Positions 1 to 64,000 of a stretch of 64,000 bases of DNA are shown here, one piece after another; positions within the stretch are counted from its first letter, which is position 1; each line of letters opens with the position of its first letter. A model generated the notes under the pieces. It ran no database searches, had not been told where the DNA came from, and was given only the letters and a program-made list of their open reading frames with translations. The position numbers and the translations under genes were made by a program. Where the stretch lies: contig JABILG010000018.1 in the NCBI GenBank assembly GCA_018654605.1, positions 88,702 through 152,701 on the forward strand. The letters run 5' to 3'. This DNA is from a bacterium (GTDB lineage: Bacteria > Desulfobacterota_D > UBA1144).

Positions 1-800
1 ACTCCTAAGTTTGAATTCAAATAATTTATTGATTGGTGCCAAAGAACGGGGCTAATTAGCTGATCTAGTAATAAATTTTTAATTTTACTCTTATCACTGA
101 TAGTTCTAGCATCAAAATTTGTAACCATAGGAATCTTAAAATCTAAAAAATTTATACCATCTAAGACATCTCTCATTTTATGGACCGCAGATTTCATAAG
201 CTTGGAGTGAAATGGAGCACTAACATCCAAGAGAACTACTCTTTTAGCTCCTGCATCTTTTGCAAGCTTTGCGGCATTTTCGACTGCTTTCTTGACACCA
301 GAAATAACGACTTGCCCTATACTATTATAATTTGCGGCTGAAACATATGAGCTATCATTAGAAGCCTCACTACAAATCTTATCTACTTCTTCATCAGGCA
401 ACCCTAACACTGCAGCCATTCCACCTATTCCTAAAGGTACGGCCTGTTGAGTATACTCCCCTCTTTTTCGAACAGCCCAAATTGCATCTTCAAAGTCTAA
501 AGATCCGGACGCGACCAATGCAGAATACTCACCTAAGCTATGACCAGCGACAAAATCGGCCTTTATATCCCTTTCAGATGTTAAAACTCTAAAAGCAGCG
601 GTACTTACTGTTAAGATTGCTGGTTGAGCATTGACAGTTAGATGAACATCTTCAGATTCAAAACATAATTTCTTCAAATCTAAGTTCAACTTTTCGCTGG
701 CTTGCGCAAAAGTATCTCTTGCAACTTTAAAATTATCATAAAGATCTTTGCCCATGCCAACATATTGAGAACCTTGACCAGGAAAAACTAAACTTAACAA
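1..800 (-). CDS. fabD: malonyl-CoA:ACP transacylase (FabD), 3' end truncated by window edge, probable TTG start
   Basis: Minus-strand reading LLSLVFPGQGSQYVGMGKDLYDNF...FVAGHSLGEYSALVASGSLDFEDA; FPGQGSQ and GHSLGE motifs; SD-like AGGGAG upstream of TTG at 800; not in ORF track because it runs off the edge. Confidence 0.9.
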   Translation of the reverse strand, partial: MLSLVFPGQGSQYVGMGKDLYDNFKVARDTFAQASEKLNLDLKKLCFESEDVHLTVNAQPAILTVSTAAFRVLTSERDIKADFVAGHSLGEYSALVASGSLDFEDAIWAVRKRGEYTQQAVPLGIGGMAAVLGLPDEEVDKICSEASNDSSYVSAANYNSIGQVVISGVKKAVENAAKLAKDAGAKRVVLLDVSAPFHSKLMKSAVHKMRDVLDGINFLDFKIPMVTNFDARTISDKSKIKNLLLDQLISPVLWHQSINYLNSNLG

Positions 801-830
801 AATATTTTTCTCCCTATAAGGGTAAATGAA

Positions 831-995
831 CTAGGCTTTTTTTGATTCTTCATATTTCTCAATAGAGCTATATCTGTGTGTAACTTTTAATTCTCCAGAT
901 TTTTTGTCCTTTGAAAGTCCAGGCAAATTAACTTTAGTATTATTTCTTCGTTTACCTACTTTTGATTTTGAAGTTTTTCTTTTTGGTGTAGCCAT
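831..995 (-). CDS. rpmF: 50S ribosomal protein L32
   Basis: 54-aa ORF MATPKRKTSKSKVGKRRNNTKVNLPGLSKDKKSGELKVTHRYSSIEKYEESKKA; classic L32 start; adjacent to fabD. Confidence 0.93.
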   Translation of the reverse strand: MATPKRKTSKSKVGKRRNNTKVNLPGLSKDKKSGELKVTHRYSSIEKYEESKKA

Positions 996-1033
996 TTTGT
1001 ATCCTTTTTACCGAGTATTATATGACATAAATA

Positions 1034-2569
1034 CTATTTTACAACTTCCAATATTTTTTTTGTTGCATTATGCTTGGGATTTGCAAAAACTTCGCTTGTT
1101 TTACCATCCTCTACAATCTCTCCATCTGATAACACGATAACACGATTACATAGTGCCTGAATAAGTCTATAGTCATGTGTTATAAACAATATGGTTATAT
1201 TCTCCTCTAAATATAAGGATTTAATGATTTCAATAATCTCATTCTGAGACTTAATATCCAATGAAGACATTGGCTCATCGAATATAATTAGCTTAGGATT
1301 AGCAAGTAGAGCTTTTAATATTAAAATTTTTTGTCTTTGACCTCCACTCAACAAACTAGGATATTTACTTAAAATGTTTACATTTAGTCCTACTTTCTCT
1401 AAATAAATATGAATTTTAGACTCTAAATCTTGCCTGTTTAATAAGTTCGATTGACTAGAAACTGGCTCTATCGAACTCTTATTGACTAAGAATGAGTCTA
1501 GTAAAATGTCTAGAATTTTCCTCTTTGGGTTTAGAGAGCCATATAAATCTTGAAACACTATCTGAACATACGATGCATAAATCTTAGCACTATAATGACT
1601 AATATCTTTTCCAAACAAAAAGCAAGAACCATTTTTTGCTTTATATAGTTTCATTAACAGTTTTGTAATTGTACTCTTTCCTGAGCCACTTAGTCCAATA
1701 AGACCTAAAACTTCTCCTTGATTTATCTTAAAATTGATATCTTTTAATATATTTTCATTATTTAAGAAGCCAAAGCTAAGGTTCTTTACTTCTACTACCT
1801 CTCTTAAATTGTTTACCAAGGAAGCTGACAATGTAGAGTCCTCGATTTTATGACTTGAAAGCTGATGAAAACTCTCAGAATTTATAGACTCGATTAAGCT
1901 TAATTTTTTATTTTTAATAAAGTAATGCTCAGAACAATAACTCTTAGCTATTCTCGAATCATGTGTGATGAGAAGTATTGTCAAATCTCTAGACTCAGAA
2001 ATCTTACTTAATAAGTCTAATATAATCTTCTCACTAACTGTATCAAGAGAAGAAGTCGCTTCATCAGCAATTAATATTTTGGGATTGTTCTGTAAAGCTA
2101 ATGCAATCAATACTCTTTGAGCCATACCACCACTTAATTCATGTGGATACTTTAATAAAATATAATTAGGATCTGCAAAACCAACTTCGGCAAGTAGCCT
2201 TAAAGATACTTCTTTCAAATCCAAGACGCCACAATCTCCTTTTTGATTAAGATCAAAATGCTTGAGAATTGATATGACAGGATTTAAAGAAGAAAGAGGT
2301 TCTTGGGGGACATATGCAAAATGTTCTACCGGAATATCTGTAACAATATTGTTGCCACATTCAAATAAATCATACTCTTTTATAGCTCCATATAGGCCTT
2401 CTTTAGATAGTAAGCTAAAACCAAATAAAGACTTTCCTACTCCACTTTCACCCATTATTGAAACCATAGTAGGTGAGGAAATTTCAAAATCTACATTTTC
2501 AAGGATTGAATTTCTAAAATCTGAACCCAAAGAAATATTCATTGACTTGATTTTAATTACATTGCCCAT
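1034..2569 (-). CDS. ABC transporter ATP-binding protein with two tandem ATPase domains (oligopeptide/YejF-like)
   Basis: Two Walker A (GESGVGKS, GLSGSGKS), two signature motifs (LSGGMAQR, LSGGQRQK) and two Walker B motifs in one 511-aa ORF. Confidence 0.88.
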   Translation of the reverse strand: MGNVIKIKSMNISLGSDFRNSILENVDFEISSPTMVSIMGESGVGKSLFGFSLLSKEGLYGAIKEYDLFECGNNIVTDIPVEHFAYVPQEPLSSLNPVISILKHFDLNQKGDCGVLDLKEVSLRLLAEVGFADPNYILLKYPHELSGGMAQRVLIALALQNNPKILIADEATSSLDTVSEKIILDLLSKISESRDLTILLITHDSRIAKSYCSEHYFIKNKKLSLIESINSESFHQLSSHKIEDSTLSASLVNNLREVVEVKNLSFGFLNNENILKDINFKINQGEVLGLIGLSGSGKSTITKLLMKLYKAKNGSCFLFGKDISHYSAKIYASYVQIVFQDLYGSLNPKRKILDILLDSFLVNKSSIEPVSSQSNLLNRQDLESKIHIYLEKVGLNVNILSKYPSLLSGGQRQKILILKALLANPKLIIFDEPMSSLDIKSQNEIIEIIKSLYLEENITILFITHDYRLIQALCNRVIVLSDGEIVEDGKTSEVFANPKHNATKKILEVVK

Positions 2570-2620
2570 ATACCTAATCTTAGTTTAGTCGAATTACAAT
2601 TAAAAGTGTATAATTCTTTT

Positions 2621-3094
2621 ATGGAAAATATATTAAAAAAAATCATTATGTTTTCATTAGGTGGTCTTCTCTTTTACATGTCAATTGTTTTTGTAATAAA
2701 CAAGAAGGAAGCTCGAGAACTTCAAAATAATGACATTGTTAACGCTGCCATTAACAACAAAGTATATAAGGATGAAACAAAAATCGTTAAACTGATTCAA
2801 TCCATTGATTCATCTCATACCTCTACTAACTCTATTAAACTTTTATACGCAAATAACTTATTCGAAGAAGGTAAGCATGATGAATCTCTTTTAGTATTAA
2901 ACAGTATTGAAGAGATGGAATCTACTGTATCAACAGAATTACTTTACTCTCTAAAGGCGCGAACTTTAGCAAGCAGGGGTTTATGTAATGAGAGTCGAAA
3001 GTATTTCAACAATATAAGTAAACATAATTCTATTAAACAAATCTCATCTGCAGAAATTATAGGTTGCGTCAATCAAGAAGGAGGTCTTAAATGA
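2621..3094 (+). CDS. hypothetical protein with N-terminal TM helix and TPR-like helical region
   Basis: ORF track 2606..3094 with likely ATG at 2621; N-terminal hydrophobic segment IIMFSLGGLLFYMSIVFVI. Confidence 0.6.
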   Translation: MENILKKIIMFSLGGLLFYMSIVFVINKKEARELQNNDIVNAAINNKVYKDETKIVKLIQSIDSSHTSTNSIKLLYANNLFEEGKHDESLLVLNSIEEMESTVSTELLYSLKARTLASRGLCNESRKYFNNISKHNSIKQISSAEIIGCVNQEGGLK

Positions 3095-3441
3095 TTTATT
3101 TTATCTTAACCGGCTTAATAGGTGGTTTCCTGAGTGGATTTATGGGTATTGGAGGTGGGCTAATCATGGTTCCATTCCTTGTTTTCTTTGCAAAATTTAA
3201 TCAGCATTTAGCCCAAGGAACAGCGCTAGCAGTCCTAACTATACCTGTTGTTGCAATAGGTGCATTTAACTATTATCAAAATGGTAATGTTGATATTAAA
3301 GCTGCCTTAGCTATCGCTTTATTCTTCTCCATTGGAATATTTTTTGGTTCCAAAATAGCTCAAATAGTATCGCCTGAGAATTTGAAGATATTCTTTGGTT
3401 TATTTATGGTTCTAGCCGGAATTAAATTAGTAATTAGCTAA
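3091..3441 (+). CDS. half-size TauE/SafE-family membrane permease
   Basis: 116 aa, GGFLSGFMGIGGGLIMVPFLV motif of the TauE/SafE family, about 4 TM segments; overlaps the upstream ORF by 4 nt. Confidence 0.8.
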   Translation: MIYFILTGLIGGFLSGFMGIGGGLIMVPFLVFFAKFNQHLAQGTALAVLTIPVVAIGAFNYYQNGNVDIKAALAIALFFSIGIFFGSKIAQIVSPENLKIFFGLFMVLAGIKLVIS

Positions 3442-4357
3442 ATGCGTAGTTCGTACAAAAATTGATTAAGTCTTCGACTTGATTAAACCATTTTACCTCC
3501 TTGTCTTTCCTCAACCATGTCCTTTGTCTTTTTGCAAATTGCCTAGTTCGTATTTTTATCAATTCTACTGCCTGCTCTAATGACATTTCGGAGTTAAGAT
3601 ACAAGGATATTTCTTTATAACCAATCGAGTTAAATGGCCTTATATTCGTATTATATCTTCTTTTTAATTCAACAACCTCCTCAACTAATCCGTCAGTTAT
3701 CATTTGATCTACTCTTTTGTTAATCATGGTATTGACACTTTCTCTGTCTATCGATAAGCCAACTTTTATATAATCTACATTCTGTATTTTTTGATTTGAT
3801 TTCATTTTAAATACTTGAGAAACTCTTTGACCAGTTATTGAATTAATTTCAAGATATCTAACAATACGCTGCTTGTCATTGGAACTAATCATGGCTGCAC
3901 CCTCAGGATCTACTTCTTTTAATTTAGAATACATGTAAACAGTTCCATAAGATTCCAAATCGCTCAAGATAGACCTTCTAACATCAACGTTCTTAGATAT
4001 ATCAAAGGTCAACCCTTCTATTAAAGATTTAATATATAGCTGAGTACCACCTACAACTATAAAATTATTTAAATTTGACTCATCAATTACTGCCCTACTA
4101 AGTTCCATAAACTTCCATGCATCAAATTCATCATCAGGGTCGACTATATCTACAAGATGATGCTTAGTCTTGCTAAGAGTTTTTTTTGTTGGTTTTGCCG
4201 TTCCAATGTTAAAATATCTATAGACAAGCATAGAATCAGCGGAGATTATTTCCGAAGGAATTAAATCATGTAAATTTAAAGCTGTTAAGGATTTTCCAGT
4301 ACATGTAGTACCTGTTAGAACTATTAATTTTTTCTTGTTATTCTCTGAATTTTTCAA
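3434..4357 (-). CDS. miaA: tRNA dimethylallyltransferase
   Basis: GTTCTGKS P-loop, ISADSMLVYRYFNIGTAKPT, QLYIKSLIEGL, KRQRTWLRKD. Confidence 0.93.
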   Translation of the reverse strand: MKNSENNKKKLIVLTGTTCTGKSLTALNLHDLIPSEIISADSMLVYRYFNIGTAKPTKKTLSKTKHHLVDIVDPDDEFDAWKFMELSRAVIDESNLNNFIVVGGTQLYIKSLIEGLTFDISKNVDVRRSILSDLESYGTVYMYSKLKEVDPEGAAMISSNDKQRIVRYLEINSITGQRVSQVFKMKSNQKIQNVDYIKVGLSIDRESVNTMINKRVDQMITDGLVEEVVELKRRYNTNIRPFNSIGYKEISLYLNSEMSLEQAVELIKIRTRQFAKRQRTWLRKDKEVKWFNQVEDLINFCTNYAFS

Positions 4358-6437
4358 TGTCTTGATCGAGAGCCTCTTTTCTACTCAACCTAATTTTACC
4401 ATCTCTTCCTTTCTCTAAGCATTTAACCAAGACCTCATCGCCTTCGTTTAAAATGTCAGTTACTTTTGCAACTCTTTCTTTGGCGAGTTCAGATACATGT
4501 ATTAGACCATCCATTGTAGGACTTAGACCAACAATTGCTCCAAAATCTAAAACTCTTTTTACTGTGCCTATATAATATTCACCTACATCAATGTCTCTAA
4601 CAATGTAGGCTATATCTTTAAGTGCGCCCTTGGCATCATCCTCATTTACAGCTATAACGTTAACCCTTCCTGTATCATCTACATCTATTTTAACGTTATT
4701 ATCTTCTATGAGTTTTCTTATATTCTTTCCACCAGAACCTATAATATCCTTAATTTTTGCAGGATCAACCATTATAGTTGTAATTCTTGGAGCAAATGGA
4801 GAAATATTGTCTTTCTGAGATGAAATAGTTTCGGCCATCTCTGATAATATATGATTCCTTCCTTTTTTTGCCTGTTCCAAAGCTTCCTTCATTATATCTT
4901 TACTAATACCTTTAATTTTAATATCCATTTGTAAAGCTGTAATACCTTCAGAAGTTCCACATACTTTAAAATCCATATCCCCTAAGTGATCTTCATCGCC
5001 CAAAATATCTGAGAGGATTATATACTCATCTCCCTCTTTAATTAAACCCATTGCAATTCCAGCAACAGGGGCTTTAACAGGAACACCTGCATCCATCAAT
5101 GAAAGAGAAGAGCCACAAACAGTAGCCATAGATGAGGAACCGTTAGACTCAAGTACATCTGAGACAATCCTAATTGTGTAAGGGAAGTCTTCTGCTCCAG
5201 GAAGAATAGCCTTAACTGCTCTTTTCGCTAATTCACCGTGTCCGATTTCTCTTCTTCCAGTACCAAGCCTCATTGAAACTTCACCAACACTAAATGGTGG
5301 AAAGTTGTAGTGGAGCATAAATGGTTTTTTTTCTTCCCCAATTAACGAGTCAACTCTTTGTTGGTCTTCTTTGCTCCCTAGTGTAACAGCTACAAGTGCC
5401 TGGGTTTCGCCTCTTGTGAACACTGCAGAGCCGTGTGCTCTAGGTAAAAGAGTAATTTCAGATGATATATCTCTAATATCCTCAAATCCTCTACCATCTA
5501 TCCTGGTCTTCTTACTTATCATCATATTTCTAATTGAATTCTTTCTTATTTTATCAAAAATTGACTTAACTTCTTTTTCATCAAAATTATCATTATTTTC
5601 AAGTTTTAGAACAGCCGAAGAATATATTTCTTTGAATTTAGAACTACGCTCTTGTTTGGACTTGATAGTTGCCGCCTCGCTTATATCGTTGGCGACTATA
5701 TCATCAACAGAAGAAACTAAACTTTCATCAACCTTCTTCTCAGCAAATTCTCTTTTAGTTAGGTCTTCCGACACTAGCTTCTTTTGGAATTCGATTAATT
5801 TTTTAATTTGTTCATGCCCATACATAAGCGCATTAATGATATCATCTTCAGGTGCAACATCAGCACCACCCTCAACCATCAATATTGCATCTGAACTACC
5901 TGCAACTATAAAGTTTAGATCAGCATTTTCTATTTCTTCATAACTTGGGTTACAGATAAGCTTTCCGTCCACTCTACCTACCCTAACAGCTGCTATAGGG
6001 TCATCCCACGGTATATCAGAAACAGTTAAAGCAGCAGAAGCTGCTGTTAAAGCTAAAACATCAGGTGGATTTACATCATCTGCGGAATATACAGAAATTA
6101 TAATTTGAGTTGGAAAATTGTAATCCTTAGGGAACATAGGTCTTAATGGTCTATCTATCAATCTACAAATAAGGGTTTCTGCTTCGGTCGGTCTACCTTC
6201 TCGTTTAAAAAAACCACCAGGTATTTTTCCTGCAGCAAAAGCCTTCTCTTGATAATTAACAGTTAGAGGGAGAAAATCTCCATCAACTGCATCATGCGAA
6301 CTCACAACAGTGGCAAGGACTTGTGTATCTCCGATCTGAGCGAATACCGACCCATCTGCCTGCTTAGCAAGTTTCCCAGTTTCAAAAGTAAACTCTTTAC
6401 CTTCAATATTTTCAGATATTTTTTTATAATTTGTCAT
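4338..6437 (-). CDS. pnp: polyribonucleotide nucleotidyltransferase
   Basis: 699 aa; GGFFKREGRPTEAETLICRLIDRPLRPMFP, KH (IIGSGGKNIRKL) and S1 domain at C-terminus. Confidence 0.97.
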   Translation of the reverse strand: MTNYKKISENIEGKEFTFETGKLAKQADGSVFAQIGDTQVLATVVSSHDAVDGDFLPLTVNYQEKAFAAGKIPGGFFKREGRPTEAETLICRLIDRPLRPMFPKDYNFPTQIIISVYSADDVNPPDVLALTAASAALTVSDIPWDDPIAAVRVGRVDGKLICNPSYEEIENADLNFIVAGSSDAILMVEGGADVAPEDDIINALMYGHEQIKKLIEFQKKLVSEDLTKREFAEKKVDESLVSSVDDIVANDISEAATIKSKQERSSKFKEIYSSAVLKLENNDNFDEKEVKSIFDKIRKNSIRNMMISKKTRIDGRGFEDIRDISSEITLLPRAHGSAVFTRGETQALVAVTLGSKEDQQRVDSLIGEEKKPFMLHYNFPPFSVGEVSMRLGTGRREIGHGELAKRAVKAILPGAEDFPYTIRIVSDVLESNGSSSMATVCGSSLSLMDAGVPVKAPVAGIAMGLIKEGDEYIILSDILGDEDHLGDMDFKVCGTSEGITALQMDIKIKGISKDIMKEALEQAKKGRNHILSEMAETISSQKDNISPFAPRITTIMVDPAKIKDIIGSGGKNIRKLIEDNNVKIDVDDTGRVNVIAVNEDDAKGALKDIAYIVRDIDVGEYYIGTVKRVLDFGAIVGLSPTMDGLIHVSELAKERVAKVTDILNEGDEVLVKCLEKGRDGKIRLSRKEALDQDIEKFRE

Positions 6438-6443
6438 TAAATG

Positions 6444-6704
6444 TTATTTTCTTAAACCTAGCTTATTTAACAAGTCTAAATACTGACTATTATTTTTATT
6501 TTTAATATACTTAAGTAACTTCCTTCTTTTGTCTATGAGAAGCAAAAGACCTCTTCTTGAAGAAACATCTTTTTTCATAACTTGAATATGCTTAGTAAGA
6601 ACCTCTATTCTTTTTGTTAGTATAGAAATCTGAACTGCTGTTGAGCCAGTATCTTTAGAATTGTTACCAAATTCAGATATTATGTCTTGTTTGTTAATAG
6701 TCAA
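6444..6704 (-). CDS. rpsO: 30S ribosomal protein S15 (TTG start at 6704 preferred over 6761)
   Basis: TGSTAVQISILTKRIEVLTKHIQVMKKDVSSRRGLLLLIDKRRKLLKYI; SD-like AAAGAGG just upstream of TTG at 6704 gives 86 aa, close to normal S15 length; next to pnp. Confidence 0.92.
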   Translation of the reverse strand: MTINKQDIISEFGNNSKDTGSTAVQISILTKRIEVLTKHIQVMKKDVSSRRGLLLLIDKRRKLLKYIKNKNNSQYLDLLNKLGLRK

Positions 6705-6767
6705 AACAACCTCTTTAATTTTTAATAGCTTAATAATTAATGAATAATTCAATAAAATCAAGTAAGT

Positions 6768-7658
6768 TTAATTTTTTTTGCTAAAAAACTTTATTTCTGA
6801 GCAAATATATTTCTTATTATTATCAAATTTATTAGTAGTTATTAAGAGAGGGATGTCATTATTTACCATTACAACAAATTGATCTTCGATTTTCCTACCT
6901 ATTAATTCTTGCAAATCTACCATCTTATAATTTCTTTGTTTAAGAATCTTTTCTGCATTATTATCATCTATCTCAATGAGAGGAAACAACTTATTTAAGG
7001 GAAAAAAGCTAGGTTCCTTGCCATCCAGGATGGAGTAATAATTATTTGAATCTCCAATTTTAAACCTACCTGTTCCCAATCTCTCCAACTTTGATACAGT
7101 TGAGAATGAGCCAATATAACTACCTATGTCCCTTGCTAAAGCTCTAATGTAGGTTCCTTTTGACGACTCAACAATTAGAGTTATGACAGAAGTTCCATTA
7201 TTAACAATTTTTATGTCTTTAATGATTGACTTTCGCTTTGGCAGGTCAACGCTTCTTCCTTGTCTTGCATATTTATAGGACCGAACCCCTTTGATTTTGA
7301 TAGCAGAAAAACTAGGAGGAGTATAATTATAATCTCCGATAAAATTTGTGACAACATCCAAAAAATCAATATCTGAATAGTCTTTAACTTTTGATATACG
7401 TAAAATTTCTCCAGAAATATCAAGAGTATCAGTCTCGATACCAAATAAAATCTTTACTTCGTATTTTTTTATTGATTCATCAATAAAAGGAATAATTTTC
7501 GTCATATCATCAAAATAGACCACTAGAACACCTGTCGCTAGCGGGTCCAAAGTTCCTGAGTGTCCGGCTTTAGATGCTCCAAAATATTTCTTTAATTTGT
7601 TAACGACATATGAAGAGGTTAGCCCATAAGGTTTATCAACTATGATAATTTTATTCAT
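6768..7658 (-). CDS. truB: tRNA pseudouridine55 synthase
   Basis: GHSGTLDPLATGVLVV, SSKGTYIRALARDIG motifs. Confidence 0.95.
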   Translation of the reverse strand: MNKIIIVDKPYGLTSSYVVNKLKKYFGASKAGHSGTLDPLATGVLVVYFDDMTKIIPFIDESIKKYEVKILFGIETDTLDISGEILRISKVKDYSDIDFLDVVTNFIGDYNYTPPSFSAIKIKGVRSYKYARQGRSVDLPKRKSIIKDIKIVNNGTSVITLIVESSKGTYIRALARDIGSYIGSFSTVSKLERLGTGRFKIGDSNNYYSILDGKEPSFFPLNKLFPLIEIDDNNAEKILKQRNYKMVDLQELIGRKIEDQFVVMVNNDIPLLITTNKFDNNKKYICSEIKFFSKKN

Positions 7659-8632
7659 TTTTTTAAATTTTCTATTATTTTATTACGTAAATCTTTCAGC
7701 TTTCCATCAAATAGAAATCCAGATGCGTTCTTATGTCCACCACCACCAAAAGTACCTGCAAAAATGGAAAGATCTATGTAATTATTAGTCCTGGTACTTA
7801 TCTTCCATTTATTGTCTCCAATTTCTCTAATAAAGACTCCTATCTCAACATCATCATAAAAAATCAATCCATTTGGTATTCCTTCAGAATCTTCCTTTGA
7901 TGTTCCAGTGTCTGAATAGAAATCTTTTCTTGCATAACAAATTGCCAACTTTAAATCCTCTACGAATAACAAAGTCGAGTGAATCTTATTTCTTAATTTT
8001 AATTTCTTTATATTTCCCACTTTAAAAATATTCTTGTTAATTAATTCCAAATCCGCTCCTAATTCAAATAAATCTGAGGAAGCCTTAAAAGATTCAATGT
8101 TTGAATTTGAATTCTTATATGATGAAGTATCAGTAATTATGGTTGTCAGCAGGCAAGTTGCAGTTACTGAATCTATCTTTTTATCAAATTCTGACAAAAT
8201 TCTATAAATCAAAATTCCAGTTGATGAAGCAGACGTATCTATCATAAGATGTCCTGATTCTATTTTGTTATTCTCATGATGATCTAAGACTATTAAAGTC
8301 TCATTTTTTTTATATATTTGATTTCTAAGGTAATCCATCATTTGGTCACCTGATCTTTCAAAATCATTAAAATCTACCACAATATATAAATCGATATCAT
8401 CTGGGATCGTTTCAATGGAATTATGGAAATTTTTTGTTGATAGAAAACTTAAATATTCAGGCACCTTATGCTTATTGTAAACATGAGATTCGATATTATT
8501 GAGTTCAAGATAATTAGCTAAACCAAATGAAGAGCCTATTGCATCACCGTCTGGGTTGTAATGACTAACTATCAAGACCTTCTTTTTGCTTGAGATTATT
8601 GACTTTAAGTCTTCAATACTAGCGTTGTTCAT
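7655..8632 (-). CDS. DHH/DHHA1-family phosphoesterase (NrnA/oligoribonuclease-like)
   Basis: SHYNPDGDAIGSS, VLDHHEN, GGGGHKNASGF motifs. Confidence 0.9.
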   Translation of the reverse strand: MNNASIEDLKSIISSKKKVLIVSHYNPDGDAIGSSFGLANYLELNNIESHVYNKHKVPEYLSFLSTKNFHNSIETIPDDIDLYIVVDFNDFERSGDQMMDYLRNQIYKKNETLIVLDHHENNKIESGHLMIDTSASSTGILIYRILSEFDKKIDSVTATCLLTTIITDTSSYKNSNSNIESFKASSDLFELGADLELINKNIFKVGNIKKLKLRNKIHSTLLFVEDLKLAICYARKDFYSDTGTSKEDSEGIPNGLIFYDDVEIGVFIREIGDNKWKISTRTNNYIDLSIFAGTFGGGGHKNASGFLFDGKLKDLRNKIIENLKK

Positions 8633-11104
8633 TTAAAAATCTATCTTTTGGCTAATTTTATCATAGGTAAAAATTTCGACAATATCTCCTTGCTTGATAT
8701 CATCATCATTCTCAAAACCTATTCCACATTCAAAACCATTGGCTACTTCCTTTACATCATCCTTGAATCTTTTAAGAGAATTAAGTTCAGATTCAAGTAT
8801 TACTTCCCCCTCTCTTTTGATTCTAATGTTCGACCCTCTAATAGCTTTACCGTCGACTATCATACATCCTGCGACTCTTCCTTGTTTTGTAAGGTTAAAT
8901 ATTTCTTTTATTTCAGCATGACCCAGCACTCTTTCTTCTAAAATTGGATCTAGTAGACCTTCTAATAATTCTTTAATCCTATCTAGAATTTCATAAATTA
9001 TCTTAAAACTTTCACATCTCACAGAGGATTTATCTAAAAGTGATTTCACTTTTGCTTCCATATCAGTGGCGAAACTTAAAATAATTGACCCCGTTGACTC
9101 AGCAAGTACAAAATCAGATTCATTAATATTCCCAACAGCACTATGGACTAATTTTGCTTTACACTTTGATGATTCAAAGTTATACAGAGCCGAAACTAGT
9201 GCATCTAGAGATCCTTGAGTGTCGGCTTTAATAATAAGAGGCAGCTCTTTTATAGTGCCTAGTAGAAGATCCGAATTAATAAAATCCAAATCAACCGTAT
9301 GCTTACTATAAGTTGCTTCTTCTTGGATTGTATCCTGTCTATTCTTTATAACTTCTTTGGCAATCTTTTCGTTCTTTACAATGTGATACTGGAGTCCTGC
9401 CTCAGGTACTGTATTTAAACCTAAGATTTCTATTGGCATAGAAGGGCCTGATACTTTTAACTGCTTCCCTTTATCATTGATTAATGCCCTAACCTTTCCT
9501 GAACTTGTCCCACAAAGTATAATATCACCACGTTGAATTTTTCCTTCTTTAGGTATTATTGTGGCGACTACACCACGACCTTTATCCAAGAAAGATTCTA
9601 AAACATACCCTGAGGATAATATTTCAGAATTAGCTTTTAACTCCATTACTTCGGCTTGTAAACTTATAAGCTCTAAAAGCTCATCAATCCCTTCACCGTT
9701 AAGAGCAGAAACACCAACAAAAGTAGTATCTCCTCCCCAGTCTTCGGGGGAAAGTCCATGCTCTGATAATTTGGTCTTAACTACATCAATATTAGAATCA
9801 GGTGTATCAATTTTGTTTATTGCAACAATTATAGGAACATTTGCGGATTTAGCATGGTTAATTGCTTCAACCGTTTGAGGCATTACCCCATCATCTGCAG
9901 CGACTACCAATATTACTATATCGGTAAGACTTGCACCACGAGACCTCATTGATGAAAAAGCTGAATGTCCCGGAGTATCTATAAAAACTAGATCCCTCCC
10001 ATTAAAATCAACACTATACGCACCGATTGACTGGGTTATCCCGCCGTACTCTTTATCCGCAACTTTGGACTTCCTAATATAGTCAAGTAATGATGTCTTA
10101 CCATGGTCAACATGTCCCATCACAGTAACGATTGGAGGCCTAGCTTTAATATCAGAATCTTTTCTAATAACCCCCTCATTTAAAACAGATTTTTCATTAT
10201 AGGAGTCTACCTCTACATCATAATTAAATTCTGAAGCAATTATTGTTGCTTCATCTGAGTCAATCTCATCTTTAAAAGTTACAGTAAGACCTAAGACAGA
10301 TGCTTTCTTGATTACCTCATTTATCTTAACCTTAAGCTTACTTGCAAGAAGGGTAACTAGAATCTTTTCTTGAATCTTTATCTTGTTTACCTTCTTCTTA
10401 GAATTTTCCTGATCCTTTTCCGAACCATCTTCAGATAGTTCAGTTGACTGGGAATCCTTTAAATTTCTACTTTTCTTAGGAAAATTATTTGAAACTAGAA
10501 ATTCTTTTCTAGTTCCTGGAAGCTTAGCTTTTACAGCACTTTTGAGTGCATCCATTGCATCATCATCCATTATTACTTCATTAGAGACTTTTATTTTTGA
10601 TTTCTTTTTTGGCTTCAACTTATCAGAATCTTTTTTCTTGTTTGCATTAAAACTCGGTACAGAACTTGGCGACTGATTCTCTTTCTTCTCTAATTGCTGC
10701 AGGGTTTCGCTTTTGTTGTCCTCAATCTTAGCAGCTGGTTGTTCTGGCTTGCTAGGAAGAGTATCCTTCAATTCAGCTTCTTTGTTTTCTTCTACTAAAT
10801 TAACAGAATCAACCTTTTCATTTTCAATTTCTACAATTTTAGGCTCTTCTTCTTTAACGACAGCTTTCTTCCTTCTTATGGTTACCTTGGCTCCACTTCG
10901 TTTAACAGTATCTCTTTCAGATGTCTTAGTAACTATTTTTGATTTTGAGAAAGAGCTTCTAATCCTTTCAACGTCTTGATCATCAAGACTGCTAGACGAG
11001 CTCCTGGCAATAATGGAAAGATCTTTGCACTTAGATAATATATCTTTAATTTCAACAGAAACTTCTAGTGCTAACTCTTTTACTTTCATTTTAGTTCTTT
11101 TCAT
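8633..11104 (-). CDS. infB: translation initiation factor IF-2 (probable start at internal [13 protein letters not shown], 11089)
   Basis: [35 protein letters not shown]; full IF-2 C-terminal domains. Confidence 0.97.
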
Positions 11105-11107
11105 AAA

Positions 11108-12400
11108 TTACTCTTCTTCCTTCTCTTCAATTATATCTTCCACGGGAGCGTTTCTTATCTTCTCTTGCAAGGCTGTTCTTGCGGAGATCTGAATCTTCTC
11201 TACATCCTCTTTATCGGCGATTCCTGAAGATTTTTGTATTGCATCTACTTCACCAAAAGCAACATCTTCTAATGTATGAAAACCTCCAGCGAATAGAAGG
11301 TTAGCATTGACTTCGGAAACTTTAGGAAGAGTTAGTAAAAGTTTAACTACTCCTTGCTGTTCTTCTCTTAACTGTATATCAGTTTTAATAGTTATATCCC
11401 ATCCCAATAAATCAGATGCAAGCCTAACATTCTGGCCTTTTCTTCCAATTGTTAGAGAAAACTGGTCTTCGTCAACGATTACTTCCATTGCCTTTGAGAC
11501 ATCATCCATAATTACTTTATTAACCCTGGCCGGAGAGAGTGAATTACATGCATATCTTGCAACATCGACTGACCATGGAACTATGTCTATTTTTTCACCT
11601 TTCAATTCTTGAATTATATTTTGCACTCTAGACCCTCTCATTCCTACACAAGCACCAACAGGGTCAATGTCTTGATCCGAAGAAGAAACTGCAATTTTAG
11701 TTCTACCGCCCGGATCTCTTGAGATACCCATTATCTGAACAATTCCTTCCCCAATCTCAGGCACTTCTGCCTTAAAAAGTGACTCAACAAAATCCTTATG
11801 AGCCCTAGAAATAATAAGCTTGGTTCCCCTTTTGTCCTCTTCAATATTTAATAGAACCGCCCTTAGGCGATCCTTTGGTTGAAAATATTCTCTTGGAACC
11901 TGTTGTTCGTAAGGAATTATTGCCTCAGTCCTTCCTATGTCAACAATTATAGTACCTTTAGAAATTCTTCTAACTATCCCATTAACAAGTTCACCTTGGC
12001 GAGATTTAAATTCTTCGTATATAACTTTTGCTTCAGCCTCTTTTAATTTCTGAATAATCTTTTGTCTTGCATTTTGGATTGCAATCCTAGTGTAACTAGG
12101 ATCTAATTTTATACCTATTTCTTCTCCTAATTGAATTTCTGGGTCAAGTTTCCTTGCCTCTTCGATAGATATTTCCATATCTTCGTCAAACAAGTCATCT
12201 ACAACTTTCTTAAATTCAAAAAGCTCTATATCGTTATATTCATTAAATTGACATTCCAACTCTTTATATCTTGGATCAGTCTTAAGTAACTTGTGTGCAG
12301 CTGAAACAACGGACTCATTAACAGCCTCCAGAATTATTTCTTTTTCAATTCCCTTATCCTTAGAAACTGAGTCAATTACTCTTGCTAGTTCTTCATTCAT
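11108..12400 (-). CDS. nusA: transcription termination/antitermination factor NusA
   Basis: VDPVGACVGMRGSRVQNIIQELKGEKIDIV, S1 and KH domains; between rimP and infB. Confidence 0.96.
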   Translation of the reverse strand: MNEELARVIDSVSKDKGIEKEIILEAVNESVVSAAHKLLKTDPRYKELECQFNEYNDIELFEFKKVVDDLFDEDMEISIEEARKLDPEIQLGEEIGIKLDPSYTRIAIQNARQKIIQKLKEAEAKVIYEEFKSRQGELVNGIVRRISKGTIIVDIGRTEAIIPYEQQVPREYFQPKDRLRAVLLNIEEDKRGTKLIISRAHKDFVESLFKAEVPEIGEGIVQIMGISRDPGGRTKIAVSSSDQDIDPVGACVGMRGSRVQNIIQELKGEKIDIVPWSVDVARYACNSLSPARVNKVIMDDVSKAMEVIVDEDQFSLTIGRKGQNVRLASDLLGWDITIKTDIQLREEQQGVVKLLLTLPKVSEVNANLLFAGGFHTLEDVAFGEVDAIQKSSGIADKEDVEKIQISARTALQEKIRNAPVEDIIEEKEEE

Positions 12401-12409
12401 TTTAATCCT

Positions 12410-12868
12410 CTATAAATTTAAATTAGCCTTCAAAATATTCCCAAACTTAATATCAAATATCTTTCCACTATCGTTAATACTTATCTTATCTCCAATTACA
12501 TCCTCAACAGTGCCAACAAATACTTTCTTCGAACTAAGTACGTCAGGACTTAGAAGTTTAATCTTAACCTTTCTTCCCTTGAATCTTACATAGTCAGATA
12601 AAACTTTCAAAGGTCTTTTAGGCCCAGGTGAAGAAACTTCGAGCGTGTAGCTAGAATCTATCAAATCATCTAGACCACCAGCTTCGTTAATTAATTGATT
12701 AAAATTAACACAATCATCCAAAGTGATACCACCATCCTTGTCTATAAAAATGACAAATTTAGCAGAATTAGAAGTATTTGAATTTTCAATATCAACCAAA
12801 TCAAATTCACTAGTCGAACATATAGTTTTAATAAAAGAAGTAACTTTTTCTAAACTTGCTTTTTCCAA
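12410..12868 (-). CDS. rimP: ribosome maturation factor RimP (start TTG 12868 or 12886)
   Basis: ORF track 12410..12886; LEVSSPGPKRPLK motif; SD-like GAAGGT lies between the two TTG candidates, favouring 12868. Confidence 0.85.
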   Translation of the reverse strand: MEKASLEKVTSFIKTICSTSEFDLVDIENSNTSNSAKFVIFIDKDGGITLDDCVNFNQLINEAGGLDDLIDSSYTLEVSSPGPKRPLKVLSDYVRFKGRKVKIKLLSPDVLSSKKVFVGTVEDVIGDKISINDSGKIFDIKFGNILKANLNL

Positions 12869-12888
12869 AAAAATACCTTCAAACAAAA

Positions 12889-12909
12889 GAAGCGGGACAA
12901 GCCCGCTTC
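12889..12909 (-). terminator. GC-rich hairpin followed on the minus strand by TTTTGTTT; terminator of uvrB or leader hairpin of the rimP-nusA-infB operon
   Basis: GAAGCGGG-ACAAG-CCCGCTTC, 8-bp perfect stem with 5-nt loop, U-rich on the minus-strand 3' side. Confidence 0.6.
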
Positions 12910-12962
12910 AAAAAACATTAATTATCCTAAGATAACAGAAAAAGGATAACATTTAAGATATA

Positions 12963-14963
12963 TTATGCAATCTCTCCAATATGTGCGAGTTCCATTTTTT
13001 TAAGTATTTTGATTTTATCTCTTAACAATCCAGCTTCTTCAAACTTTAATTCCGCAGATAATAACCTCATTTCTTTTCTAAGTTTTTCGATTTCTTGAGA
13101 TATCTGATGGGGAGGAATATTTAGGTCATCAGGCAAAATTTCTTGATTATAATCAATGTTATATATTGAGGAAATATTAGAATCTTTTTCCTTAATAATT
13201 GATTTGGGGCTAATATTGTTTCTCTTGTTATATTTAGATTGTAAAGTCCTTCTCCTATTGGACTCTTTCATTGCCGCTTCCATTGAACTGGTTATTTCAT
13301 CTGCATACATAATTACTTTTCCATGAATATTCCTAGCAGCTCTTCCGAAAGTCTGAATAAGAGAAGTTTGAGACCTAAGATAACCTTCTTTATCTGCATC
13401 TAATATTGCAACTAAGGAGACTTCAGGTAAGTCTAATCCCTCTCTAAGTAAATTTATTCCGACTAAAACATCAAATTTATCATTTCTAAGTTTTTTGAGA
13501 ATTTCCACCCTCTCTAATGTCTTTATATCAGAATGCATATATTCAATTCTTACACCCTTACCTTTGTAATATGAACTAATTTCTTCAGCCATTTTCTTTG
13601 TAAGAGTGGTTACTAGAATCTTTTCATTGTTTTTAATAGTCTTATTAATCTCCAAGAATAAATCATCAATTTGATTTTTTGCTGGTCTTACTTCTAAAAG
13701 TGGATCAATAAGCCCTGTGGGTCGAATAATTTGCTCAACAATATGTTCTTCACTTTTAATTTTTTCATATTCTGCAGGTGTTGCAGAAACATATATTATC
13801 TGGTTAATTTTTTTTTCAAATTCTTCTATGTTAAGTGGCCTGTTATCTAATGCAGAAGGCAACCTAAATCCATGATCTACCAACGTCTGCTTTCTACTCC
13901 TATCGCCTGCATACATTCCTCTTATCTGAGGAATAGTCTGATGACTTTCATCTACGACCAAAAGAAAGTCGTCGGGGAAGTAGTCCATAAGTGTAGATGG
14001 AGGCTCTCCCTTTAATCTTTGATCTAGGTGTCGTGAATAATTTTCAACACCTGGACAAAATCCCATTATTTCCATAAGCTCCAAATCGTTGGCTGTTCTT
14101 TCTTGAATTCTTTTCATTTCATCTAACTTGCCTTGACTCTTAAGAAAGCTAACTTGCTCTTTAAGTTCTTTTTCTATCGACCTAATGGCTTTTTCTGTAG
14201 TCATTTTCTCGACTACATAATGGCTACTTGGAAAAATAATTATACTATCTAGTTCCTCGATAATCTCACCATTAAGAGAGTCAATTTCATATAGCGCTGA
14301 AATTGATTTTTCCTTAAATCTTACTTTTACAGCTTTGTCTTCATAATTAGAAGGGATGATATCGACATTATTTCCGATAGCCCTGAAGCTTCCTCTAGTT
14401 AGTTCAAACCTCGAACGTGTGTACTGAACTTTAATCAACTGAGAAAGTAGATTTTCTCTATCTAAAGTATCTCCAGTCTTTAATTCAATCGCCATGTTAA
14501 AATAATCTTTTGGAGACCCTATTCCATAAATACATGAGACACTCGAAACTATAATAACGTCCCGTCTGTTAAAAAGTGCACTTGTAGCAGCATGTCTAAG
14601 TTGATCAATATGATCGTTAATTTGTGAATCTTTCGCAATATAAGTATTAGATGAAGGTATATATGCTTCGGGTTGATAATAATCATAGTAGCTAACAAAA
14701 TAATGAACGGCATTATCTGGAAAAATCTGCCTGAATTCTTCATATAGTTGAGCAGCTAACGTCTTATTGTGCGCCATAACAACTGTGGGTCTACTGATAT
14801 TCTCTATTACATTTGCAATCGTAAAAGTTTTTCCACTCCCTGTTACACCCAGCAAAGTTTGCTCTTTAACTCCATGTCGTATGTTTATGGTTAATTTCGA
14901 AATTGCTTCTGGCTGGTCGCCATTGGGCTTAAAAGATGTCTTAATTTTAAACTTTTTGTTCAC
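12963..14963 (-). CDS. uvrB: excinuclease ABC subunit B
   Basis: GVTGSGKTFTIANVIE, YYDYYQPEAYIP, C-terminal UVR motif. Confidence 0.97.
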   Translation of the reverse strand: MNKKFKIKTSFKPNGDQPEAISKLTINIRHGVKEQTLLGVTGSGKTFTIANVIENISRPTVVMAHNKTLAAQLYEEFRQIFPDNAVHYFVSYYDYYQPEAYIPSSNTYIAKDSQINDHIDQLRHAATSALFNRRDVIIVSSVSCIYGIGSPKDYFNMAIELKTGDTLDRENLLSQLIKVQYTRSRFELTRGSFRAIGNNVDIIPSNYEDKAVKVRFKEKSISALYEIDSLNGEIIEELDSIIIFPSSHYVVEKMTTEKAIRSIEKELKEQVSFLKSQGKLDEMKRIQERTANDLELMEIMGFCPGVENYSRHLDQRLKGEPPSTLMDYFPDDFLLVVDESHQTIPQIRGMYAGDRSRKQTLVDHGFRLPSALDNRPLNIEEFEKKINQIIYVSATPAEYEKIKSEEHIVEQIIRPTGLIDPLLEVRPAKNQIDDLFLEINKTIKNNEKILVTTLTKKMAEEISSYYKGKGVRIEYMHSDIKTLERVEILKKLRNDKFDVLVGINLLREGLDLPEVSLVAILDADKEGYLRSQTSLIQTFGRAARNIHGKVIMYADEITSSMEAAMKESNRRRTLQSKYNKRNNISPKSIIKEKDSNISSIYNIDYNQEILPDDLNIPPHQISQEIEKLRKEMRLLSAELKFEEAGLLRDKIKILKKMELAHIGEIA

Positions 14964-15026
14964 CTTTTAATTGTAACTGATATAAATCAATTGACTTTTT
15001 AGTGGTTTTTGGTTTTCTTTCTATTA

Positions 15027-16541
15027 ATGAAAAGTTGTGTATATCTAGTTGGTGCTGGTCCTGGAGACCCGGGACTATTAACAGTAAAAGGGTTAGAATT
15101 AATTAAAGAAGCTGATGTTATTGTTTACGATTACTTAAGTAATCCCTACTTTCTTACACTAGCAAAAAAGAGTTGTAAACTTATAAACGCTGGAAAAAGA
15201 CTAGGATTTAAGGCATTAAGTCAAGAGCAAACAAACAAGAAGCTTATCCTGCTAGCGCAAAAAGGGTATAAGAAAATTGTCAGGTTGAAAGGTGGTGACC
15301 CATTCCTGTTTGGACGAGGTGGAGAAGAAGCAGAAGAACTTAAAAAGAATAAAGTTAATTTTGAAATTGTGCCGGGAGTTACATCCGCAATTGCAGTTCC
15401 AGCTTATGCAGGTATTCCGGTTACGCATAGAGATCTGACAAGTACCTTGGCAATTGTGACAGGTCACGAAGATCCTGGAAAAGGTAAGTCCTCAATTGAT
15501 TGGTCAGCACTGTCAAAAATGAAATCAATTATTTTTTTAATGGGGACAAAAAACCTTAAAAGAAACATAAATCGCTTAGTCCAAAATGGAATGTCTAAAA
15601 AAACACCTATTGCGGCAATAAACTGGGGTACATATTCTAATCAAAAAACTGTAGTAGGGAACTTTGAAAACATTCATGAAACAATAAGAATCAACAGTAT
15701 TAAGTCACCTTCGATAATCATAATTGGTGATGTCTGCAAGATGAGATCAAAACTAACGTGGTTTGAAAAAAAACCTTTATTTGGAAGAAATATTATTGTG
15801 ACAAGGGCAAGGAAGAACGCAAGTGTATTATCAAAGCAAATAATCGAACTGGGTGGTAACCCTATAGAAATACCAACGATAGAAATAAAGCCTAGACCTT
15901 CTAACCTTGCTAAACTGGGTCTAAAAGATATCAATAGCTACGAATGGCTTGTTTTTACAAGTGTCAACGGCGTTGAGATATTCTTTAATGAGTTTATTAA
16001 AATACATAAAGATATAAGAAAACTTGGGAATTTAAAGATTGCGGTTATCGGATCTGAAACTGGAAGGGCTTTGAAAAGGTTAAACTTAAAAGTTGACTTA
16101 ACTCCTACTGTATTTACAGCGGAAGGCTTGCTAGACTCCTTTGAAAAATTAAGAATCAATAACTCTAAAATACTTATTCCTAGAGCATCTATGGCAAGAG
16201 ATACTCTCGTCCAAGGACTGAAAAAAATTGGCAATAATGTTAAAGAAGTTAAAATCTACGATACTGTAATACCTACGAATCAAGATAAAAAAGATATTCA
16301 GGCTAAAATAAATGGAGTAAATATTGACTTTATCACTTTTACAAGCTCGTCAACTGTTGACAACTTCTTTAAATATACAACTCCAAAGAAAGTAAGGTTA
16401 AATAGTAAGACGAGGTTCGTAGCTATAGGTCCTATAACCGCTAAAAGACTTTCTAGGTATGGGATTAAAGCACATCTAGTGTGCAAGAAATTCACTATTG
16501 ATAATCTTTTAGCTGAAATTGTAAAATATAATAAAAAATGA
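15027..16541 (+). CDS. fused uroporphyrinogen-III C-methyltransferase / uroporphyrinogen-III synthase
   Basis: CobA half VYLVGAGPGDPGLLTVKG...RLKGGDPFLFGRGGEEAEEL; HemD half from about aa 255 (GRNIIVTRARKNASVLSKQI); ATG 15027. Confidence 0.9.
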   Translation: MKSCVYLVGAGPGDPGLLTVKGLELIKEADVIVYDYLSNPYFLTLAKKSCKLINAGKRLGFKALSQEQTNKKLILLAQKGYKKIVRLKGGDPFLFGRGGEEAEELKKNKVNFEIVPGVTSAIAVPAYAGIPVTHRDLTSTLAIVTGHEDPGKGKSSIDWSALSKMKSIIFLMGTKNLKRNINRLVQNGMSKKTPIAAINWGTYSNQKTVVGNFENIHETIRINSIKSPSIIIIGDVCKMRSKLTWFEKKPLFGRNIIVTRARKNASVLSKQIIELGGNPIEIPTIEIKPRPSNLAKLGLKDINSYEWLVFTSVNGVEIFFNEFIKIHKDIRKLGNLKIAVIGSETGRALKRLNLKVDLTPTVFTAEGLLDSFEKLRINNSKILIPRASMARDTLVQGLKKIGNNVKEVKIYDTVIPTNQDKKDIQAKINGVNIDFITFTSSSTVDNFFKYTTPKKVRLNSKTRFVAIGPITAKRLSRYGIKAHLVCKKFTIDNLLAEIVKYNKK

Positions 16542-17245
16542 ATAGATTCTTTATAGACAAGAAAATCAAGAAAGATGAAGAAATTAAAGTTGATGGGAAG
16601 AACTTTCATCACTGTATCGTAGTCCTAAAACATAGAGCTGATGACAATATTTTGATTTTCGATATAGAAGAAAATGAATTTTTTTGTAAGATTCTTGAGA
16701 TAAAAAAAACTTTTATGATTGTACAAGTCCAATATTTACGTCCAATGAAGAATAGAAACGAGCCAAACATTACAGTCTATCAATCTATACCCAAGGGTAA
16801 ATCCATAGAAGATATTATAGAAAAATCTGTAGAACTTGGAGTAAAAGAATTTATTCCTGTAATATCTGGAAGAACTATAAAAAGGTCAAATGAAGTAAAA
16901 CAAAGGTGGCTTGAGATTATTAAGACAGCAACAAAACAATGTGGAAGAACTGACATTATGAAGATATCGGAACCTGTTGCCTATCAAGACATATTTAGTT
17001 TGAATAATTCTGCTTTAAAGATTATTTTCTATGAAAACAGTGTTAACAGAATTACAAAAGAGTTTTTTAAACCAGCTGAAAATGTATCTATAATAATTGG
17101 GCCTGAGGGTGGCTTTACTAAAGAAGAAATTACTTTGGCAAATAATAATGGCTTTATAGACCTGTCTTTAGGAAGCACTATCCTTAGATCTAGCACTGCT
17201 CTTATCTTAAGCATAGGGATAACTAAACTAGTCTGCACTTCTTAA
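16538..17245 (+). CDS. rsmE: 16S rRNA m3U1498 methyltransferase, RsmE family
   Basis: IIGPEGGFTKEEI and LGSTILRSSTALILS motifs; 4-nt overlap with upstream gene. Confidence 0.92.
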   Translation: MNRFFIDKKIKKDEEIKVDGKNFHHCIVVLKHRADDNILIFDIEENEFFCKILEIKKTFMIVQVQYLRPMKNRNEPNITVYQSIPKGKSIEDIIEKSVELGVKEFIPVISGRTIKRSNEVKQRWLEIIKTATKQCGRTDIMKISEPVAYQDIFSLNNSALKIIFYENSVNRITKEFFKPAENVSIIIGPEGGFTKEEITLANNNGFIDLSLGSTILRSSTALILSIGITKLVCTS

Positions 17246-17288
17246 CTCCTTATTTAAAGCTAATGGCCTAGCAAGGCTTATCATTCGT

Positions 17289-18530
17289 CTAAGTTTCTTT
17301 AAATCTTTTAAATAAGAATATTCCTACTATAAAAAGGATAAATATGATTCCTATCATAGTCTTTGTGTTGAAGAAAAGATCATATTTTGTAAATGTCAAT
17401 TTAATCTCTTGTCCTTTCGTTATATTGCTAATGGAATAAGTACTATACTGATTGTCGACTAACTCTTTTATATCAGCTTCTTTTTTAATATACTCCAGTC
17501 CACTTATGGAAAAGGAAAGCTTATTTTCTGGAACAATTATAGTTAGGTTCGATATATCATTTAAAAAAACCTTTGAAATAGTAGTCGAGAACAAACTAAG
17601 TTTTTTTGCATAAGTTAATACAATTCTTCTGTCTCCAGGTGGCATAGGCAAAGTATCAATTACATTTACCATGGAAACTATAAAGGTTTCCTTGCTTCTG
17701 TGAGGAAAATCTAGGTTTTCTATTCCAGAGAACAAAGCGTATGAATTTATTTTTCTGACTTTATCAGTAAAATTATTTGATCCTATAAATATGTTTCTAG
17801 ATTGATTTTCAACATTAATAATCTCGGCAATGACTAGGGATTCAGAATCTTCATCATAACTTATTATTAAATGAGAAGAATTAACCTTTAAATTCTTAAT
17901 CTCTTGCGTTGAATCATAAACCGTTAAATCTACTGACTTATTATGTTCTCTAGGCAAGAAATAGAATTTATCTGTAGAATACTCTATCCCATCATAAAAG
18001 ATTTTTATTCTATATGCTATATTCCCAATTAAATTATCAAAGATAAAATTCCCATCATTTGTAATTTGTTTCTTAATATTCTTTACTTTGTCTGCCATTA
18101 CATATTCAAGCTGAACTTCTTGTGAATCTAGCAATTTGTTGTCACTAAAGTTCTTGATAGTTCCCGATATTCTTACTCTTGAATTCTTTCTTACTAAATC
18201 CTTAGTTCTTTTTAAGTAGTCTAAGAGCCTCTTTGCTTCAAAGCTATCTACATTCAAATAAGGCATAGGTGGATATCCATCATTAATTGGCATTTTAGAA
18301 TACTTCTTATAAATTGACTGAGGGTTCTTAATCCATTGAAGTATTTCTTCTTCAGAGTACTTGTCTAATGCATTATAAAGATCTGGTCCAACAAACTTTC
18401 CTCGCCCAACAACATGGCAAGTGATACATCTCTTTTCTATAAAAAGATTCTCAAGAGAAGTAAGATTCTCCTCTATGCTTATAGCAGAAGAAGGAACCAA
18501 AAATAGCAGAAGAAAAAAAACGAATCTCAT
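17289..18530 (-). CDS. exported, C-terminally membrane-anchored c-type cytochrome with a carboxypeptidase-regulatory-like domain
   Basis: Signal peptide MRFVFFLLLFLVPSSAIS; single CITCH heme motif; KNLI..IAYRIKIFYDGIEY-type beta domain; C-terminal TM IGIIFILFIVGIFLF; directly downstream of the ccm genes. Confidence 0.75.
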   Translation of the reverse strand: MRFVFFLLLFLVPSSAISIEENLTSLENLFIEKRCITCHVVGRGKFVGPDLYNALDKYSEEEILQWIKNPQSIYKKYSKMPINDGYPPMPYLNVDSFEAKRLLDYLKRTKDLVRKNSRVRISGTIKNFSDNKLLDSQEVQLEYVMADKVKNIKKQITNDGNFIFDNLIGNIAYRIKIFYDGIEYSTDKFYFLPREHNKSVDLTVYDSTQEIKNLKVNSSHLIISYDEDSESLVIAEIINVENQSRNIFIGSNNFTDKVRKINSYALFSGIENLDFPHRSKETFIVSMVNVIDTLPMPPGDRRIVLTYAKKLSLFSTTISKVFLNDISNLTIIVPENKLSFSISGLEYIKKEADIKELVDNQYSTYSISNITKGQEIKLTFTKYDLFFNTKTMIGIIFILFIVGIFLFKRFKET

Positions 18531-18534
18531 AATC

Positions 18535-18645
18535 TCAATTATCCCAATCTACTTGTTTGACTTGTGATTTCGATTGAACGAATGGGTAAAAAAGATAGCT
18601 TAAGGATGTTAATGTTATTAATATAACTACTATTGTTTCTAGCAT
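18535..18645 (-). CDS. 36-aa single-TM microprotein coupled to ccmF
   Basis: MLETIVVILITLTSLSYLFYPFVQSKSQVKQVDWDN; ATG overlaps ccmF stop (TAATG); strong SD TAGGAGGAAAG. Confidence 0.7.
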   Translation of the reverse strand: MLETIVVILITLTSLSYLFYPFVQSKSQVKQVDWDN

Positions 18646-20624
18646 TAATCTTTCCTCCTAATTATCATAATTATTCCACCAAAAATTGATATAAGACTTC
18701 CAATCCATAAGAGTGATACCCATGGGTTAATATAAATCTTAAAATTAAATCTTCCATCTTCTAATTCATCTATTAGTATTATGTAGTAATCCTTTCTCAA
18801 GGTGTTATAAATTGCTACCTCGGTCTCCTTGTTAATACTTCTATTTCCCTCATATTTGTATATATTCTGCTCAGGATATAGAGAGAAATCTTTGCCTTGA
18901 TCGGAGAGTATTAACTTAGCACCCAAAATGCTCTTAGACTCACTTTCTTTCCTATAAGTATCAACCAATACTATTCTATACTTACTAATTACAGAACTTT
19001 CACCTTTTGATAATATCAAGTCCGATTTAGTCCCATAAACAGAAGACAAAGTGATACCAACAACAAGTAGAATTATCCCAAAGTGAATTAAAAAAGCGCA
19101 ATACCTTCTTGACTTCTTGTCTAATATTTCATGTATTCTTAAACCTCTTGAAGTATGCATCCTAAAATCAATAAACAAATCTTGCAAAATGATAATAGTT
19201 ACGAAAAAAGAAAGAAACAATACTAGTAAAACTTTTAAACTAGCAAACACAAAGCTAAATAATACAGTGAGTACGGCTGATGCCAATATTGGTTTAGATA
19301 TATATTTTAAAAGAGGAATTAGTTTAGCGTCTTTCCAGGGAATTATCGGTGCCACCGACATCAAAGACATTAGAAGTAATACATTAGGGAAATTAACTAA
19401 ATCATAAAAGGTAGGGCCAACAAGTATCTTCTCACCAGTAATTGCCTCAGAAATGATAGGAAAGACTGTTCCTAAAAAAACTGTCAGGGTTATGACTAGA
19501 AAGAATATATTATTAAAGATTAAAAAATTCTCTTTAGATAAAAGAGAAAGGATATCCTCTTTGGATGAAATAATTTTCTTATTTTTCTGATACATGAATA
19601 GTGAGAATAGAACGATAAAAATAATAAATACCATAAAGTATGGTCCAATGCTCGATTGGGCAAAAGAATGGACCGATGATATCAGGCCACTTCTGGTAAT
19701 AAATGTTCCAAAAATCGAAAGGAAGAAGGCAAGAAAAATAAGGCATATATTCCATCTTCTTAACAAACTTCGCGTTTCCTGTGCCATAGATGAATGAAGA
19801 AAAGCAGTTAAGGCTAGCCATGGCATTAGAGCTACATTCTCAACAGGGTCCCATGCCCAATATCCACCCCAACCTAATTCTAGGTAAGCCCATCTAGAAC
19901 CAAGCAAAAGCCCACTAGACAAAAAAATCCAACTAAAATAAGTCCACTTTTTAGACCTGATAACCCAATTATCAGTTTTATCTTTTGATATTATAGAACC
20001 CAAAGCAAATGCAAAAGGGATAGTTAGCGCTATATACCCAACATAAAGGGTTAATGGGTGAATAGCCATATAAAAATTCTGCAATATAGGATTCAGCCCT
20101 CTACCATTTAAAGGAACATTTTTTAATACCTCAAAAGGACTATCAACAAAGACTATTAAGAAAACAAAAAAAGTTAGGATAAAAAGTGAAATGCTTTGAG
20201 TTGAACATAGAAGAGTCTTGTAAGGCTTACTATACTTCAGAATAAGGCTGTAAATTGAAAGTATCCAAGCCCACAATAGAAGTGAGCCCTCTTGGCCTGC
20301 CCACAATGAAGCAATAGAGTAGATAAAGGGCAAATCGTTACTCACATTCTTGGCTACATATGCATTAGAATAATCTTTTGTTGCCAATAGATATATTAAC
20401 AAAAAGGTTCCTGAGGTTAAGAGAAAGAAAATTGTGACTATTGAACGTTCTCCTACTTCTATAAGGACATCATCCTTCTTAAGTGCACCTAGGAAGAAAG
20501 ATGCAAGACCTGCAAGACCAGTAAGAAAAGAAATAAAAAGTAATGTTTCACCGATACTATTTAACAAGGTTGACCTTATTGGTTGAAAGAGGTTCATCCT
20601 CATACTTCGTGGGACATTTAGCAA
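18645..20624 (-). CDS. ccmF: cytochrome c-type biogenesis protein CcmF (true start probably a TTG near 20570, just upstream of the ccmE stop region)
   Basis: WWD-type motif LGWGGYWAWDPVENVALMPWL, multiple TM. Confidence 0.93.
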   Translation of the reverse strand: MLNVPRSMRMNLFQPIRSTLLNSIGETLLFISFLTGLAGLASFFLGALKKDDVLIEVGERSIVTIFFLLTSGTFLLIYLLATKDYSNAYVAKNVSNDLPFIYSIASLWAGQEGSLLLWAWILSIYSLILKYSKPYKTLLCSTQSISLFILTFFVFLIVFVDSPFEVLKNVPLNGRGLNPILQNFYMAIHPLTLYVGYIALTIPFAFALGSIISKDKTDNWVIRSKKWTYFSWIFLSSGLLLGSRWAYLELGWGGYWAWDPVENVALMPWLALTAFLHSSMAQETRSLLRRWNICLIFLAFFLSIFGTFITRSGLISSVHSFAQSSIGPYFMVFIIFIVLFSLFMYQKNKKIISSKEDILSLLSKENFLIFNNIFFLVITLTVFLGTVFPIISEAITGEKILVGPTFYDLVNFPNVLLLMSLMSVAPIIPWKDAKLIPLLKYISKPILASAVLTVLFSFVFASLKVLLVLFLSFFVTIIILQDLFIDFRMHTSRGLRIHEILDKKSRRYCAFLIHFGIILLVVGITLSSVYGTKSDLILSKGESSVISKYRIVLVDTYRKESESKSILGAKLILSDQGKDFSLYPEQNIYKYEGNRSINKETEVAIYNTLRKDYYIILIDELEDGRFNFKIYINPWVSLLWIGSLISIFGGIIMIIRRKD

Positions 20625-20973
20625 AAAGTTTATTTGCGAAAAATGTTTTGTTTACCAGTTTACCTTCAACAACAGCTTCAATTTCATCTTTAAAAATATC
20701 AGGGATTTCACCTTTATATTCGACATGTATTGTCTTATTAAAATCAGTAATATTAAAGGCTATAGAGCCATCAAGATTTTTCTTAATTGACCCCTTCTCT
20801 ACTATGCCAGAAACTCTCAACCTTTTAAGTTGGCTTTGTGACTTTTCTTCAAGTGCTTCTGTGACAGTTAAATAATATACTAGTGAGGACTCCACAGCTT
20901 TATAGATTAAGAAAGAAAAAAACAGAAGCAGTACAAGCACAAATATTTTAATCTTTTTCTTAGGCGTAGACAT
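20557..20973 (-). CDS. ccmE: cytochrome c maturation protein CcmE, CXXXY variant
   Basis: RVSGIVEKGSIKKNLDGSIAFNITDFNKTIHVEYKGEIPDIFKDEIEAVVEGKL...FAKCPTKYE; Cys in place of canonical heme-binding His. Confidence 0.9.
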   Translation of the reverse strand: MSTPKKKIKIFVLVLLLFFSFLIYKAVESSLVYYLTVTEALEEKSQSQLKRLRVSGIVEKGSIKKNLDGSIAFNITDFNKTIHVEYKGEIPDIFKDEIEAVVEGKLVNKTFFANKLFAKCPTKYEDEPLSTNKVNLVK

Positions 20974-21086
20974 TAATCTTTACCATTCAACTTTCGTGAA
21001 ATATAAGCAAGATAAATTAACATTATTAACCAGAAGGCTAACTGAGAATAGAAAAGGTATTCTAAAGAATCTATAACAATATTCAT
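20973..21086 (-). CDS. ccmD: CcmD-like 37-aa membrane protein
   Basis: MNIVIDSLEYLFYSQLAFWLIMLIYLAYISRKLNGKD; between ccmC and ccmE, TAATG overlap with ccmE; missed by the length cutoff. Confidence 0.75.
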   Translation of the reverse strand: MNIVIDSLEYLFYSQLAFWLIMLIYLAYISRKLNGKD

Positions 21087-21107
21087 GACAATTATATTAA
21101 CTTCGAA

Positions 21108-21740
21108 TTATATTTTATCTAGCTTAATTCTTAAGTCCAATAAATATAGGTAAAAAAAGAAGAAAGCTGCGAAAGTTACAAGTAAGGTATCCATCATCTC
21201 GCTACTAATCCCACCACCTTCACTACCAAAGACAACTGGTGATATTCCTCTCATTATTCTGACAGAAATATAAACAATAGGTAAATCAATAAAGGCAATT
21301 ATTGCAAAAACAGAGGAGTATCTCGGAACACCAGACCTTTCTGCCAATTTGTGAAAAACAAGATAGCTAAAATAAAGAATAAAAAGTATTAAAGTTGTAG
21401 TTAGTTGGGGGTCAGATGTCCACCAAGTACCCCAAACTGGCTTAGCCCAGAACATACCAGAGACTAAAGTAAGCAAGGTAAAAAGTGTACCAATTTCAGC
21501 ATGTATATAAGCTAATTTTGAATCAATTTCTTTGTTATGCCTTAGAAACTTTATGGAATATATTAAATTCATTGTAAAAGCTAAAGTAAAAACAAGCACA
21601 TACCCCATATGAAAATAAAATATTCGTTGAACATCTCCCATTATTTTTTCTTTAGGAGCATAAAGAAAAGTCATATATAGGCTTAAAGTCATAAATATCA
21701 CTAAAGAAATAAAGGAGTACTTTCTAAGAAATAAAAACAT
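21108..21740 (-). CDS. ccmC: heme exporter protein CcmC
   Basis: CcmC/CcsA family; WGTWWTSDPQLTTTLILFILYFSYL tryptophan-rich motif, 6 TM. Confidence 0.9.
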   Translation of the reverse strand: MFLFLRKYSFISLVIFMTLSLYMTFLYAPKEKIMGDVQRIFYFHMGYVLVFTLAFTMNLIYSIKFLRHNKEIDSKLAYIHAEIGTLFTLLTLVSGMFWAKPVWGTWWTSDPQLTTTLILFILYFSYLVFHKLAERSGVPRYSSVFAIIAFIDLPIVYISVRIMRGISPVVFGSEGGGISSEMMDTLLVTFAAFFFFYLYLLDLRIKLDKI

Positions 21741-21743
21741 AAA

Positions 21744-22406
21744 TTACCTCCTTATAGAATAACTGAAAAGTATTGGGCAAATAGTCAAAAGTAGTATATC
21801 AAAAGCTACCAAAGCTTGCAAAGAGAAGGAGGAGAAGAAACTCTCGCCCCCATATAAATCGATTAAAGGTATCGAATTATAGCTTAGTAGCAAAAAAGGA
21901 AGAATTAATGGGTAGATTAGCATGAACATAAAATGACCTTCACCTTTAATTCTCTCCAGCATTAAAGAAAAAGTAGATAAAATAGAAGAAACACCCACCG
22001 AAAAGAGAAAGCACAATGTCAGAAAATTTGTAATATTTGAAAATATATCTTCCAAAACAAGTGAGAGGGTTGCAAAAACTATTAGATTAATAAAAATATT
22101 TACTAGTATAAAAAAGGAGATTTTAGAAAAACATATTATGGACAAATCACATGGAGCCGAAATAAGTATCAAATCGCCACCCAAAGAAATTTCTTGCCTA
22201 GAGATTCTTTGATTCGCTATAAGTGCAACAATTAAAGAAGTAAAAAAGAATAGCTCTGTAGGGGAATCTGATCCAATAAAAACAAAAGCTATAAGAGACA
22301 GAGTGGGAGATAAAACAAAAAGATAGACTAGATTGAGCTTCTCTCTAGTTTCGACTAAAATGTCTTTCTTTAAGATTAAAATAAATATTTTTAAAAAATT
22401 CTTCAA
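21744..22406 (-). CDS. ccmB: heme exporter protein CcmB
   Basis: Position between ccmA and ccmC; 6-TM permease with ISRQEISLGGDLILISAP-type motif. Confidence 0.85.
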   Translation of the reverse strand: MKNFLKIFILILKKDILVETREKLNLVYLFVLSPTLSLIAFVFIGSDSPTELFFFTSLIVALIANQRISRQEISLGGDLILISAPCDLSIICFSKISFFILVNIFINLIVFATLSLVLEDIFSNITNFLTLCFLFSVGVSSILSTFSLMLERIKGEGHFMFMLIYPLILPFLLLSYNSIPLIDLYGGESFFSSFSLQALVAFDILLLTICPILFSYSIRR

Positions 22407-22409
22407 GAA

Positions 22410-23021
22410 TTATAACCTCACTGATCCTGTAAACTTCAATATTCCTGAGGAATTATCCGCTATCAAAAAAGACTTTCCTTTTTTTGCGGATTCCTCTATA
22501 AGATTATTAAGTATCTTTATTGATTGACTATCAAGATAAGTATACGGCTCATCTAATAAGCAAAGACCTGGATTTACGAGGAAAGAGATTAAAATTGAAA
22601 TCTTCTTTTTAGTTCCATCAGAGAGTTCATGTATTTTTTTTGAAACATATTTATCTAAACCAAAGCTTGTAATCAAATTCTTAGTACTTTTAATATCGTC
22701 AATGCCATTCAAATCTGAGAAAAAACTTATATTCTCATCTAAAGTAAGATACTCATACAAGTTCGGAAAAGGGGATAAATAGTAAACGCTACCGAACAAG
22801 TCGGAGCTGTAATCCTTAATATTCCTGCTTCCTAGTAAAACCTCTCCATTATAATCCAAAATTTGAGAGCCAATAATCTTCATCAATGTTGTCTTACCTG
22901 AACCATTTATTCCTTCTAAGCTAACAATAGACCCTGGCACTAGTTCGAAACTAATATCTGAAAAAATACTAGCTCCATTAAATGACTTTCCTAAATTGTT
23001 TACTATTAAAGACTCTTTCAT
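22410..23021 (-). CDS. ccmA: heme exporter ATPase CcmA
   Basis: Walker A GINGSGKTTLMK, signature region LSDGTKKKISILISF, Walker B LCLLDEPYTYLD. Confidence 0.88.
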   Translation of the reverse strand: MKESLIVNNLGKSFNGASIFSDISFELVPGSIVSLEGINGSGKTTLMKIIGSQILDYNGEVLLGSRNIKDYSSDLFGSVYYLSPFPNLYEYLTLDENISFFSDLNGIDDIKSTKNLITSFGLDKYVSKKIHELSDGTKKKISILISFLVNPGLCLLDEPYTYLDSQSIKILNNLIEESAKKGKSFLIADNSSGILKFTGSVRL

Positions 23022-23065
23022 TTTATAACTTTACTTAATAAGAAGTGTAAATTAAAATTTATATA

Positions 23066-23446
23066 ATGAAATTCCTCCACACTATGATTAGAGTTGGTAA
23101 TCTTGAAGAATCGATTGCGTTCTATGTGAATATATTAAATCTAAAACTTATTAGAAAAACCGACTATCCTAGTGGTAAATTCACATTGGCTTTTCTCTCA
23201 TTTGATGTTGAGGATAAAGAGCCTTTTTTGGAGTTGACTTACAATTGGGGGGTAGAAAAATACGAAATGGGGACATCTTTTGGGCATATTGCAATAGGAG
23301 TCAAAGATATTTATGGAATCTGTGAAGAAATAAGAGAAAAAGGTGGTAAAATAATTAGAGAACCTGGGCCAATGAAAGGTAGCAAGTCTATTCTCGCTTT
23401 CATACAAGATCCCGATGGTTACAAGATTGAGCTACTTCAGAGATAA
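23066..23446 (+). CDS. gloA: lactoylglutathione lyase (glyoxalase I)
   Basis: MKFLHTMIRVGNLEESIAFYVNILNLKLIRK...FIQDPDGYKIELLQR. Confidence 0.93.
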   Translation: MKFLHTMIRVGNLEESIAFYVNILNLKLIRKTDYPSGKFTLAFLSFDVEDKEPFLELTYNWGVEKYEMGTSFGHIAIGVKDIYGICEEIREKGGKIIREPGPMKGSKSILAFIQDPDGYKIELLQR

Positions 23447-23447
23447 A

Positions 23448-23852
23448 ATGATATCAGTAACTAGAAAATCTCACTTTAACGCCGCACATCGACTGAACAA
23501 CCCTAATTGGACAGAAGAGAAAAATCGAGCTTTCTTTGGACTTTGTAATAATGAAAATTATCATGGCCATAACTACGAGTTAGATGTCACCGTTTCTGGA
23601 GAACTCGATAACGAATCAGGGTACTTGATTGACATGAAAGAACTAAGCACGTTAATTGAAATTGAGATTGAATCGAGATTTGATCATAAAAATTTAAATC
23701 TAGATACCGATGAATTCAAAAATTTAAACCCAACTGCAGAAAATATAGCTATTGTTATATGGAATATCCTAAGAAAAAAGATAGACAAGAAGTTTACTCT
23801 AAAAATTTGCCTATATGAAACATCTAGAAACTTTGTCGAATATTCGGGTTAG
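23448..23852 (+). CDS. 6-pyruvoyl-tetrahydropterin synthase / QueD family
   Basis: FNAAHRLNN..., GLCNNENYHGHNYELDV, FDHKNLN, YETSRNFVEY. Confidence 0.88.
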   Translation: MISVTRKSHFNAAHRLNNPNWTEEKNRAFFGLCNNENYHGHNYELDVTVSGELDNESGYLIDMKELSTLIEIEIESRFDHKNLNLDTDEFKNLNPTAENIAIVIWNILRKKIDKKFTLKICLYETSRNFVEYSG

Positions 23853-23862
23853 AGGGAATTGG

Positions 23863-24108
23863 CTAATCTGACGACGAAGCAACAATACATCTTAAATCAG
23901 TGCTAAGGTCATTGCCATCAAAATTAATATGACAAACATTGTGATTATGCCTTCTACACCAAACTTGAAAACCTAGGTCAGTGAAACCAGCATCAATCTT
24001 AGAATATTCCTTCAAGGTACCAAAATCTGTCATACCAGATTCAAATTCTTTTTGACATTCTGAGCAGACAAGATATTCGTTTATATTATTATTAAGTGGT
24101 GTCTCCAT
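23863..24108 (-). CDS. hypothetical small protein, possible Zn ribbon
   Basis: 81-aa ORF with CSECQKEF and CRRHNHNVCH; fills the gap between neighbours. Confidence 0.5.
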   Translation of the reverse strand: METPLNNNINEYLVCSECQKEFESGMTDFGTLKEYSKIDAGFTDLGFQVWCRRHNHNVCHINFDGNDLSTDLRCIVASSSD

Positions 24109-24188
24109 ATTGTTATTTAAACTGAATTCTTGTTTTTATCAAAAAAAGTATTTCCTTATTCCCTCATATTTTATATATAATAATAGGC

Positions 24189-25229
24189 ATGAGCAATGAG
24201 TTAATCAAAGAGTTGTGCAATACCCCTGGAGTTCCAGGATGTGAACAAGAAATATCTAAGATAGTACTTAGGGAGATTGAAGACTTATGCATAGGCTATC
24301 TCAAAGACCCTATGGGTAATTTAATCTTTCAGGTCAACGAAACAATTCCCAAAGCTCCCACAATATTAGTTGACGCACACATGGATGAAGTTGGATTTAT
24401 TATTTCACATATCGAAGAAAATGGAATGTTAAGAGTTATATCACTTGGGGGAATTGACCCAAAACTATTCTATGGTCAGAGGTTGACTATATGGGGAAAG
24501 ACTCAGATAGAAGCCACTGTAGCAGCAATTCCACCCCACATATCAGATAAAAGCTCTACAGGAGCGGCACCTGTGGAAGATTGCCTAATTGACACCGGGA
24601 TTAGTGCAAAAAAAACTAGAGGGCTCATTAGTATCGGGGATCAAGTTACTTTTTCAACAGACTGCGTGATTGATAATGACAGGATTCTTTCAAAATCTTT
24701 AGATGACAGAATTGGCCTATATGTTCTTTTAGAAACAATTAAAAAAATCAATAAAAAAAGTTTAAAATGTAATCTCTACGTATCTGCATCGGTTCAAGAA
24801 GAAATGGGACTAAGAGGTGCGAGAATTATTAATTCTAATGTTAATCCAGATTTTTCAATTGCTCTAGAAGGTACTGTGTCGAATGACTTACCAGGGGTTC
24901 CTGCACACAAAAAGCTAGCACAGCTAGGTAATGGACCTGAAATAAGAATCTCTGACAAATATTTAATTGCAGACAGGAGTTTTAACAATTATTTGCAAGA
25001 TACTGCAAATAAAAAGAAGATAAATTTTCAATTAACTGCAAAAAATGCCGGTGGTACAAATGCCACAGCATTCCAAGTTACAGGAAAAGGCTCAAAGGCT
25101 ACTGTTCTATCAGTTCCTGTGAGATACCTCCACAGTCCAAGCTCAGTCTGTCTTATTAAAGACGTTGCTTCTACGATAAAACTATTGACTGCAGGGATAT
25201 TAAACATACAAAAATTTAAAGATGAGTAA
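24189..25229 (+). CDS. M42 family metallopeptidase
   Basis: DAHMDEVGFIISHI, SKSLDDRIGLYVLLE, VQEEMGLRGA, GGTNATAFQ motifs. Confidence 0.92.
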   Translation: MSNELIKELCNTPGVPGCEQEISKIVLREIEDLCIGYLKDPMGNLIFQVNETIPKAPTILVDAHMDEVGFIISHIEENGMLRVISLGGIDPKLFYGQRLTIWGKTQIEATVAAIPPHISDKSSTGAAPVEDCLIDTGISAKKTRGLISIGDQVTFSTDCVIDNDRILSKSLDDRIGLYVLLETIKKINKKSLKCNLYVSASVQEEMGLRGARIINSNVNPDFSIALEGTVSNDLPGVPAHKKLAQLGNGPEIRISDKYLIADRSFNNYLQDTANKKKINFQLTAKNAGGTNATAFQVTGKGSKATVLSVPVRYLHSPSSVCLIKDVASTIKLLTAGILNIQKFKDE

Positions 25230-25560
25230 CCAAAATATTATTGTAGATATATTTAAGAGCAGCTTTAATAATTATCCTAATATTATCTCCTCTATGGTCC
25301 CCTTAATAGAAGAAGAAACAATAAGATTAAAGATAGACATACAAGATATTGCACTCATAAACTCAATGTCAGCTGAAGATTTGGATGAAATAGTAACTAG
25401 GATCAGAGTCAACAATGAAATATTATGCAATAAGATTAACGAATCAAGAGACATTAACTCAAAACTACATAAAGAGCTAATTAATAATTTTTTTGATGAA
25501 ATTAACAACACTATAGATTTTGTTTATAACCTTATAATCAGCAAACAATTAGGTGGTTAA
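25222..25560 (+). CDS. hypothetical protein, helical
   Basis: 112-aa ORF overlapping the M42 gene by 8 nt; no recognised motif. Confidence 0.55.
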   Translation: MSNQNIIVDIFKSSFNNYPNIISSMVPLIEEETIRLKIDIQDIALINSMSAEDLDEIVTRIRVNNEILCNKINESRDINSKLHKELINNFFDEINNTIDFVYNLIISKQLGG

Positions 25561-25581
25561 AAAAAGCTATTTTATAATTGC

Positions 25582-25604
25582 TTTTAACTAATAATTAGTT
25601 AAAA
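25582..25604. repeat. perfect inverted repeat upstream of nuoA
   Basis: TTTTAACTA-ATAAT-TAGTTAAAA, 9-bp arms, 16 nt upstream of nuoA ATG. Confidence 0.6.
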
Positions 25605-25620
25605 ATATAAGTCGTAGGAC

Positions 25621-25983
25621 ATGGCAGAATATCCTTTCTTTATTATAGTTTTCTTGGCATTAATTTCATTGCCAATTTTAATGATTTTAACTTCAAAAAT
25701 CATTAAATTCATATTGGGTAAAAAGAAAAATATTTCGGATTCAATTTATGAATGTGGTGAACCAAGCATTGAAACTTCCTGGAAAAGAATTCCTATTTCA
25801 TATTTTAAAATTGCTTTAATCTTTATATTGTTTGATATCGAACTTGTTTTTATATTTCCTTGGATATTAAATCTTGCTGAACCGACACAAGGGTCGTACT
25901 TTTCATTTATAACATTTTTAATAATTTTATTTATCGGATGGATTTATGCTTACAGGAAAGGATACCTTGAATGGGAAATGTAA
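25621..25983 (+). CDS. nuoA: NADH-quinone oxidoreductase subunit A
   Basis: [39 protein letters not shown]. Confidence 0.95.
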
Positions 25984-26972
25984 ATAAATCTTTAAAAGAT
26001 ATAGGCTCCTTCATGAAGCTCCCAGGAGCAAATCTGTTTATCTCTAGCACTAAAGATCTTTTTAATTGGGCTCAAAAATCAAGTCTTTGGCCATTATCCT
26101 TTGGCTTAGCATGCTGCGCTATAGAAATGATGGCTACTTTCTCATCAAGATATGATTTAGACCGACTGGGAATGATTACTCGTGCTTCTCCTCGACAAGC
26201 TGATCTAATGATAGTTGCAGGGACTGTAACAGTTAAGATGGCGGAAAGAATAAAAACACTTTATGACCAAATGGCAGGTCCTAAATGGGTTATTGCTGCT
26301 GGTAGCTGTGCTATTTCAGGAGATCATTATAGACATATTTATAGTGTAGTCCCTGGCGTGGATTGGGTAATACCAGTTGACGTATACGTGCCTGGATGTC
26401 CTCCCACACCAGAAGCTTTTATTGACGGAATACTAGAGCTTCAAAAAATTATAGGTAAAGGTAAAACCTCCCCAACCTATAATACTAGCTCTATACCAGA
26501 AGAGAAAACTCTTTCACCTCTCGAAGTTGCAAAGCCAGTAAAAAAATCCAAGAATCTAATAGAATCAAAATTTATAGATAAAAATGAAATATTAAATTTC
26601 TCAAAAGAACTCAAAAATAATGGATTTACTTACTTAAAATTTATAACTGCTACCGATTTCGATTCTAATATTGTTTTGACATACTTACTTGGAAATAATA
26701 CTCGAAACAAAGACGTTGAATTCAATATACAGCTTGGTGAAGACTTAACAATAGACTCGCTTTCAGATATTTACTCTGGAGCTGATTGGCAGGAAAGAGA
26801 GGTTTTTGATCTCTTTGGAATAAGATTCATTGGGCACCCTAATTTAAAAAGAATAATGATGCCTGATGAATGGATTGGACACCCACTAAGAAAAGATTAT
26901 GTAATGGACGCTCATTTTTACCCATATCGCCCTACACGGAAGGAATACGAGAAATGGAAGACCGAATTATAG
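25971..26972 (+). CDS. fused NADH-quinone oxidoreductase subunits B and C
   Basis: NuoB half [27 protein letters not shown]; NuoC half [43 protein letters not shown] in one uninterrupted 333-aa ORF. Confidence 0.95.
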
Positions 26973-28096
26973 AGAGAGACTTTGGAGATTTAGCCGTAAA
27001 TATGGGTCCTCAACATCCTTCGACTCATGGTGTCTTTAGACTGAAGCTATATCTTCAAGGAGAAAGAATAAATAAAATCGAATCTTTCTTGGGATATTTG
27101 CATCGTGGAGTAGAAAAATTATCTGAAAAACTTACCTATGATCAATTGCCACCTGTGCTTGAAAGGGACGACTACCTTTCACCTACCTCAAATTCTCTTG
27201 GTTTTATAAATGCCGTAGAAAAAATTTGTGAAATTGAAGTTTCCAGGAAATCATCCTACATAAGAGTGTTAGTTGCAGAACTTCAAAGAATAAGCTCTCA
27301 TCTTGTCGCTCTTGGCACATATGGATTAGATTTAGGTGGTGCACTTGGTGGTGGAGCTAGTCTTTTTCTTTATTGTTTTAGAGAAAGAGAAAAAATCCTT
27401 GATGTCATGGAAGACCTAACAGGTACAAGATTTCATACGAATATGAATCAAATTGGCGGTGTCAGATATGATGTAAAAACCGAGTCCATAAATAAAATAA
27501 AGAAACTAATTAAAGAGTTAAAGCCAGTCTTAGAAGACTACGCTAATATGGTTTCAAAAGATGAAATCTTTATGAAAAGAACAAAGAATATTGGGATTAT
27601 ATCAAAGAAACTCGCGGAAGAATCTGGTGGATCAGGGCCGATAGTTCGAGGTTCTGGTATTAACTTTGATGTAAGAAAGAATAAGCCTTACGAATGCTAT
27701 TCTGAATTTGATTTCAATATCCCCTTGGGAATAAATGGAGATGCTTACGACAGAACGATAATCAGAATGCAGGAAAACATAGAATCACTTAAAATTGTTG
27801 AGCAAATTATACAAGGGATTCCATCTGGAGATATTCATTCAAGGAAGCCATTAAAAAGCCCTAAACTCACTAGGCCCCCTAAAGGGTCTTCTTACTTTTC
27901 TATTGAATCTCCAAGAGGTGAGCTTGGATTTTTTATAGTTTCTGATGGAACTGCTATTCCTTACAGAATGAAAATCAGAGCTCCGTCTTTTTCAAATCTT
28001 TCATTAGTTGAGAAACTTTTACCCGGCACATTTATTGCTGATTCTGTTGCAATACTTGGCTCATTAGACCCCGTCTTTGGAGATGTTGATAGATAA
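26954..28096 (+). CDS. nuoD: NADH-quinone oxidoreductase subunit D
   Basis: [44 protein letters not shown] 26954 (ORF track start 26870 is upstream). Confidence 0.96.
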
Positions 28097-29070
28097 TGTT
28101 AGATTCATTTATCATTTTCGCTACACCAATCTTTAAGACTATCTCAATTCTCATTCTTATAGTTGCTTATCTAGTATGGCTTGAAAGAAAAGTTGCTGCA
28201 AAAATGCAGTCTAGAGTTGGACCTTATAATGTGGGGTATCCTCATGGCTGGTTACAGCCCCTAGCAGATGCCTTAAAGCTAATGACTAAAGACGATGCAA
28301 TACCAAAGAATTCCGACTCGCTACTTTTTAACTTTGGTCCTATTTGGATAATGGTAGTTAGTCTTGCATCATTCGCTCTACTACCTTTTTATTTTGAAAA
28401 CCCTATGCTAAATGTTGACCTTAGTTTAATGCTATTTATTGCAATTAGTTCATTGATTATAATTGGTATCTTTGTAGCAGGATGGTCATCTAATAACAAA
28501 TATGCATTAATCTCAGTTCTAAGGATGACTGCTCAAATAATTTCCTATGAAATACCGTTGATAATATCATTGCTTATACCTTGCATTTTAATAGGAAGTC
28601 TAAGCTTTGGAGAAATTATAAGATTCCAGGAAGATGTATGGATAATATTTTATCCTGTACTTGGTCAAATCAGCTTTATCATTTTTATGATTTCTGCATT
28701 AGCCGAGGGGAACAGGATTCCCTTTGATTTATCAGAGGCAGAGTCTGAGCTTATATCCGGATACACAACTGAGTATTCAGGTATCAACTTTGCTTTATTT
28801 TATTTAGCTGAGTATGTTCACCTTTTCGGAATCTGCATTCTAGGGTCGATAATTTTCTTCGGTGGACCAAATGGCCCCATCTTTTCAGGAAACATTTTGA
28901 TAGTTATAAAAGCTCTACTATTCTTCACTTTAATCTTGTTTATAAGGTGGAGCTTTTTTAGAATCAGAATTGATCAATTATTAAAGTTTAATTGGATAAA
29001 GCTAATACCATTATCGTTTACAGGGTTACTCCTAGCTTGCTTAGTAAAATACTATATGGATTTTAATTGA
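28096..29070 (+). CDS. nuoH: NADH-quinone oxidoreductase subunit H
   Basis: WLERKVAAKMQSRVGPYNVGYPHGWLQPLADALKLMTK, EGNRIPFDLSEAESELISGYTTEYSG. Confidence 0.97.
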   Translation: MLDSFIIFATPIFKTISILILIVAYLVWLERKVAAKMQSRVGPYNVGYPHGWLQPLADALKLMTKDDAIPKNSDSLLFNFGPIWIMVVSLASFALLPFYFENPMLNVDLSLMLFIAISSLIIIGIFVAGWSSNNKYALISVLRMTAQIISYEIPLIISLLIPCILIGSLSFGEIIRFQEDVWIIFYPVLGQISFIIFMISALAEGNRIPFDLSEAESELISGYTTEYSGINFALFYLAEYVHLFGICILGSIIFFGGPNGPIFSGNILIVIKALLFFTLILFIRWSFFRIRIDQLLKFNWIKLIPLSFTGLLLACLVKYYMDFN

Positions 29071-29071
29071 T

Positions 29072-29566
29072 ATGAAATTGATAAGAATTCTTAAAAATAT
29101 ATATCGAAACCTTTTCTTTACTTTAGGAAATATCACAAAACCTGCGGTTACAATTAAATACCCTGAAGAAAGAAGGGTGTTCCCTGACAAATTAAGAATT
29201 GGTACCTTTGGACTTACCTCAAATGAAGAAACTGGGGAAGAGAACTGCATTGCATGTAAGTTATGTGAGAAAGTCTGCCCCTCACAAATCATAGAGATTG
29301 ATATTGAGAAAAGAGACGGAAGAGGATGGGCTAAGAAATTCAATCTAGACCTTCAAAGCTGTATTCAATGTGAACTTTGTGTTCAAGTTTGCCCAGTTGA
29401 TGCAATTATAATGATGAAAGAAGCAGCTAAACCCTCAATATCTAGAAATGATTTTTACTTAACAAAGACTAAGATGATGAGAAATGCTGAGAAGTATGAA
29501 GCTTCATGGGCCAAAGGAAGCATACTACAAGAGAGTCACACTCCAAACTTGGAGGACAAGAAATGA
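29072..29566 (+). CDS. nuoI: NADH-quinone oxidoreductase subunit I
   Basis: Two 4Fe-4S motifs CIACKLCEKVCP and CIQCELCVQVCP. Confidence 0.95.
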   Translation: MKLIRILKNIYRNLFFTLGNITKPAVTIKYPEERRVFPDKLRIGTFGLTSNEETGEENCIACKLCEKVCPSQIIEIDIEKRDGRGWAKKFNLDLQSCIQCELCVQVCPVDAIIMMKEAAKPSISRNDFYLTKTKMMRNAEKYEASWAKGSILQESHTPNLEDKK

Positions 29567-30072
29567 TTGAAACATTAGTAATAATATTTTGTATTCTTGC
29601 AATAGGAACAGCACTAACTACCTGCCTTAGTTCTAAGATTATACGCTCGACGTTCTTTTTTGGTATAACTCTCTTTATAATTGCTTTCATTTTTATGTTA
29701 GTTGGTTCAAATTTATTGGGCGTAATACAGATACTTCTTTATACGGGTGGAACATTAATTTTGTTTCTTTTTTCAATCTTTCTTACTGGAGATTGGGATT
29801 ACAACAATCTTGGTGAGACTTTTCATAAGCCGGTTACAGCAGTATTGATAGCTTTCTTTTTCTTTTTGATTACAAGTTATTTAATATCGACTTCTGAAAC
29901 CTTTATTAATTTGGAAACAACCTTTAACCTAAATAGAGTTGCCTCAGTTCAGGAAATTAGTTCATCTTTGTTTAATGATTGGATATTCGTCCTTGAGTTA
30001 TCATCAATACTCCTTTTGGCAACAATAGTTGGATGTTTAACTCTTCTAAAATTTAGAAAGGAGGTGGACTAA
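29563..30072 (+). CDS. nuoJ: NADH-quinone oxidoreductase subunit J
   Basis: Position; NLLGVIQILLYTGGTLILFLFSIFLT; ATG 29563 preceded by GGAGG. Confidence 0.9.
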   Translation: MIETLVIIFCILAIGTALTTCLSSKIIRSTFFFGITLFIIAFIFMLVGSNLLGVIQILLYTGGTLILFLFSIFLTGDWDYNNLGETFHKPVTAVLIAFFFFLITSYLISTSETFINLETTFNLNRVASVQEISSSLFNDWIFVLELSSILLLATIVGCLTLLKFRKEVD

Positions 30073-30074
30073 AA

Positions 30075-30374
30075 ATGTTTATGGCCTTAGTCTACACCTC
30101 ACTCTTAATTAGTAGCATAGGAATATTTATGCTTTTGAGCAAGAAACACATTTTATCTATTCTCATAGGTGTAGAATTATTTTTGAATGGTATAAATCTT
30201 TTATTTATCACAATATGTAAGTCTTATTCAAATGATACTGCTAATATATTTATACTATTCATACTAGTTATAACTGCATGCGAAGTTGCTATCGGATTGG
30301 CAATCTTCTTATTAAACCAAAGAATCAATAGAACTATAGACATTAATAACTTAAATAGGCTGAGAGATGAGTAG
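30075..30374 (+). CDS. nuoK: NADH-quinone oxidoreductase subunit K
   Basis: LLSKKHILSILIGVELFLNGINLLFI, ITACEVAIGLAIFLL. Confidence 0.93.
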   Translation: MFMALVYTSLLISSIGIFMLLSKKHILSILIGVELFLNGINLLFITICKSYSNDTANIFILFILVITACEVAIGLAIFLLNQRINRTIDINNLNRLRDE

Positions 30375-30377
30375 CAA

Positions 30378-32174
30378 ATGAGTCAGAATATAATATTTCT
30401 ATCACTAGTCCCTATTCTATCAATCATTGTAAGTAGAATCTTTAATTCTAGCAAAACTCTTAATTACATATCGCCTATAATTATTTATTCAATTACATTA
30501 ATAGCACTTTTTCTTAATATAGATTTCAGCCAGCTATCAATTCCTTTCTTAACGGTCAATGGATATGAGATAAATCTACTATTTAATTTTATTCAGGAAC
30601 ATATTCTTATGTCCAAAGTAGTCTTATTCATCTCTATATTAGTTCTTTATTATTCATCTAAATTTGTAGAACCTGAAGATAAAAGAGCCCACGCTAGATA
30701 CTTTCTTTTCTTGACAATTTTTATCTCTTCAATGTTTCTTTTTACCTTGTCTAACGACTTGTTTGGCAGCTTTATTTTCTGGGAAATATTAGGACTATCC
30801 TCATACTTTCTAATTGGCTTTTGGAATAAAGACTCAGAAGCAATAAGGTCTTCTACAATAGCTTTCTGGATTACCAGATTTGGAGACCTTTTCTTCCTTG
30901 CTGGACTAATTTTAATCTTTACAATATCTGGAACACTTAGCATTGATATAATCAATAAAGAAGTTATAAATAAAGATTACAATATCAATCTTCCTTTACT
31001 GCTAATAATCATCGGAGTATTTTCCAAATCAGCGCAGTTCCCATTCAATATATGGCTACCAAAAGCGATGAAAGGTCCTACCCCAGTCTCATCACTTATT
31101 CATTCTGCTACAATGGTTGTTGCGGGTGTTCTTCTTCTTTTTAAGCTTTACCCCTCAATTTCAGGTAACGAATTAGCTCTTAACTTTCTTATTGTAATTG
31201 GAATCATCTCATCTGTTGGAGGTGCCATAGTTGCCTTTTTTGAGGAAGATTTAAAGAAAGTCCTAGCTTATTCAACTATTTCTAATATCGGATTAATGTT
31301 TTTAGCAATAGGGATTAAAAAACCAGACCTTGCGTACTTTCATATGTTTAGCCATAGCTTCTTTAAATCTCTTCTTTTTTTATATGCAGGAGTTGTAATT
31401 GCTTTAATGGGAACTTCAAAATTGGAACTGTTAAAGAGTTCAATTAAATTAAAATCAACTATGGGCTTAATCTTAATAATTGCTTGCTGTTCCCTTAGTT
31501 CTATTTATTTTTTTACAGGATCTTTTTCAAAAGAATATATAGTATTTAGTTTGATAAATAAAAAACTTTATATTGCTAGTTTTGCAATGCTGATTGGAAC
31601 CATCTTCACATGTCTTTATTCTGCTAGAATATTTTTTAATTTAATTAACTTTGACTTATCAAATGATTTAGAACATAAGATAAATCCTAAATTTTTAATC
31701 CCTCTTGTTTTATTAGCGCTTTTATCTTTAGTAGGACCGCTTACCATGGGGTTATTTAATGAAAGCATCTATATAGAGGAAGTGCCACATTCTGTTGTCG
31801 GAATATTAATGTTACAAACCTTAACTATATTTGTCTTTTATTTATATAATAACAAGAGATTTAATATTGTTACGAATTTAAATCAGTTCAGCATCTTCTC
31901 TTCATTTTTATTTAAAACTGATTCTATTTATACTGAAATTTATGAAAAAGTATTCAAAGGTACCTCTGAATTTATTGCCTGGTTTGATAGGAATATCATT
32001 GATGGACTAATTAACTATATACCCTTTAAGATAATCTATTATTCAAGAAAATTAATGAGAATCCAAGATGGGCAAGCAAAATCATACGCTGTTAGGGCTA
32101 TTGTCTTCTTTATAGTCCTGATACTAGCTATGACCATAATAGATAACATTTTAATCATAGGGGAACTTAAATAA
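30378..32174 (+). CDS. nuoL: NADH-quinone oxidoreductase subunit L
   Basis: FWEILGLSSYFLIGFW, SAQFPFNIWLPKAMKGPTPVSSLIHSATMVVAGV. Confidence 0.96.
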   Translation: MSQNIIFLSLVPILSIIVSRIFNSSKTLNYISPIIIYSITLIALFLNIDFSQLSIPFLTVNGYEINLLFNFIQEHILMSKVVLFISILVLYYSSKFVEPEDKRAHARYFLFLTIFISSMFLFTLSNDLFGSFIFWEILGLSSYFLIGFWNKDSEAIRSSTIAFWITRFGDLFFLAGLILIFTISGTLSIDIINKEVINKDYNINLPLLLIIIGVFSKSAQFPFNIWLPKAMKGPTPVSSLIHSATMVVAGVLLLFKLYPSISGNELALNFLIVIGIISSVGGAIVAFFEEDLKKVLAYSTISNIGLMFLAIGIKKPDLAYFHMFSHSFFKSLLFLYAGVVIALMGTSKLELLKSSIKLKSTMGLILIIACCSLSSIYFFTGSFSKEYIVFSLINKKLYIASFAMLIGTIFTCLYSARIFFNLINFDLSNDLEHKINPKFLIPLVLLALLSLVGPLTMGLFNESIYIEEVPHSVVGILMLQTLTIFVFYLYNNKRFNIVTNLNQFSIFSSFLFKTDSIYTEIYEKVFKGTSEFIAWFDRNIIDGLINYIPFKIIYYSRKLMRIQDGQAKSYAVRAIVFFIVLILAMTIIDNILIIGELK

Positions 32175-33682
32175 TGTTTTTATTATGGATTTTAGTTCTT
32201 CCTTTATTGCCTATAGTGCTCATCAATATCTTTAATAAGTGTTCAATAGTAAAAAAAACTACTCCATTAATAGGATCTCTATTTACTTTAATCATAATTC
32301 TTCTTTACTCTGCCTCAAATAATTTATTGGAGGTTTCTAGCTACTTTGAAATTATAAATCTTTATCCAATATTCACTTCTTTAGATATAAATATGTCTTT
32401 TTCAATTACAAAGATTTCTGTAGTCCTTCTCATACTTGCAAATATCACTATAACAACCGCACTTTTTTCAACTTACAAAATCAAAAAAAGATTAAGTCAA
32501 ATAAATACACTAATTTTAATTATTTCAATTGGAATCTATGGTTTGATAATCGCAGATGATTTGTTCGTTTTTTTCCTGTTTTACGAAGTGGCGGTTGTTC
32601 CAATGTTTCTGATGATTACTAATTGGGGGTACGATCTAAAACGTGAAGTCTCAGGACCATTTAAGAAGATACTTTCAAGCTTGTCAGTTGGAACAAAGTC
32701 ATATGGTGCATACAAGATAACTTTATATCTACTTGCAGGATCGCTTTTGATTTTCTTGGGTCTAGCAATAGTAGGAATAAGTGAAGGTACTTTTTCTATA
32801 AATGAAATACTGAATAAAGAGAGCTTGAATATGTCTAATGATCTTTGGCTTGCTTTCTTTTTATTGGTTTTGGGATTTGGTTCACATTCTGCCTTGTGGC
32901 CTTTGCACACATGGGCTCCGGATGGTCATGGAACTGCACCAACAGCGGGTTCTATCATATTCGCTGGTATATTAATGAAGATTGGGGTGATTGGCTTCAT
33001 AAAAGTAATAATAACGATCTTTAATACAGCATTTATTGAATATTCAAGTTTATTTATCATATTAGCCTCCATAAATATAATTTATGGAGCCTTCACAGCA
33101 ATGATGCAAGATGACCTCAAATATCTTGCAGCCTACGCTTCACTCTCTCATATAGGTTATATATTTCTCGCACTGGCAATGAATAACGAAACAGGTCTTA
33201 GTTCTGCGATATTACAGACAGTTTCACACGGATTAATAATCTGCTTACTCTTCTTTTCAGTTGGTTTAATCTTTAATTTAAAAGGTACAAGGTCAATTAA
33301 AGAGCTTAATTCTCTTTCGGACAACTCACCATTAATCTCAAGCATTTTTATCTTTGCTGCATTTGCTAGCGTAGGCTTCCCATTGACTAGTGGTTTTATT
33401 GCAGAGTTTCTTATAATAAGCAGTGTTGCTCAGTCCGGCAACTTTCTTTTAATTATTATCCCATTAGTTGGAATATTCATAACAACTATATATATGTTTA
33501 GAACAGTTAAGAAGATTTGCCTCAGATATGTTCAAAGTAAAGAATCTATATCAACAATATCTTATGACGAAAAATTAATATGCTTTATACTTATTTTAAC
33601 TATTATTACTATTGGAATATTTCCTAATTTCTTTTTAAATTTTATAAATGGAGAGTCAATCAAGATAATCCTTGGTGTATGA
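32174..33682 (+). CDS. nuoM: NADH-quinone oxidoreductase subunit M
   Basis: FFLFYEVAVVPMFLMITNWG, LHTWAPDGHGTAPTAGSIIFAGILMKIGVIGF. Confidence 0.96.
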   Translation: MFLLWILVLPLLPIVLINIFNKCSIVKKTTPLIGSLFTLIIILLYSASNNLLEVSSYFEIINLYPIFTSLDINMSFSITKISVVLLILANITITTALFSTYKIKKRLSQINTLILIISIGIYGLIIADDLFVFFLFYEVAVVPMFLMITNWGYDLKREVSGPFKKILSSLSVGTKSYGAYKITLYLLAGSLLIFLGLAIVGISEGTFSINEILNKESLNMSNDLWLAFFLLVLGFGSHSALWPLHTWAPDGHGTAPTAGSIIFAGILMKIGVIGFIKVIITIFNTAFIEYSSLFIILASINIIYGAFTAMMQDDLKYLAAYASLSHIGYIFLALAMNNETGLSSAILQTVSHGLIICLLFFSVGLIFNLKGTRSIKELNSLSDNSPLISSIFIFAAFASVGFPLTSGFIAEFLIISSVAQSGNFLLIIIPLVGIFITTIYMFRTVKKICLRYVQSKESISTISYDEKLICFILILTIITIGIFPNFFLNFINGESIKIILGV

Positions 33683-33685
33683 AAC

Positions 33686-35080
33686 ATGGATCAAATTAGA
33701 TTTTTATTGCCTGAGATAGTTTTAATTCTTATGTCTTTCGCTCTACTTTTCAACTCTATTATAGACCAGAAGGATAAGAGAATCACAAACAAGATCCTAT
33801 TAATTATAGGCTCAATTGTTTCTATATCTTTGCTGTTGACAGCTAATCCCGAAGGTCTATATTTGAACAATACCTTTGAAAATAACTCATTAACTGGCAA
33901 AATTAAGGTTTTACTTGTTTCTGGAACATTATTAAGTCTGCTTTTGGTATCTAACTCAAAAACAAAGCAATTTAAAGAATTTTTCAATGAATACTGTTTC
34001 CTTTTAGTTCTATCCCTAGTTGGCGGTATGATAGTAGTTTCATCGAGAGAATTTCTAACCTTGATAATAGCTTTTGAAATATTAAGTATTCCGATATATT
34101 TAATTTCGGCAATGGGTCCAAATTCTAGCAAGTCTATAGAAGCAGCTACAAAGCTATTCTTCTTTGGTACTCTCTCAACCGTTTTTATGATATTCTCTGC
34201 TGTCCTCTTCTATTCTTTGTCAGGTAGCACTTATTTCGTTGACATACTATGGGAATCGAAAGACGTAATAGTAATTTTAAGTACTATTTTTATCCTAATC
34301 ACTATATGTTTTAAATGCGCTCTTTATCCATTACATTTTTGGGTTTCAGACACCTACGAATCAGCTCCAATGAATATTCTTCCATTCTTAAGTACGATTC
34401 CCAAAATTGCTATTATAGGATTCCTATTCTTCTTCTTTCAAAATTTATATAGTGCACAAGTGAATTTCCAAGTTATAAATATAATCTCTATATTAATTAC
34501 AGTTTCAATTATATTTGGTTCAGTTCTAAGCATTAAACAGGACAAATTATTTAGGCTTCTTGCATACTCAGGTATTCCACATGCTGGAATAATGCTAATA
34601 TTTGTCATTATTCCACTACCCATTACATCAGAATTCCTAGTTTTATATTTTGCGTTTTATATTTTTTCTAATGTTGGTCTTTTTATTTGTTTAAATTCCT
34701 TGCCTAAAGTTGATAAAGACTTTCTAGTAAATGACTTGAAAGGACTTTATAAAAGCTCCCCTTTTATTTCAATCACACTTACAAGCTTCTTGCTATCTCT
34801 TGCAGGAGTTCCATTGTTTGCTGGTTTTTGGGGTAAGTTTAATGTAGCAATTATATCTTTCAAATCATTTGGTTTCTTTCTTCCAGTTGTGATATTGATT
34901 AGTGCAGGAATTTCATTCTATTACTATATTAGGATTATAAAGGCAATTTTCGATGATAAAGCAATAAATCAGACTCTTGATTTTAAGACTAATACTATAA
35001 ATAAAATTCTAATATTAATTTGTTTAGGACTTACAATCGCTTTAGGATTAAATCCAAATTTATTAACTAAGATCCTATAA
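33686..35080 (+). CDS. nuoN: NADH-quinone oxidoreductase subunit N
   Basis: FEILSIPIYLISAMG, YPLHFWVSDTYESAPMNILPFLSTIPKIAIIGF. Confidence 0.95.
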   Translation: MDQIRFLLPEIVLILMSFALLFNSIIDQKDKRITNKILLIIGSIVSISLLLTANPEGLYLNNTFENNSLTGKIKVLLVSGTLLSLLLVSNSKTKQFKEFFNEYCFLLVLSLVGGMIVVSSREFLTLIIAFEILSIPIYLISAMGPNSSKSIEAATKLFFFGTLSTVFMIFSAVLFYSLSGSTYFVDILWESKDVIVILSTIFILITICFKCALYPLHFWVSDTYESAPMNILPFLSTIPKIAIIGFLFFFFQNLYSAQVNFQVINIISILITVSIIFGSVLSIKQDKLFRLLAYSGIPHAGIMLIFVIIPLPITSEFLVLYFAFYIFSNVGLFICLNSLPKVDKDFLVNDLKGLYKSSPFISITLTSFLLSLAGVPLFAGFWGKFNVAIISFKSFGFFLPVVILISAGISFYYYIRIIKAIFDDKAINQTLDFKTNTINKILILICLGLTIALGLNPNLLTKIL

Positions 35081-35104
35081 ATTAATATAAAATTGAATTA
35101 AGAA

Positions 35105-36382
35105 TTATCTACCTTCAATGTTTACATAATCTCTAGAATTATAACCAGTATAAACTTGTCTAGGTCTAGCAATCTTTTGGTCTTTGTCTGCTAATAATTC
35201 TTTCCACTGAGCTAACCAACCTGGCGTCCTACCAATTGTAAACAATACAGTAAACATATCTTTAGGTATGCCCATACTTTCGTAAATTAGGCCGGAATAG
35301 AAATCTACATTAGGATACAAGTTCCTAGCAACAAAGTAGTCTTCACTTAAAGCAATTGATTCAAGTTCTAAAGCTATGTCCAACAAAGGATTTGTTCCTG
35401 TAACATTAAATACTTTATCAGCTGCTTCCTTAAGATACTTAGCTCTTGGGTCATAAGCCTTGTAAACCCTATGGCCAAAACCCATTAATTTAACTTCTTT
35501 CTTTTTTACCTTGTCCATAAAAGCAGGGATGTTTTCAACAGAACCAATTTCAGTCAACATCTGAAGAACCGCCTCATTTGCTCCGCCATGCAAAGGGCCA
35601 TATAAAGCTGCTGTTGCGGCAGATACAGCAGAAAAAGGATCCGGCTCAGAGCTCCCAACATTTCTCATTACGCTAGCACTGCAATTTTGCTCATGATCGG
35701 CATGCAGGATTAACAATGTATCCATAGCACTAACTAAATCTGGATGCATTTTCTTGTTGTCACCGTTAAACATCATATTTAAGAAGTTTTCTGAATAGTC
35801 TAAGGAATCATCAGGATTAATGAATGAAAGTCCTTGGGAATGCCTGTAAAAGTTAGCAGCAAGAATAGGAACTTGCGCTATCAGACGACAAATACTTTTA
35901 TAATTTTCATTTTCATCTGTAATATTTTTTGAATTTGGATAAAAAGTCGAAAGAGCTGCTTCCAAGCTCGTTAACGCTCCCATTGCATGAGAGTTAGGTG
36001 GAAAAGCTTTTATAATATTATTAATTTCATCTGGGAGATTGTTTTCGTCCTTTACATCGCTAATCCACTTAGATAGTTCATCTTTGCTAGGTAGCTCACC
36101 ATCAATAAGTAGCTTTGAGACTTCTAATTGACTACTACTTTCTGCTAATTGCTCTATAGGATAGCCTCTATATCTTAGAATTCCTGCATCTCCATCAATG
36201 TAAGTTACGCTACTTTTACAAGAGGCTGTATTTTCAAATGATGGATCATAACTCATCATACCAAAGTCTTCTTCTTTAACTTTAATTTGCCTAAGGTCTT
36301 TAGCTCTTATGTTGCCATCATGAATCTCGACCTTATATTCTTTATTAGTTCTACTATCAGTTATTGTTAATACTTCGGACAA
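35105..36382 (-). CDS. gltA: citrate synthase
   Basis: LILHADHEQNCSASVMRNVGSSEPDPFSAVSAATAALYGPLHGGANEAVL, MGFGHRVYKAYDPRAK. Confidence 0.97.
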   Translation of the reverse strand: MSEVLTITDSRTNKEYKVEIHDGNIRAKDLRQIKVKEEDFGMMSYDPSFENTASCKSSVTYIDGDAGILRYRGYPIEQLAESSSQLEVSKLLIDGELPSKDELSKWISDVKDENNLPDEINNIIKAFPPNSHAMGALTSLEAALSTFYPNSKNITDENENYKSICRLIAQVPILAANFYRHSQGLSFINPDDSLDYSENFLNMMFNGDNKKMHPDLVSAMDTLLILHADHEQNCSASVMRNVGSSEPDPFSAVSAATAALYGPLHGGANEAVLQMLTEIGSVENIPAFMDKVKKKEVKLMGFGHRVYKAYDPRAKYLKEAADKVFNVTGTNPLLDIALELESIALSEDYFVARNLYPNVDFYSGLIYESMGIPKDMFTVLFTIGRTPGWLAQWKELLADKDQKIARPRQVYTGYNSRDYVNIEGR

Positions 36383-36505
36383 AACATGCCTCCTAGTTGT
36401 TCACCAAAATTAAATTTAGAAATTATTTTTACGGTGAATATTGAATAAATATTATACACAAAATGGGCAACGAAAAAAAGATAAAACAATACTAAAGATA
36501 TAAAT

Positions 36506-38419
36506 TTAATCTTTAAGATTGATGAGTTCTAGATTTTGAATATCTACAAAATCGAAAGAAAGCTCTATGAAATCGTCTTTTTCATATAGATTTCTGCATT
36601 TTTCCTTACTAATACTTTCAAAAAAATTTAGTTCATTAAAGAAAACAATATATTTATCTTTTAAAGACGCATAGATATATCCTGATATATTCTTAGCTTC
36701 TATTTGCTCTAAATATCTCAAAATCCAGAGCTTATAAACTTTTTTAGACTTTTCCCTAACTGTTGCAATCTGGGGGAGCATGGTTGTAAGAATAGTCTGA
36801 ATTTCTTTCTCATCATAGAGAGCTCTTCTCTCGCTAATAAAATATGATATCTGCCACATGTTAATTGAATCAAAATATCTCCTAATTGGTGACGTAATCT
36901 GCATGTAAGACTTCAGCCCTAGACCATAGTGAGGCTCAGGTCTAATTGATACATCTAAAGGTGAGACTTTTCTATGGAAACAAAATGGTGGGTTTTCGTC
37001 AATAATGCTTGTTTCAAGATTATTTGATTTCTTTTGTGATCTAAAAATTCCTGTGAGTCCATTGGCAATAAAGTATTTGGAGCAATGTAGATTAGCTATT
37101 ATCATTAACTCGGAGATAATTCTTCTAGATTTGAGTGCTTCAACTTGATTTATTACAAGCATTCCTTCTTTACTAAATTTAATATTTATCTCTTGATTAA
37201 AGAACTTGAAATCTGCTTCTTTTAATCTTTCTATTTTTAAGTTCTCAGTAAACTTATCAATGAAAGCGTAATCAGGATTACTCTCAATTAAAGACTCAAA
37301 CTTTTCGTAAGTAAAATTCTCAGAAACTTTGATAAAATTTTTTTCAATATTACAACTTACTATATTAAAGTCCTTCAACTTATATTTGATAGATAGAACA
37401 GGACGAATAGAATTGGCTTTTAAAGACATTACATCTACAAGCCTTCGATCATACAAATTGAAGTTCCCAGATGGAGCATAAATAGTATTAATAATTCTCT
37501 TTGCATCTTTTATATAAATCGAATCGTTTGAAAACAAGCTGCTAAAGTTACTTATATGAATATATAACAAATAAGCACCATCTTCCCTCTTAATGCTTAT
37601 CGCGTCATCAAAATCATAGCTACCCTGATCATCAATAGTGAAAGCATCTAAAATTTCCTGATCCTCGTTTTCCTGGCTAGATGCTAAAATATCTATATCT
37701 TTTTTATTATAAGAATATTTACTATTTAACTTTAATGTAGAATATAAGGGCTCAAAGTTTTCGGCAAAGAGGCCTATAGACTTAAGATGTAGGATAATTT
37801 CACTATACTTATTAGTCCCAATAGTCTCCTTTACAGACTCTAAGAAAGATCTTGAATATTTAGTACCGCCAGAAAGATAAACAATAATCTCTTCTATTTG
37901 ACTATCATAAGTAGACCAATCACATGCCTTCATTAATGATAAGTCCTTCAAGAAGCTATCATATAAAGACTTCTTTTCTTGCTTTTTTGATAGGCTTAAT
38001 TCTATTCGTGTTACTATCGATTCTGAATTTAAATAAACCTTATTCTTGTCTAATATCTTAAAATAAGTAAAATCCTCATTGAATGACAAAATTAAACTAT
38101 CTAATTCAATTAACGAAGTGATATTGTAGAAATCGATTACCTTATTAATAAATACTCTAAAATTTATTACATTTTCATCCATAATTAAGGATAGCCATAA
38201 GTCTTTAAGCTTATATCTGATTTTTGCATCTAAGGAAATACAATCCAACAATGTAATATCAGTAAATATTATATCTTTATTGGAGATCTCAAAAATCAAA
38301 TTTTCACTAAATTTTGAGACAGAATACTTTCTTCTTTTCTTATCGTAGGATACTTGCTTTACAAGGTAAATCTTTGAATTCTTCTCTATTATCAGAAATT
38401 TTTCTTGCATACTCGTCAT
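36506..38419 (-). CDS. RNB-domain (RNase II/R family) exoribonuclease, divergent
   Basis: DAFTIDDQGSYDFDDAISI...YLLYIHISN; SPIRRYFDSINMWQI; no recognisable C-terminal S1 run. Confidence 0.8.
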   Translation of the reverse strand: MTSMQEKFLIIEKNSKIYLVKQVSYDKKRRKYSVSKFSENLIFEISNKDIIFTDITLLDCISLDAKIRYKLKDLWLSLIMDENVINFRVFINKVIDFYNITSLIELDSLILSFNEDFTYFKILDKNKVYLNSESIVTRIELSLSKKQEKKSLYDSFLKDLSLMKACDWSTYDSQIEEIIVYLSGGTKYSRSFLESVKETIGTNKYSEIILHLKSIGLFAENFEPLYSTLKLNSKYSYNKKDIDILASSQENEDQEILDAFTIDDQGSYDFDDAISIKREDGAYLLYIHISNFSSLFSNDSIYIKDAKRIINTIYAPSGNFNLYDRRLVDVMSLKANSIRPVLSIKYKLKDFNIVSCNIEKNFIKVSENFTYEKFESLIESNPDYAFIDKFTENLKIERLKEADFKFFNQEINIKFSKEGMLVINQVEALKSRRIISELMIIANLHCSKYFIANGLTGIFRSQKKSNNLETSIIDENPPFCFHRKVSPLDVSIRPEPHYGLGLKSYMQITSPIRRYFDSINMWQISYFISERRALYDEKEIQTILTTMLPQIATVREKSKKVYKLWILRYLEQIEAKNISGYIYASLKDKYIVFFNELNFFESISKEKCRNLYEKDDFIELSFDFVDIQNLELINLKD

Positions 38420-40023
38420 TAAGACTTCTTAGAAGAGGCTTTTATGAACTGAACAAATAAAGGATGTGGTTGAAAGGGCTTTGATTTAAATTCAGGGTGA
38501 AACTGACATGCTACAAACCAAGGATGGTCTTTAATCTCAATTGTTTCTGCTAATTTACCATCTGGAGACAATCCACTTAATACTAATCCATTCTTAATTA
38601 GTATAGAATGATATTTAGGATTTACCTCGTAACGATGCCTGTGCCTTTCTGAAATCTTATTTTTCTTATAAGCTTCTGAGACTTTTGAAGATTTCTTAAT
38701 CTCACATGGATAATCCCCTAGCCTCATGTTCCCACCTTTTGTATCTAAATCTTTTTGATTGTCCATGATGTCTATAACAAAATCCTTTATCTTTCTACCT
38801 GACTCTCTGGAATTCGCATTTTTTATATCACAAACATTTCTTGCAAATTCAACTACCGCCATTTGTAGCCCTAAACATATACCAAAGAAGGGGATATTCT
38901 TTTCCCTTGCATACTTAATCGCGGAAATCTTACCCTCAAAGCCTCTGTTGCCAAATCCACCTGGAACCAAAATTCCGTCACAATCTGACAATAGATTCTT
39001 TGGCTGGTCTTTCTCAAGGTCTTCAGAATCAATATAGTTAATCTTTAGTTTTAAATTATTATGAAAAGATGCATGGTACAGAGCCTCATGTAAACTTTTA
39101 TAGGCATCTTTCAAATCTACATACTTACCAACTACGCCAATAGTAACCTCGTTTTTAAGTTTCTTAATCTTTGATACAATATTCTCCCATTTAGAAAAAT
39201 CAGGCTCTTTTGTCCAAATCTTAAGATTTTCTAAAATGATATCATCAAGACCTTCCTTATGAAGAACAAGAGGAATCTCATATATTATATCGACATCTTT
39301 TGCAGTAATGACTGATTCAACATTTAAATTGCAAAAGAGTGCAATTTTCTTTTTTATATCATTAGATAAAAATCTATCTGTCCTACATAAAAGAATATCC
39401 GGCTGGATTCCGATTGAGAGTAAGTCTTTAACACTGTGCTGTGTTGGCTTTGTCTTTAATTCCCCAGCAGCTGATAAATATGGAACATATGTTAAATGAA
39501 TAAATATTGCATTCTCTCTTCCTAATTGGGATCTGATTTGTCGTATAGATTCCAAAAAAGGTAAGCTCTCTATGTCTCCAACAGTTCCACCAATCTCAAC
39601 TATAGATACATCTTGCTTATGTTCCAGAGAGTAAATTCTTTTAATTATTTCATCAGTTATATGAGGTATAACTTGAACAGTTTCACCAAGATAATCACCT
39701 TTTCTTTCTTTGGAAATAACTTCATTGTAAACCCTACCACTAGTAACATTATTTTCTTGGGAAAGAGGCGCGTTAGTAAACCTCTCATAATGGCCAAGGT
39801 CCAAATCAGTTTCTGCTCCATCGTGAGTTACGAAAACTTCACCATGTTGATAGGGGTTCATCGTTCCTGGGTCAATGTTTAAGTAAGGATCAAGCTTCTG
39901 GATTGAAACCCTCATCCCTCTGGCTTCGAGAAGGGCTCCTATACATGCACTAGCTAATCCTTTACCAAGTGAGGACATCACTCCCCCAGTTACGAATATA
40001 TATTTAGTTACTTTCTTACGCAT
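38419..40023 (-). CDS. pyrG: CTP synthase
   Basis: [74 protein letters not shown] 40023. Confidence 0.98.
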
Positions 40024-40066
40024 AGGACTTAATCTTATAATATTGAAAGTTTTCAATATTTACAAA

Positions 40067-40648
40067 TTAAATATTAATTCTTTTTAATAATTCTCTTACT
40101 GCTTTATATCTGTGACTGAGAGTGTTCTTTTCCTCTTTAGCTAATTCAGCGAAGGATCTTTGCAATATTGGTAAATAAAAGATAGGATCATAGCCAAACC
40201 CAGAAACTCCTCTCCTATCTTGAAGTATCTCCCCTTCACATTCTCCATTGCACATTATTATTTCAGAATTATTAGTTGGATCAAAATAAGCAATACTACA
40301 TACAAATTTAGCCCTTCTGGAGCTCGTCCCATCCAACTCATCTAGCAACTTATCAATATTCGCATCATCTGTAGCATTGTCTCCTGCATATCTTGCCGAA
40401 TAGATGCCTGGTCTCCCGTGTAGGCACTCTACTTCAATGCCTGAATCATCAGTTAAAATAGGAAAGTTACATTTTCCTTTCAAAAAATTAAGTTTTATCA
40501 ACGCATTTTCCTCGTAAGTAGAACCTGCTTCTTCCACATCTAAGTTAATTCCTAATTCTGACAAAGGTAAAGGATCAAAATTCGACCCTAGCAGAGCTCT
40601 ATACTCTTCAATCTTACCTTTATTATTTGAGCCTATTAGTATTTTCAT
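40067..40648 (-). CDS. rdgB: XTP/dITP diphosphatase (RdgB/HAM1 family)
   Basis: SNNKGKIEEYRALL, LTDDSGIEVECLHGRPGIYSARYAG, GFGYDPIF, LSHRYKA. Confidence 0.96.
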   Translation of the reverse strand: MKILIGSNNKGKIEEYRALLGSNFDPLPLSELGINLDVEEAGSTYEENALIKLNFLKGKCNFPILTDDSGIEVECLHGRPGIYSARYAGDNATDDANIDKLLDELDGTSSRRAKFVCSIAYFDPTNNSEIIMCNGECEGEILQDRRGVSGFGYDPIFYLPILQRSFAELAKEEKNTLSHRYKAVRELLKRINI

Positions 40649-40659
40649 GATAACTTTAT

Positions 40660-41004
40660 TGGAGGCGCTGGGAATCGAACCCAGGTCCGGAAATAAGCTA
40701 AATAGAGCCTCTACATGCTTATTTTAGCTCAATATTTAAAAATATCTCTTGTAGCTAAAAAACAAAAGATATCTCGATTCTCTAAAATACTGATAAAAAA
40801 GCAGAGAAAAAAATTTTATCAGGCCCATATTAATGACATTGAAGAAAACCCTATGAGCAAAGTTAGCTTCAATGTTGCTACACTATTCTAGGCAGCAAGT
40901 TGATTGATTGGTTCTGCACTTATTGTGCGAGTGCCAGTTTTACGAGTTAGCTCTCGGCATGCAGCATCTAAATGCTAAATTTACGTCGAAACCAAATCGC
41001 CCCC
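40660..41004 (-). ncRNA. ssrA: tmRNA, one-piece
   Basis: 5' GGGGGCGATTTGGTTTCGACG pairs with 3' CGCCTCC; T-arm GGGTTCGATTCCC; tag reading frame ending CTT GCT GCC TAG; pseudoknot-like helices (CTGATAAAA/TTTTATCAG with TCTCT/AGAGA; TTTTAGCT/AGCTAAAA); adjacent to smpB. Confidence 0.95.
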
Positions 41005-41037
41005 AAAGTGTATATATTAGACCATATTTAAAGAAGA

Positions 41038-41490
41038 TTAAATACTAGTTTTATTTTTAAATTCCCTTCTAAGCTCTCTTTTTAAGTCTTTCTTTTTTAA
41101 ATCAACTCGCTTATCGTAAAGCTTTTTGCCCTTACCAAGCCCTATTTCAAACTTAATAAGGTTCTTTTTTGAATAAACTCTTATGGGCACAAGAGTGTAT
41201 CCTTTAATCTTTGTTTTACCTATTAACTTCCTAATTTCAATCTTATTAAGAAGAAGCTTCCTATCTCTTGTTTCGTCGTGGGTAAAATATGATGAATTAT
41301 TATACTTAGGTATATAAGAATTTATAACAAAGACTTCTCCTTTTCTAATGATTGCATAACTCTCTTTGATACTTAACTGACCCTCTTTAATTGACTTCAC
41401 TTCTGAACCTGACAATACAACACCTGCCTCAAACTTTTCCTCGATATGAAAGTTTCTATTTGCATTTGGATTTGATGAATAAATTGCCAT
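41038..41490 (-). CDS. smpB: SsrA-binding protein
   Basis: NRNFHIEEKFEAGVVLSGSEVKSIKEGQLSIKESYAIIRKGEVFVINSYI. Confidence 0.96.
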   Translation of the reverse strand: MAIYSSNPNANRNFHIEEKFEAGVVLSGSEVKSIKEGQLSIKESYAIIRKGEVFVINSYIPKYNNSSYFTHDETRDRKLLLNKIEIRKLIGKTKIKGYTLVPIRVYSKKNLIKFEIGLGKGKKLYDKRVDLKKKDLKRELRREFKNKTSI

Positions 41491-41491
41491 A

Positions 41492-42466
41492 TTAAAAAAG
41501 AGTCATAACACCAAAAGCTGCTGAGATTGTTGTCAATGGAGCGAGATCTTCTTGAGTTTCAGTTGCATTCTTAAGTTTACGCACTGAATTTAAAGCATCA
41601 TAATACAACCTGTCATCATTAATTAATTTGCCTAAAGTTCCTTCTCCAGAATTAATTTTTGTTACCAAAGAGTTTAAATTCTCTGATAGGTTATTAATAG
41701 AGTTATAAAGCTCCTCATCGTTAATCAGCTTTCCGAGGGAACCATCTCCTGAAGCTAATTTATCTGTAAGCATGTTAATTTTTTCCAGAGTCTTTTTTGC
41801 TCTATCATATACAGACTTATCATTAACTAGAAGGCCCAAAGTACCATCACCTTGATCTATCTTTTTTGTAATATTAGAGAAAAAATCTAAGCTGGACTTT
41901 AAATCTTCATATATACCAGGGTCATTGATTAATTGACCAATAGTACCCTTGGAATTAGCTACGTTAGAAACAATTATATTTAAATTTGATAGTATTGACT
42001 TAATTTGGTCATTATATTCAAAAAGCTGAGAATTAAACATATCGACAGTTTTATCTAATTTTGTAACTAGAGAATTAAAATCAACGGGTTTAGCAGAGAG
42101 CAAGACTCCACGGTCGCTCAATATTCTTGAATTAGATGAACCAAAAGTGATGCCAACATAAGTTCTACCCAAAAGGCTGGTCATATTAATAGAAGCAATA
42201 GAATCGTCTTTTAAAATGACATCTTTGTCTATTAAAATTTCAACTGCAACATTTTGACCTGACAAAGTAATCGCCTTCACCCTGCCAACTTCAACACCCG
42301 ACAGCTTCACTTCATTTCCAACTCTAAGTTCGCCAACAGAAGAAAAATAACTTGTATAAGTATTTTCTTTCTTTAAAAAATCAACTCCTGATACTACCTC
42401 AAATAAAACTAAGAGCGTTATTATTCCTAAAACAAAGAAAGTTCCCAGCTGCATTTTCTTATTCAT
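41492..42466 (-). CDS. MCE/MlaD-family lipid transport substrate-binding protein
   Basis: N-terminal TM, YFSSVGELRVGNEVKLSGVEVGRVKAI MCE domain; repeated GxGTLGxLINDxxLYxxxxxxL segments. Confidence 0.9.
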   Translation of the reverse strand: MNKKMQLGTFFVLGIITLLVLFEVVSGVDFLKKENTYTSYFSSVGELRVGNEVKLSGVEVGRVKAITLSGQNVAVEILIDKDVILKDDSIASINMTSLLGRTYVGITFGSSNSRILSDRGVLLSAKPVDFNSLVTKLDKTVDMFNSQLFEYNDQIKSILSNLNIIVSNVANSKGTIGQLINDPGIYEDLKSSLDFFSNITKKIDQGDGTLGLLVNDKSVYDRAKKTLEKINMLTDKLASGDGSLGKLINDEELYNSINNLSENLNSLVTKINSGEGTLGKLINDDRLYYDALNSVRKLKNATETQEDLAPLTTISAAFGVMTLF

Positions 42467-42479
42467 ATGAATATTCTAC

Positions 42480-43193
42480 CTAAATTGGGGCTAAAATTGC
42501 ATTATTTGATTTTTTAACATCTGCGGAATCACCTGTTACGGCTATATTTCCATTCTCTAAAATCGATATCTTATCAGCTATTGAATATGCAAAATCAATA
42601 TCGTGAGTAACAACAATCTGAGTAATAGAGCTATTGTTTTTTAAGTTATTAATTATTTGTGAAATTATTTTAGTGTTAATAGGATCTAGCTCAGCGGTAG
42701 GTTCATCATACAAGAGTATGTTGGGAGAAATAATTAGAGATCTTGCAATAGCAACCCTTTTCCTCATACCACCACTTAAGTCTGAAGGCATTCTCAATGC
42801 AGCTTCTTCGATACCTAAATCTGACAAGATTTCATATGCTTTACTAACTCTTTCTTCTTTAGTACCAATTCTATGCTCATCAAGATAAATAGTAATATTA
42901 TCTAAAACACTTAAGGAATTTAACAAGGCTGATGACTGAAAGATATAAGATAGAACAAGGCTGTTCTTCTCAACACTTTTATGTATATCTTCATTGTCGA
43001 TCATAATTCTTCCAATATCAGGAACTATAAGTCCAATAATCATTTTCAACAAAACAGATTTTCCGGTACCCGATTTACCAAGAATAACATGAACTTCTTT
43101 ATTCAGGAATTCGCAATCCAGCTGATCAAGAACAGTCTTTCCATTAAAGCTTTTAGTGAGCTTTTCTAATTTTATTGAAGAAAAATTTTTCAT
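42480..43193 (-). CDS. MlaF-like ABC ATPase
   Basis: GKSGTGKSVLLKMIIGL, LSGGMRKRVAIARSL, LLYDEPTAELDPI. Confidence 0.92.
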   Translation of the reverse strand: MKNFSSIKLEKLTKSFNGKTVLDQLDCEFLNKEVHVILGKSGTGKSVLLKMIIGLIVPDIGRIMIDNEDIHKSVEKNSLVLSYIFQSSALLNSLSVLDNITIYLDEHRIGTKEERVSKAYEILSDLGIEEAALRMPSDLSGGMRKRVAIARSLIISPNILLYDEPTAELDPINTKIISQIINNLKNNSSITQIVVTHDIDFAYSIADKISILENGNIAVTGDSADVKKSNNAILAPI

Positions 43194-43957
43194 AAGAGAC
43201 CTACTAAGATTAACAATCTTGTAAGAAAGTAATCTAAAACTAAAATAGATATAAATGAAGCAACAACCGACTTAGTAACAGAATTTCCTATTTCTCTAGG
43301 TCCACCCGATGCCAGTAATCCCACTGAACATGACACTATTGAAATGGTAACAGCAAAGAATAGTGATTTAATAATGCCCACTGAAATATCTGAGATTGTA
43401 ACTACTTGACTAAGGTCGTTATAAAATGAAGAAAAAGAGACTGCTATGGTTTGATTCATAGAAGAAACAAACGAGCCTCCAAGCCATCCAATCAAATCCA
43501 TATAAATTACTAAAAAAGGTAAGGTCACAATACAAGCTAGAAACCTTGGAAGAACAAGAAATCTAACTGGATCAATCTTCATGGTTTCTAAAGCGGAGAT
43601 TTCCTCATAAATCTTCATGGATGAGATTTCGGCAGTTATAGAGGACCCAACCCTACCTGCCATCAGGATAGCCGCCATAACAGGCGCTAACTCTGTACAT
43701 AATGAAAGTCCAACAATGCCTCCAATTTTGTCCTCTATTCCATATCCAGACAATTGTATTCCTGTCTGCAAAGCTAAAACAGAACCTATAGATAATGAAA
43801 TGAGGGCTGCAACAGGGAGAGTCCTATTTCCCATATCAAAGACTTGGTAAAAGAACTTATCTGCATTGCTTGAAAAATATTTAATCGATTTCAAGGTCTT
43901 CCATAGAAGATCCAAAAATTCCCCTATTCCCACTGTTATCTTTACAAAACTATTCAT
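43190..43957 (-). CDS. MlaE-like ABC permease
   Basis: LCTELAPVMAAILMAGRVGSSITAEISSMKIYEEISALETMKIDPVRFLVLPR. Confidence 0.93.
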   Translation of the reverse strand: MNSFVKITVGIGEFLDLLWKTLKSIKYFSSNADKFFYQVFDMGNRTLPVAALISLSIGSVLALQTGIQLSGYGIEDKIGGIVGLSLCTELAPVMAAILMAGRVGSSITAEISSMKIYEEISALETMKIDPVRFLVLPRFLACIVTLPFLVIYMDLIGWLGGSFVSSMNQTIAVSFSSFYNDLSQVVTISDISVGIIKSLFFAVTISIVSCSVGLLASGGPREIGNSVTKSVVASFISILVLDYFLTRLLILVGLL

Positions 43958-45339
43958 AAACTTACAGGTATATATAATATTCTAATTTTTGTTTTCTCAC
44001 CAGTTTCGAATCCAAACAATCCGCCTAAAATACTAAATTTATTTGAATTTATTCCTGATTCATTTGAAACAATAGGTAAAATAAAGTTAACACTAAACTT
44101 CTTCCTTTTTTCAGCTTTATAGTTTTTATAACTTATAAGATTAAAGAGAATAGAGGTTTCAGAGGAGAAGTTATCATCTCTAATCCTAATTATGGACCAT
44201 AGAGGAGACCATATCTTTCTTACTTTAATATTATTAGAAAAGAAACTTTCAACAGGTGAAAAGATTCTGAGGTCGTACCCATTTAAATCTGAGTCAATTG
44301 AATATATAGGCCAAAAACTTGAGAACTCTTTTTTAATTATATTCTTTCTTAAGTCATAGTATGTATCTTGCTTGTACAAGAAAAACAAGAAACTTTTTGT
44401 TTTAAAATAATCTGTTCCTAAGATTTCATTCTTATACTTGTATATAGGCCACATGAAAAACCCTTTTTCAACATTCTTAGTTTTAACATAAGAATAGAAA
44501 GGGAAGAATCTTTTGCTTTTAATATTAACACCTTGCTTGTATTGAACGAAGGGCCATGGCATGTTGTATGTTTTCTGATTCCTAAGCTTGTCTACATAAA
44601 CATTAAAGAAAGGCCACAAATAAGTCCTTGCTTCATGAATAGTAGAAGTAGAAGAAAGATAGAAAGGGAAATATGCTTTCTCCTCTAAATTAAGCCCTTT
44701 CGTATTATCTTTTTTGTAGCTATAGATGGGCCACAAAAAGAACTTGCTCTCTTTAATTATTTTAGATCCCATATTATCTACTTTGTTCATATATCCAAAA
44801 AGAGGCCATAGTTTAAATCCTGATACATACTTTCCTTTGGTTTTGGAAATAATAGGCCACAATAAGTGTGTATTATGAGAATTCTTTTCTTTTGTTCTTA
44901 GATACAATGGGAAAAGAAAATAATTTATTTCATCTTTTGTAAATTTATTTTTTAAATTACCGTAAATTGGGAACAAAGAAAAGTAATTATTTTCTTCTTT
45001 TCCTGACCATGAAATATCTAAAATCGGAAAAATAGAAAAGGTCTTTTCCTGTAAATTATCATAATCATTAAAATTTTTATACCTTACAAGGTAAAAAAGA
45101 GTTTGAAATTGATTTTGTTGATTATCCTCTTGATAACTCATCATTGGATATAAAATATCCAATGACCTATATTTTAGTTCATAGTTCGCTTCGTAATAAA
45201 ATAATGGACGAAAAGCATATACCTTAGAACCCGAGTCTTTTTTAAATTCGAGCAAGGGTCCAAAAAAAGTTTGTTCATAAGATGGAGAGCTAGTAGGAAA
45301 TAATAGGATAAAGAAAAGTATGAGTAGAGATTTTGTCAT
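43954..45339 (-). CDS. exported protein of unknown function with repeated aromatic-Pro (LWPIY/FFPFY) motifs
   Basis: Signal peptide MTKSLLILFFILLFPTSSPSY; about a dozen [FLYWM][FWY]P[ILFM] motifs across 461 aa; 4-nt overlaps with mlaE-like gene and alr. Confidence 0.75.
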   Translation of the reverse strand: MTKSLLILFFILLFPTSSPSYEQTFFGPLLEFKKDSGSKVYAFRPLFYYEANYELKYRSLDILYPMMSYQEDNQQNQFQTLFYLVRYKNFNDYDNLQEKTFSIFPILDISWSGKEENNYFSLFPIYGNLKNKFTKDEINYFLFPLYLRTKEKNSHNTHLLWPIISKTKGKYVSGFKLWPLFGYMNKVDNMGSKIIKESKFFLWPIYSYKKDNTKGLNLEEKAYFPFYLSSTSTIHEARTYLWPFFNVYVDKLRNQKTYNMPWPFVQYKQGVNIKSKRFFPFYSYVKTKNVEKGFFMWPIYKYKNEILGTDYFKTKSFLFFLYKQDTYYDLRKNIIKKEFSSFWPIYSIDSDLNGYDLRIFSPVESFFSNNIKVRKIWSPLWSIIRIRDDNFSSETSILFNLISYKNYKAEKRKKFSVNFILPIVSNESGINSNKFSILGGLFGFETGEKTKIRILYIPVSL

Positions 45340-46415
45340 TTATAAATCCTCTTGACTCTTTTACTGATTCCACAAACTATCTCATATGGTATTGTATCCG
45401 CTAAATCAGCAACTTGGTTTGCATTTATTTTCTCAGTACCAAAAATAATTACTTCATCTCCTACACGGGGATTATCTATTTCCGATAAGTTTATTATAGT
45501 CAGGTCCATACATACCCTTCCTAAAATATCACAATTCTTATCTTTACAAGTCACCTTCCCTTTATTTGAAAGTGCTCGTGGGAGACCATCAGCATATCCT
45601 ATCGGGATAACTCCTATTATCATTTCTTCTTTTGCAATAAAAGTTCTACCATAACTTACCGAATCGCCTTTCTTAATATTTCTGATTTTTACTATTGAGG
45701 TCTTTAATTCCATGACAGGAATGATTTCACTATTTTCTTCTGTAACTAGGCCATAAAGGGCAAGCCCTGGCCTTGCCATATTAAGGTGTGACTTAGGAAA
45801 GTTAATAATTCCTGTGCTATTTGAAATATGGAAAAAATCTATATTAGGTATTGCATTCTTAAAACTCATAATAATTTTATCAAACTCATCAATTTGAGAT
45901 TCAGTAAACTTAGAATCTACCAAGTTAGATTCAGGAAAGTGTGTGTAGATACCCTTTAAGGACAGGTTAGGATTTTTATTTATTATACTTATTGACTCTA
46001 TTATTTGCTCTCTATCAATCCCAAGCCTATTCATACCGGTATCAATCTTTAGATGAAAAGAGATACTATCAAGATTTAATGAATCAATAAAATAAAGCTG
46101 AGAAATGTCATATATCGTAAAGAGAATATTTTTATCTATTGAGCTAATTATCTCTTCATTCGTTATTGAACCGAGTATTAAAATATTGCTCTTTACACCT
46201 GCTGACTTTATCTCCATAGCTTCTTCATAGGTTGCAACAGCTAGGTTATTTATGTTTAGCACAGATAATTTCTTGCTTACCTCTATTGAACCATGTCCGT
46301 AAGCGTTAGCTTTTACAACGGCTAGAATCTCAACCCCATCTTGCAAGATATCCTTTATAGCTTCTACATTTCTTTCAAGGTTATCTAGTTTAATTTCTGC
46401 ATATGCAAATGACAT
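45336..46415 (-). CDS. alr: alanine racemase
   Basis: ILAVVKANAYGHGSIEV, HLKIDTGMNRLG, ARPGLALYG. Confidence 0.96.
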   Translation of the reverse strand: MSFAYAEIKLDNLERNVEAIKDILQDGVEILAVVKANAYGHGSIEVSKKLSVLNINNLAVATYEEAMEIKSAGVKSNILILGSITNEEIISSIDKNILFTIYDISQLYFIDSLNLDSISFHLKIDTGMNRLGIDREQIIESISIINKNPNLSLKGIYTHFPESNLVDSKFTESQIDEFDKIIMSFKNAIPNIDFFHISNSTGIINFPKSHLNMARPGLALYGLVTEENSEIIPVMELKTSIVKIRNIKKGDSVSYGRTFIAKEEMIIGVIPIGYADGLPRALSNKGKVTCKDKNCDILGRVCMDLTIINLSEIDNPRVGDEVIIFGTEKINANQVADLADTIPYEIVCGISKRVKRIYK

Positions 46416-46499
46416 TATTTTCTAAATCTAACATAGATGAATTTATTTCTCGAATTGTCTATATTCACTTAAAATTATGATATATTTCCCTTAACTCAA

Positions 46500-47675
46500 A
46501 TGTCATTCTCAACAATAGAAAAAAAAGCTACTACAACAGTAAGTCTTATTCTATCTTTAAGACTTTTAGGCCTATTTATGTTGTTACCAATATTCAGTAT
46601 TTATGCGATTGAATATAATAATTCTAATTTATTCCTTGCTGGTGTTGCTATTGGGATTTATTCATTAGCACAGGCAATAATGCAGGTTCCTTTAGCTTAT
46701 CTAAGCGACAAATTTGGCAGGAAGAAAATCGTCATACTTGGCCTTTCACTCTTCACACTTGGTAGTCTGATATGTTATTTCTCCAATGATATAAGCATAC
46801 TTATATTTGGTAGAATTATTCAAGGTTGTGGCGCTGTCAGTTCAGTAGGAGTCGCAACGTTATCAGAAAATACTTCAAAAGATAATAGAGCTAGTGCTTT
46901 TACGATTGTTGGACTATCAGTTGGAATAGCATTCGTCCTTGGTTTTTTAATAGGTCCCATAGTATCTTCCATATTTAACTTTAAGGTTCTATTTCTTTTA
47001 CTCTTCATATTCGGAATTCTTGCCATAATTACAACTATAATCTTCTATCCAGAAAGAATTGGGGAAAGATTAAATCGTACACATAGTAAGAAATTTGAGA
47101 TATCGAAAGAATTAATAAAAATTTACTTGTCTTCCTTTATGCTGTCTTTGATTCTAAGCATATTTCTATTTGTTTACCCACTTTTCTGGAAATTTCTTGA
47201 AGTACCTGAGCTTAGCCTTTCCATAGTGTATTTAATAATATTTCTCCCTGCTGCAATATTTATCTATCCTTCAATAAGATATCTAGAGAAAAAAAATAGA
47301 ATTAACTTAGCAATTAAGTCTGGTTGGATTTTTCTTACTATAGGTTTCTTATATTTTATATTTCAAGATCAAAATGAGCTTACCCTATATTGCTTAGGTG
47401 TATTCTTTTTCTTGGGTATCACAATCTTTCAGTCTGTACTACCAAGCTTGCTATCACTTTATGTCCCAGATCAGATGCGAGCTACCGGCACAAGCCCATA
47501 TTATATATTAAGCTTTATGGGACATGCTATTGGTAGTATCTCAGCGGGATATATATACTCTAAAAACTTATTATTTGGAATGCCTAGCTCCCATGTATTA
47601 ATAATCATAAGCTCAATAGTATTGTTAGCATGGGCGATAATTGGAATTCCAATATATAACAATAAAAGAAATTAA
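46500..47675 (+). CDS. MFS transporter
   Basis: PLAYLSDKFGRKKIVILGL motif A; about 12 TM. Confidence 0.9.
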   Translation: MSFSTIEKKATTTVSLILSLRLLGLFMLLPIFSIYAIEYNNSNLFLAGVAIGIYSLAQAIMQVPLAYLSDKFGRKKIVILGLSLFTLGSLICYFSNDISILIFGRIIQGCGAVSSVGVATLSENTSKDNRASAFTIVGLSVGIAFVLGFLIGPIVSSIFNFKVLFLLLFIFGILAIITTIIFYPERIGERLNRTHSKKFEISKELIKIYLSSFMLSLILSIFLFVYPLFWKFLEVPELSLSIVYLIIFLPAAIFIYPSIRYLEKKNRINLAIKSGWIFLTIGFLYFIFQDQNELTLYCLGVFFFLGITIFQSVLPSLLSLYVPDQMRATGTSPYYILSFMGHAIGSISAGYIYSKNLLFGMPSSHVLIIISSIVLLAWAIIGIPIYNNKRN

Positions 47676-48505
47676 CTTATATTCATGTCCATTAGTCTTT
47701 TAACTCTTTCCTCAGTAGGAGGATGAGAGCTAAACCATTTACCGACTCCACCAGAAATGGGGCTAATTATGAACATGTGACATGTAGCTGCTTGAAGCTC
47801 TTTATTTAACTCTTTATTTTCTTTGGATTTCATATGAAAATCTTGAATCTTTGATAAAGCTTTTGCTAATGATTTAGGCTTACTTGTTATCTGAGCTGCA
47901 GAGCTATCAGCTTTAAATTCTCTAGTCCGTGAAATAGCCATTTGAATAATCAGTGCAATTAACGGTGCTAAGATTGCTATTAAGATATTTCCTAGAAAAC
48001 TGCCAGAATTTCTATTTCCCCTAAAGGCACCAAAAATCAATCCCCATTTAATCATGCTTGCAATCATACTTATTGCTCCCGCGAAAGTAGCTGCGATTGA
48101 ACCAATTAAAATATCTCTATTTTCGATATGTGCTAATTCGTGTGCCATAACGCCTTCAATCTCATCCATATCCAGAATGGAGATTAAACCAGTTGACAGA
48201 GCAACAACTGAATTATTCTGGTTCCTACCTGTAGCAAACGCATTTGGTTCAATTGCCGAGTAAATAAAAAGTTGTGGTTCAACTATATTTGCTTTTTTAC
48301 ATAGATTTGTAAAAATTATCTTTATTTCAGAGAACCTATTTGAATCAATTTTTTTCGCTTTATACATCTTTAATATTAATTTATCTGAGAACCAATATGA
48401 GCCTATATTCATTACCAGTGCAAATATAAACGCAATCCTCATACCACCTGCTCCTCCCAGATATTGACCGATTGAGATAAAGAATAAAGTCATTACAGTT
48501 AACAA
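47672..48505 (-). CDS. htpX: HtpX-like zinc metalloprotease
   Basis: GVMAHELAHIENRDILIGSIAATFAGAI, SSHPPTEERVKRL. Confidence 0.94.
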   Translation of the reverse strand: MLTVMTLFFISIGQYLGGAGGMRIAFIFALVMNIGSYWFSDKLILKMYKAKKIDSNRFSEIKIIFTNLCKKANIVEPQLFIYSAIEPNAFATGRNQNNSVVALSTGLISILDMDEIEGVMAHELAHIENRDILIGSIAATFAGAISMIASMIKWGLIFGAFRGNRNSGSFLGNILIAILAPLIALIIQMAISRTREFKADSSAAQITSKPKSLAKALSKIQDFHMKSKENKELNKELQAATCHMFIISPISGGVGKWFSSHPPTEERVKRLMDMNIS

Positions 48506-48533
48506 GAAACCTGTTTTTAGAGTATTAATTTAA

Positions 48534-49013
48534 TTATCCTCCGCATGATTCAAGATTATTCTTAAGTATATATTTTTGATGATAGTCTTCAGCTAAATAA
48601 TAGTCCATGGCCTCTACTACATCTGTTACTATTGGGGACTTGGATGAATTATTCTCATTATAGTCAGAGATCATAGTATTAGCGGTGCTCATTTGTTCTG
48701 AATCATAGTAAAAAATTACAGACCTATACTGGGTTCCAACATCAGGACCTTGTCTATTAAGAGTGGTTGGATCATGAATCTCAAAAAAGAATTTACATAG
48801 GGTTGTAAAGTTAACAATTTCAGGAGCAAACTTAATCATGACAACTTCAGCATGACCGGTGAGCCCAGAACAAACATCAAAGTAAGTAGGGTTCTTAAAT
48901 TTACTGCCCATATAACCAACAGACGTCTCTTGAACTCCATTAATATTCATAAATTTATTTTCCACCCCCCAAAAACAACCAGCACCAAAAGTTGCATTTA
49001 TTAAATTGCCCAT
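48534..49013 (-). CDS. msrA: peptide methionine (S)-S-oxide reductase
   Basis: ATFGAGCFWGVENKFMNINGVQETSVGYMG, HAEVVMIKF, YRSVIFYY. Confidence 0.96.
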   Translation of the reverse strand: MGNLINATFGAGCFWGVENKFMNINGVQETSVGYMGSKFKNPTYFDVCSGLTGHAEVVMIKFAPEIVNFTTLCKFFFEIHDPTTLNRQGPDVGTQYRSVIFYYDSEQMSTANTMISDYNENNSSKSPIVTDVVEAMDYYLAEDYHQKYILKNNLESCGG

Positions 49014-49029
49014 ACTTAATTATACCTTT

Positions 49030-51174
49030 TTAAATTATTTTTGTGAGATTCAGTTTCTCTCCCCACATTGAAAGTATTAAACTATTAAAACAATCTTTAT
49101 TCTTCTTGTAAAAACTATATTGCTCTATATTCAAAGAACATAATCTTGCCTCTTTTAAAATTGAAAAATCTCTTCTCAAATTTGCTAGATGTAAATCCCA
49201 GAATTTACCAGATTGCTCAGATCCTGCACCATAGAATGCGCCAGGGCCCCTAATTTCCATATCTTTTTCTGAAATAATGAAACCATCTATATTATTTTTA
49301 AATATCAACAATCTTTCTTTCGAGACTTCGCTCAACTGGTCCACTAACAAGATGCATGTTGACTTGTAAGGTCCTCTTCCGATTCTACCTCTTAATTGAT
49401 GTAACTGTGAAAGGCCAAATCTCTCAGGGTTATATATAATCATTGTGCTTGCATTAGGGATATCTACGCCAACTTCTATAACTGTTGTACAGATAAGAAC
49501 ATCTATCTTCTTTGACCTAAACTTTTTCATCACTGATTCTTTTTCATCTGCTGACAACTTCCCGTGTATTACTCCTAAATTAAAATCTTTTAGTCTTCCT
49601 TTCTTTAATCTTAAATTTAACGACTTCACATCTTCAAGGAATTCAAACTCTTCATTATCAGACTTGCTTATAAGGGGGCATAGAATAAAAGCCTGCCTGT
49701 CGTTCTTTAATTCGTTAACCAAAAAACTATAAACTTTATCTGAATCATTAATACTGACGATTTTTGTCGATATTTCTCCTCTATTTGTTGGCATTTCATC
49801 AATCTTCGAGATCTTATAATCAGTAAAAAAAATATTTGAAAGAGTTCTTGGAATTGGTGTAGCAGTCATAACCAAAACATCAGGATTCTCTCCCTTCTCT
49901 GACATTAACTTTCTTTGCACAACTCCGAACCTATGTTGTTCATCAATGACAACCATTCCAAGTTTTCTATATTCAACATCTTCTTGAAACAAAGAATGAG
50001 TTCCAACTATAAATTTTGCACTACCCGAAATAATTTTTTCTTTAACTTTTCCTTTCTCGATTTTACCTATTGAGGACTTTAAGATAACCAGCTCCTCTAT
50101 ATCAACATAATTCTTAAGAAATAAATAGTGTTGATCTGCTAGTATTTCTGTTGGGGCTATCAATACAGACTGGTATCCATTATCATAACTTCTAGCCATA
50201 GACAATAAGCCAACAATTGTCTTTCCACTACCTACATCCCCCTGTAATAGTCTACTCATTTGGATTGTTGAACTCATATCTCTTCGAATTTCTTCTAAAA
50301 CATTAACTTGTGAGTTAGTTAATGAAAAAGGTAGATTTGATAGTATCCTAGAAAAAAGGCCTTCATTCTGGGTTGTAGAATGAGAAATTCCAATATTCCT
50401 ATCTTTTGAGTTCTGCTTATATTTAATACCTAGGCATAAAATCAGAAACTCAAAGAATATAAATGCCCTATGTGGGATTGACTCATAAACGGATTCAGAC
50501 GATTCAGTGTCAACAAGCTCCTCTTTTTTTAGTCTTTGTGGTTGATGTATACCGAGAATAGATTCAGAAATACTACAAAGGTTAAATTCTTTAATTATAT
50601 CTTCTGAAAAGAAATCTAAACTTTGCAGTTCAGTATTCGTCAATGAGAAATTTAATATATTAATAATTCTATTTTGTGTGAGACCCTTAGTTAGGGGATA
50701 TATTGGTGAAATTTTACCGAAGTTTCCTAACTTTTCATCTTTTCCAATGATATTTATATTCTCAGGCTTTGGATTAATAATCTGAAGGTATTTAGAACTC
50801 CTACCTTTTACAGCTTTGCCTGAAATAATAGCAAAATTCCCTATTACAAAATTATCTTTGAGGTATCTATAAAAAGGATTGAACCAAATTATTTTGAGTT
50901 GTGCCAGGTCATCCTTTATTACAACTTCATAAATCTTAGTTCTTGCTCTTATAAGGCTAGATGAAATTATTTCACCCTTAATCGTTACTTCCTCGTTCTC
51001 AAGGATTTCGGATATTTTTTTTGTGTTACGGTAATCCTTGTAATGTCTTGGAAAGTAAAACAATAAGTCTTGAATATTTTTAACATTAATACCTTCAAAA
51101 AGTTTTTCTATTTTTGGACCAACGCCCGGCAAGGAACTTAGATTATCTGTTAATTTATACTTATTTAATCCCAT
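49030..51174 (-). CDS. recG: ATP-dependent DNA helicase RecG
   Basis: RLLQGDVGSGKTIVGLL, IDEQHRFGVVQR, VMTATPIPRTL, QLRGRIGR; ATG 51174 (MGLNKYKL) preferred. Confidence 0.95.
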   Translation of the reverse strand: MGLNKYKLTDNLSSLPGVGPKIEKLFEGINVKNIQDLLFYFPRHYKDYRNTKKISEILENEEVTIKGEIISSSLIRARTKIYEVVIKDDLAQLKIIWFNPFYRYLKDNFVIGNFAIISGKAVKGRSSKYLQIINPKPENINIIGKDEKLGNFGKISPIYPLTKGLTQNRIINILNFSLTNTELQSLDFFSEDIIKEFNLCSISESILGIHQPQRLKKEELVDTESSESVYESIPHRAFIFFEFLILCLGIKYKQNSKDRNIGISHSTTQNEGLFSRILSNLPFSLTNSQVNVLEEIRRDMSSTIQMSRLLQGDVGSGKTIVGLLSMARSYDNGYQSVLIAPTEILADQHYLFLKNYVDIEELVILKSSIGKIEKGKVKEKIISGSAKFIVGTHSLFQEDVEYRKLGMVVIDEQHRFGVVQRKLMSEKGENPDVLVMTATPIPRTLSNIFFTDYKISKIDEMPTNRGEISTKIVSINDSDKVYSFLVNELKNDRQAFILCPLISKSDNEEFEFLEDVKSLNLRLKKGRLKDFNLGVIHGKLSADEKESVMKKFRSKKIDVLICTTVIEVGVDIPNASTMIIYNPERFGLSQLHQLRGRIGRGPYKSTCILLVDQLSEVSKERLLIFKNNIDGFIISEKDMEIRGPGAFYGAGSEQSGKFWDLHLANLRRDFSILKEARLCSLNIEQYSFYKKNKDCFNSLILSMWGEKLNLTKII

Positions 51175-52477
51175 TTTCTGGATAAAAACCAATATTAGAA
51201 TAGAAAAAACCTAAATCCTTCATCTTTTGCTTATTGTACAAGTTTCTTCCATCGAAGATAACTGGAGTTTTCAATAGATTCTTTATTTTTTCAAAATCTG
51301 GCTGTTTATATTCACTCCATTCTGTATTGATTATAAGAGCGTCACAATCACGGAGTATATTATAATTGTCACTTGAGAAAGCTATAGAATCAGAGAATAA
51401 TTCTTTAAAATTTTCAGAAGCAACTGGATCATGGGCTAGAACTTTTGCACCGGACCCAATTAAAAATCTCGCAATATCTATAGATGGTGCCTCTCGAATA
51501 TCATCCGTATTAGGCTTAAAAGATAGGCCCCAAAGAGCAAATCTTTTATTTTTAAGAATTTTGAAATGCTCCTCTATCTTCTTAAAAAAATTAACTCTCT
51601 GATTAGCATTTACATTATCTACAGCTGTACAGAGTTCCATTTCCATAGAATTCTGTTTTCCTATATCTATAAGTGACTTAACGTCTTTTGGAAAACATGA
51701 GCCTCCATATCCCAATCCAGGAAAAATAAAATGTCTTCCGATTCTCTTATCTTCAGACATGATTTTTCTAACACTTTCAATGTCAGCGCCTACCTTTTCA
51801 CATAAATTTGCTATCTCGTTAATAAACGAGATTCTAGTAGCCAACATTGCATTAGAAGCATATTTCGATAACTCGGATGACCTAATATCAACTACAACGA
51901 GTCTAAATTCTTTCCTCATGAATGGCTCGTAGAGCTCTTTTAACTTCTTTTCAGCTTTAGGTGACTCAACTCCAATAACTATTCTGTCAGGAAACATGAA
52001 ATCATTAATTGCAGAGCCTTCTTTTAAAAACTCGGGATTAGAAGCAACATCAAAATCCTGATCTGTCCGCGTAGCAATCAAGTCCCTGACTAATGCTGTG
52101 GTTCCCACTGGCACAGTGCTCTTAGTGACAATAATTTTATAAGAATTCATATATTGAGATAGTTCTAATGCCGCACTTTTTATGTAATCAAGATTTGCAG
52201 AGCCATCTTCGTTTGGCGGAGTTGAAACAGCTAAAAAAATTATTTCAGAACTTTCTATTGCAGACTTATAATTAGTGGTAAAGTTTAGTCTGTTTGATTT
52301 AACATTTCTTTCAACGATAGAAGACAAGCCTGGTTCATAAATACCAACCTTTCCCTTTTTAAGCGATGAGATCTTGGATTTATCAATATCTAGACAAATA
52401 ACATTATTTCCAGAATCCGCTAAGCATGAGCCCGTTACAAGACCAACATAGCCTGATCCAATTACACAAATATTCAT
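51161..52477 (-). CDS. ugd: UDP-glucose 6-dehydrogenase
   Basis: MNICVIGSGYVGLVTGSCLADSG, VTKSTVPVGTT, NPEFLKEGSAINDFMFPDRIVIG, GLGYGGSCFPKD. Confidence 0.95.
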   Translation of the reverse strand: MNICVIGSGYVGLVTGSCLADSGNNVICLDIDKSKISSLKKGKVGIYEPGLSSIVERNVKSNRLNFTTNYKSAIESSEIIFLAVSTPPNEDGSANLDYIKSAALELSQYMNSYKIIVTKSTVPVGTTALVRDLIATRTDQDFDVASNPEFLKEGSAINDFMFPDRIVIGVESPKAEKKLKELYEPFMRKEFRLVVVDIRSSELSKYASNAMLATRISFINEIANLCEKVGADIESVRKIMSEDKRIGRHFIFPGLGYGGSCFPKDVKSLIDIGKQNSMEMELCTAVDNVNANQRVNFFKKIEEHFKILKNKRFALWGLSFKPNTDDIREAPSIDIARFLIGSGAKVLAHDPVASENFKELFSDSIAFSSDNYNILRDCDALIINTEWSEYKQPDFEKIKNLLKTPVIFDGRNLYNKQKMKDLGFFYSNIGFYPENGIK

Positions 52478-52608
52478 ATTTAACTCATATTATCTCTCGA
52501 TAAATCTGAATTGGCAAATTCTTATCAAATTACACTTCTACCACTTTAGCTTTAGTTCTTTAGGGTCCAATAATTTTTACATACTGAACAATTTCGTAGA
52601 ATCCTACA

Positions 52609-52728
52609 TTAGGCAAACTTTGAATCGAAACGCATTGCTTAATTAAGAAGGAACTGAATTAATAAACTGTGCTTCGAACAGCTTAGCATAAAGAATCATA
52701 AAAAATGAACGGTAACAAAAATGCCTAA
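52609..52728. ncRNA. candidate structured RNA (strand unresolved) in the fdxA-ugd intergenic region
   Basis: Nested complementarity: TTAGGCA(52609-52615)/TGCCTAA(52722-52728), TTTG/CAAA, CGAA..GCA/TGC TTCG, TTAATT/AATTAA with a 12-nt loop; no ORF. Confidence 0.4.
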
Positions 52729-52735
52729 AAATAAA

Positions 52736-52999
52736 TTATCCGTTTCTTTCAGCAGGACTAAGACCTTCATAGTCGTAATCTTTTGCTTTATCAATAAAAG
52801 TATTCCATTTATCTGGCAAGTCGTCTTCATGATAGATTGCTTCAACTGGGCAAGGATCAACGCAAGCTCCACAATCGATGCACTCCTCAGGATTAATTAT
52901 TAATTGGGATCCTGCGTCATAAATGCAATCTACGGGACAAGCTTCTACGCAACCTTTGTCCTTAACGTCATTACACGGCTCTGCTATTACATAAGGCAT
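52736..52999 (-). CDS. fdxA: 7Fe/8Fe ferredoxin FdxA type
   Basis: MPYVIAEPCNDVKDKGCVEACPVDCIYD...CIDCGACVDPCPVEAIYHEDDLPDKW. Confidence 0.95.
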   Translation of the reverse strand: MPYVIAEPCNDVKDKGCVEACPVDCIYDAGSQLIINPEECIDCGACVDPCPVEAIYHEDDLPDKWNTFIDKAKDYDYEGLSPAERNG

Positions 53000-53088
53000 A
53001 ATAAATACCCTCCTATATTACATAAATTAGATTAGCATTTTCTTTCTAATATGCAAGAAAAAAGTCAATATTTTAGCGTACTTATATG

Positions 53089-53126
53089 GATATCATGCGT
53101 CCATGATATCAGACATCCATGATATA
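53089..53126. repeat. three copies of CATGATAT/ATATCATG (one inverted pair plus one direct copy) between secG and fdxA
   Basis: GATATCATG(53089-53097)-CGTC-CATGATATC(53102-53110)-agacatc-CATGATATA(53118-53126). Confidence 0.7.
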
Positions 53127-53127
53127 T

Positions 53128-53436
53128 TTAATCTATATCGGATACTTCTTCTTTTTGCTCTAGAACCTTAATTTTCTCTTTAATGACAGATGTTTTATCA
53201 AACTTAATATAAATATAGCCAAGACTTATACTTGTTATTATAAAGATAGTTCCTAACCATTTCGTTAATTTTCTAAGAAAGGAAGACGAGTCTGCACCAA
53301 ATACAGATTCAGAAGAACCTCCAAACATCGAGCCCAAGTCATCACTCTTAGAAGGTTGGAAAAGAATCGAAAGAACAAGAAGTAATGAAACTATTCCATG
53401 AAAAATTATTAATGAGCTTTTAATTGTTTCAATCAT
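53128..53436 (-). CDS. secG: preprotein translocase subunit SecG
   Basis: LLVLSILFQPSKSDDLGSMFGGSSESVFGADSSSFLRKLTKWLG. Confidence 0.93.
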   Translation of the reverse strand: MIETIKSSLIIFHGIVSLLLVLSILFQPSKSDDLGSMFGGSSESVFGADSSSFLRKLTKWLGTIFIITSISLGYIYIKFDKTSVIKEKIKVLEQKEEVSDID

Positions 53437-53437
53437 T

Positions 53438-54196
53438 TTATTTTACAACCTTCAATACAATATCACAGAATTTATCACAATCCATACTTGCATTACCAAC
53501 AAGCACTCCATCTACGTTATCAAGATCGACAATTTGCTCAACATTGGTAGTGTTAACGCTTCCTCCATAAACAATTCTAGGCAATGACTCTGCTGTTGGG
53601 AACATAGATTCAACTTCGGTGAAAATAAAATTATGAACACTAGATATATCATTAAGACTAGCTGCTTGGCCCGAACCAATTACCCAGATAGGTTCATAAC
53701 CAATAACGATTTGTGGCAAAAACTCTTCTCCTACTCCGCGAAGTCCTCTGTGGAGCTGGTCTGAAATAGAAGCAAAAGTCTTTTTTGTCCTTCTTTGATC
53801 GAAAGATTCTCCAACACATAAAATAATGTTTAATCCTTTCAATGTAGAGCTTAAAACTTTTTTATTAATCATCTCGTTTGTTTCTAAAAGATGTTGCCTT
53901 CTTTCTGAGTGGCCAATCATTGCCCAAGTACAACCGACATCTAAAAGCATTCCTGGAGAGACTTCACCTGTATAAGAACCGCTCTCTTCCCAAAAGACAT
54001 TTTGCGCTGACAATCTAATCTTAGAGTTTGCAGTTAAAAGTTTAACAATTCCTAAATATGGAAAAGTGGGGGCCAAGACTATATCAACACCAGAAATATC
54101 GTTTAATCCATTAAGAACACCTTTTACAAGAGTATTTATATCTTCTGAATGAAGATTCATTTTCCAATTTGCAAAAACAAGTTTGTTCTTATTCAT
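53438..54196 (-). CDS. tpiA: triosephosphate isomerase
   Basis: FANWKMNLH, WAMIGHSERRQ, VIGYEPIWVIGSG, YGGSV. Confidence 0.97.
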   Translation of the reverse strand: MNKNKLVFANWKMNLHSEDINTLVKGVLNGLNDISGVDIVLAPTFPYLGIVKLLTANSKIRLSAQNVFWEESGSYTGEVSPGMLLDVGCTWAMIGHSERRQHLLETNEMINKKVLSSTLKGLNIILCVGESFDQRRTKKTFASISDQLHRGLRGVGEEFLPQIVIGYEPIWVIGSGQAASLNDISSVHNFIFTEVESMFPTAESLPRIVYGGSVNTTNVEQIVDLDNVDGVLVGNASMDCDKFCDIVLKVVK

Positions 54197-54222
54197 ATTT
54201 TAAAAAATAACTCTCAATATTA

Positions 54223-55365
54223 TTAAGTATATTCTTTAATATACTCTCTCATCTTATCAAGTCCAATTTGAATATTCTTATAAGAGCTGGAATATGAGAA
54301 ACGAATATGTCTTTTAAAGCTTGAACCAAAATCTAACCCAGGGGCAACACCTAAACCAACTTTGTTTAAAATATCTAAAGATAAATCAAGTGAATTGTCA
54401 GTATAGTTAGTCATATTTGCAAAAACATAAAAGGAAGAATCAGGAGTATAGCTGATATCAATTCCCATACTTGATAATGAATTTATAGTATAATTACGTC
54501 TTCTTTTATAACTTTTCAGCATCTTACTAATCTCATTATTCTCAATTTGAAGTGCGCCTATTGCAGCGTGCTGAGAAATAGTTGGAGCACAAATATACAT
54601 ATTCTGCTGCAACTTTTGTATCCCTCTAATCATTACTTTTGGAACCACTAAGTAACCAAGTCTCCATCCTGTCATTGAATAGAATTTTGAGAACCCATCA
54701 ACAACAATAGCTTTCTTATCATACTGAAGGATTGATGCTGGGTTAAAATCATAATTAAGACCTTGGTAAATTTCATCAGAAATAATATTAATTCTTAAGG
54801 AAGATAAAAAGGATAAGACCTTTTTGTTTTGCGAAACGCCAGTTGGATTTGATGGGGAATTAAGAATTAAAACTTTATCTTTCTTAGATAAAAACTTTTC
54901 TAACTTCTTGATATTAATCTGATAACCCTCATTTTCAAATGTTTTGAATACTCTAACTCTACCGCCAAAAATCTTTACAAGTTGAGGGTAGCACGGATAA
55001 TATGGCTCAACTATTACAACTTGATCTCCTGCCTTGATTAAACTAATTAAGGCTAATATTAGTGCGGCAGAGGAACCGGTTGTGATAACGACTTGATCAG
55101 GGGAAATATTAACACTAAGGTTTTGTTCATATCTTTCTGCAACCATCTCTCTCAGTTCTAAAACACCTAAACTATTCGAATATCTATCACGCCCTTTATC
55201 AATGGAAACTTTCGCACTTTCCCTAATTGTCATGCTTACTTTTTGCGTAGGCTCACCAATTTCAAGATGAGTAATTTTTCTACCTTTTTTTTCATATTCC
55301 TGGGCTTTTTCCAAAATCTCCATTACATAAAACGGCTTTATTGAGGATAGTAAATAATTATTCAT
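54223..55365 (-). CDS. PLP-dependent class I/II aminotransferase
   Basis: LNSPSNPTGVSQ, DEIYQGLNY, VVDGFSKFYSMTGWRLGYLV. Confidence 0.93.
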   Translation of the reverse strand: MNNYLLSSIKPFYVMEILEKAQEYEKKGRKITHLEIGEPTQKVSMTIRESAKVSIDKGRDRYSNSLGVLELREMVAERYEQNLSVNISPDQVVITTGSSAALILALISLIKAGDQVVIVEPYYPCYPQLVKIFGGRVRVFKTFENEGYQINIKKLEKFLSKKDKVLILNSPSNPTGVSQNKKVLSFLSSLRINIISDEIYQGLNYDFNPASILQYDKKAIVVDGFSKFYSMTGWRLGYLVVPKVMIRGIQKLQQNMYICAPTISQHAAIGALQIENNEISKMLKSYKRRRNYTINSLSSMGIDISYTPDSSFYVFANMTNYTDNSLDLSLDILNKVGLGVAPGLDFGSSFKRHIRFSYSSSYKNIQIGLDKMREYIKEYT

Positions 55366-55463
55366 CTCTCTATTCTATTAGAAAAAACAAAAATATAAAG
55401 GAAAAGAATTGTTTTAGATGAATTATATAGGTATTATAAAAGTTTAAATTTGGAGTGTAAACA

Positions 55464-55754
55464 ATGTCTAGAGTTTGTGAATTAACAGGAAAAAGATATA
55501 TGTCTGGCAACAATGTAAGCCATGCTAACAATAGAACGCGTAGAAAATTTAATATTAATCTAAGATCTGTTAGTCTAACAAGCGAGACGTTAAAAGAAAA
55601 ATTCAAATTAAGAATAGCTGCAAGCACAATGAGGACTATATCAAAAAATGGTGGCTTTGATAAATTCATTATTAAAAGTAGCGATACTAAGCTTTCAGAA
55701 ACTGCACTAAAAATTAAAAGAAAAATTCAGAAAATTCTTTCTCCAGTAAAATAA
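55464..55754 (+). CDS. rpmB: 50S ribosomal protein L28
   Basis: MSRVCELTGKRYMSGNNVSHANNRTRRKFNINLRSV. Confidence 0.96.
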   Translation: MSRVCELTGKRYMSGNNVSHANNRTRRKFNINLRSVSLTSETLKEKFKLRIAASTMRTISKNGGFDKFIIKSSDTKLSETALKIKRKIQKILSPVK

Positions 55755-55759
55755 CCTTC

Positions 55760-56251
55760 CTACTTGAGCTCCCTCTTAATCTTCTTCATAAATATATCTT
55801 TCTTTATTTGACTCATTCTGTCAGGAAATAATATACCGTCTAGGTGATCATACTCGTGTTGAAAAACAACTGATTGTAGACCTTGAGGATTATAGACAAC
55901 CTCTTTGCCATCTAAGTCCAATGCTTTAATCTCAATATTTTCATACCTATAAACATACTCATAAAAACCAGGGATACTTAAGCAACCTTCCTTTGATTCA
56001 ATCCTTCCTTCCTTTTTTGTAATTTGAGGATTTATTAATACCAGAGACTCCTCTCTGTTTTCATCCGAAAAATCTATGCATACAAAGAACCTCTGAAGAA
56101 TTCCTACCTGGGGAGCAGCCAAGCCAATTCCTTCGACTGACTTCATAGTATCAATCATTTCCTTGGCTGTAGAAACAAGGTCTTCATCAATGTTCACAAC
56201 ATCATTACAATTTTCTAGCAAGATAGGATCGGGATAAATTTTAATTTCCAA
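55760..56251 (-). CDS. def: peptide deformylase
   Basis: GIGLAAPQVG, EGCLSIPG, QHEYDHLDGILF. Confidence 0.97.
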   Translation of the reverse strand: MEIKIYPDPILLENCNDVVNIDEDLVSTAKEMIDTMKSVEGIGLAAPQVGILQRFFVCIDFSDENREESLVLINPQITKKEGRIESKEGCLSIPGFYEYVYRYENIEIKALDLDGKEVVYNPQGLQSVVFQHEYDHLDGILFPDRMSQIKKDIFMKKIKRELK

Positions 56252-56258
56252 GATAAAC

Positions 56259-56543
56259 CTAGTCCTTATTCTTATTTAATTTTGAGATTAAATCCTTACT
56301 TGGTCTAAATATAGGCAAAACTTTCTGAGGAACCGTAATAGATTCACCAGATTTAGGATTTCTACCTTGATAAGCCTTATAAGTCTTAGGGAAAAAGCTA
56401 CCAAAACCTCTAATCTCTATTCTATCATTGCTTTTAATAGCATTTACAAGAGAAGAAACAAGAACGTCAACAACTTTCTTACTGATTCCTTTCTCTAATT
56501 TGAATTCTTCGCCAATTATATCTTCTAATTCAGATTTCAACAT
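56259..56543 (-). CDS. HU/IHF-family DNA-binding protein
   Basis: IRGFGSFFPKTYKAYQGRNPKSGESITVPQKVLPIFRPSKDL. Confidence 0.92.
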   Translation of the reverse strand: MLKSELEDIIGEEFKLEKGISKKVVDVLVSSLVNAIKSNDRIEIRGFGSFFPKTYKAYQGRNPKSGESITVPQKVLPIFRPSKDLISKLNKNKD

Positions 56544-56601
56544 ATAATAATTAATTGATTATAAACAAAAAAAGTCAAGGATTTTTTAAAACAAGATGAA
56601 T

Positions 56602-56673
56602 TACCCCGTAAGGGAATCGAACCCCTATTGCAAGTTTAGGAAACTCGAGTGTTATCCGTTACACCAACGAGGC
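56602..56673 (-). tRNA. tRNA-Arg (anticodon CCT), CCA not encoded
   Basis: GCCTCGT...CGAGT-TTCCTAA-ACTTG...GGGGTTCGATTCCCC-ACGGGGT cloverleaf; 7-nt anticodon loop with CCT. Confidence 0.93.
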
Positions 56674-56774
56674 ATTTTACCTTAAATAATGAAGAGAGTT
56701 GAAGATCCATCTTTTTATATTACATAAAAATTAATTAAAATTGTACTGGTTAAATTAATAACTTATTATAACTT

Positions 56775-57071
56775 ATGAAATTTTCTAACAAACCTTACTT
56801 TATAACTTTGACTAATAAATTTACTGGGCAATTTTTTAAAGAATATCTTGTGGATGGACTAGATAAAGATTCTGTAATTCAAACAATTATCGCCACCTGC
56901 CAAATTGACCCATTAAGTTACAATATAATAGCAGAGGAAGCCTCCTTAGGACAAGCTAATTCATGGATTGAAGACAAATTCCCAAATGGCGATAGTAAAC
57001 ATCTAGTGGTGGACAGTGACAAAAAAATTGTTGAGCTTCTTTATAATCCTATGGGGAATCCGTACGAATAA
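56775..57071 (+). CDS. hypothetical protein
   Basis: 98-aa ORF filling the gap between tRNA and rpmJ; no recognised motif. Confidence 0.55.
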   Translation: MKFSNKPYFITLTNKFTGQFFKEYLVDGLDKDSVIQTIIATCQIDPLSYNIIAEEASLGQANSWIEDKFPNGDSKHLVVDSDKKIVELLYNPMGNPYE

Positions 57072-57074
57072 AAT

Positions 57075-57224
57075 CTAAAGCTTGCTTCTTTTCTTTTTGT
57101 AACCCTGCCTAACTTTAAACTTAGGCTCAGCTTTACATATTACGTAGATTCTTCCACGTCTCTTAACAACTTGACAATCTGGATGCCTATCCTTCATGCT
57201 TCCAATCGAACTTACAACTTTCAT
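57075..57224 (-). CDS. rpmJ: 50S ribosomal protein L36, zinc-independent type ([19 protein letters not shown])
   Basis: 49-aa [52 protein letters not shown]; below ORF-track cutoff. Confidence 0.92.
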
Positions 57225-57289
57225 AGTCCTTTATTAAAACCTATTAGGTATTTATTGTCAATCCTTAGGAAAAATTCTTTACAAAGATG

Positions 57290-59251
57290 CTAAATTCCTA
57301 TATTAATTTTTTCCAATTTATACTTACCCTGAGGAAGAATTGTCAGTATTAAATTATGAAATTGCTTAATCTCATTTCTATGACCTACACTTATATAAGA
57401 TATTTTTAACTCATCAAGTATTTTATATAAATTCTTCTCATTTTCCATATCCAGAGCACTCGTCCCTTCATCGAGTATTACAAATTCTGGCTGATTCATT
57501 AGCACTCTTGCAAAGGCTAATCTTTGTTGCTCTCCTACAGAAAGCACCCTGGTCCAATCCTTGACCTCGTTAATATTGTGATCCTTAACCAGCTTACCAA
57601 GACCAACTCTTTTTAATACTTTATCTACCTCTTCGAGACTAAATTCGTCTTTTGAATTAGGATAACAAACCTGTTCTTTCAAAGTCCCAAGTAGCATATA
57701 GGGTTGCTGAGGCAAAAACATTGTTTTTGATAAGCCTGGCTTCTTGATTAATCCAGAACCAAAATCCCACAGTCCTGCAACAGATCTTAAGAGTGAACTT
57801 TTACCTATTCCACTCTCACCAACTATCATCATTCGCTCACCTTTTTTTAAAGAAAGGCTTAAATCTTGTACAAGAACTCTTAATTTATCTGGTGTCTTAA
57901 CTGTTACTTTTTCAAATTCTAGAGTGCTCGATTCTTCATATCTAATACATGGACTATTAGAGCTAGAGCTAGCGATTGAGTTAAGCGTCTTATCAAAGTT
58001 TCCAAGCCTAAAAATACTTGCTGAGAAAGCGGATATGCTTTCTATTTGATTTGTAACAATTGAAAGAGCACCAAATACTTGAAAGAAGGCAATCCAAGCT
58101 TGGGTTATAGTTCCAAAATCAATCTGTCCAGAAAAATATAAAGGTGCAACTAATAAATACACAGGAAACCTCATTAAATTAGAATAAGAAAATTGGAACA
58201 AATCCACTATAGACTGCCAGATTATCCATAGGTCATAATTCTTAAGTGCAGCAAGCAATCTTCTTAAAATATTCTTGATTTCCTTTTTTTCACCAGAATA
58301 AAAAGCAATTGATTCAGAATTATCTCTGACATGTACTAGCCCATACCTAAAGTCTGCCTCTAATCTTAATTGATCATAATAAATTTTTATCATCTTCTTG
58401 CCAGTATATATAGCAATCCAAGTCCCTAACCCAACATAAACTAACAATCCAATTGTCAGAGTTTTAGAAATTGACCATAAAATTGCGCTAAATGCTGTAA
58501 CAGTCAGAATGGCTTGAAGAATATCAATTAAAAAATTAAGTGTAACCATTGTAAAGTTCTTGATATCTTCGGATATCCTTTGATCAGGATTATCAATATC
58601 AGAATTTTGGGCGTTAGAATCAAGCAAATAATATGCTCTACTTTTAAAATATCTTTCTATAAAATTATTAGTTAGCCATTCTCTCCAATATCTTCCAAAC
58701 TTTAATCTTGTAAATCGATACAATGAAACTATAGGTAGAGCAATTAAAACTATTAGTCCATAAACCCAAAGGAAATCCCAAAAAGCATTTTCATTTCTAA
58801 CATTGAGAGATGTATCTAGGAATCTGAAAATATAACTTAAAGATACATTAAGCCCTGTTACACAAAACAATAAGATTAATATCGAAATAATTAACAACCA
58901 AGGTTTCATCTTATCCTTAATATAAAAATAATTATATTTAAAAAGAAAAATTGAAGAACAAATTACACATACTGAGACAATTGACAGATTTGTTGATTTT
59001 AAATTTTCGACATAAGACTTAAAATTTGGCGCAACATCAGTCATAAAGACTGGATAAAAGTATTGAATTACGGCTCCAATACTAATTATCCCAAAATAAC
59101 AAATAGACATTACAAATAAAATTGAAGAAATCAGCAATACAAGTAATCTGAGAGAAGAACTTGGTGCACTTAAAGGAAAAAAGTAAGGCTGACCAATCCC
59201 AACAAATCTATCTAAGAGTTCTTTGTTGAATTTAAAATTATCATTAGCCAT
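57290..59251 (-). CDS. ABC transporter permease/ATPase of the SbmA/BacA-ABCD (YddA-like) family
   Basis: WREWLTNNFIERYFKSRAYYLLD...NPDQRISEDI; Walker A GESGIGKSSLLRSVAGLW; VLSVGEQQRLAFARVL; LDEGTSALD. Confidence 0.9.
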   Translation of the reverse strand: MANDNFKFNKELLDRFVGIGQPYFFPLSAPSSSLRLLVLLISSILFVMSICYFGIISIGAVIQYFYPVFMTDVAPNFKSYVENLKSTNLSIVSVCVICSSIFLFKYNYFYIKDKMKPWLLIISILILLFCVTGLNVSLSYIFRFLDTSLNVRNENAFWDFLWVYGLIVLIALPIVSLYRFTRLKFGRYWREWLTNNFIERYFKSRAYYLLDSNAQNSDIDNPDQRISEDIKNFTMVTLNFLIDILQAILTVTAFSAILWSISKTLTIGLLVYVGLGTWIAIYTGKKMIKIYYDQLRLEADFRYGLVHVRDNSESIAFYSGEKKEIKNILRRLLAALKNYDLWIIWQSIVDLFQFSYSNLMRFPVYLLVAPLYFSGQIDFGTITQAWIAFFQVFGALSIVTNQIESISAFSASIFRLGNFDKTLNSIASSSSNSPCIRYEESSTLEFEKVTVKTPDKLRVLVQDLSLSLKKGERMMIVGESGIGKSSLLRSVAGLWDFGSGLIKKPGLSKTMFLPQQPYMLLGTLKEQVCYPNSKDEFSLEEVDKVLKRVGLGKLVKDHNINEVKDWTRVLSVGEQQRLAFARVLMNQPEFVILDEGTSALDMENEKNLYKILDELKISYISVGHRNEIKQFHNLILTILPQGKYKLEKINIGI

Positions 59252-59259
59252 AAGTAATA

Positions 59260-60093
59260 TTAATTGATTATCTTATTGTTTTCATTATTTAAATCTCTGA
59301 GAGAGTACCTATTAATTATAAAGAATAAAAAAAATAAAATAAAAGATAACAATTGGCCCATATTTATAAACTCTAAAAATATATCAGACTGGCCTTCCTT
59401 AAAGAATTCCAAGAAAAATCTTCCTGTTATTGCTAAAGAAACAACATAAAAAGCGGTAGTACCAACTTTTCTAGAATTTCTACTTTCAGAAATTATAAAA
59501 GAAAAAAAGAGTATAAGATAAAAGATAGATTCATAGAGCTGTACAGGATGTCTAGGCACGATGCTATATCCAGATGAGGGGAATATAATGCAAAACATAT
59601 AGGAACATTGTTTGCCAATTATTTCAGAATTAAAAAAGTTACCAATTCTTATTAATGAAATAAAAATAAGCGAGTTTAAGACAAAAGAATCTAAAAATTT
59701 GTAGAAGGTTCTAATTTTAATTTTCTTTCTTACCACCAAGAAAAAGTATAAAATAGCACCTGCGAAACCCCCGTGACTAGACAAGCCTTGGAACCCAATA
59801 AATTCGTATGAGCCTAAACGGAATGGAATAAAAATCTCGAGCAAATTGTTTGAATAATATCCATATTCATATAGCAAACAGTGAAATAATCGAGACCCAA
59901 GAAGTATGCAAAGGACTAAACTAAAAAATGTCTTATCAATAAAATCTTTATCTAAATCTTCATTTAAATCTTTTCCTAACCTATAAAGCAAGTAAAATAA
60001 ACCAGCTCCAAAAAGCAATGAATAGTATCTAATAGAAATAAAATCTGAGGTATATAAAAATGGTGAAAGGTCCCAAACAAAAAATTGCGACAT
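59260..60093 (-). CDS. lgt: prolipoprotein diacylglyceryl transferase
   Basis: SSHGGFAGAIL, IRIGNFFNSEIIGK, RHPVQLYESI. Confidence 0.93.
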   Translation of the reverse strand: MSQFFVWDLSPFLYTSDFISIRYYSLLFGAGLFYLLYRLGKDLNEDLDKDFIDKTFFSLVLCILLGSRLFHCLLYEYGYYSNNLLEIFIPFRLGSYEFIGFQGLSSHGGFAGAILYFFLVVRKKIKIRTFYKFLDSFVLNSLIFISLIRIGNFFNSEIIGKQCSYMFCIIFPSSGYSIVPRHPVQLYESIFYLILFFSFIISESRNSRKVGTTAFYVVSLAITGRFFLEFFKEGQSDIFLEFINMGQLLSFILFFLFFIINRYSLRDLNNENNKIIN

Positions 60094-60588
60094 CTACAAG
60101 TTCTCTTTTAGTTCGATTTCAAATCTTTTTTCTTCTAAGGCTTGCCTTTTCCTAATCTCTGCTCCAATTTTATTATTTTTTTCTTCTTTGTCGGTTAGTA
60201 TTTCTAATATTGGGACCTCAGCAGGCTTTCCTTTGGTATCCATAGCTACAAAAACAAAGTAAGCTCTAGCACAAACTTCTTTACTCTCATCATAACCCTC
60301 GCGAGTTACTTTTGTTTTAACAACCATAGAAGTCTTACCCGTATAGATTATCCTAGATGATAATTCAATTATGTCGCCTCTATTTATTGCTTTGTTAAAC
60401 TGCATATCTTCTATTGAGGCTGTTACAGCTTTGTGGCTCGCAAATCTTCGAGCGCAAATTCCACCCACCATATCCATCATTTCAATCAATCTACCTCCAT
60501 ACATTGTTCCAAAATCATTAGTATCGTTAGGAAAAACCATAATACTACTTGTTGCTTCTGTAGACCTCTTCTTTAATCTTGCCGACAT
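60094..60588 (-). CDS. acyl-CoA thioesterase (hotdog, YciA-like)
   Basis: NDFGTMYGGRLIEMMDMVGGICARRFASHKAVTASIEDMQF. Confidence 0.9.
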   Translation of the reverse strand: MSARLKKRSTEATSSIMVFPNDTNDFGTMYGGRLIEMMDMVGGICARRFASHKAVTASIEDMQFNKAINRGDIIELSSRIIYTGKTSMVVKTKVTREGYDESKEVCARAYFVFVAMDTKGKPAEVPILEILTDKEEKNNKIGAEIRKRQALEEKRFEIELKENL

Positions 60589-60682
60589 AATTCACCTCAA
60601 TTTTTAATAATATTAAACATTTATAACATATAATAAAAAATTTTAACCTTTTTAATTGCTTTTTAACAATTATAATAAAGAG

Positions 60683-61528
60683 ATGAAAAAATTTACAAGT
60701 ACTGACAATTATATTGCAACACCTGATTTAGAACTTGCTGTTAATGCTGCTATAAGTTTAGAAAAACCACTGCTTATTAAAGGCGAACCTGGCACGGGTA
60801 AAACCTTACTAGCAGAGGAAATAGCAAAATCCATTAACACAGAAATAATTAAATGGCATATTAAATCAACTACAAAAGCTCAACAAGGCTTATATGAATA
60901 TGATGCCATAACAAGACTTAGAGATTCTCAATTGGGCGACTCTAGAATCGAAGACATATCTAACTACATTGTTAAAGGAAAATTATGGGAAGCTTTCCAA
61001 TCTGATAAAAAAATTGTTCTTTTAATTGATGAAATTGATAAAGCCGATATTGAATTTCCTAATGACTTATTGCTAGAGCTAGATAAAATGGAATTCTTTG
61101 TTTATGAGACCAAAGAGAATATTTCTGCCAAGAATAGGCCCATAGTCATAATAACAAGCAACAATGAGAAAGAATTGCCGGACGCGTTCCTAAGAAGGTG
61201 TATTTTTCATTATATCAACTTCCCAGAGCGAGATGTAATGGAACAAATAGTTAATGTTCACTTTCCAAAAATAAAGAAAAAGCTTCTATCTGAAGCTTTA
61301 GATGTTTTTTTTGAATTAAGAGAGGTCCCTGGCCTTAAGAAGAACCCTTCCACTTCAGAATTGATAGATTGGATAAAACTTCTACTCTCTGATGATATAC
61401 CCAAAGATATTCTTCATGAAAGGGATGAGAATAAAGCTATCCCACCTCTTCACGGAGCTCTTATAAAAAATGAGCAAGACGTTCAAATGCTGGAACGACT
61501 TAGGTTTATGCTTAGAAGAGGCAAGTAG
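60683..61528 (+). CDS. MoxR-family AAA ATPase
   Basis: KGEPGTGKTLLAEEIAK, VLLIDEIDKAD, ITSNNEKELPDAFLRRC; ATG 60683. Confidence 0.92.
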   Translation: MKKFTSTDNYIATPDLELAVNAAISLEKPLLIKGEPGTGKTLLAEEIAKSINTEIIKWHIKSTTKAQQGLYEYDAITRLRDSQLGDSRIEDISNYIVKGKLWEAFQSDKKIVLLIDEIDKADIEFPNDLLLELDKMEFFVYETKENISAKNRPIVIITSNNEKELPDAFLRRCIFHYINFPERDVMEQIVNVHFPKIKKKLLSEALDVFFELREVPGLKKNPSTSELIDWIKLLLSDDIPKDILHERDENKAIPPLHGALIKNEQDVQMLERLRFMLRRGK

Positions 61529-62706
61529 TGTTAATAGATTTTTTTTTAACTTTAAAAAAGTCTGGAATCAAGACGACTCTAAAAGAGCTTCTGGATCTAA
61601 TAAAGGCTCTTCATCTAGGCGTTATAAAGTTTAAAACCGAGGATTTTTACTATCTAAGCAGGTCTATAATGGTAAAGGACGAGAAATACTTTGATAGATT
61701 TGATAGAGCTTTTTCAATTTTCTTTAATGGTATGTCCGACTTAGATCTAGAATTCCTACAAAATGAAATACCTGAAGAGTGGTTAAGAAAACAGTTTGAA
61801 AAAACTCTATCAAAAGAAGATAGAGATAAGATTAAATCTTTAAAAGACTTAGAAGAGTTAATGAAGAAATTTATGGAAACTTTTAATGAACAAAGAGAAA
61901 GACATCAGGGAGGCGATAAATGGATAGGAACTGGTGGAACTTCACCTTTTGGTGCTTATGGAAGCAACCCTTTTGGTATTAGAGTCGGGCAAGACGGGAA
62001 TAGAAATTTTTCAGCTGCCAAAGTTTGGGACAAAAGAAAATATATGAATCTTGATGATGATGTTGAGATAGGAACGAGAAATATAAAGGTTGTACTAAAA
62101 AAACTTAGAAAATTTACCAGAGTGCCTGGAGACGAAGAGCTAGACATAGACCAAACAATAAGAAAGACCTCTGACAATGGTGGATATGTTGACATTGTTC
62201 TCAAGCCTGAAAGAAAAAATCAAGTAAAAGTTCTATTGTTCTTCGATGTTGGTGGTTCTATGGATCCATATATTAGACTTTGTGAGGAATTGTTCTCTGC
62301 AGCTAAATATGAGTTTAAAAATATGGAATATTTTTATTTTCATAATTTTGTTTATGAAGGTGTTTGGAGAAACAACGAGAGAAGAGAAGAAGTCGTAAAT
62401 TTAGACGATATAATAAATAAGTACAGCAGTGATTACAAAATAATCTTTGTTGGTGATGCCTCCATGGGTATATATGAGATTACTCATATCAACGGCTCAA
62501 TTGAGCACTACAATGACAAACCCGGAGAATCCTACTTCAAAAGAATTCAAAATCACTTTGATAAACTTGTATGGTTAAATCCTATTCCTAGAGAAGACTG
62601 GGACTACTCTCAGTCAATCGACTATACAAGATTTTTAACAGAAAATAAGATGTACAATTTTACCATAGATGGGGTAAATCAAGCTGTAAGATACTTGTCA
62701 AAATGA
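61528..62706 (+). CDS. VWA domain-containing (CoxE-like) protein
   Basis: KVLLFFDVGGSMDPYIRLCEELFSAAKYEFKNMEYFYFHN; coupled to MoxR ORF. Confidence 0.88.
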   Translation: MLIDFFLTLKKSGIKTTLKELLDLIKALHLGVIKFKTEDFYYLSRSIMVKDEKYFDRFDRAFSIFFNGMSDLDLEFLQNEIPEEWLRKQFEKTLSKEDRDKIKSLKDLEELMKKFMETFNEQRERHQGGDKWIGTGGTSPFGAYGSNPFGIRVGQDGNRNFSAAKVWDKRKYMNLDDDVEIGTRNIKVVLKKLRKFTRVPGDEELDIDQTIRKTSDNGGYVDIVLKPERKNQVKVLLFFDVGGSMDPYIRLCEELFSAAKYEFKNMEYFYFHNFVYEGVWRNNERREEVVNLDDIINKYSSDYKIIFVGDASMGIYEITHINGSIEHYNDKPGESYFKRIQNHFDKLVWLNPIPREDWDYSQSIDYTRFLTENKMYNFTIDGVNQAVRYLSK

Positions 62707-62708
62707 CC

Positions 62709-63080
62709 TCAATTTTTAGTAAATTTAAGTATTATATAAATAATAATTCCACTCAAGGAAATATTTAAGAGTATGTAGGTTATTGCTAGTAGATAATTCT
62801 TTTGATTTATCATTGATATGAATTCATAGCTAAAAGTAGAGAATGTTGTAAGTGACCCTAGGAAGCCAACTACAAAAAGCAATCTAAGGCTATCCTTAAT
62901 CTCAAAATAGTCGCTTATCAAGTAAAAAAGACCAATTAATAGAGAGCCAAGAACATTGACTATCAATGTTGCCACATAAGGCTTATTTGGCATTGTAGTA
63001 GACAACCAAACTCCAGACATATATCTAGCGATTGCTCCTATAGCTCCGCCTATCCCAACAACGAGAAGCAAGCTAATCAT
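62709..63080 (-). CDS. crcB: fluoride channel CrcB/FluC
   Basis: GGAIGAIARYMSG, FLGSLTTFSTFSYE. Confidence 0.94.
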   Translation of the reverse strand: MISLLLVVGIGGAIGAIARYMSGVWLSTTMPNKPYVATLIVNVLGSLLIGLFYLISDYFEIKDSLRLLFVVGFLGSLTTFSTFSYEFISMINQKNYLLAITYILLNISLSGIIIYIILKFTKN

Positions 63081-63994
63081 GTGGACAGCCTAGTTATAGA
63101 AATTACATCTTTACTAAACAATTCCGGGCTTTTATTTCTCAAGACAAATACTTCCTTATAGTTAGAATATATTTGCTTCCAGTCTGCGAGCAACTCCATC
63201 TTTGGCTCATTCTTAGAAGGCTTCAGTTTATTATGCTCCCATGCGATATATGATGCAACAACAAGATTAAGATTTTGATAATTAAATCTTTCTTTAAATA
63301 TAGAACTTGGAGGGATCGCCTTCTTCTTATACATTGTCTTAAATACTTTAATCCAATGAGCTTCTTTCTTCTTTAAACTCTTCTCTAGTTTCACATCTCT
63401 TTCATGCTGAAGTAACTTTTCCCTTAATGCATCAAAATAATCTAAAAATAATGACGGGACATCGGGATTAAAAGTTAATTTTGATTGCTTTTTATGACTA
63501 TAGTAATGAACTAATCCATTTCTATAAGGCCAATATCCAAATATTGGCATACGACTTGAGATGATTTTACTAACAGTATTTAAATAATACTGAACTATCT
63601 TTGCTTCTTGACCTTGTATCTCACCAGTAAATAGCATTAAACGCCAGTACATAATAGCCTTGCATACCAGTTCTTTTTCGACAGGAAATTTATCATCACT
63701 TTTAAAATCCCAATCCTCTAGTGTATAAAAAAAATATTTAGGCTGTCTTGTCTCAAGATAATCTATCAGAGAAGGAATACGACAAGTTAGAGGATTGGCT
63801 AAGTTCGGAGGATAAAAATCTTTTAAATTGCCCCACTTATACCTAACCCTTCCTTGAACTGGCGTTCTGGGCTGAATCTTCCATCCCAGCTGAAAAGAGC
63901 CCTTCTTATAGCCCTTATGTCTTCCATAGCGCTTAGCATGTTCTCTCTCTAGATCTTTCTTCTCAATCCTAGAATGCAGCTTAAAGATGGTCAT
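63077..63994 (-). CDS. hypothetical protein, basic, soluble, unknown family
   Basis: 305-aa ORF overlapping crcB start by 4 nt; no motif I recognise. Confidence 0.6.
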   Translation of the reverse strand: MTIFKLHSRIEKKDLEREHAKRYGRHKGYKKGSFQLGWKIQPRTPVQGRVRYKWGNLKDFYPPNLANPLTCRIPSLIDYLETRQPKYFFYTLEDWDFKSDDKFPVEKELVCKAIMYWRLMLFTGEIQGQEAKIVQYYLNTVSKIISSRMPIFGYWPYRNGLVHYYSHKKQSKLTFNPDVPSLFLDYFDALREKLLQHERDVKLEKSLKKKEAHWIKVFKTMYKKKAIPPSSIFKERFNYQNLNLVVASYIAWEHNKLKPSKNEPKMELLADWKQIYSNYKEVFVLRNKSPELFSKDVISITRLST

Positions 63995-64000
63995 AAAACA

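Follow-up and report, generated by a model that had tools for sequence, protein, structure and literature searches.

The route by which lipid travels to and from the outer membrane outside the Proteobacteria is an open question, because the transporter MlaEFD is near-universal, occurring in almost all diderm phyla, and MlaABC, including MlaA and MlaC, is found mostly in Proteobacteria (PMC10665443, Grasekamp and colleagues). The question is raised in concrete form by a gene run in a genome of the Ca. Dadabacteria/UBA1144 group (source assembly of 1.02 Mb, ~92% complete). In the window, the whole 64,000-nucleotide stretch of DNA that was analyzed, an mlaEFD set adjoins a gene for an exported repeat protein, here termed X. 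Does X belong to the transporter, and if so, which part of it might X supply?

The gene run and its Mla partners

The genes lie on the same strand in the order alr-X-mlaE-mlaF-mlaD-smpB, as follows.

45336..46415, minus strand: alr, alanine racemase (TIGR00492, 2.8e-111; Pfam Alr match)
43954..45339, minus strand: X, exported aromatic-Pro hairpin-repeat protein (461-aa ORF; signal peptide at residues ~1 to 20)
43190..43957, minus strand: mlaE, MCE lipid ABC transporter permease, 255 aa (PF02405, 1.7e-70; TIGR00056 above cut-off)
42480..43193, minus strand: mlaF, ATPase, 237 aa, located between mlaE and mlaD (PF00005, ABC_tran, 1.4e-30)
41492..42466, minus strand: mlaD, 324-aa protein with one MCE domain at 34-109 (PF02470, 1.4e-18) and a long C-terminal region
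41038..41490, minus strand: smpB, downstream end of the run (BLAST homology to relatives)

The reading frame for an exported protein at 43954-45339 had originally been predicted without a strand; it is present, encodes 461 aa, and was assigned to the minus strand. The 4-nt stop/start overlaps claimed for X with alr (45336-45339) and with mlaE (43954-43957) agree with the gene coordinates, and mlaE overlaps mlaF by the same length (43190-43193). The gaps between mlaF and mlaD and between mlaD and smpB are 13 nt and 1 nt, respectively. The last gene is probably a bystander, adjoining the run in only part of the class. By Pfam, a MlaE permease, an ATPase, and an MCE domain are encoded by adjacent genes, which together make up an MCE ABC transporter core, with the MCE domain being the sole Pfam match over the 324 aa of MlaD. 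No MlaB-type STAS protein was noticed in the gene run from alr to smpB.

MlaC and MlaA had been reported as missing near the locus, and at Pfam sensitivity the same was found genome-wide. Neither MlaC (PF05494) nor MlaA (PF04333) was detected in the relatives set, which includes the window genome (0/61 genomes for each), and the positive controls, E. coli and Caulobacter, were matched. The MlaA search covered this set of 61 genomes, and the MlaC search also covered 32 genomes of other groups that carry X; MlaC was not found in 29 of these. The remaining three carry MlaC on a contig other than that of X, in two cases beside separate mlaF/mlaD copies. In the window genome itself, one MlaE, one MCE protein, and one Omp85 were identified by Pfam, and it is therefore a diderm with a single MCE system. 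LptD and TamB gave no match there at Pfam sensitivity. With Omp85 present and these two unmatched, the outer membrane may be devoid of LPS or may employ divergent proteins; since the assembly is incomplete, each single absence in this genome is provisional.

Other MCE arrangements were observed in the same class. A second MCE set at two loci (L167 and L169) consists of a long MlaE of 387 to 406 aa, possibly with an extra N-terminal domain, followed by mlaF and mlaD. In L167, this paralogous mlaE-F-D set ends with a lipoprotein in place of X, which had a weak, below-cut-off match to ABC_trans_aux, and this arrangement is consistent with each MCE operon having a single outer-membrane partner dedicated to it. 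Separately, several Dadabacteria (five loci) have a lone mlaE with an unannotated lipoprotein of ~190 aa directly upstream and no mlaF/mlaD directly beside it. The one such lipoprotein searched had no Pfam match, and the two genes possibly represent another MCE-partner pair.

Repeat and predicted fold of X

The motif aromatic/Leu-Pro-hydrophobic was found at 15 sites in mature X, compared to 2.6 on average and at most 11 in 20,000 shuffles. The repeat described in the original prediction is therefore real, while its spacing of 20 to 45 aa was too loose, as the motif turns recur mostly every 17 to 25 aa and at ~20 aa for turns of one kind. The count of about a dozen repeats also needed revision, since X was modeled by AlphaFold as an all-beta protein of 44 strands, equivalent to ~22 hairpin units, with agreement between two runs. 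The strands are 4 to 9 residues long, mostly 5 to 8, and are connected by aromatic-Pro turns alternating with polar turns. The run with 21 sequences gave a pLDDT of 87.5 and a pTM of 0.57, and an AlphaFold2 run with 56 sequences gave 91.3 and 0.72, with five of five models above a pLDDT of 90. In the alignment of 56 sequences from several phyla, 11 Pro columns were invariant, and hence the homologues are full-length orthologues in one register rather than independently grown repeats.

The fold check called for by the original prediction thus upheld an exported, all-beta protein, though not an integral outer-membrane barrel. These two properties would suit a beta-barrel channel in the outer membrane. 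However, the strands of such barrels span ~9 to 12 residues and those of X, on the evidence of the model, are mostly 5 to 8, Pro occurs in nearly every second turn, and no global match to barrels with a useful score was obtained. Because the strands are short and some homologues are lipoproteins (see below), X is unlikely to span the membrane, and the channel reading is considered very improbable.

When both models were compared to the PDB with Foldseek, no solved fold was found to match X globally. At E<=10 there were 731 to 732 matches, and among those listed, all TM-scores were <0.32 with an rmsd of ~15 to 37 A; no fold was therefore assigned. The likeness was local only and involved beta-meanders (propellers, OspA, teneurin). 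A beta-propeller fold was set aside on the basis of a target-normalised TM-score of ~0.3 or below. No known lipid-carrying transport fold was matched by Foldseek; TamB/AsmA/LptA-type folds were absent among the best 50 matches, and TamB/AsmA matches were also absent by Pfam.

These results bear on a reading in which X forms an elongated sheet that reaches across much of the periplasm and itself conducts lipid as a functional counterpart of AsmA, TamB, and VPS13. The 44 short strands of the repeat array would, by arithmetic, give a contour of ~21 nm at ~4.8 A per strand if X were one open sheet, and TamB was unmatched in the window genome. Against such a bridge stand the best 50 Foldseek matches, none of them of the TamB/AsmA/LptA type, and the long C-terminal region already present on MlaD, so that this reading is regarded as improbable. 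An amphipathic sheet was also sought. There was no consistent hydrophobic face along the predicted strand register (0.012 compared to a random mean of 0.08), and therefore no hydrophobic groove is claimed for X from its sequence. Nor is a tube, groove, or bridge proposed from the models. Coevolution contacts calculated by mean-field DCA from 111 sequences (effective number 76) were dominated by gap and phylogeny noise, none being usable, a failure attributed to too few sequences.

Family, spread, and gene neighborhood of X

X matched no family in Pfam at E<=1, NCBIfam, or PHROGs, and PDB sequences gave chance-level matches only (E of 1.2 or worse). In particular, the PqiC/ABC_trans_aux domain (PF03886) was not found in X by Pfam at E<=1. 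The family is thus unnamed in Pfam and NCBIfam, and no published description was found in the open-access papers searched.

With X alone as the query, 54 loci were obtained from 84,980 species genomes, and a second sample provided 40 X loci from Planctomycetota. The X profile matched loci that had been left out of it at 1e-60 to 1e-102. Profiles built from these loci themselves, many of which are metagenome contigs, showed X immediately upstream of mlaE in 36 loci of the first sample and immediately downstream of mlaD in 9 (45/54), and upstream of mlaE in 38/40 of the Planctomycetota loci. The original prediction had named the loss of this linkage in other genomes as grounds for its rejection; the linkage was found to hold. 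It was also observed in two gene orders and has therefore outlived rearrangement. The median distance between the X domain and the MlaE domain was 47 nt. Among the nine other loci of the first sample, one lay on a contig that ended at X, one had <500 bases downstream, and seven had no mla gene in the flank examined. Overall, 11 of 94 X loci had no mla neighbor, with flanks long enough for at least a partial judgement in nine. The seven mla-free loci of the first sample were mostly from Thermodesulfobacterium-type genomes, in which X adjoins coaD. Four such X-coaD loci were noted to have no mla in the flank, and in two of these a further exported protein is encoded next.

Two further candidates from these neighborhoods were discarded. 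Long ORFs in high-GC loci had hinted at fusions of the X and mlaE genes, but these proved to be separate reading frames, and the 300-aa gene that follows mlaD in many Dadabacteria, considered as an extra partner, resembles a ParB-type protein with no evident role in lipid transport.

The original prediction had limited X to one lineage, a scope that was too narrow, as the family spans several phyla. X linked to mla was found in Dadabacteria, other Desulfobacterota, Geobacter-type genomes, Planctomycetota, Verrucomicrobia, Lentisphaerae, and Lindowbacteria. Every X-bearing genome in the set of 61 relatives has MlaE. In Planctomycetota, MlaE was detected in 148/149 genomes and X in 76/149; X is therefore missing from about half of these genomes, as it is from one genus-level group of the relatives, with mlaE kept in both. 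Longer multi-repeat relatives of X, often of >1000 aa, were observed in Kiritimatiellae and Planctomycetota (six examples).

X might instead merely be co-transcribed with mla and alr and serve an unrelated envelope function, for instance as a binding protein or peptidoglycan factor. The presence of alr beside X across Dadabacteria would be compatible with this, as would the few lineages that carry X with no mla nearby and the existence of X paralogues with more repeats. Outside Dadabacteria, however, mlaEFD is the common neighbor in two orders and alr adjoins X in only 1/32 loci surveyed. Because alr is so seldom found there, the common partner of X is the mla set rather than alr, and an unrelated function appears quite improbable. 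The steady association with mlaEFD across phyla, in both orders, makes it very probable that X is a dedicated component of the MlaEFD system.

Proposed role of X and comparison with known systems

The X protein of the window has a signal peptide and no lipobox. A lipobox following a hydrophobic stretch was present in at least 30 of 114 homologues, none of which had Asp at position +2. This residue is known from E. coli to cause retention in the inner membrane (the Lol rule), which may not hold in these phyla. Its absence therefore favors the outer membrane for those homologues, and their sequences suggest that the lipidated forms are anchored there. On the basis of the signal peptide and the lipoprotein forms, X is likely to be a partner of MlaD on the outer-membrane side or in the periplasm, with the contact to MlaD presumed.

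The main rival to a lipid-handling X gives the protein a passive part in structure or assembly, as a PqiC-like outer-membrane lipoprotein that docks or stabilizes the MCE tube and makes no contact with lipid. The lipoprotein forms among the homologues are in keeping with this, as is the lack of a detectable hydrophobic face on the predicted sheet, and PqiC provides a precedent, being an outer-membrane lipoprotein toroid that stabilizes the outer-membrane interaction of PqiABC (PMC10897342). Yet X is large and very aromatic-rich at fixed sites, seemingly beyond what simple docking would require. A purely passive role is thus judged rather unlikely. That X itself provides a lipid-conducting surface is a guess, and a somewhat doubtful one.

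Taken as a whole, the data are best explained by X being an exported MlaEFD subunit, on the outer-membrane side or periplasmic, that enables the passage of lipid, an explanation held to be likely. All evidence on its role is computational, and it shows an export signal, a predicted fold class, gene linkage, and the absence of the usual partners. In the proposed mechanism, the MlaE permease, the MlaF ATPase, and the long MCE protein MlaD would form the transporter, and X would be its exported subunit. X would leave the cytoplasm via its signal peptide and, in the many relatives where it appears to be lipidated, would probably be held at the periplasmic face of the outer membrane. There, the long body of all-beta repeats would partner the MlaD hexamer from the outer-membrane side or the periplasm, filling the place that other MCE systems give to MlaA/MlaC, to PqiC, or to a barrel at the C terminus of MlaD, and would let lipid move between MlaD and the outer membrane. 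Retrograde transport may be suggested by analogy only.

In groups that mostly have no MlaA/MlaC, X probably supplies the outer part that is missing from their membrane-lipid transport machine. Because those two proteins are mostly proteobacterial (PMC10665443), X is more likely part of a parallel solution than a replacement for them. The MlaD barrel was not found in the PVC group, where X is widespread, and "as yet unidentified proteins" were raised as a possibility (PMC10665443); X fits this gap. For Planctomycetota, Verrucomicrobia, Dadabacteria, and other Desulfobacterota, X offers a specific candidate for the missing part that can be put to the test. Within the open literature searched, X is a previously undescribed exported subunit of an MCE transporter. 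A wider claim would make X a new class of periplasmic lipid conduit, in which an elongated repeat of aromatic-Pro beta-hairpins with no relation to AsmA/TamB/LptA connects an MlaEFD complex lacking MlaA/MlaC to the outer membrane in several phyla; this claim is considered unlikely.

Local structural likeness was seen to OspA-type, MORN, and YD-shell beta-meander proteins, which share repeated antiparallel hairpins with X but differ in that their TM-scores were ~0.1 to 0.3 and no sequence match was present. Among transport systems, the window shares the inner-membrane core of MlaE, MlaF, and MlaD with the Mla system of E. coli (MlaFEDB with MlaC and MlaA). It differs in having a long MlaD and, in the window genome and 60 others, no MlaC/MlaA, with the operon containing an exported all-beta repeat protein instead. 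In PqiABC (PMC10897342), too, an MCE protein is paired with an outer-membrane lipoprotein of its own, although X is much larger than PqiC, consists of a beta-hairpin repeat, and has no PqiC/ABC_trans_aux match. The MlaEFD system of Veillonella parvula (PMC10665443) shares the three-gene core, the long MlaD, and the lack of MlaA/MlaC; its MlaD, however, carries a beta-barrel at its C-terminal end and is followed by genes for TolC and TamB, whereas here X constitutes an extra exported component.
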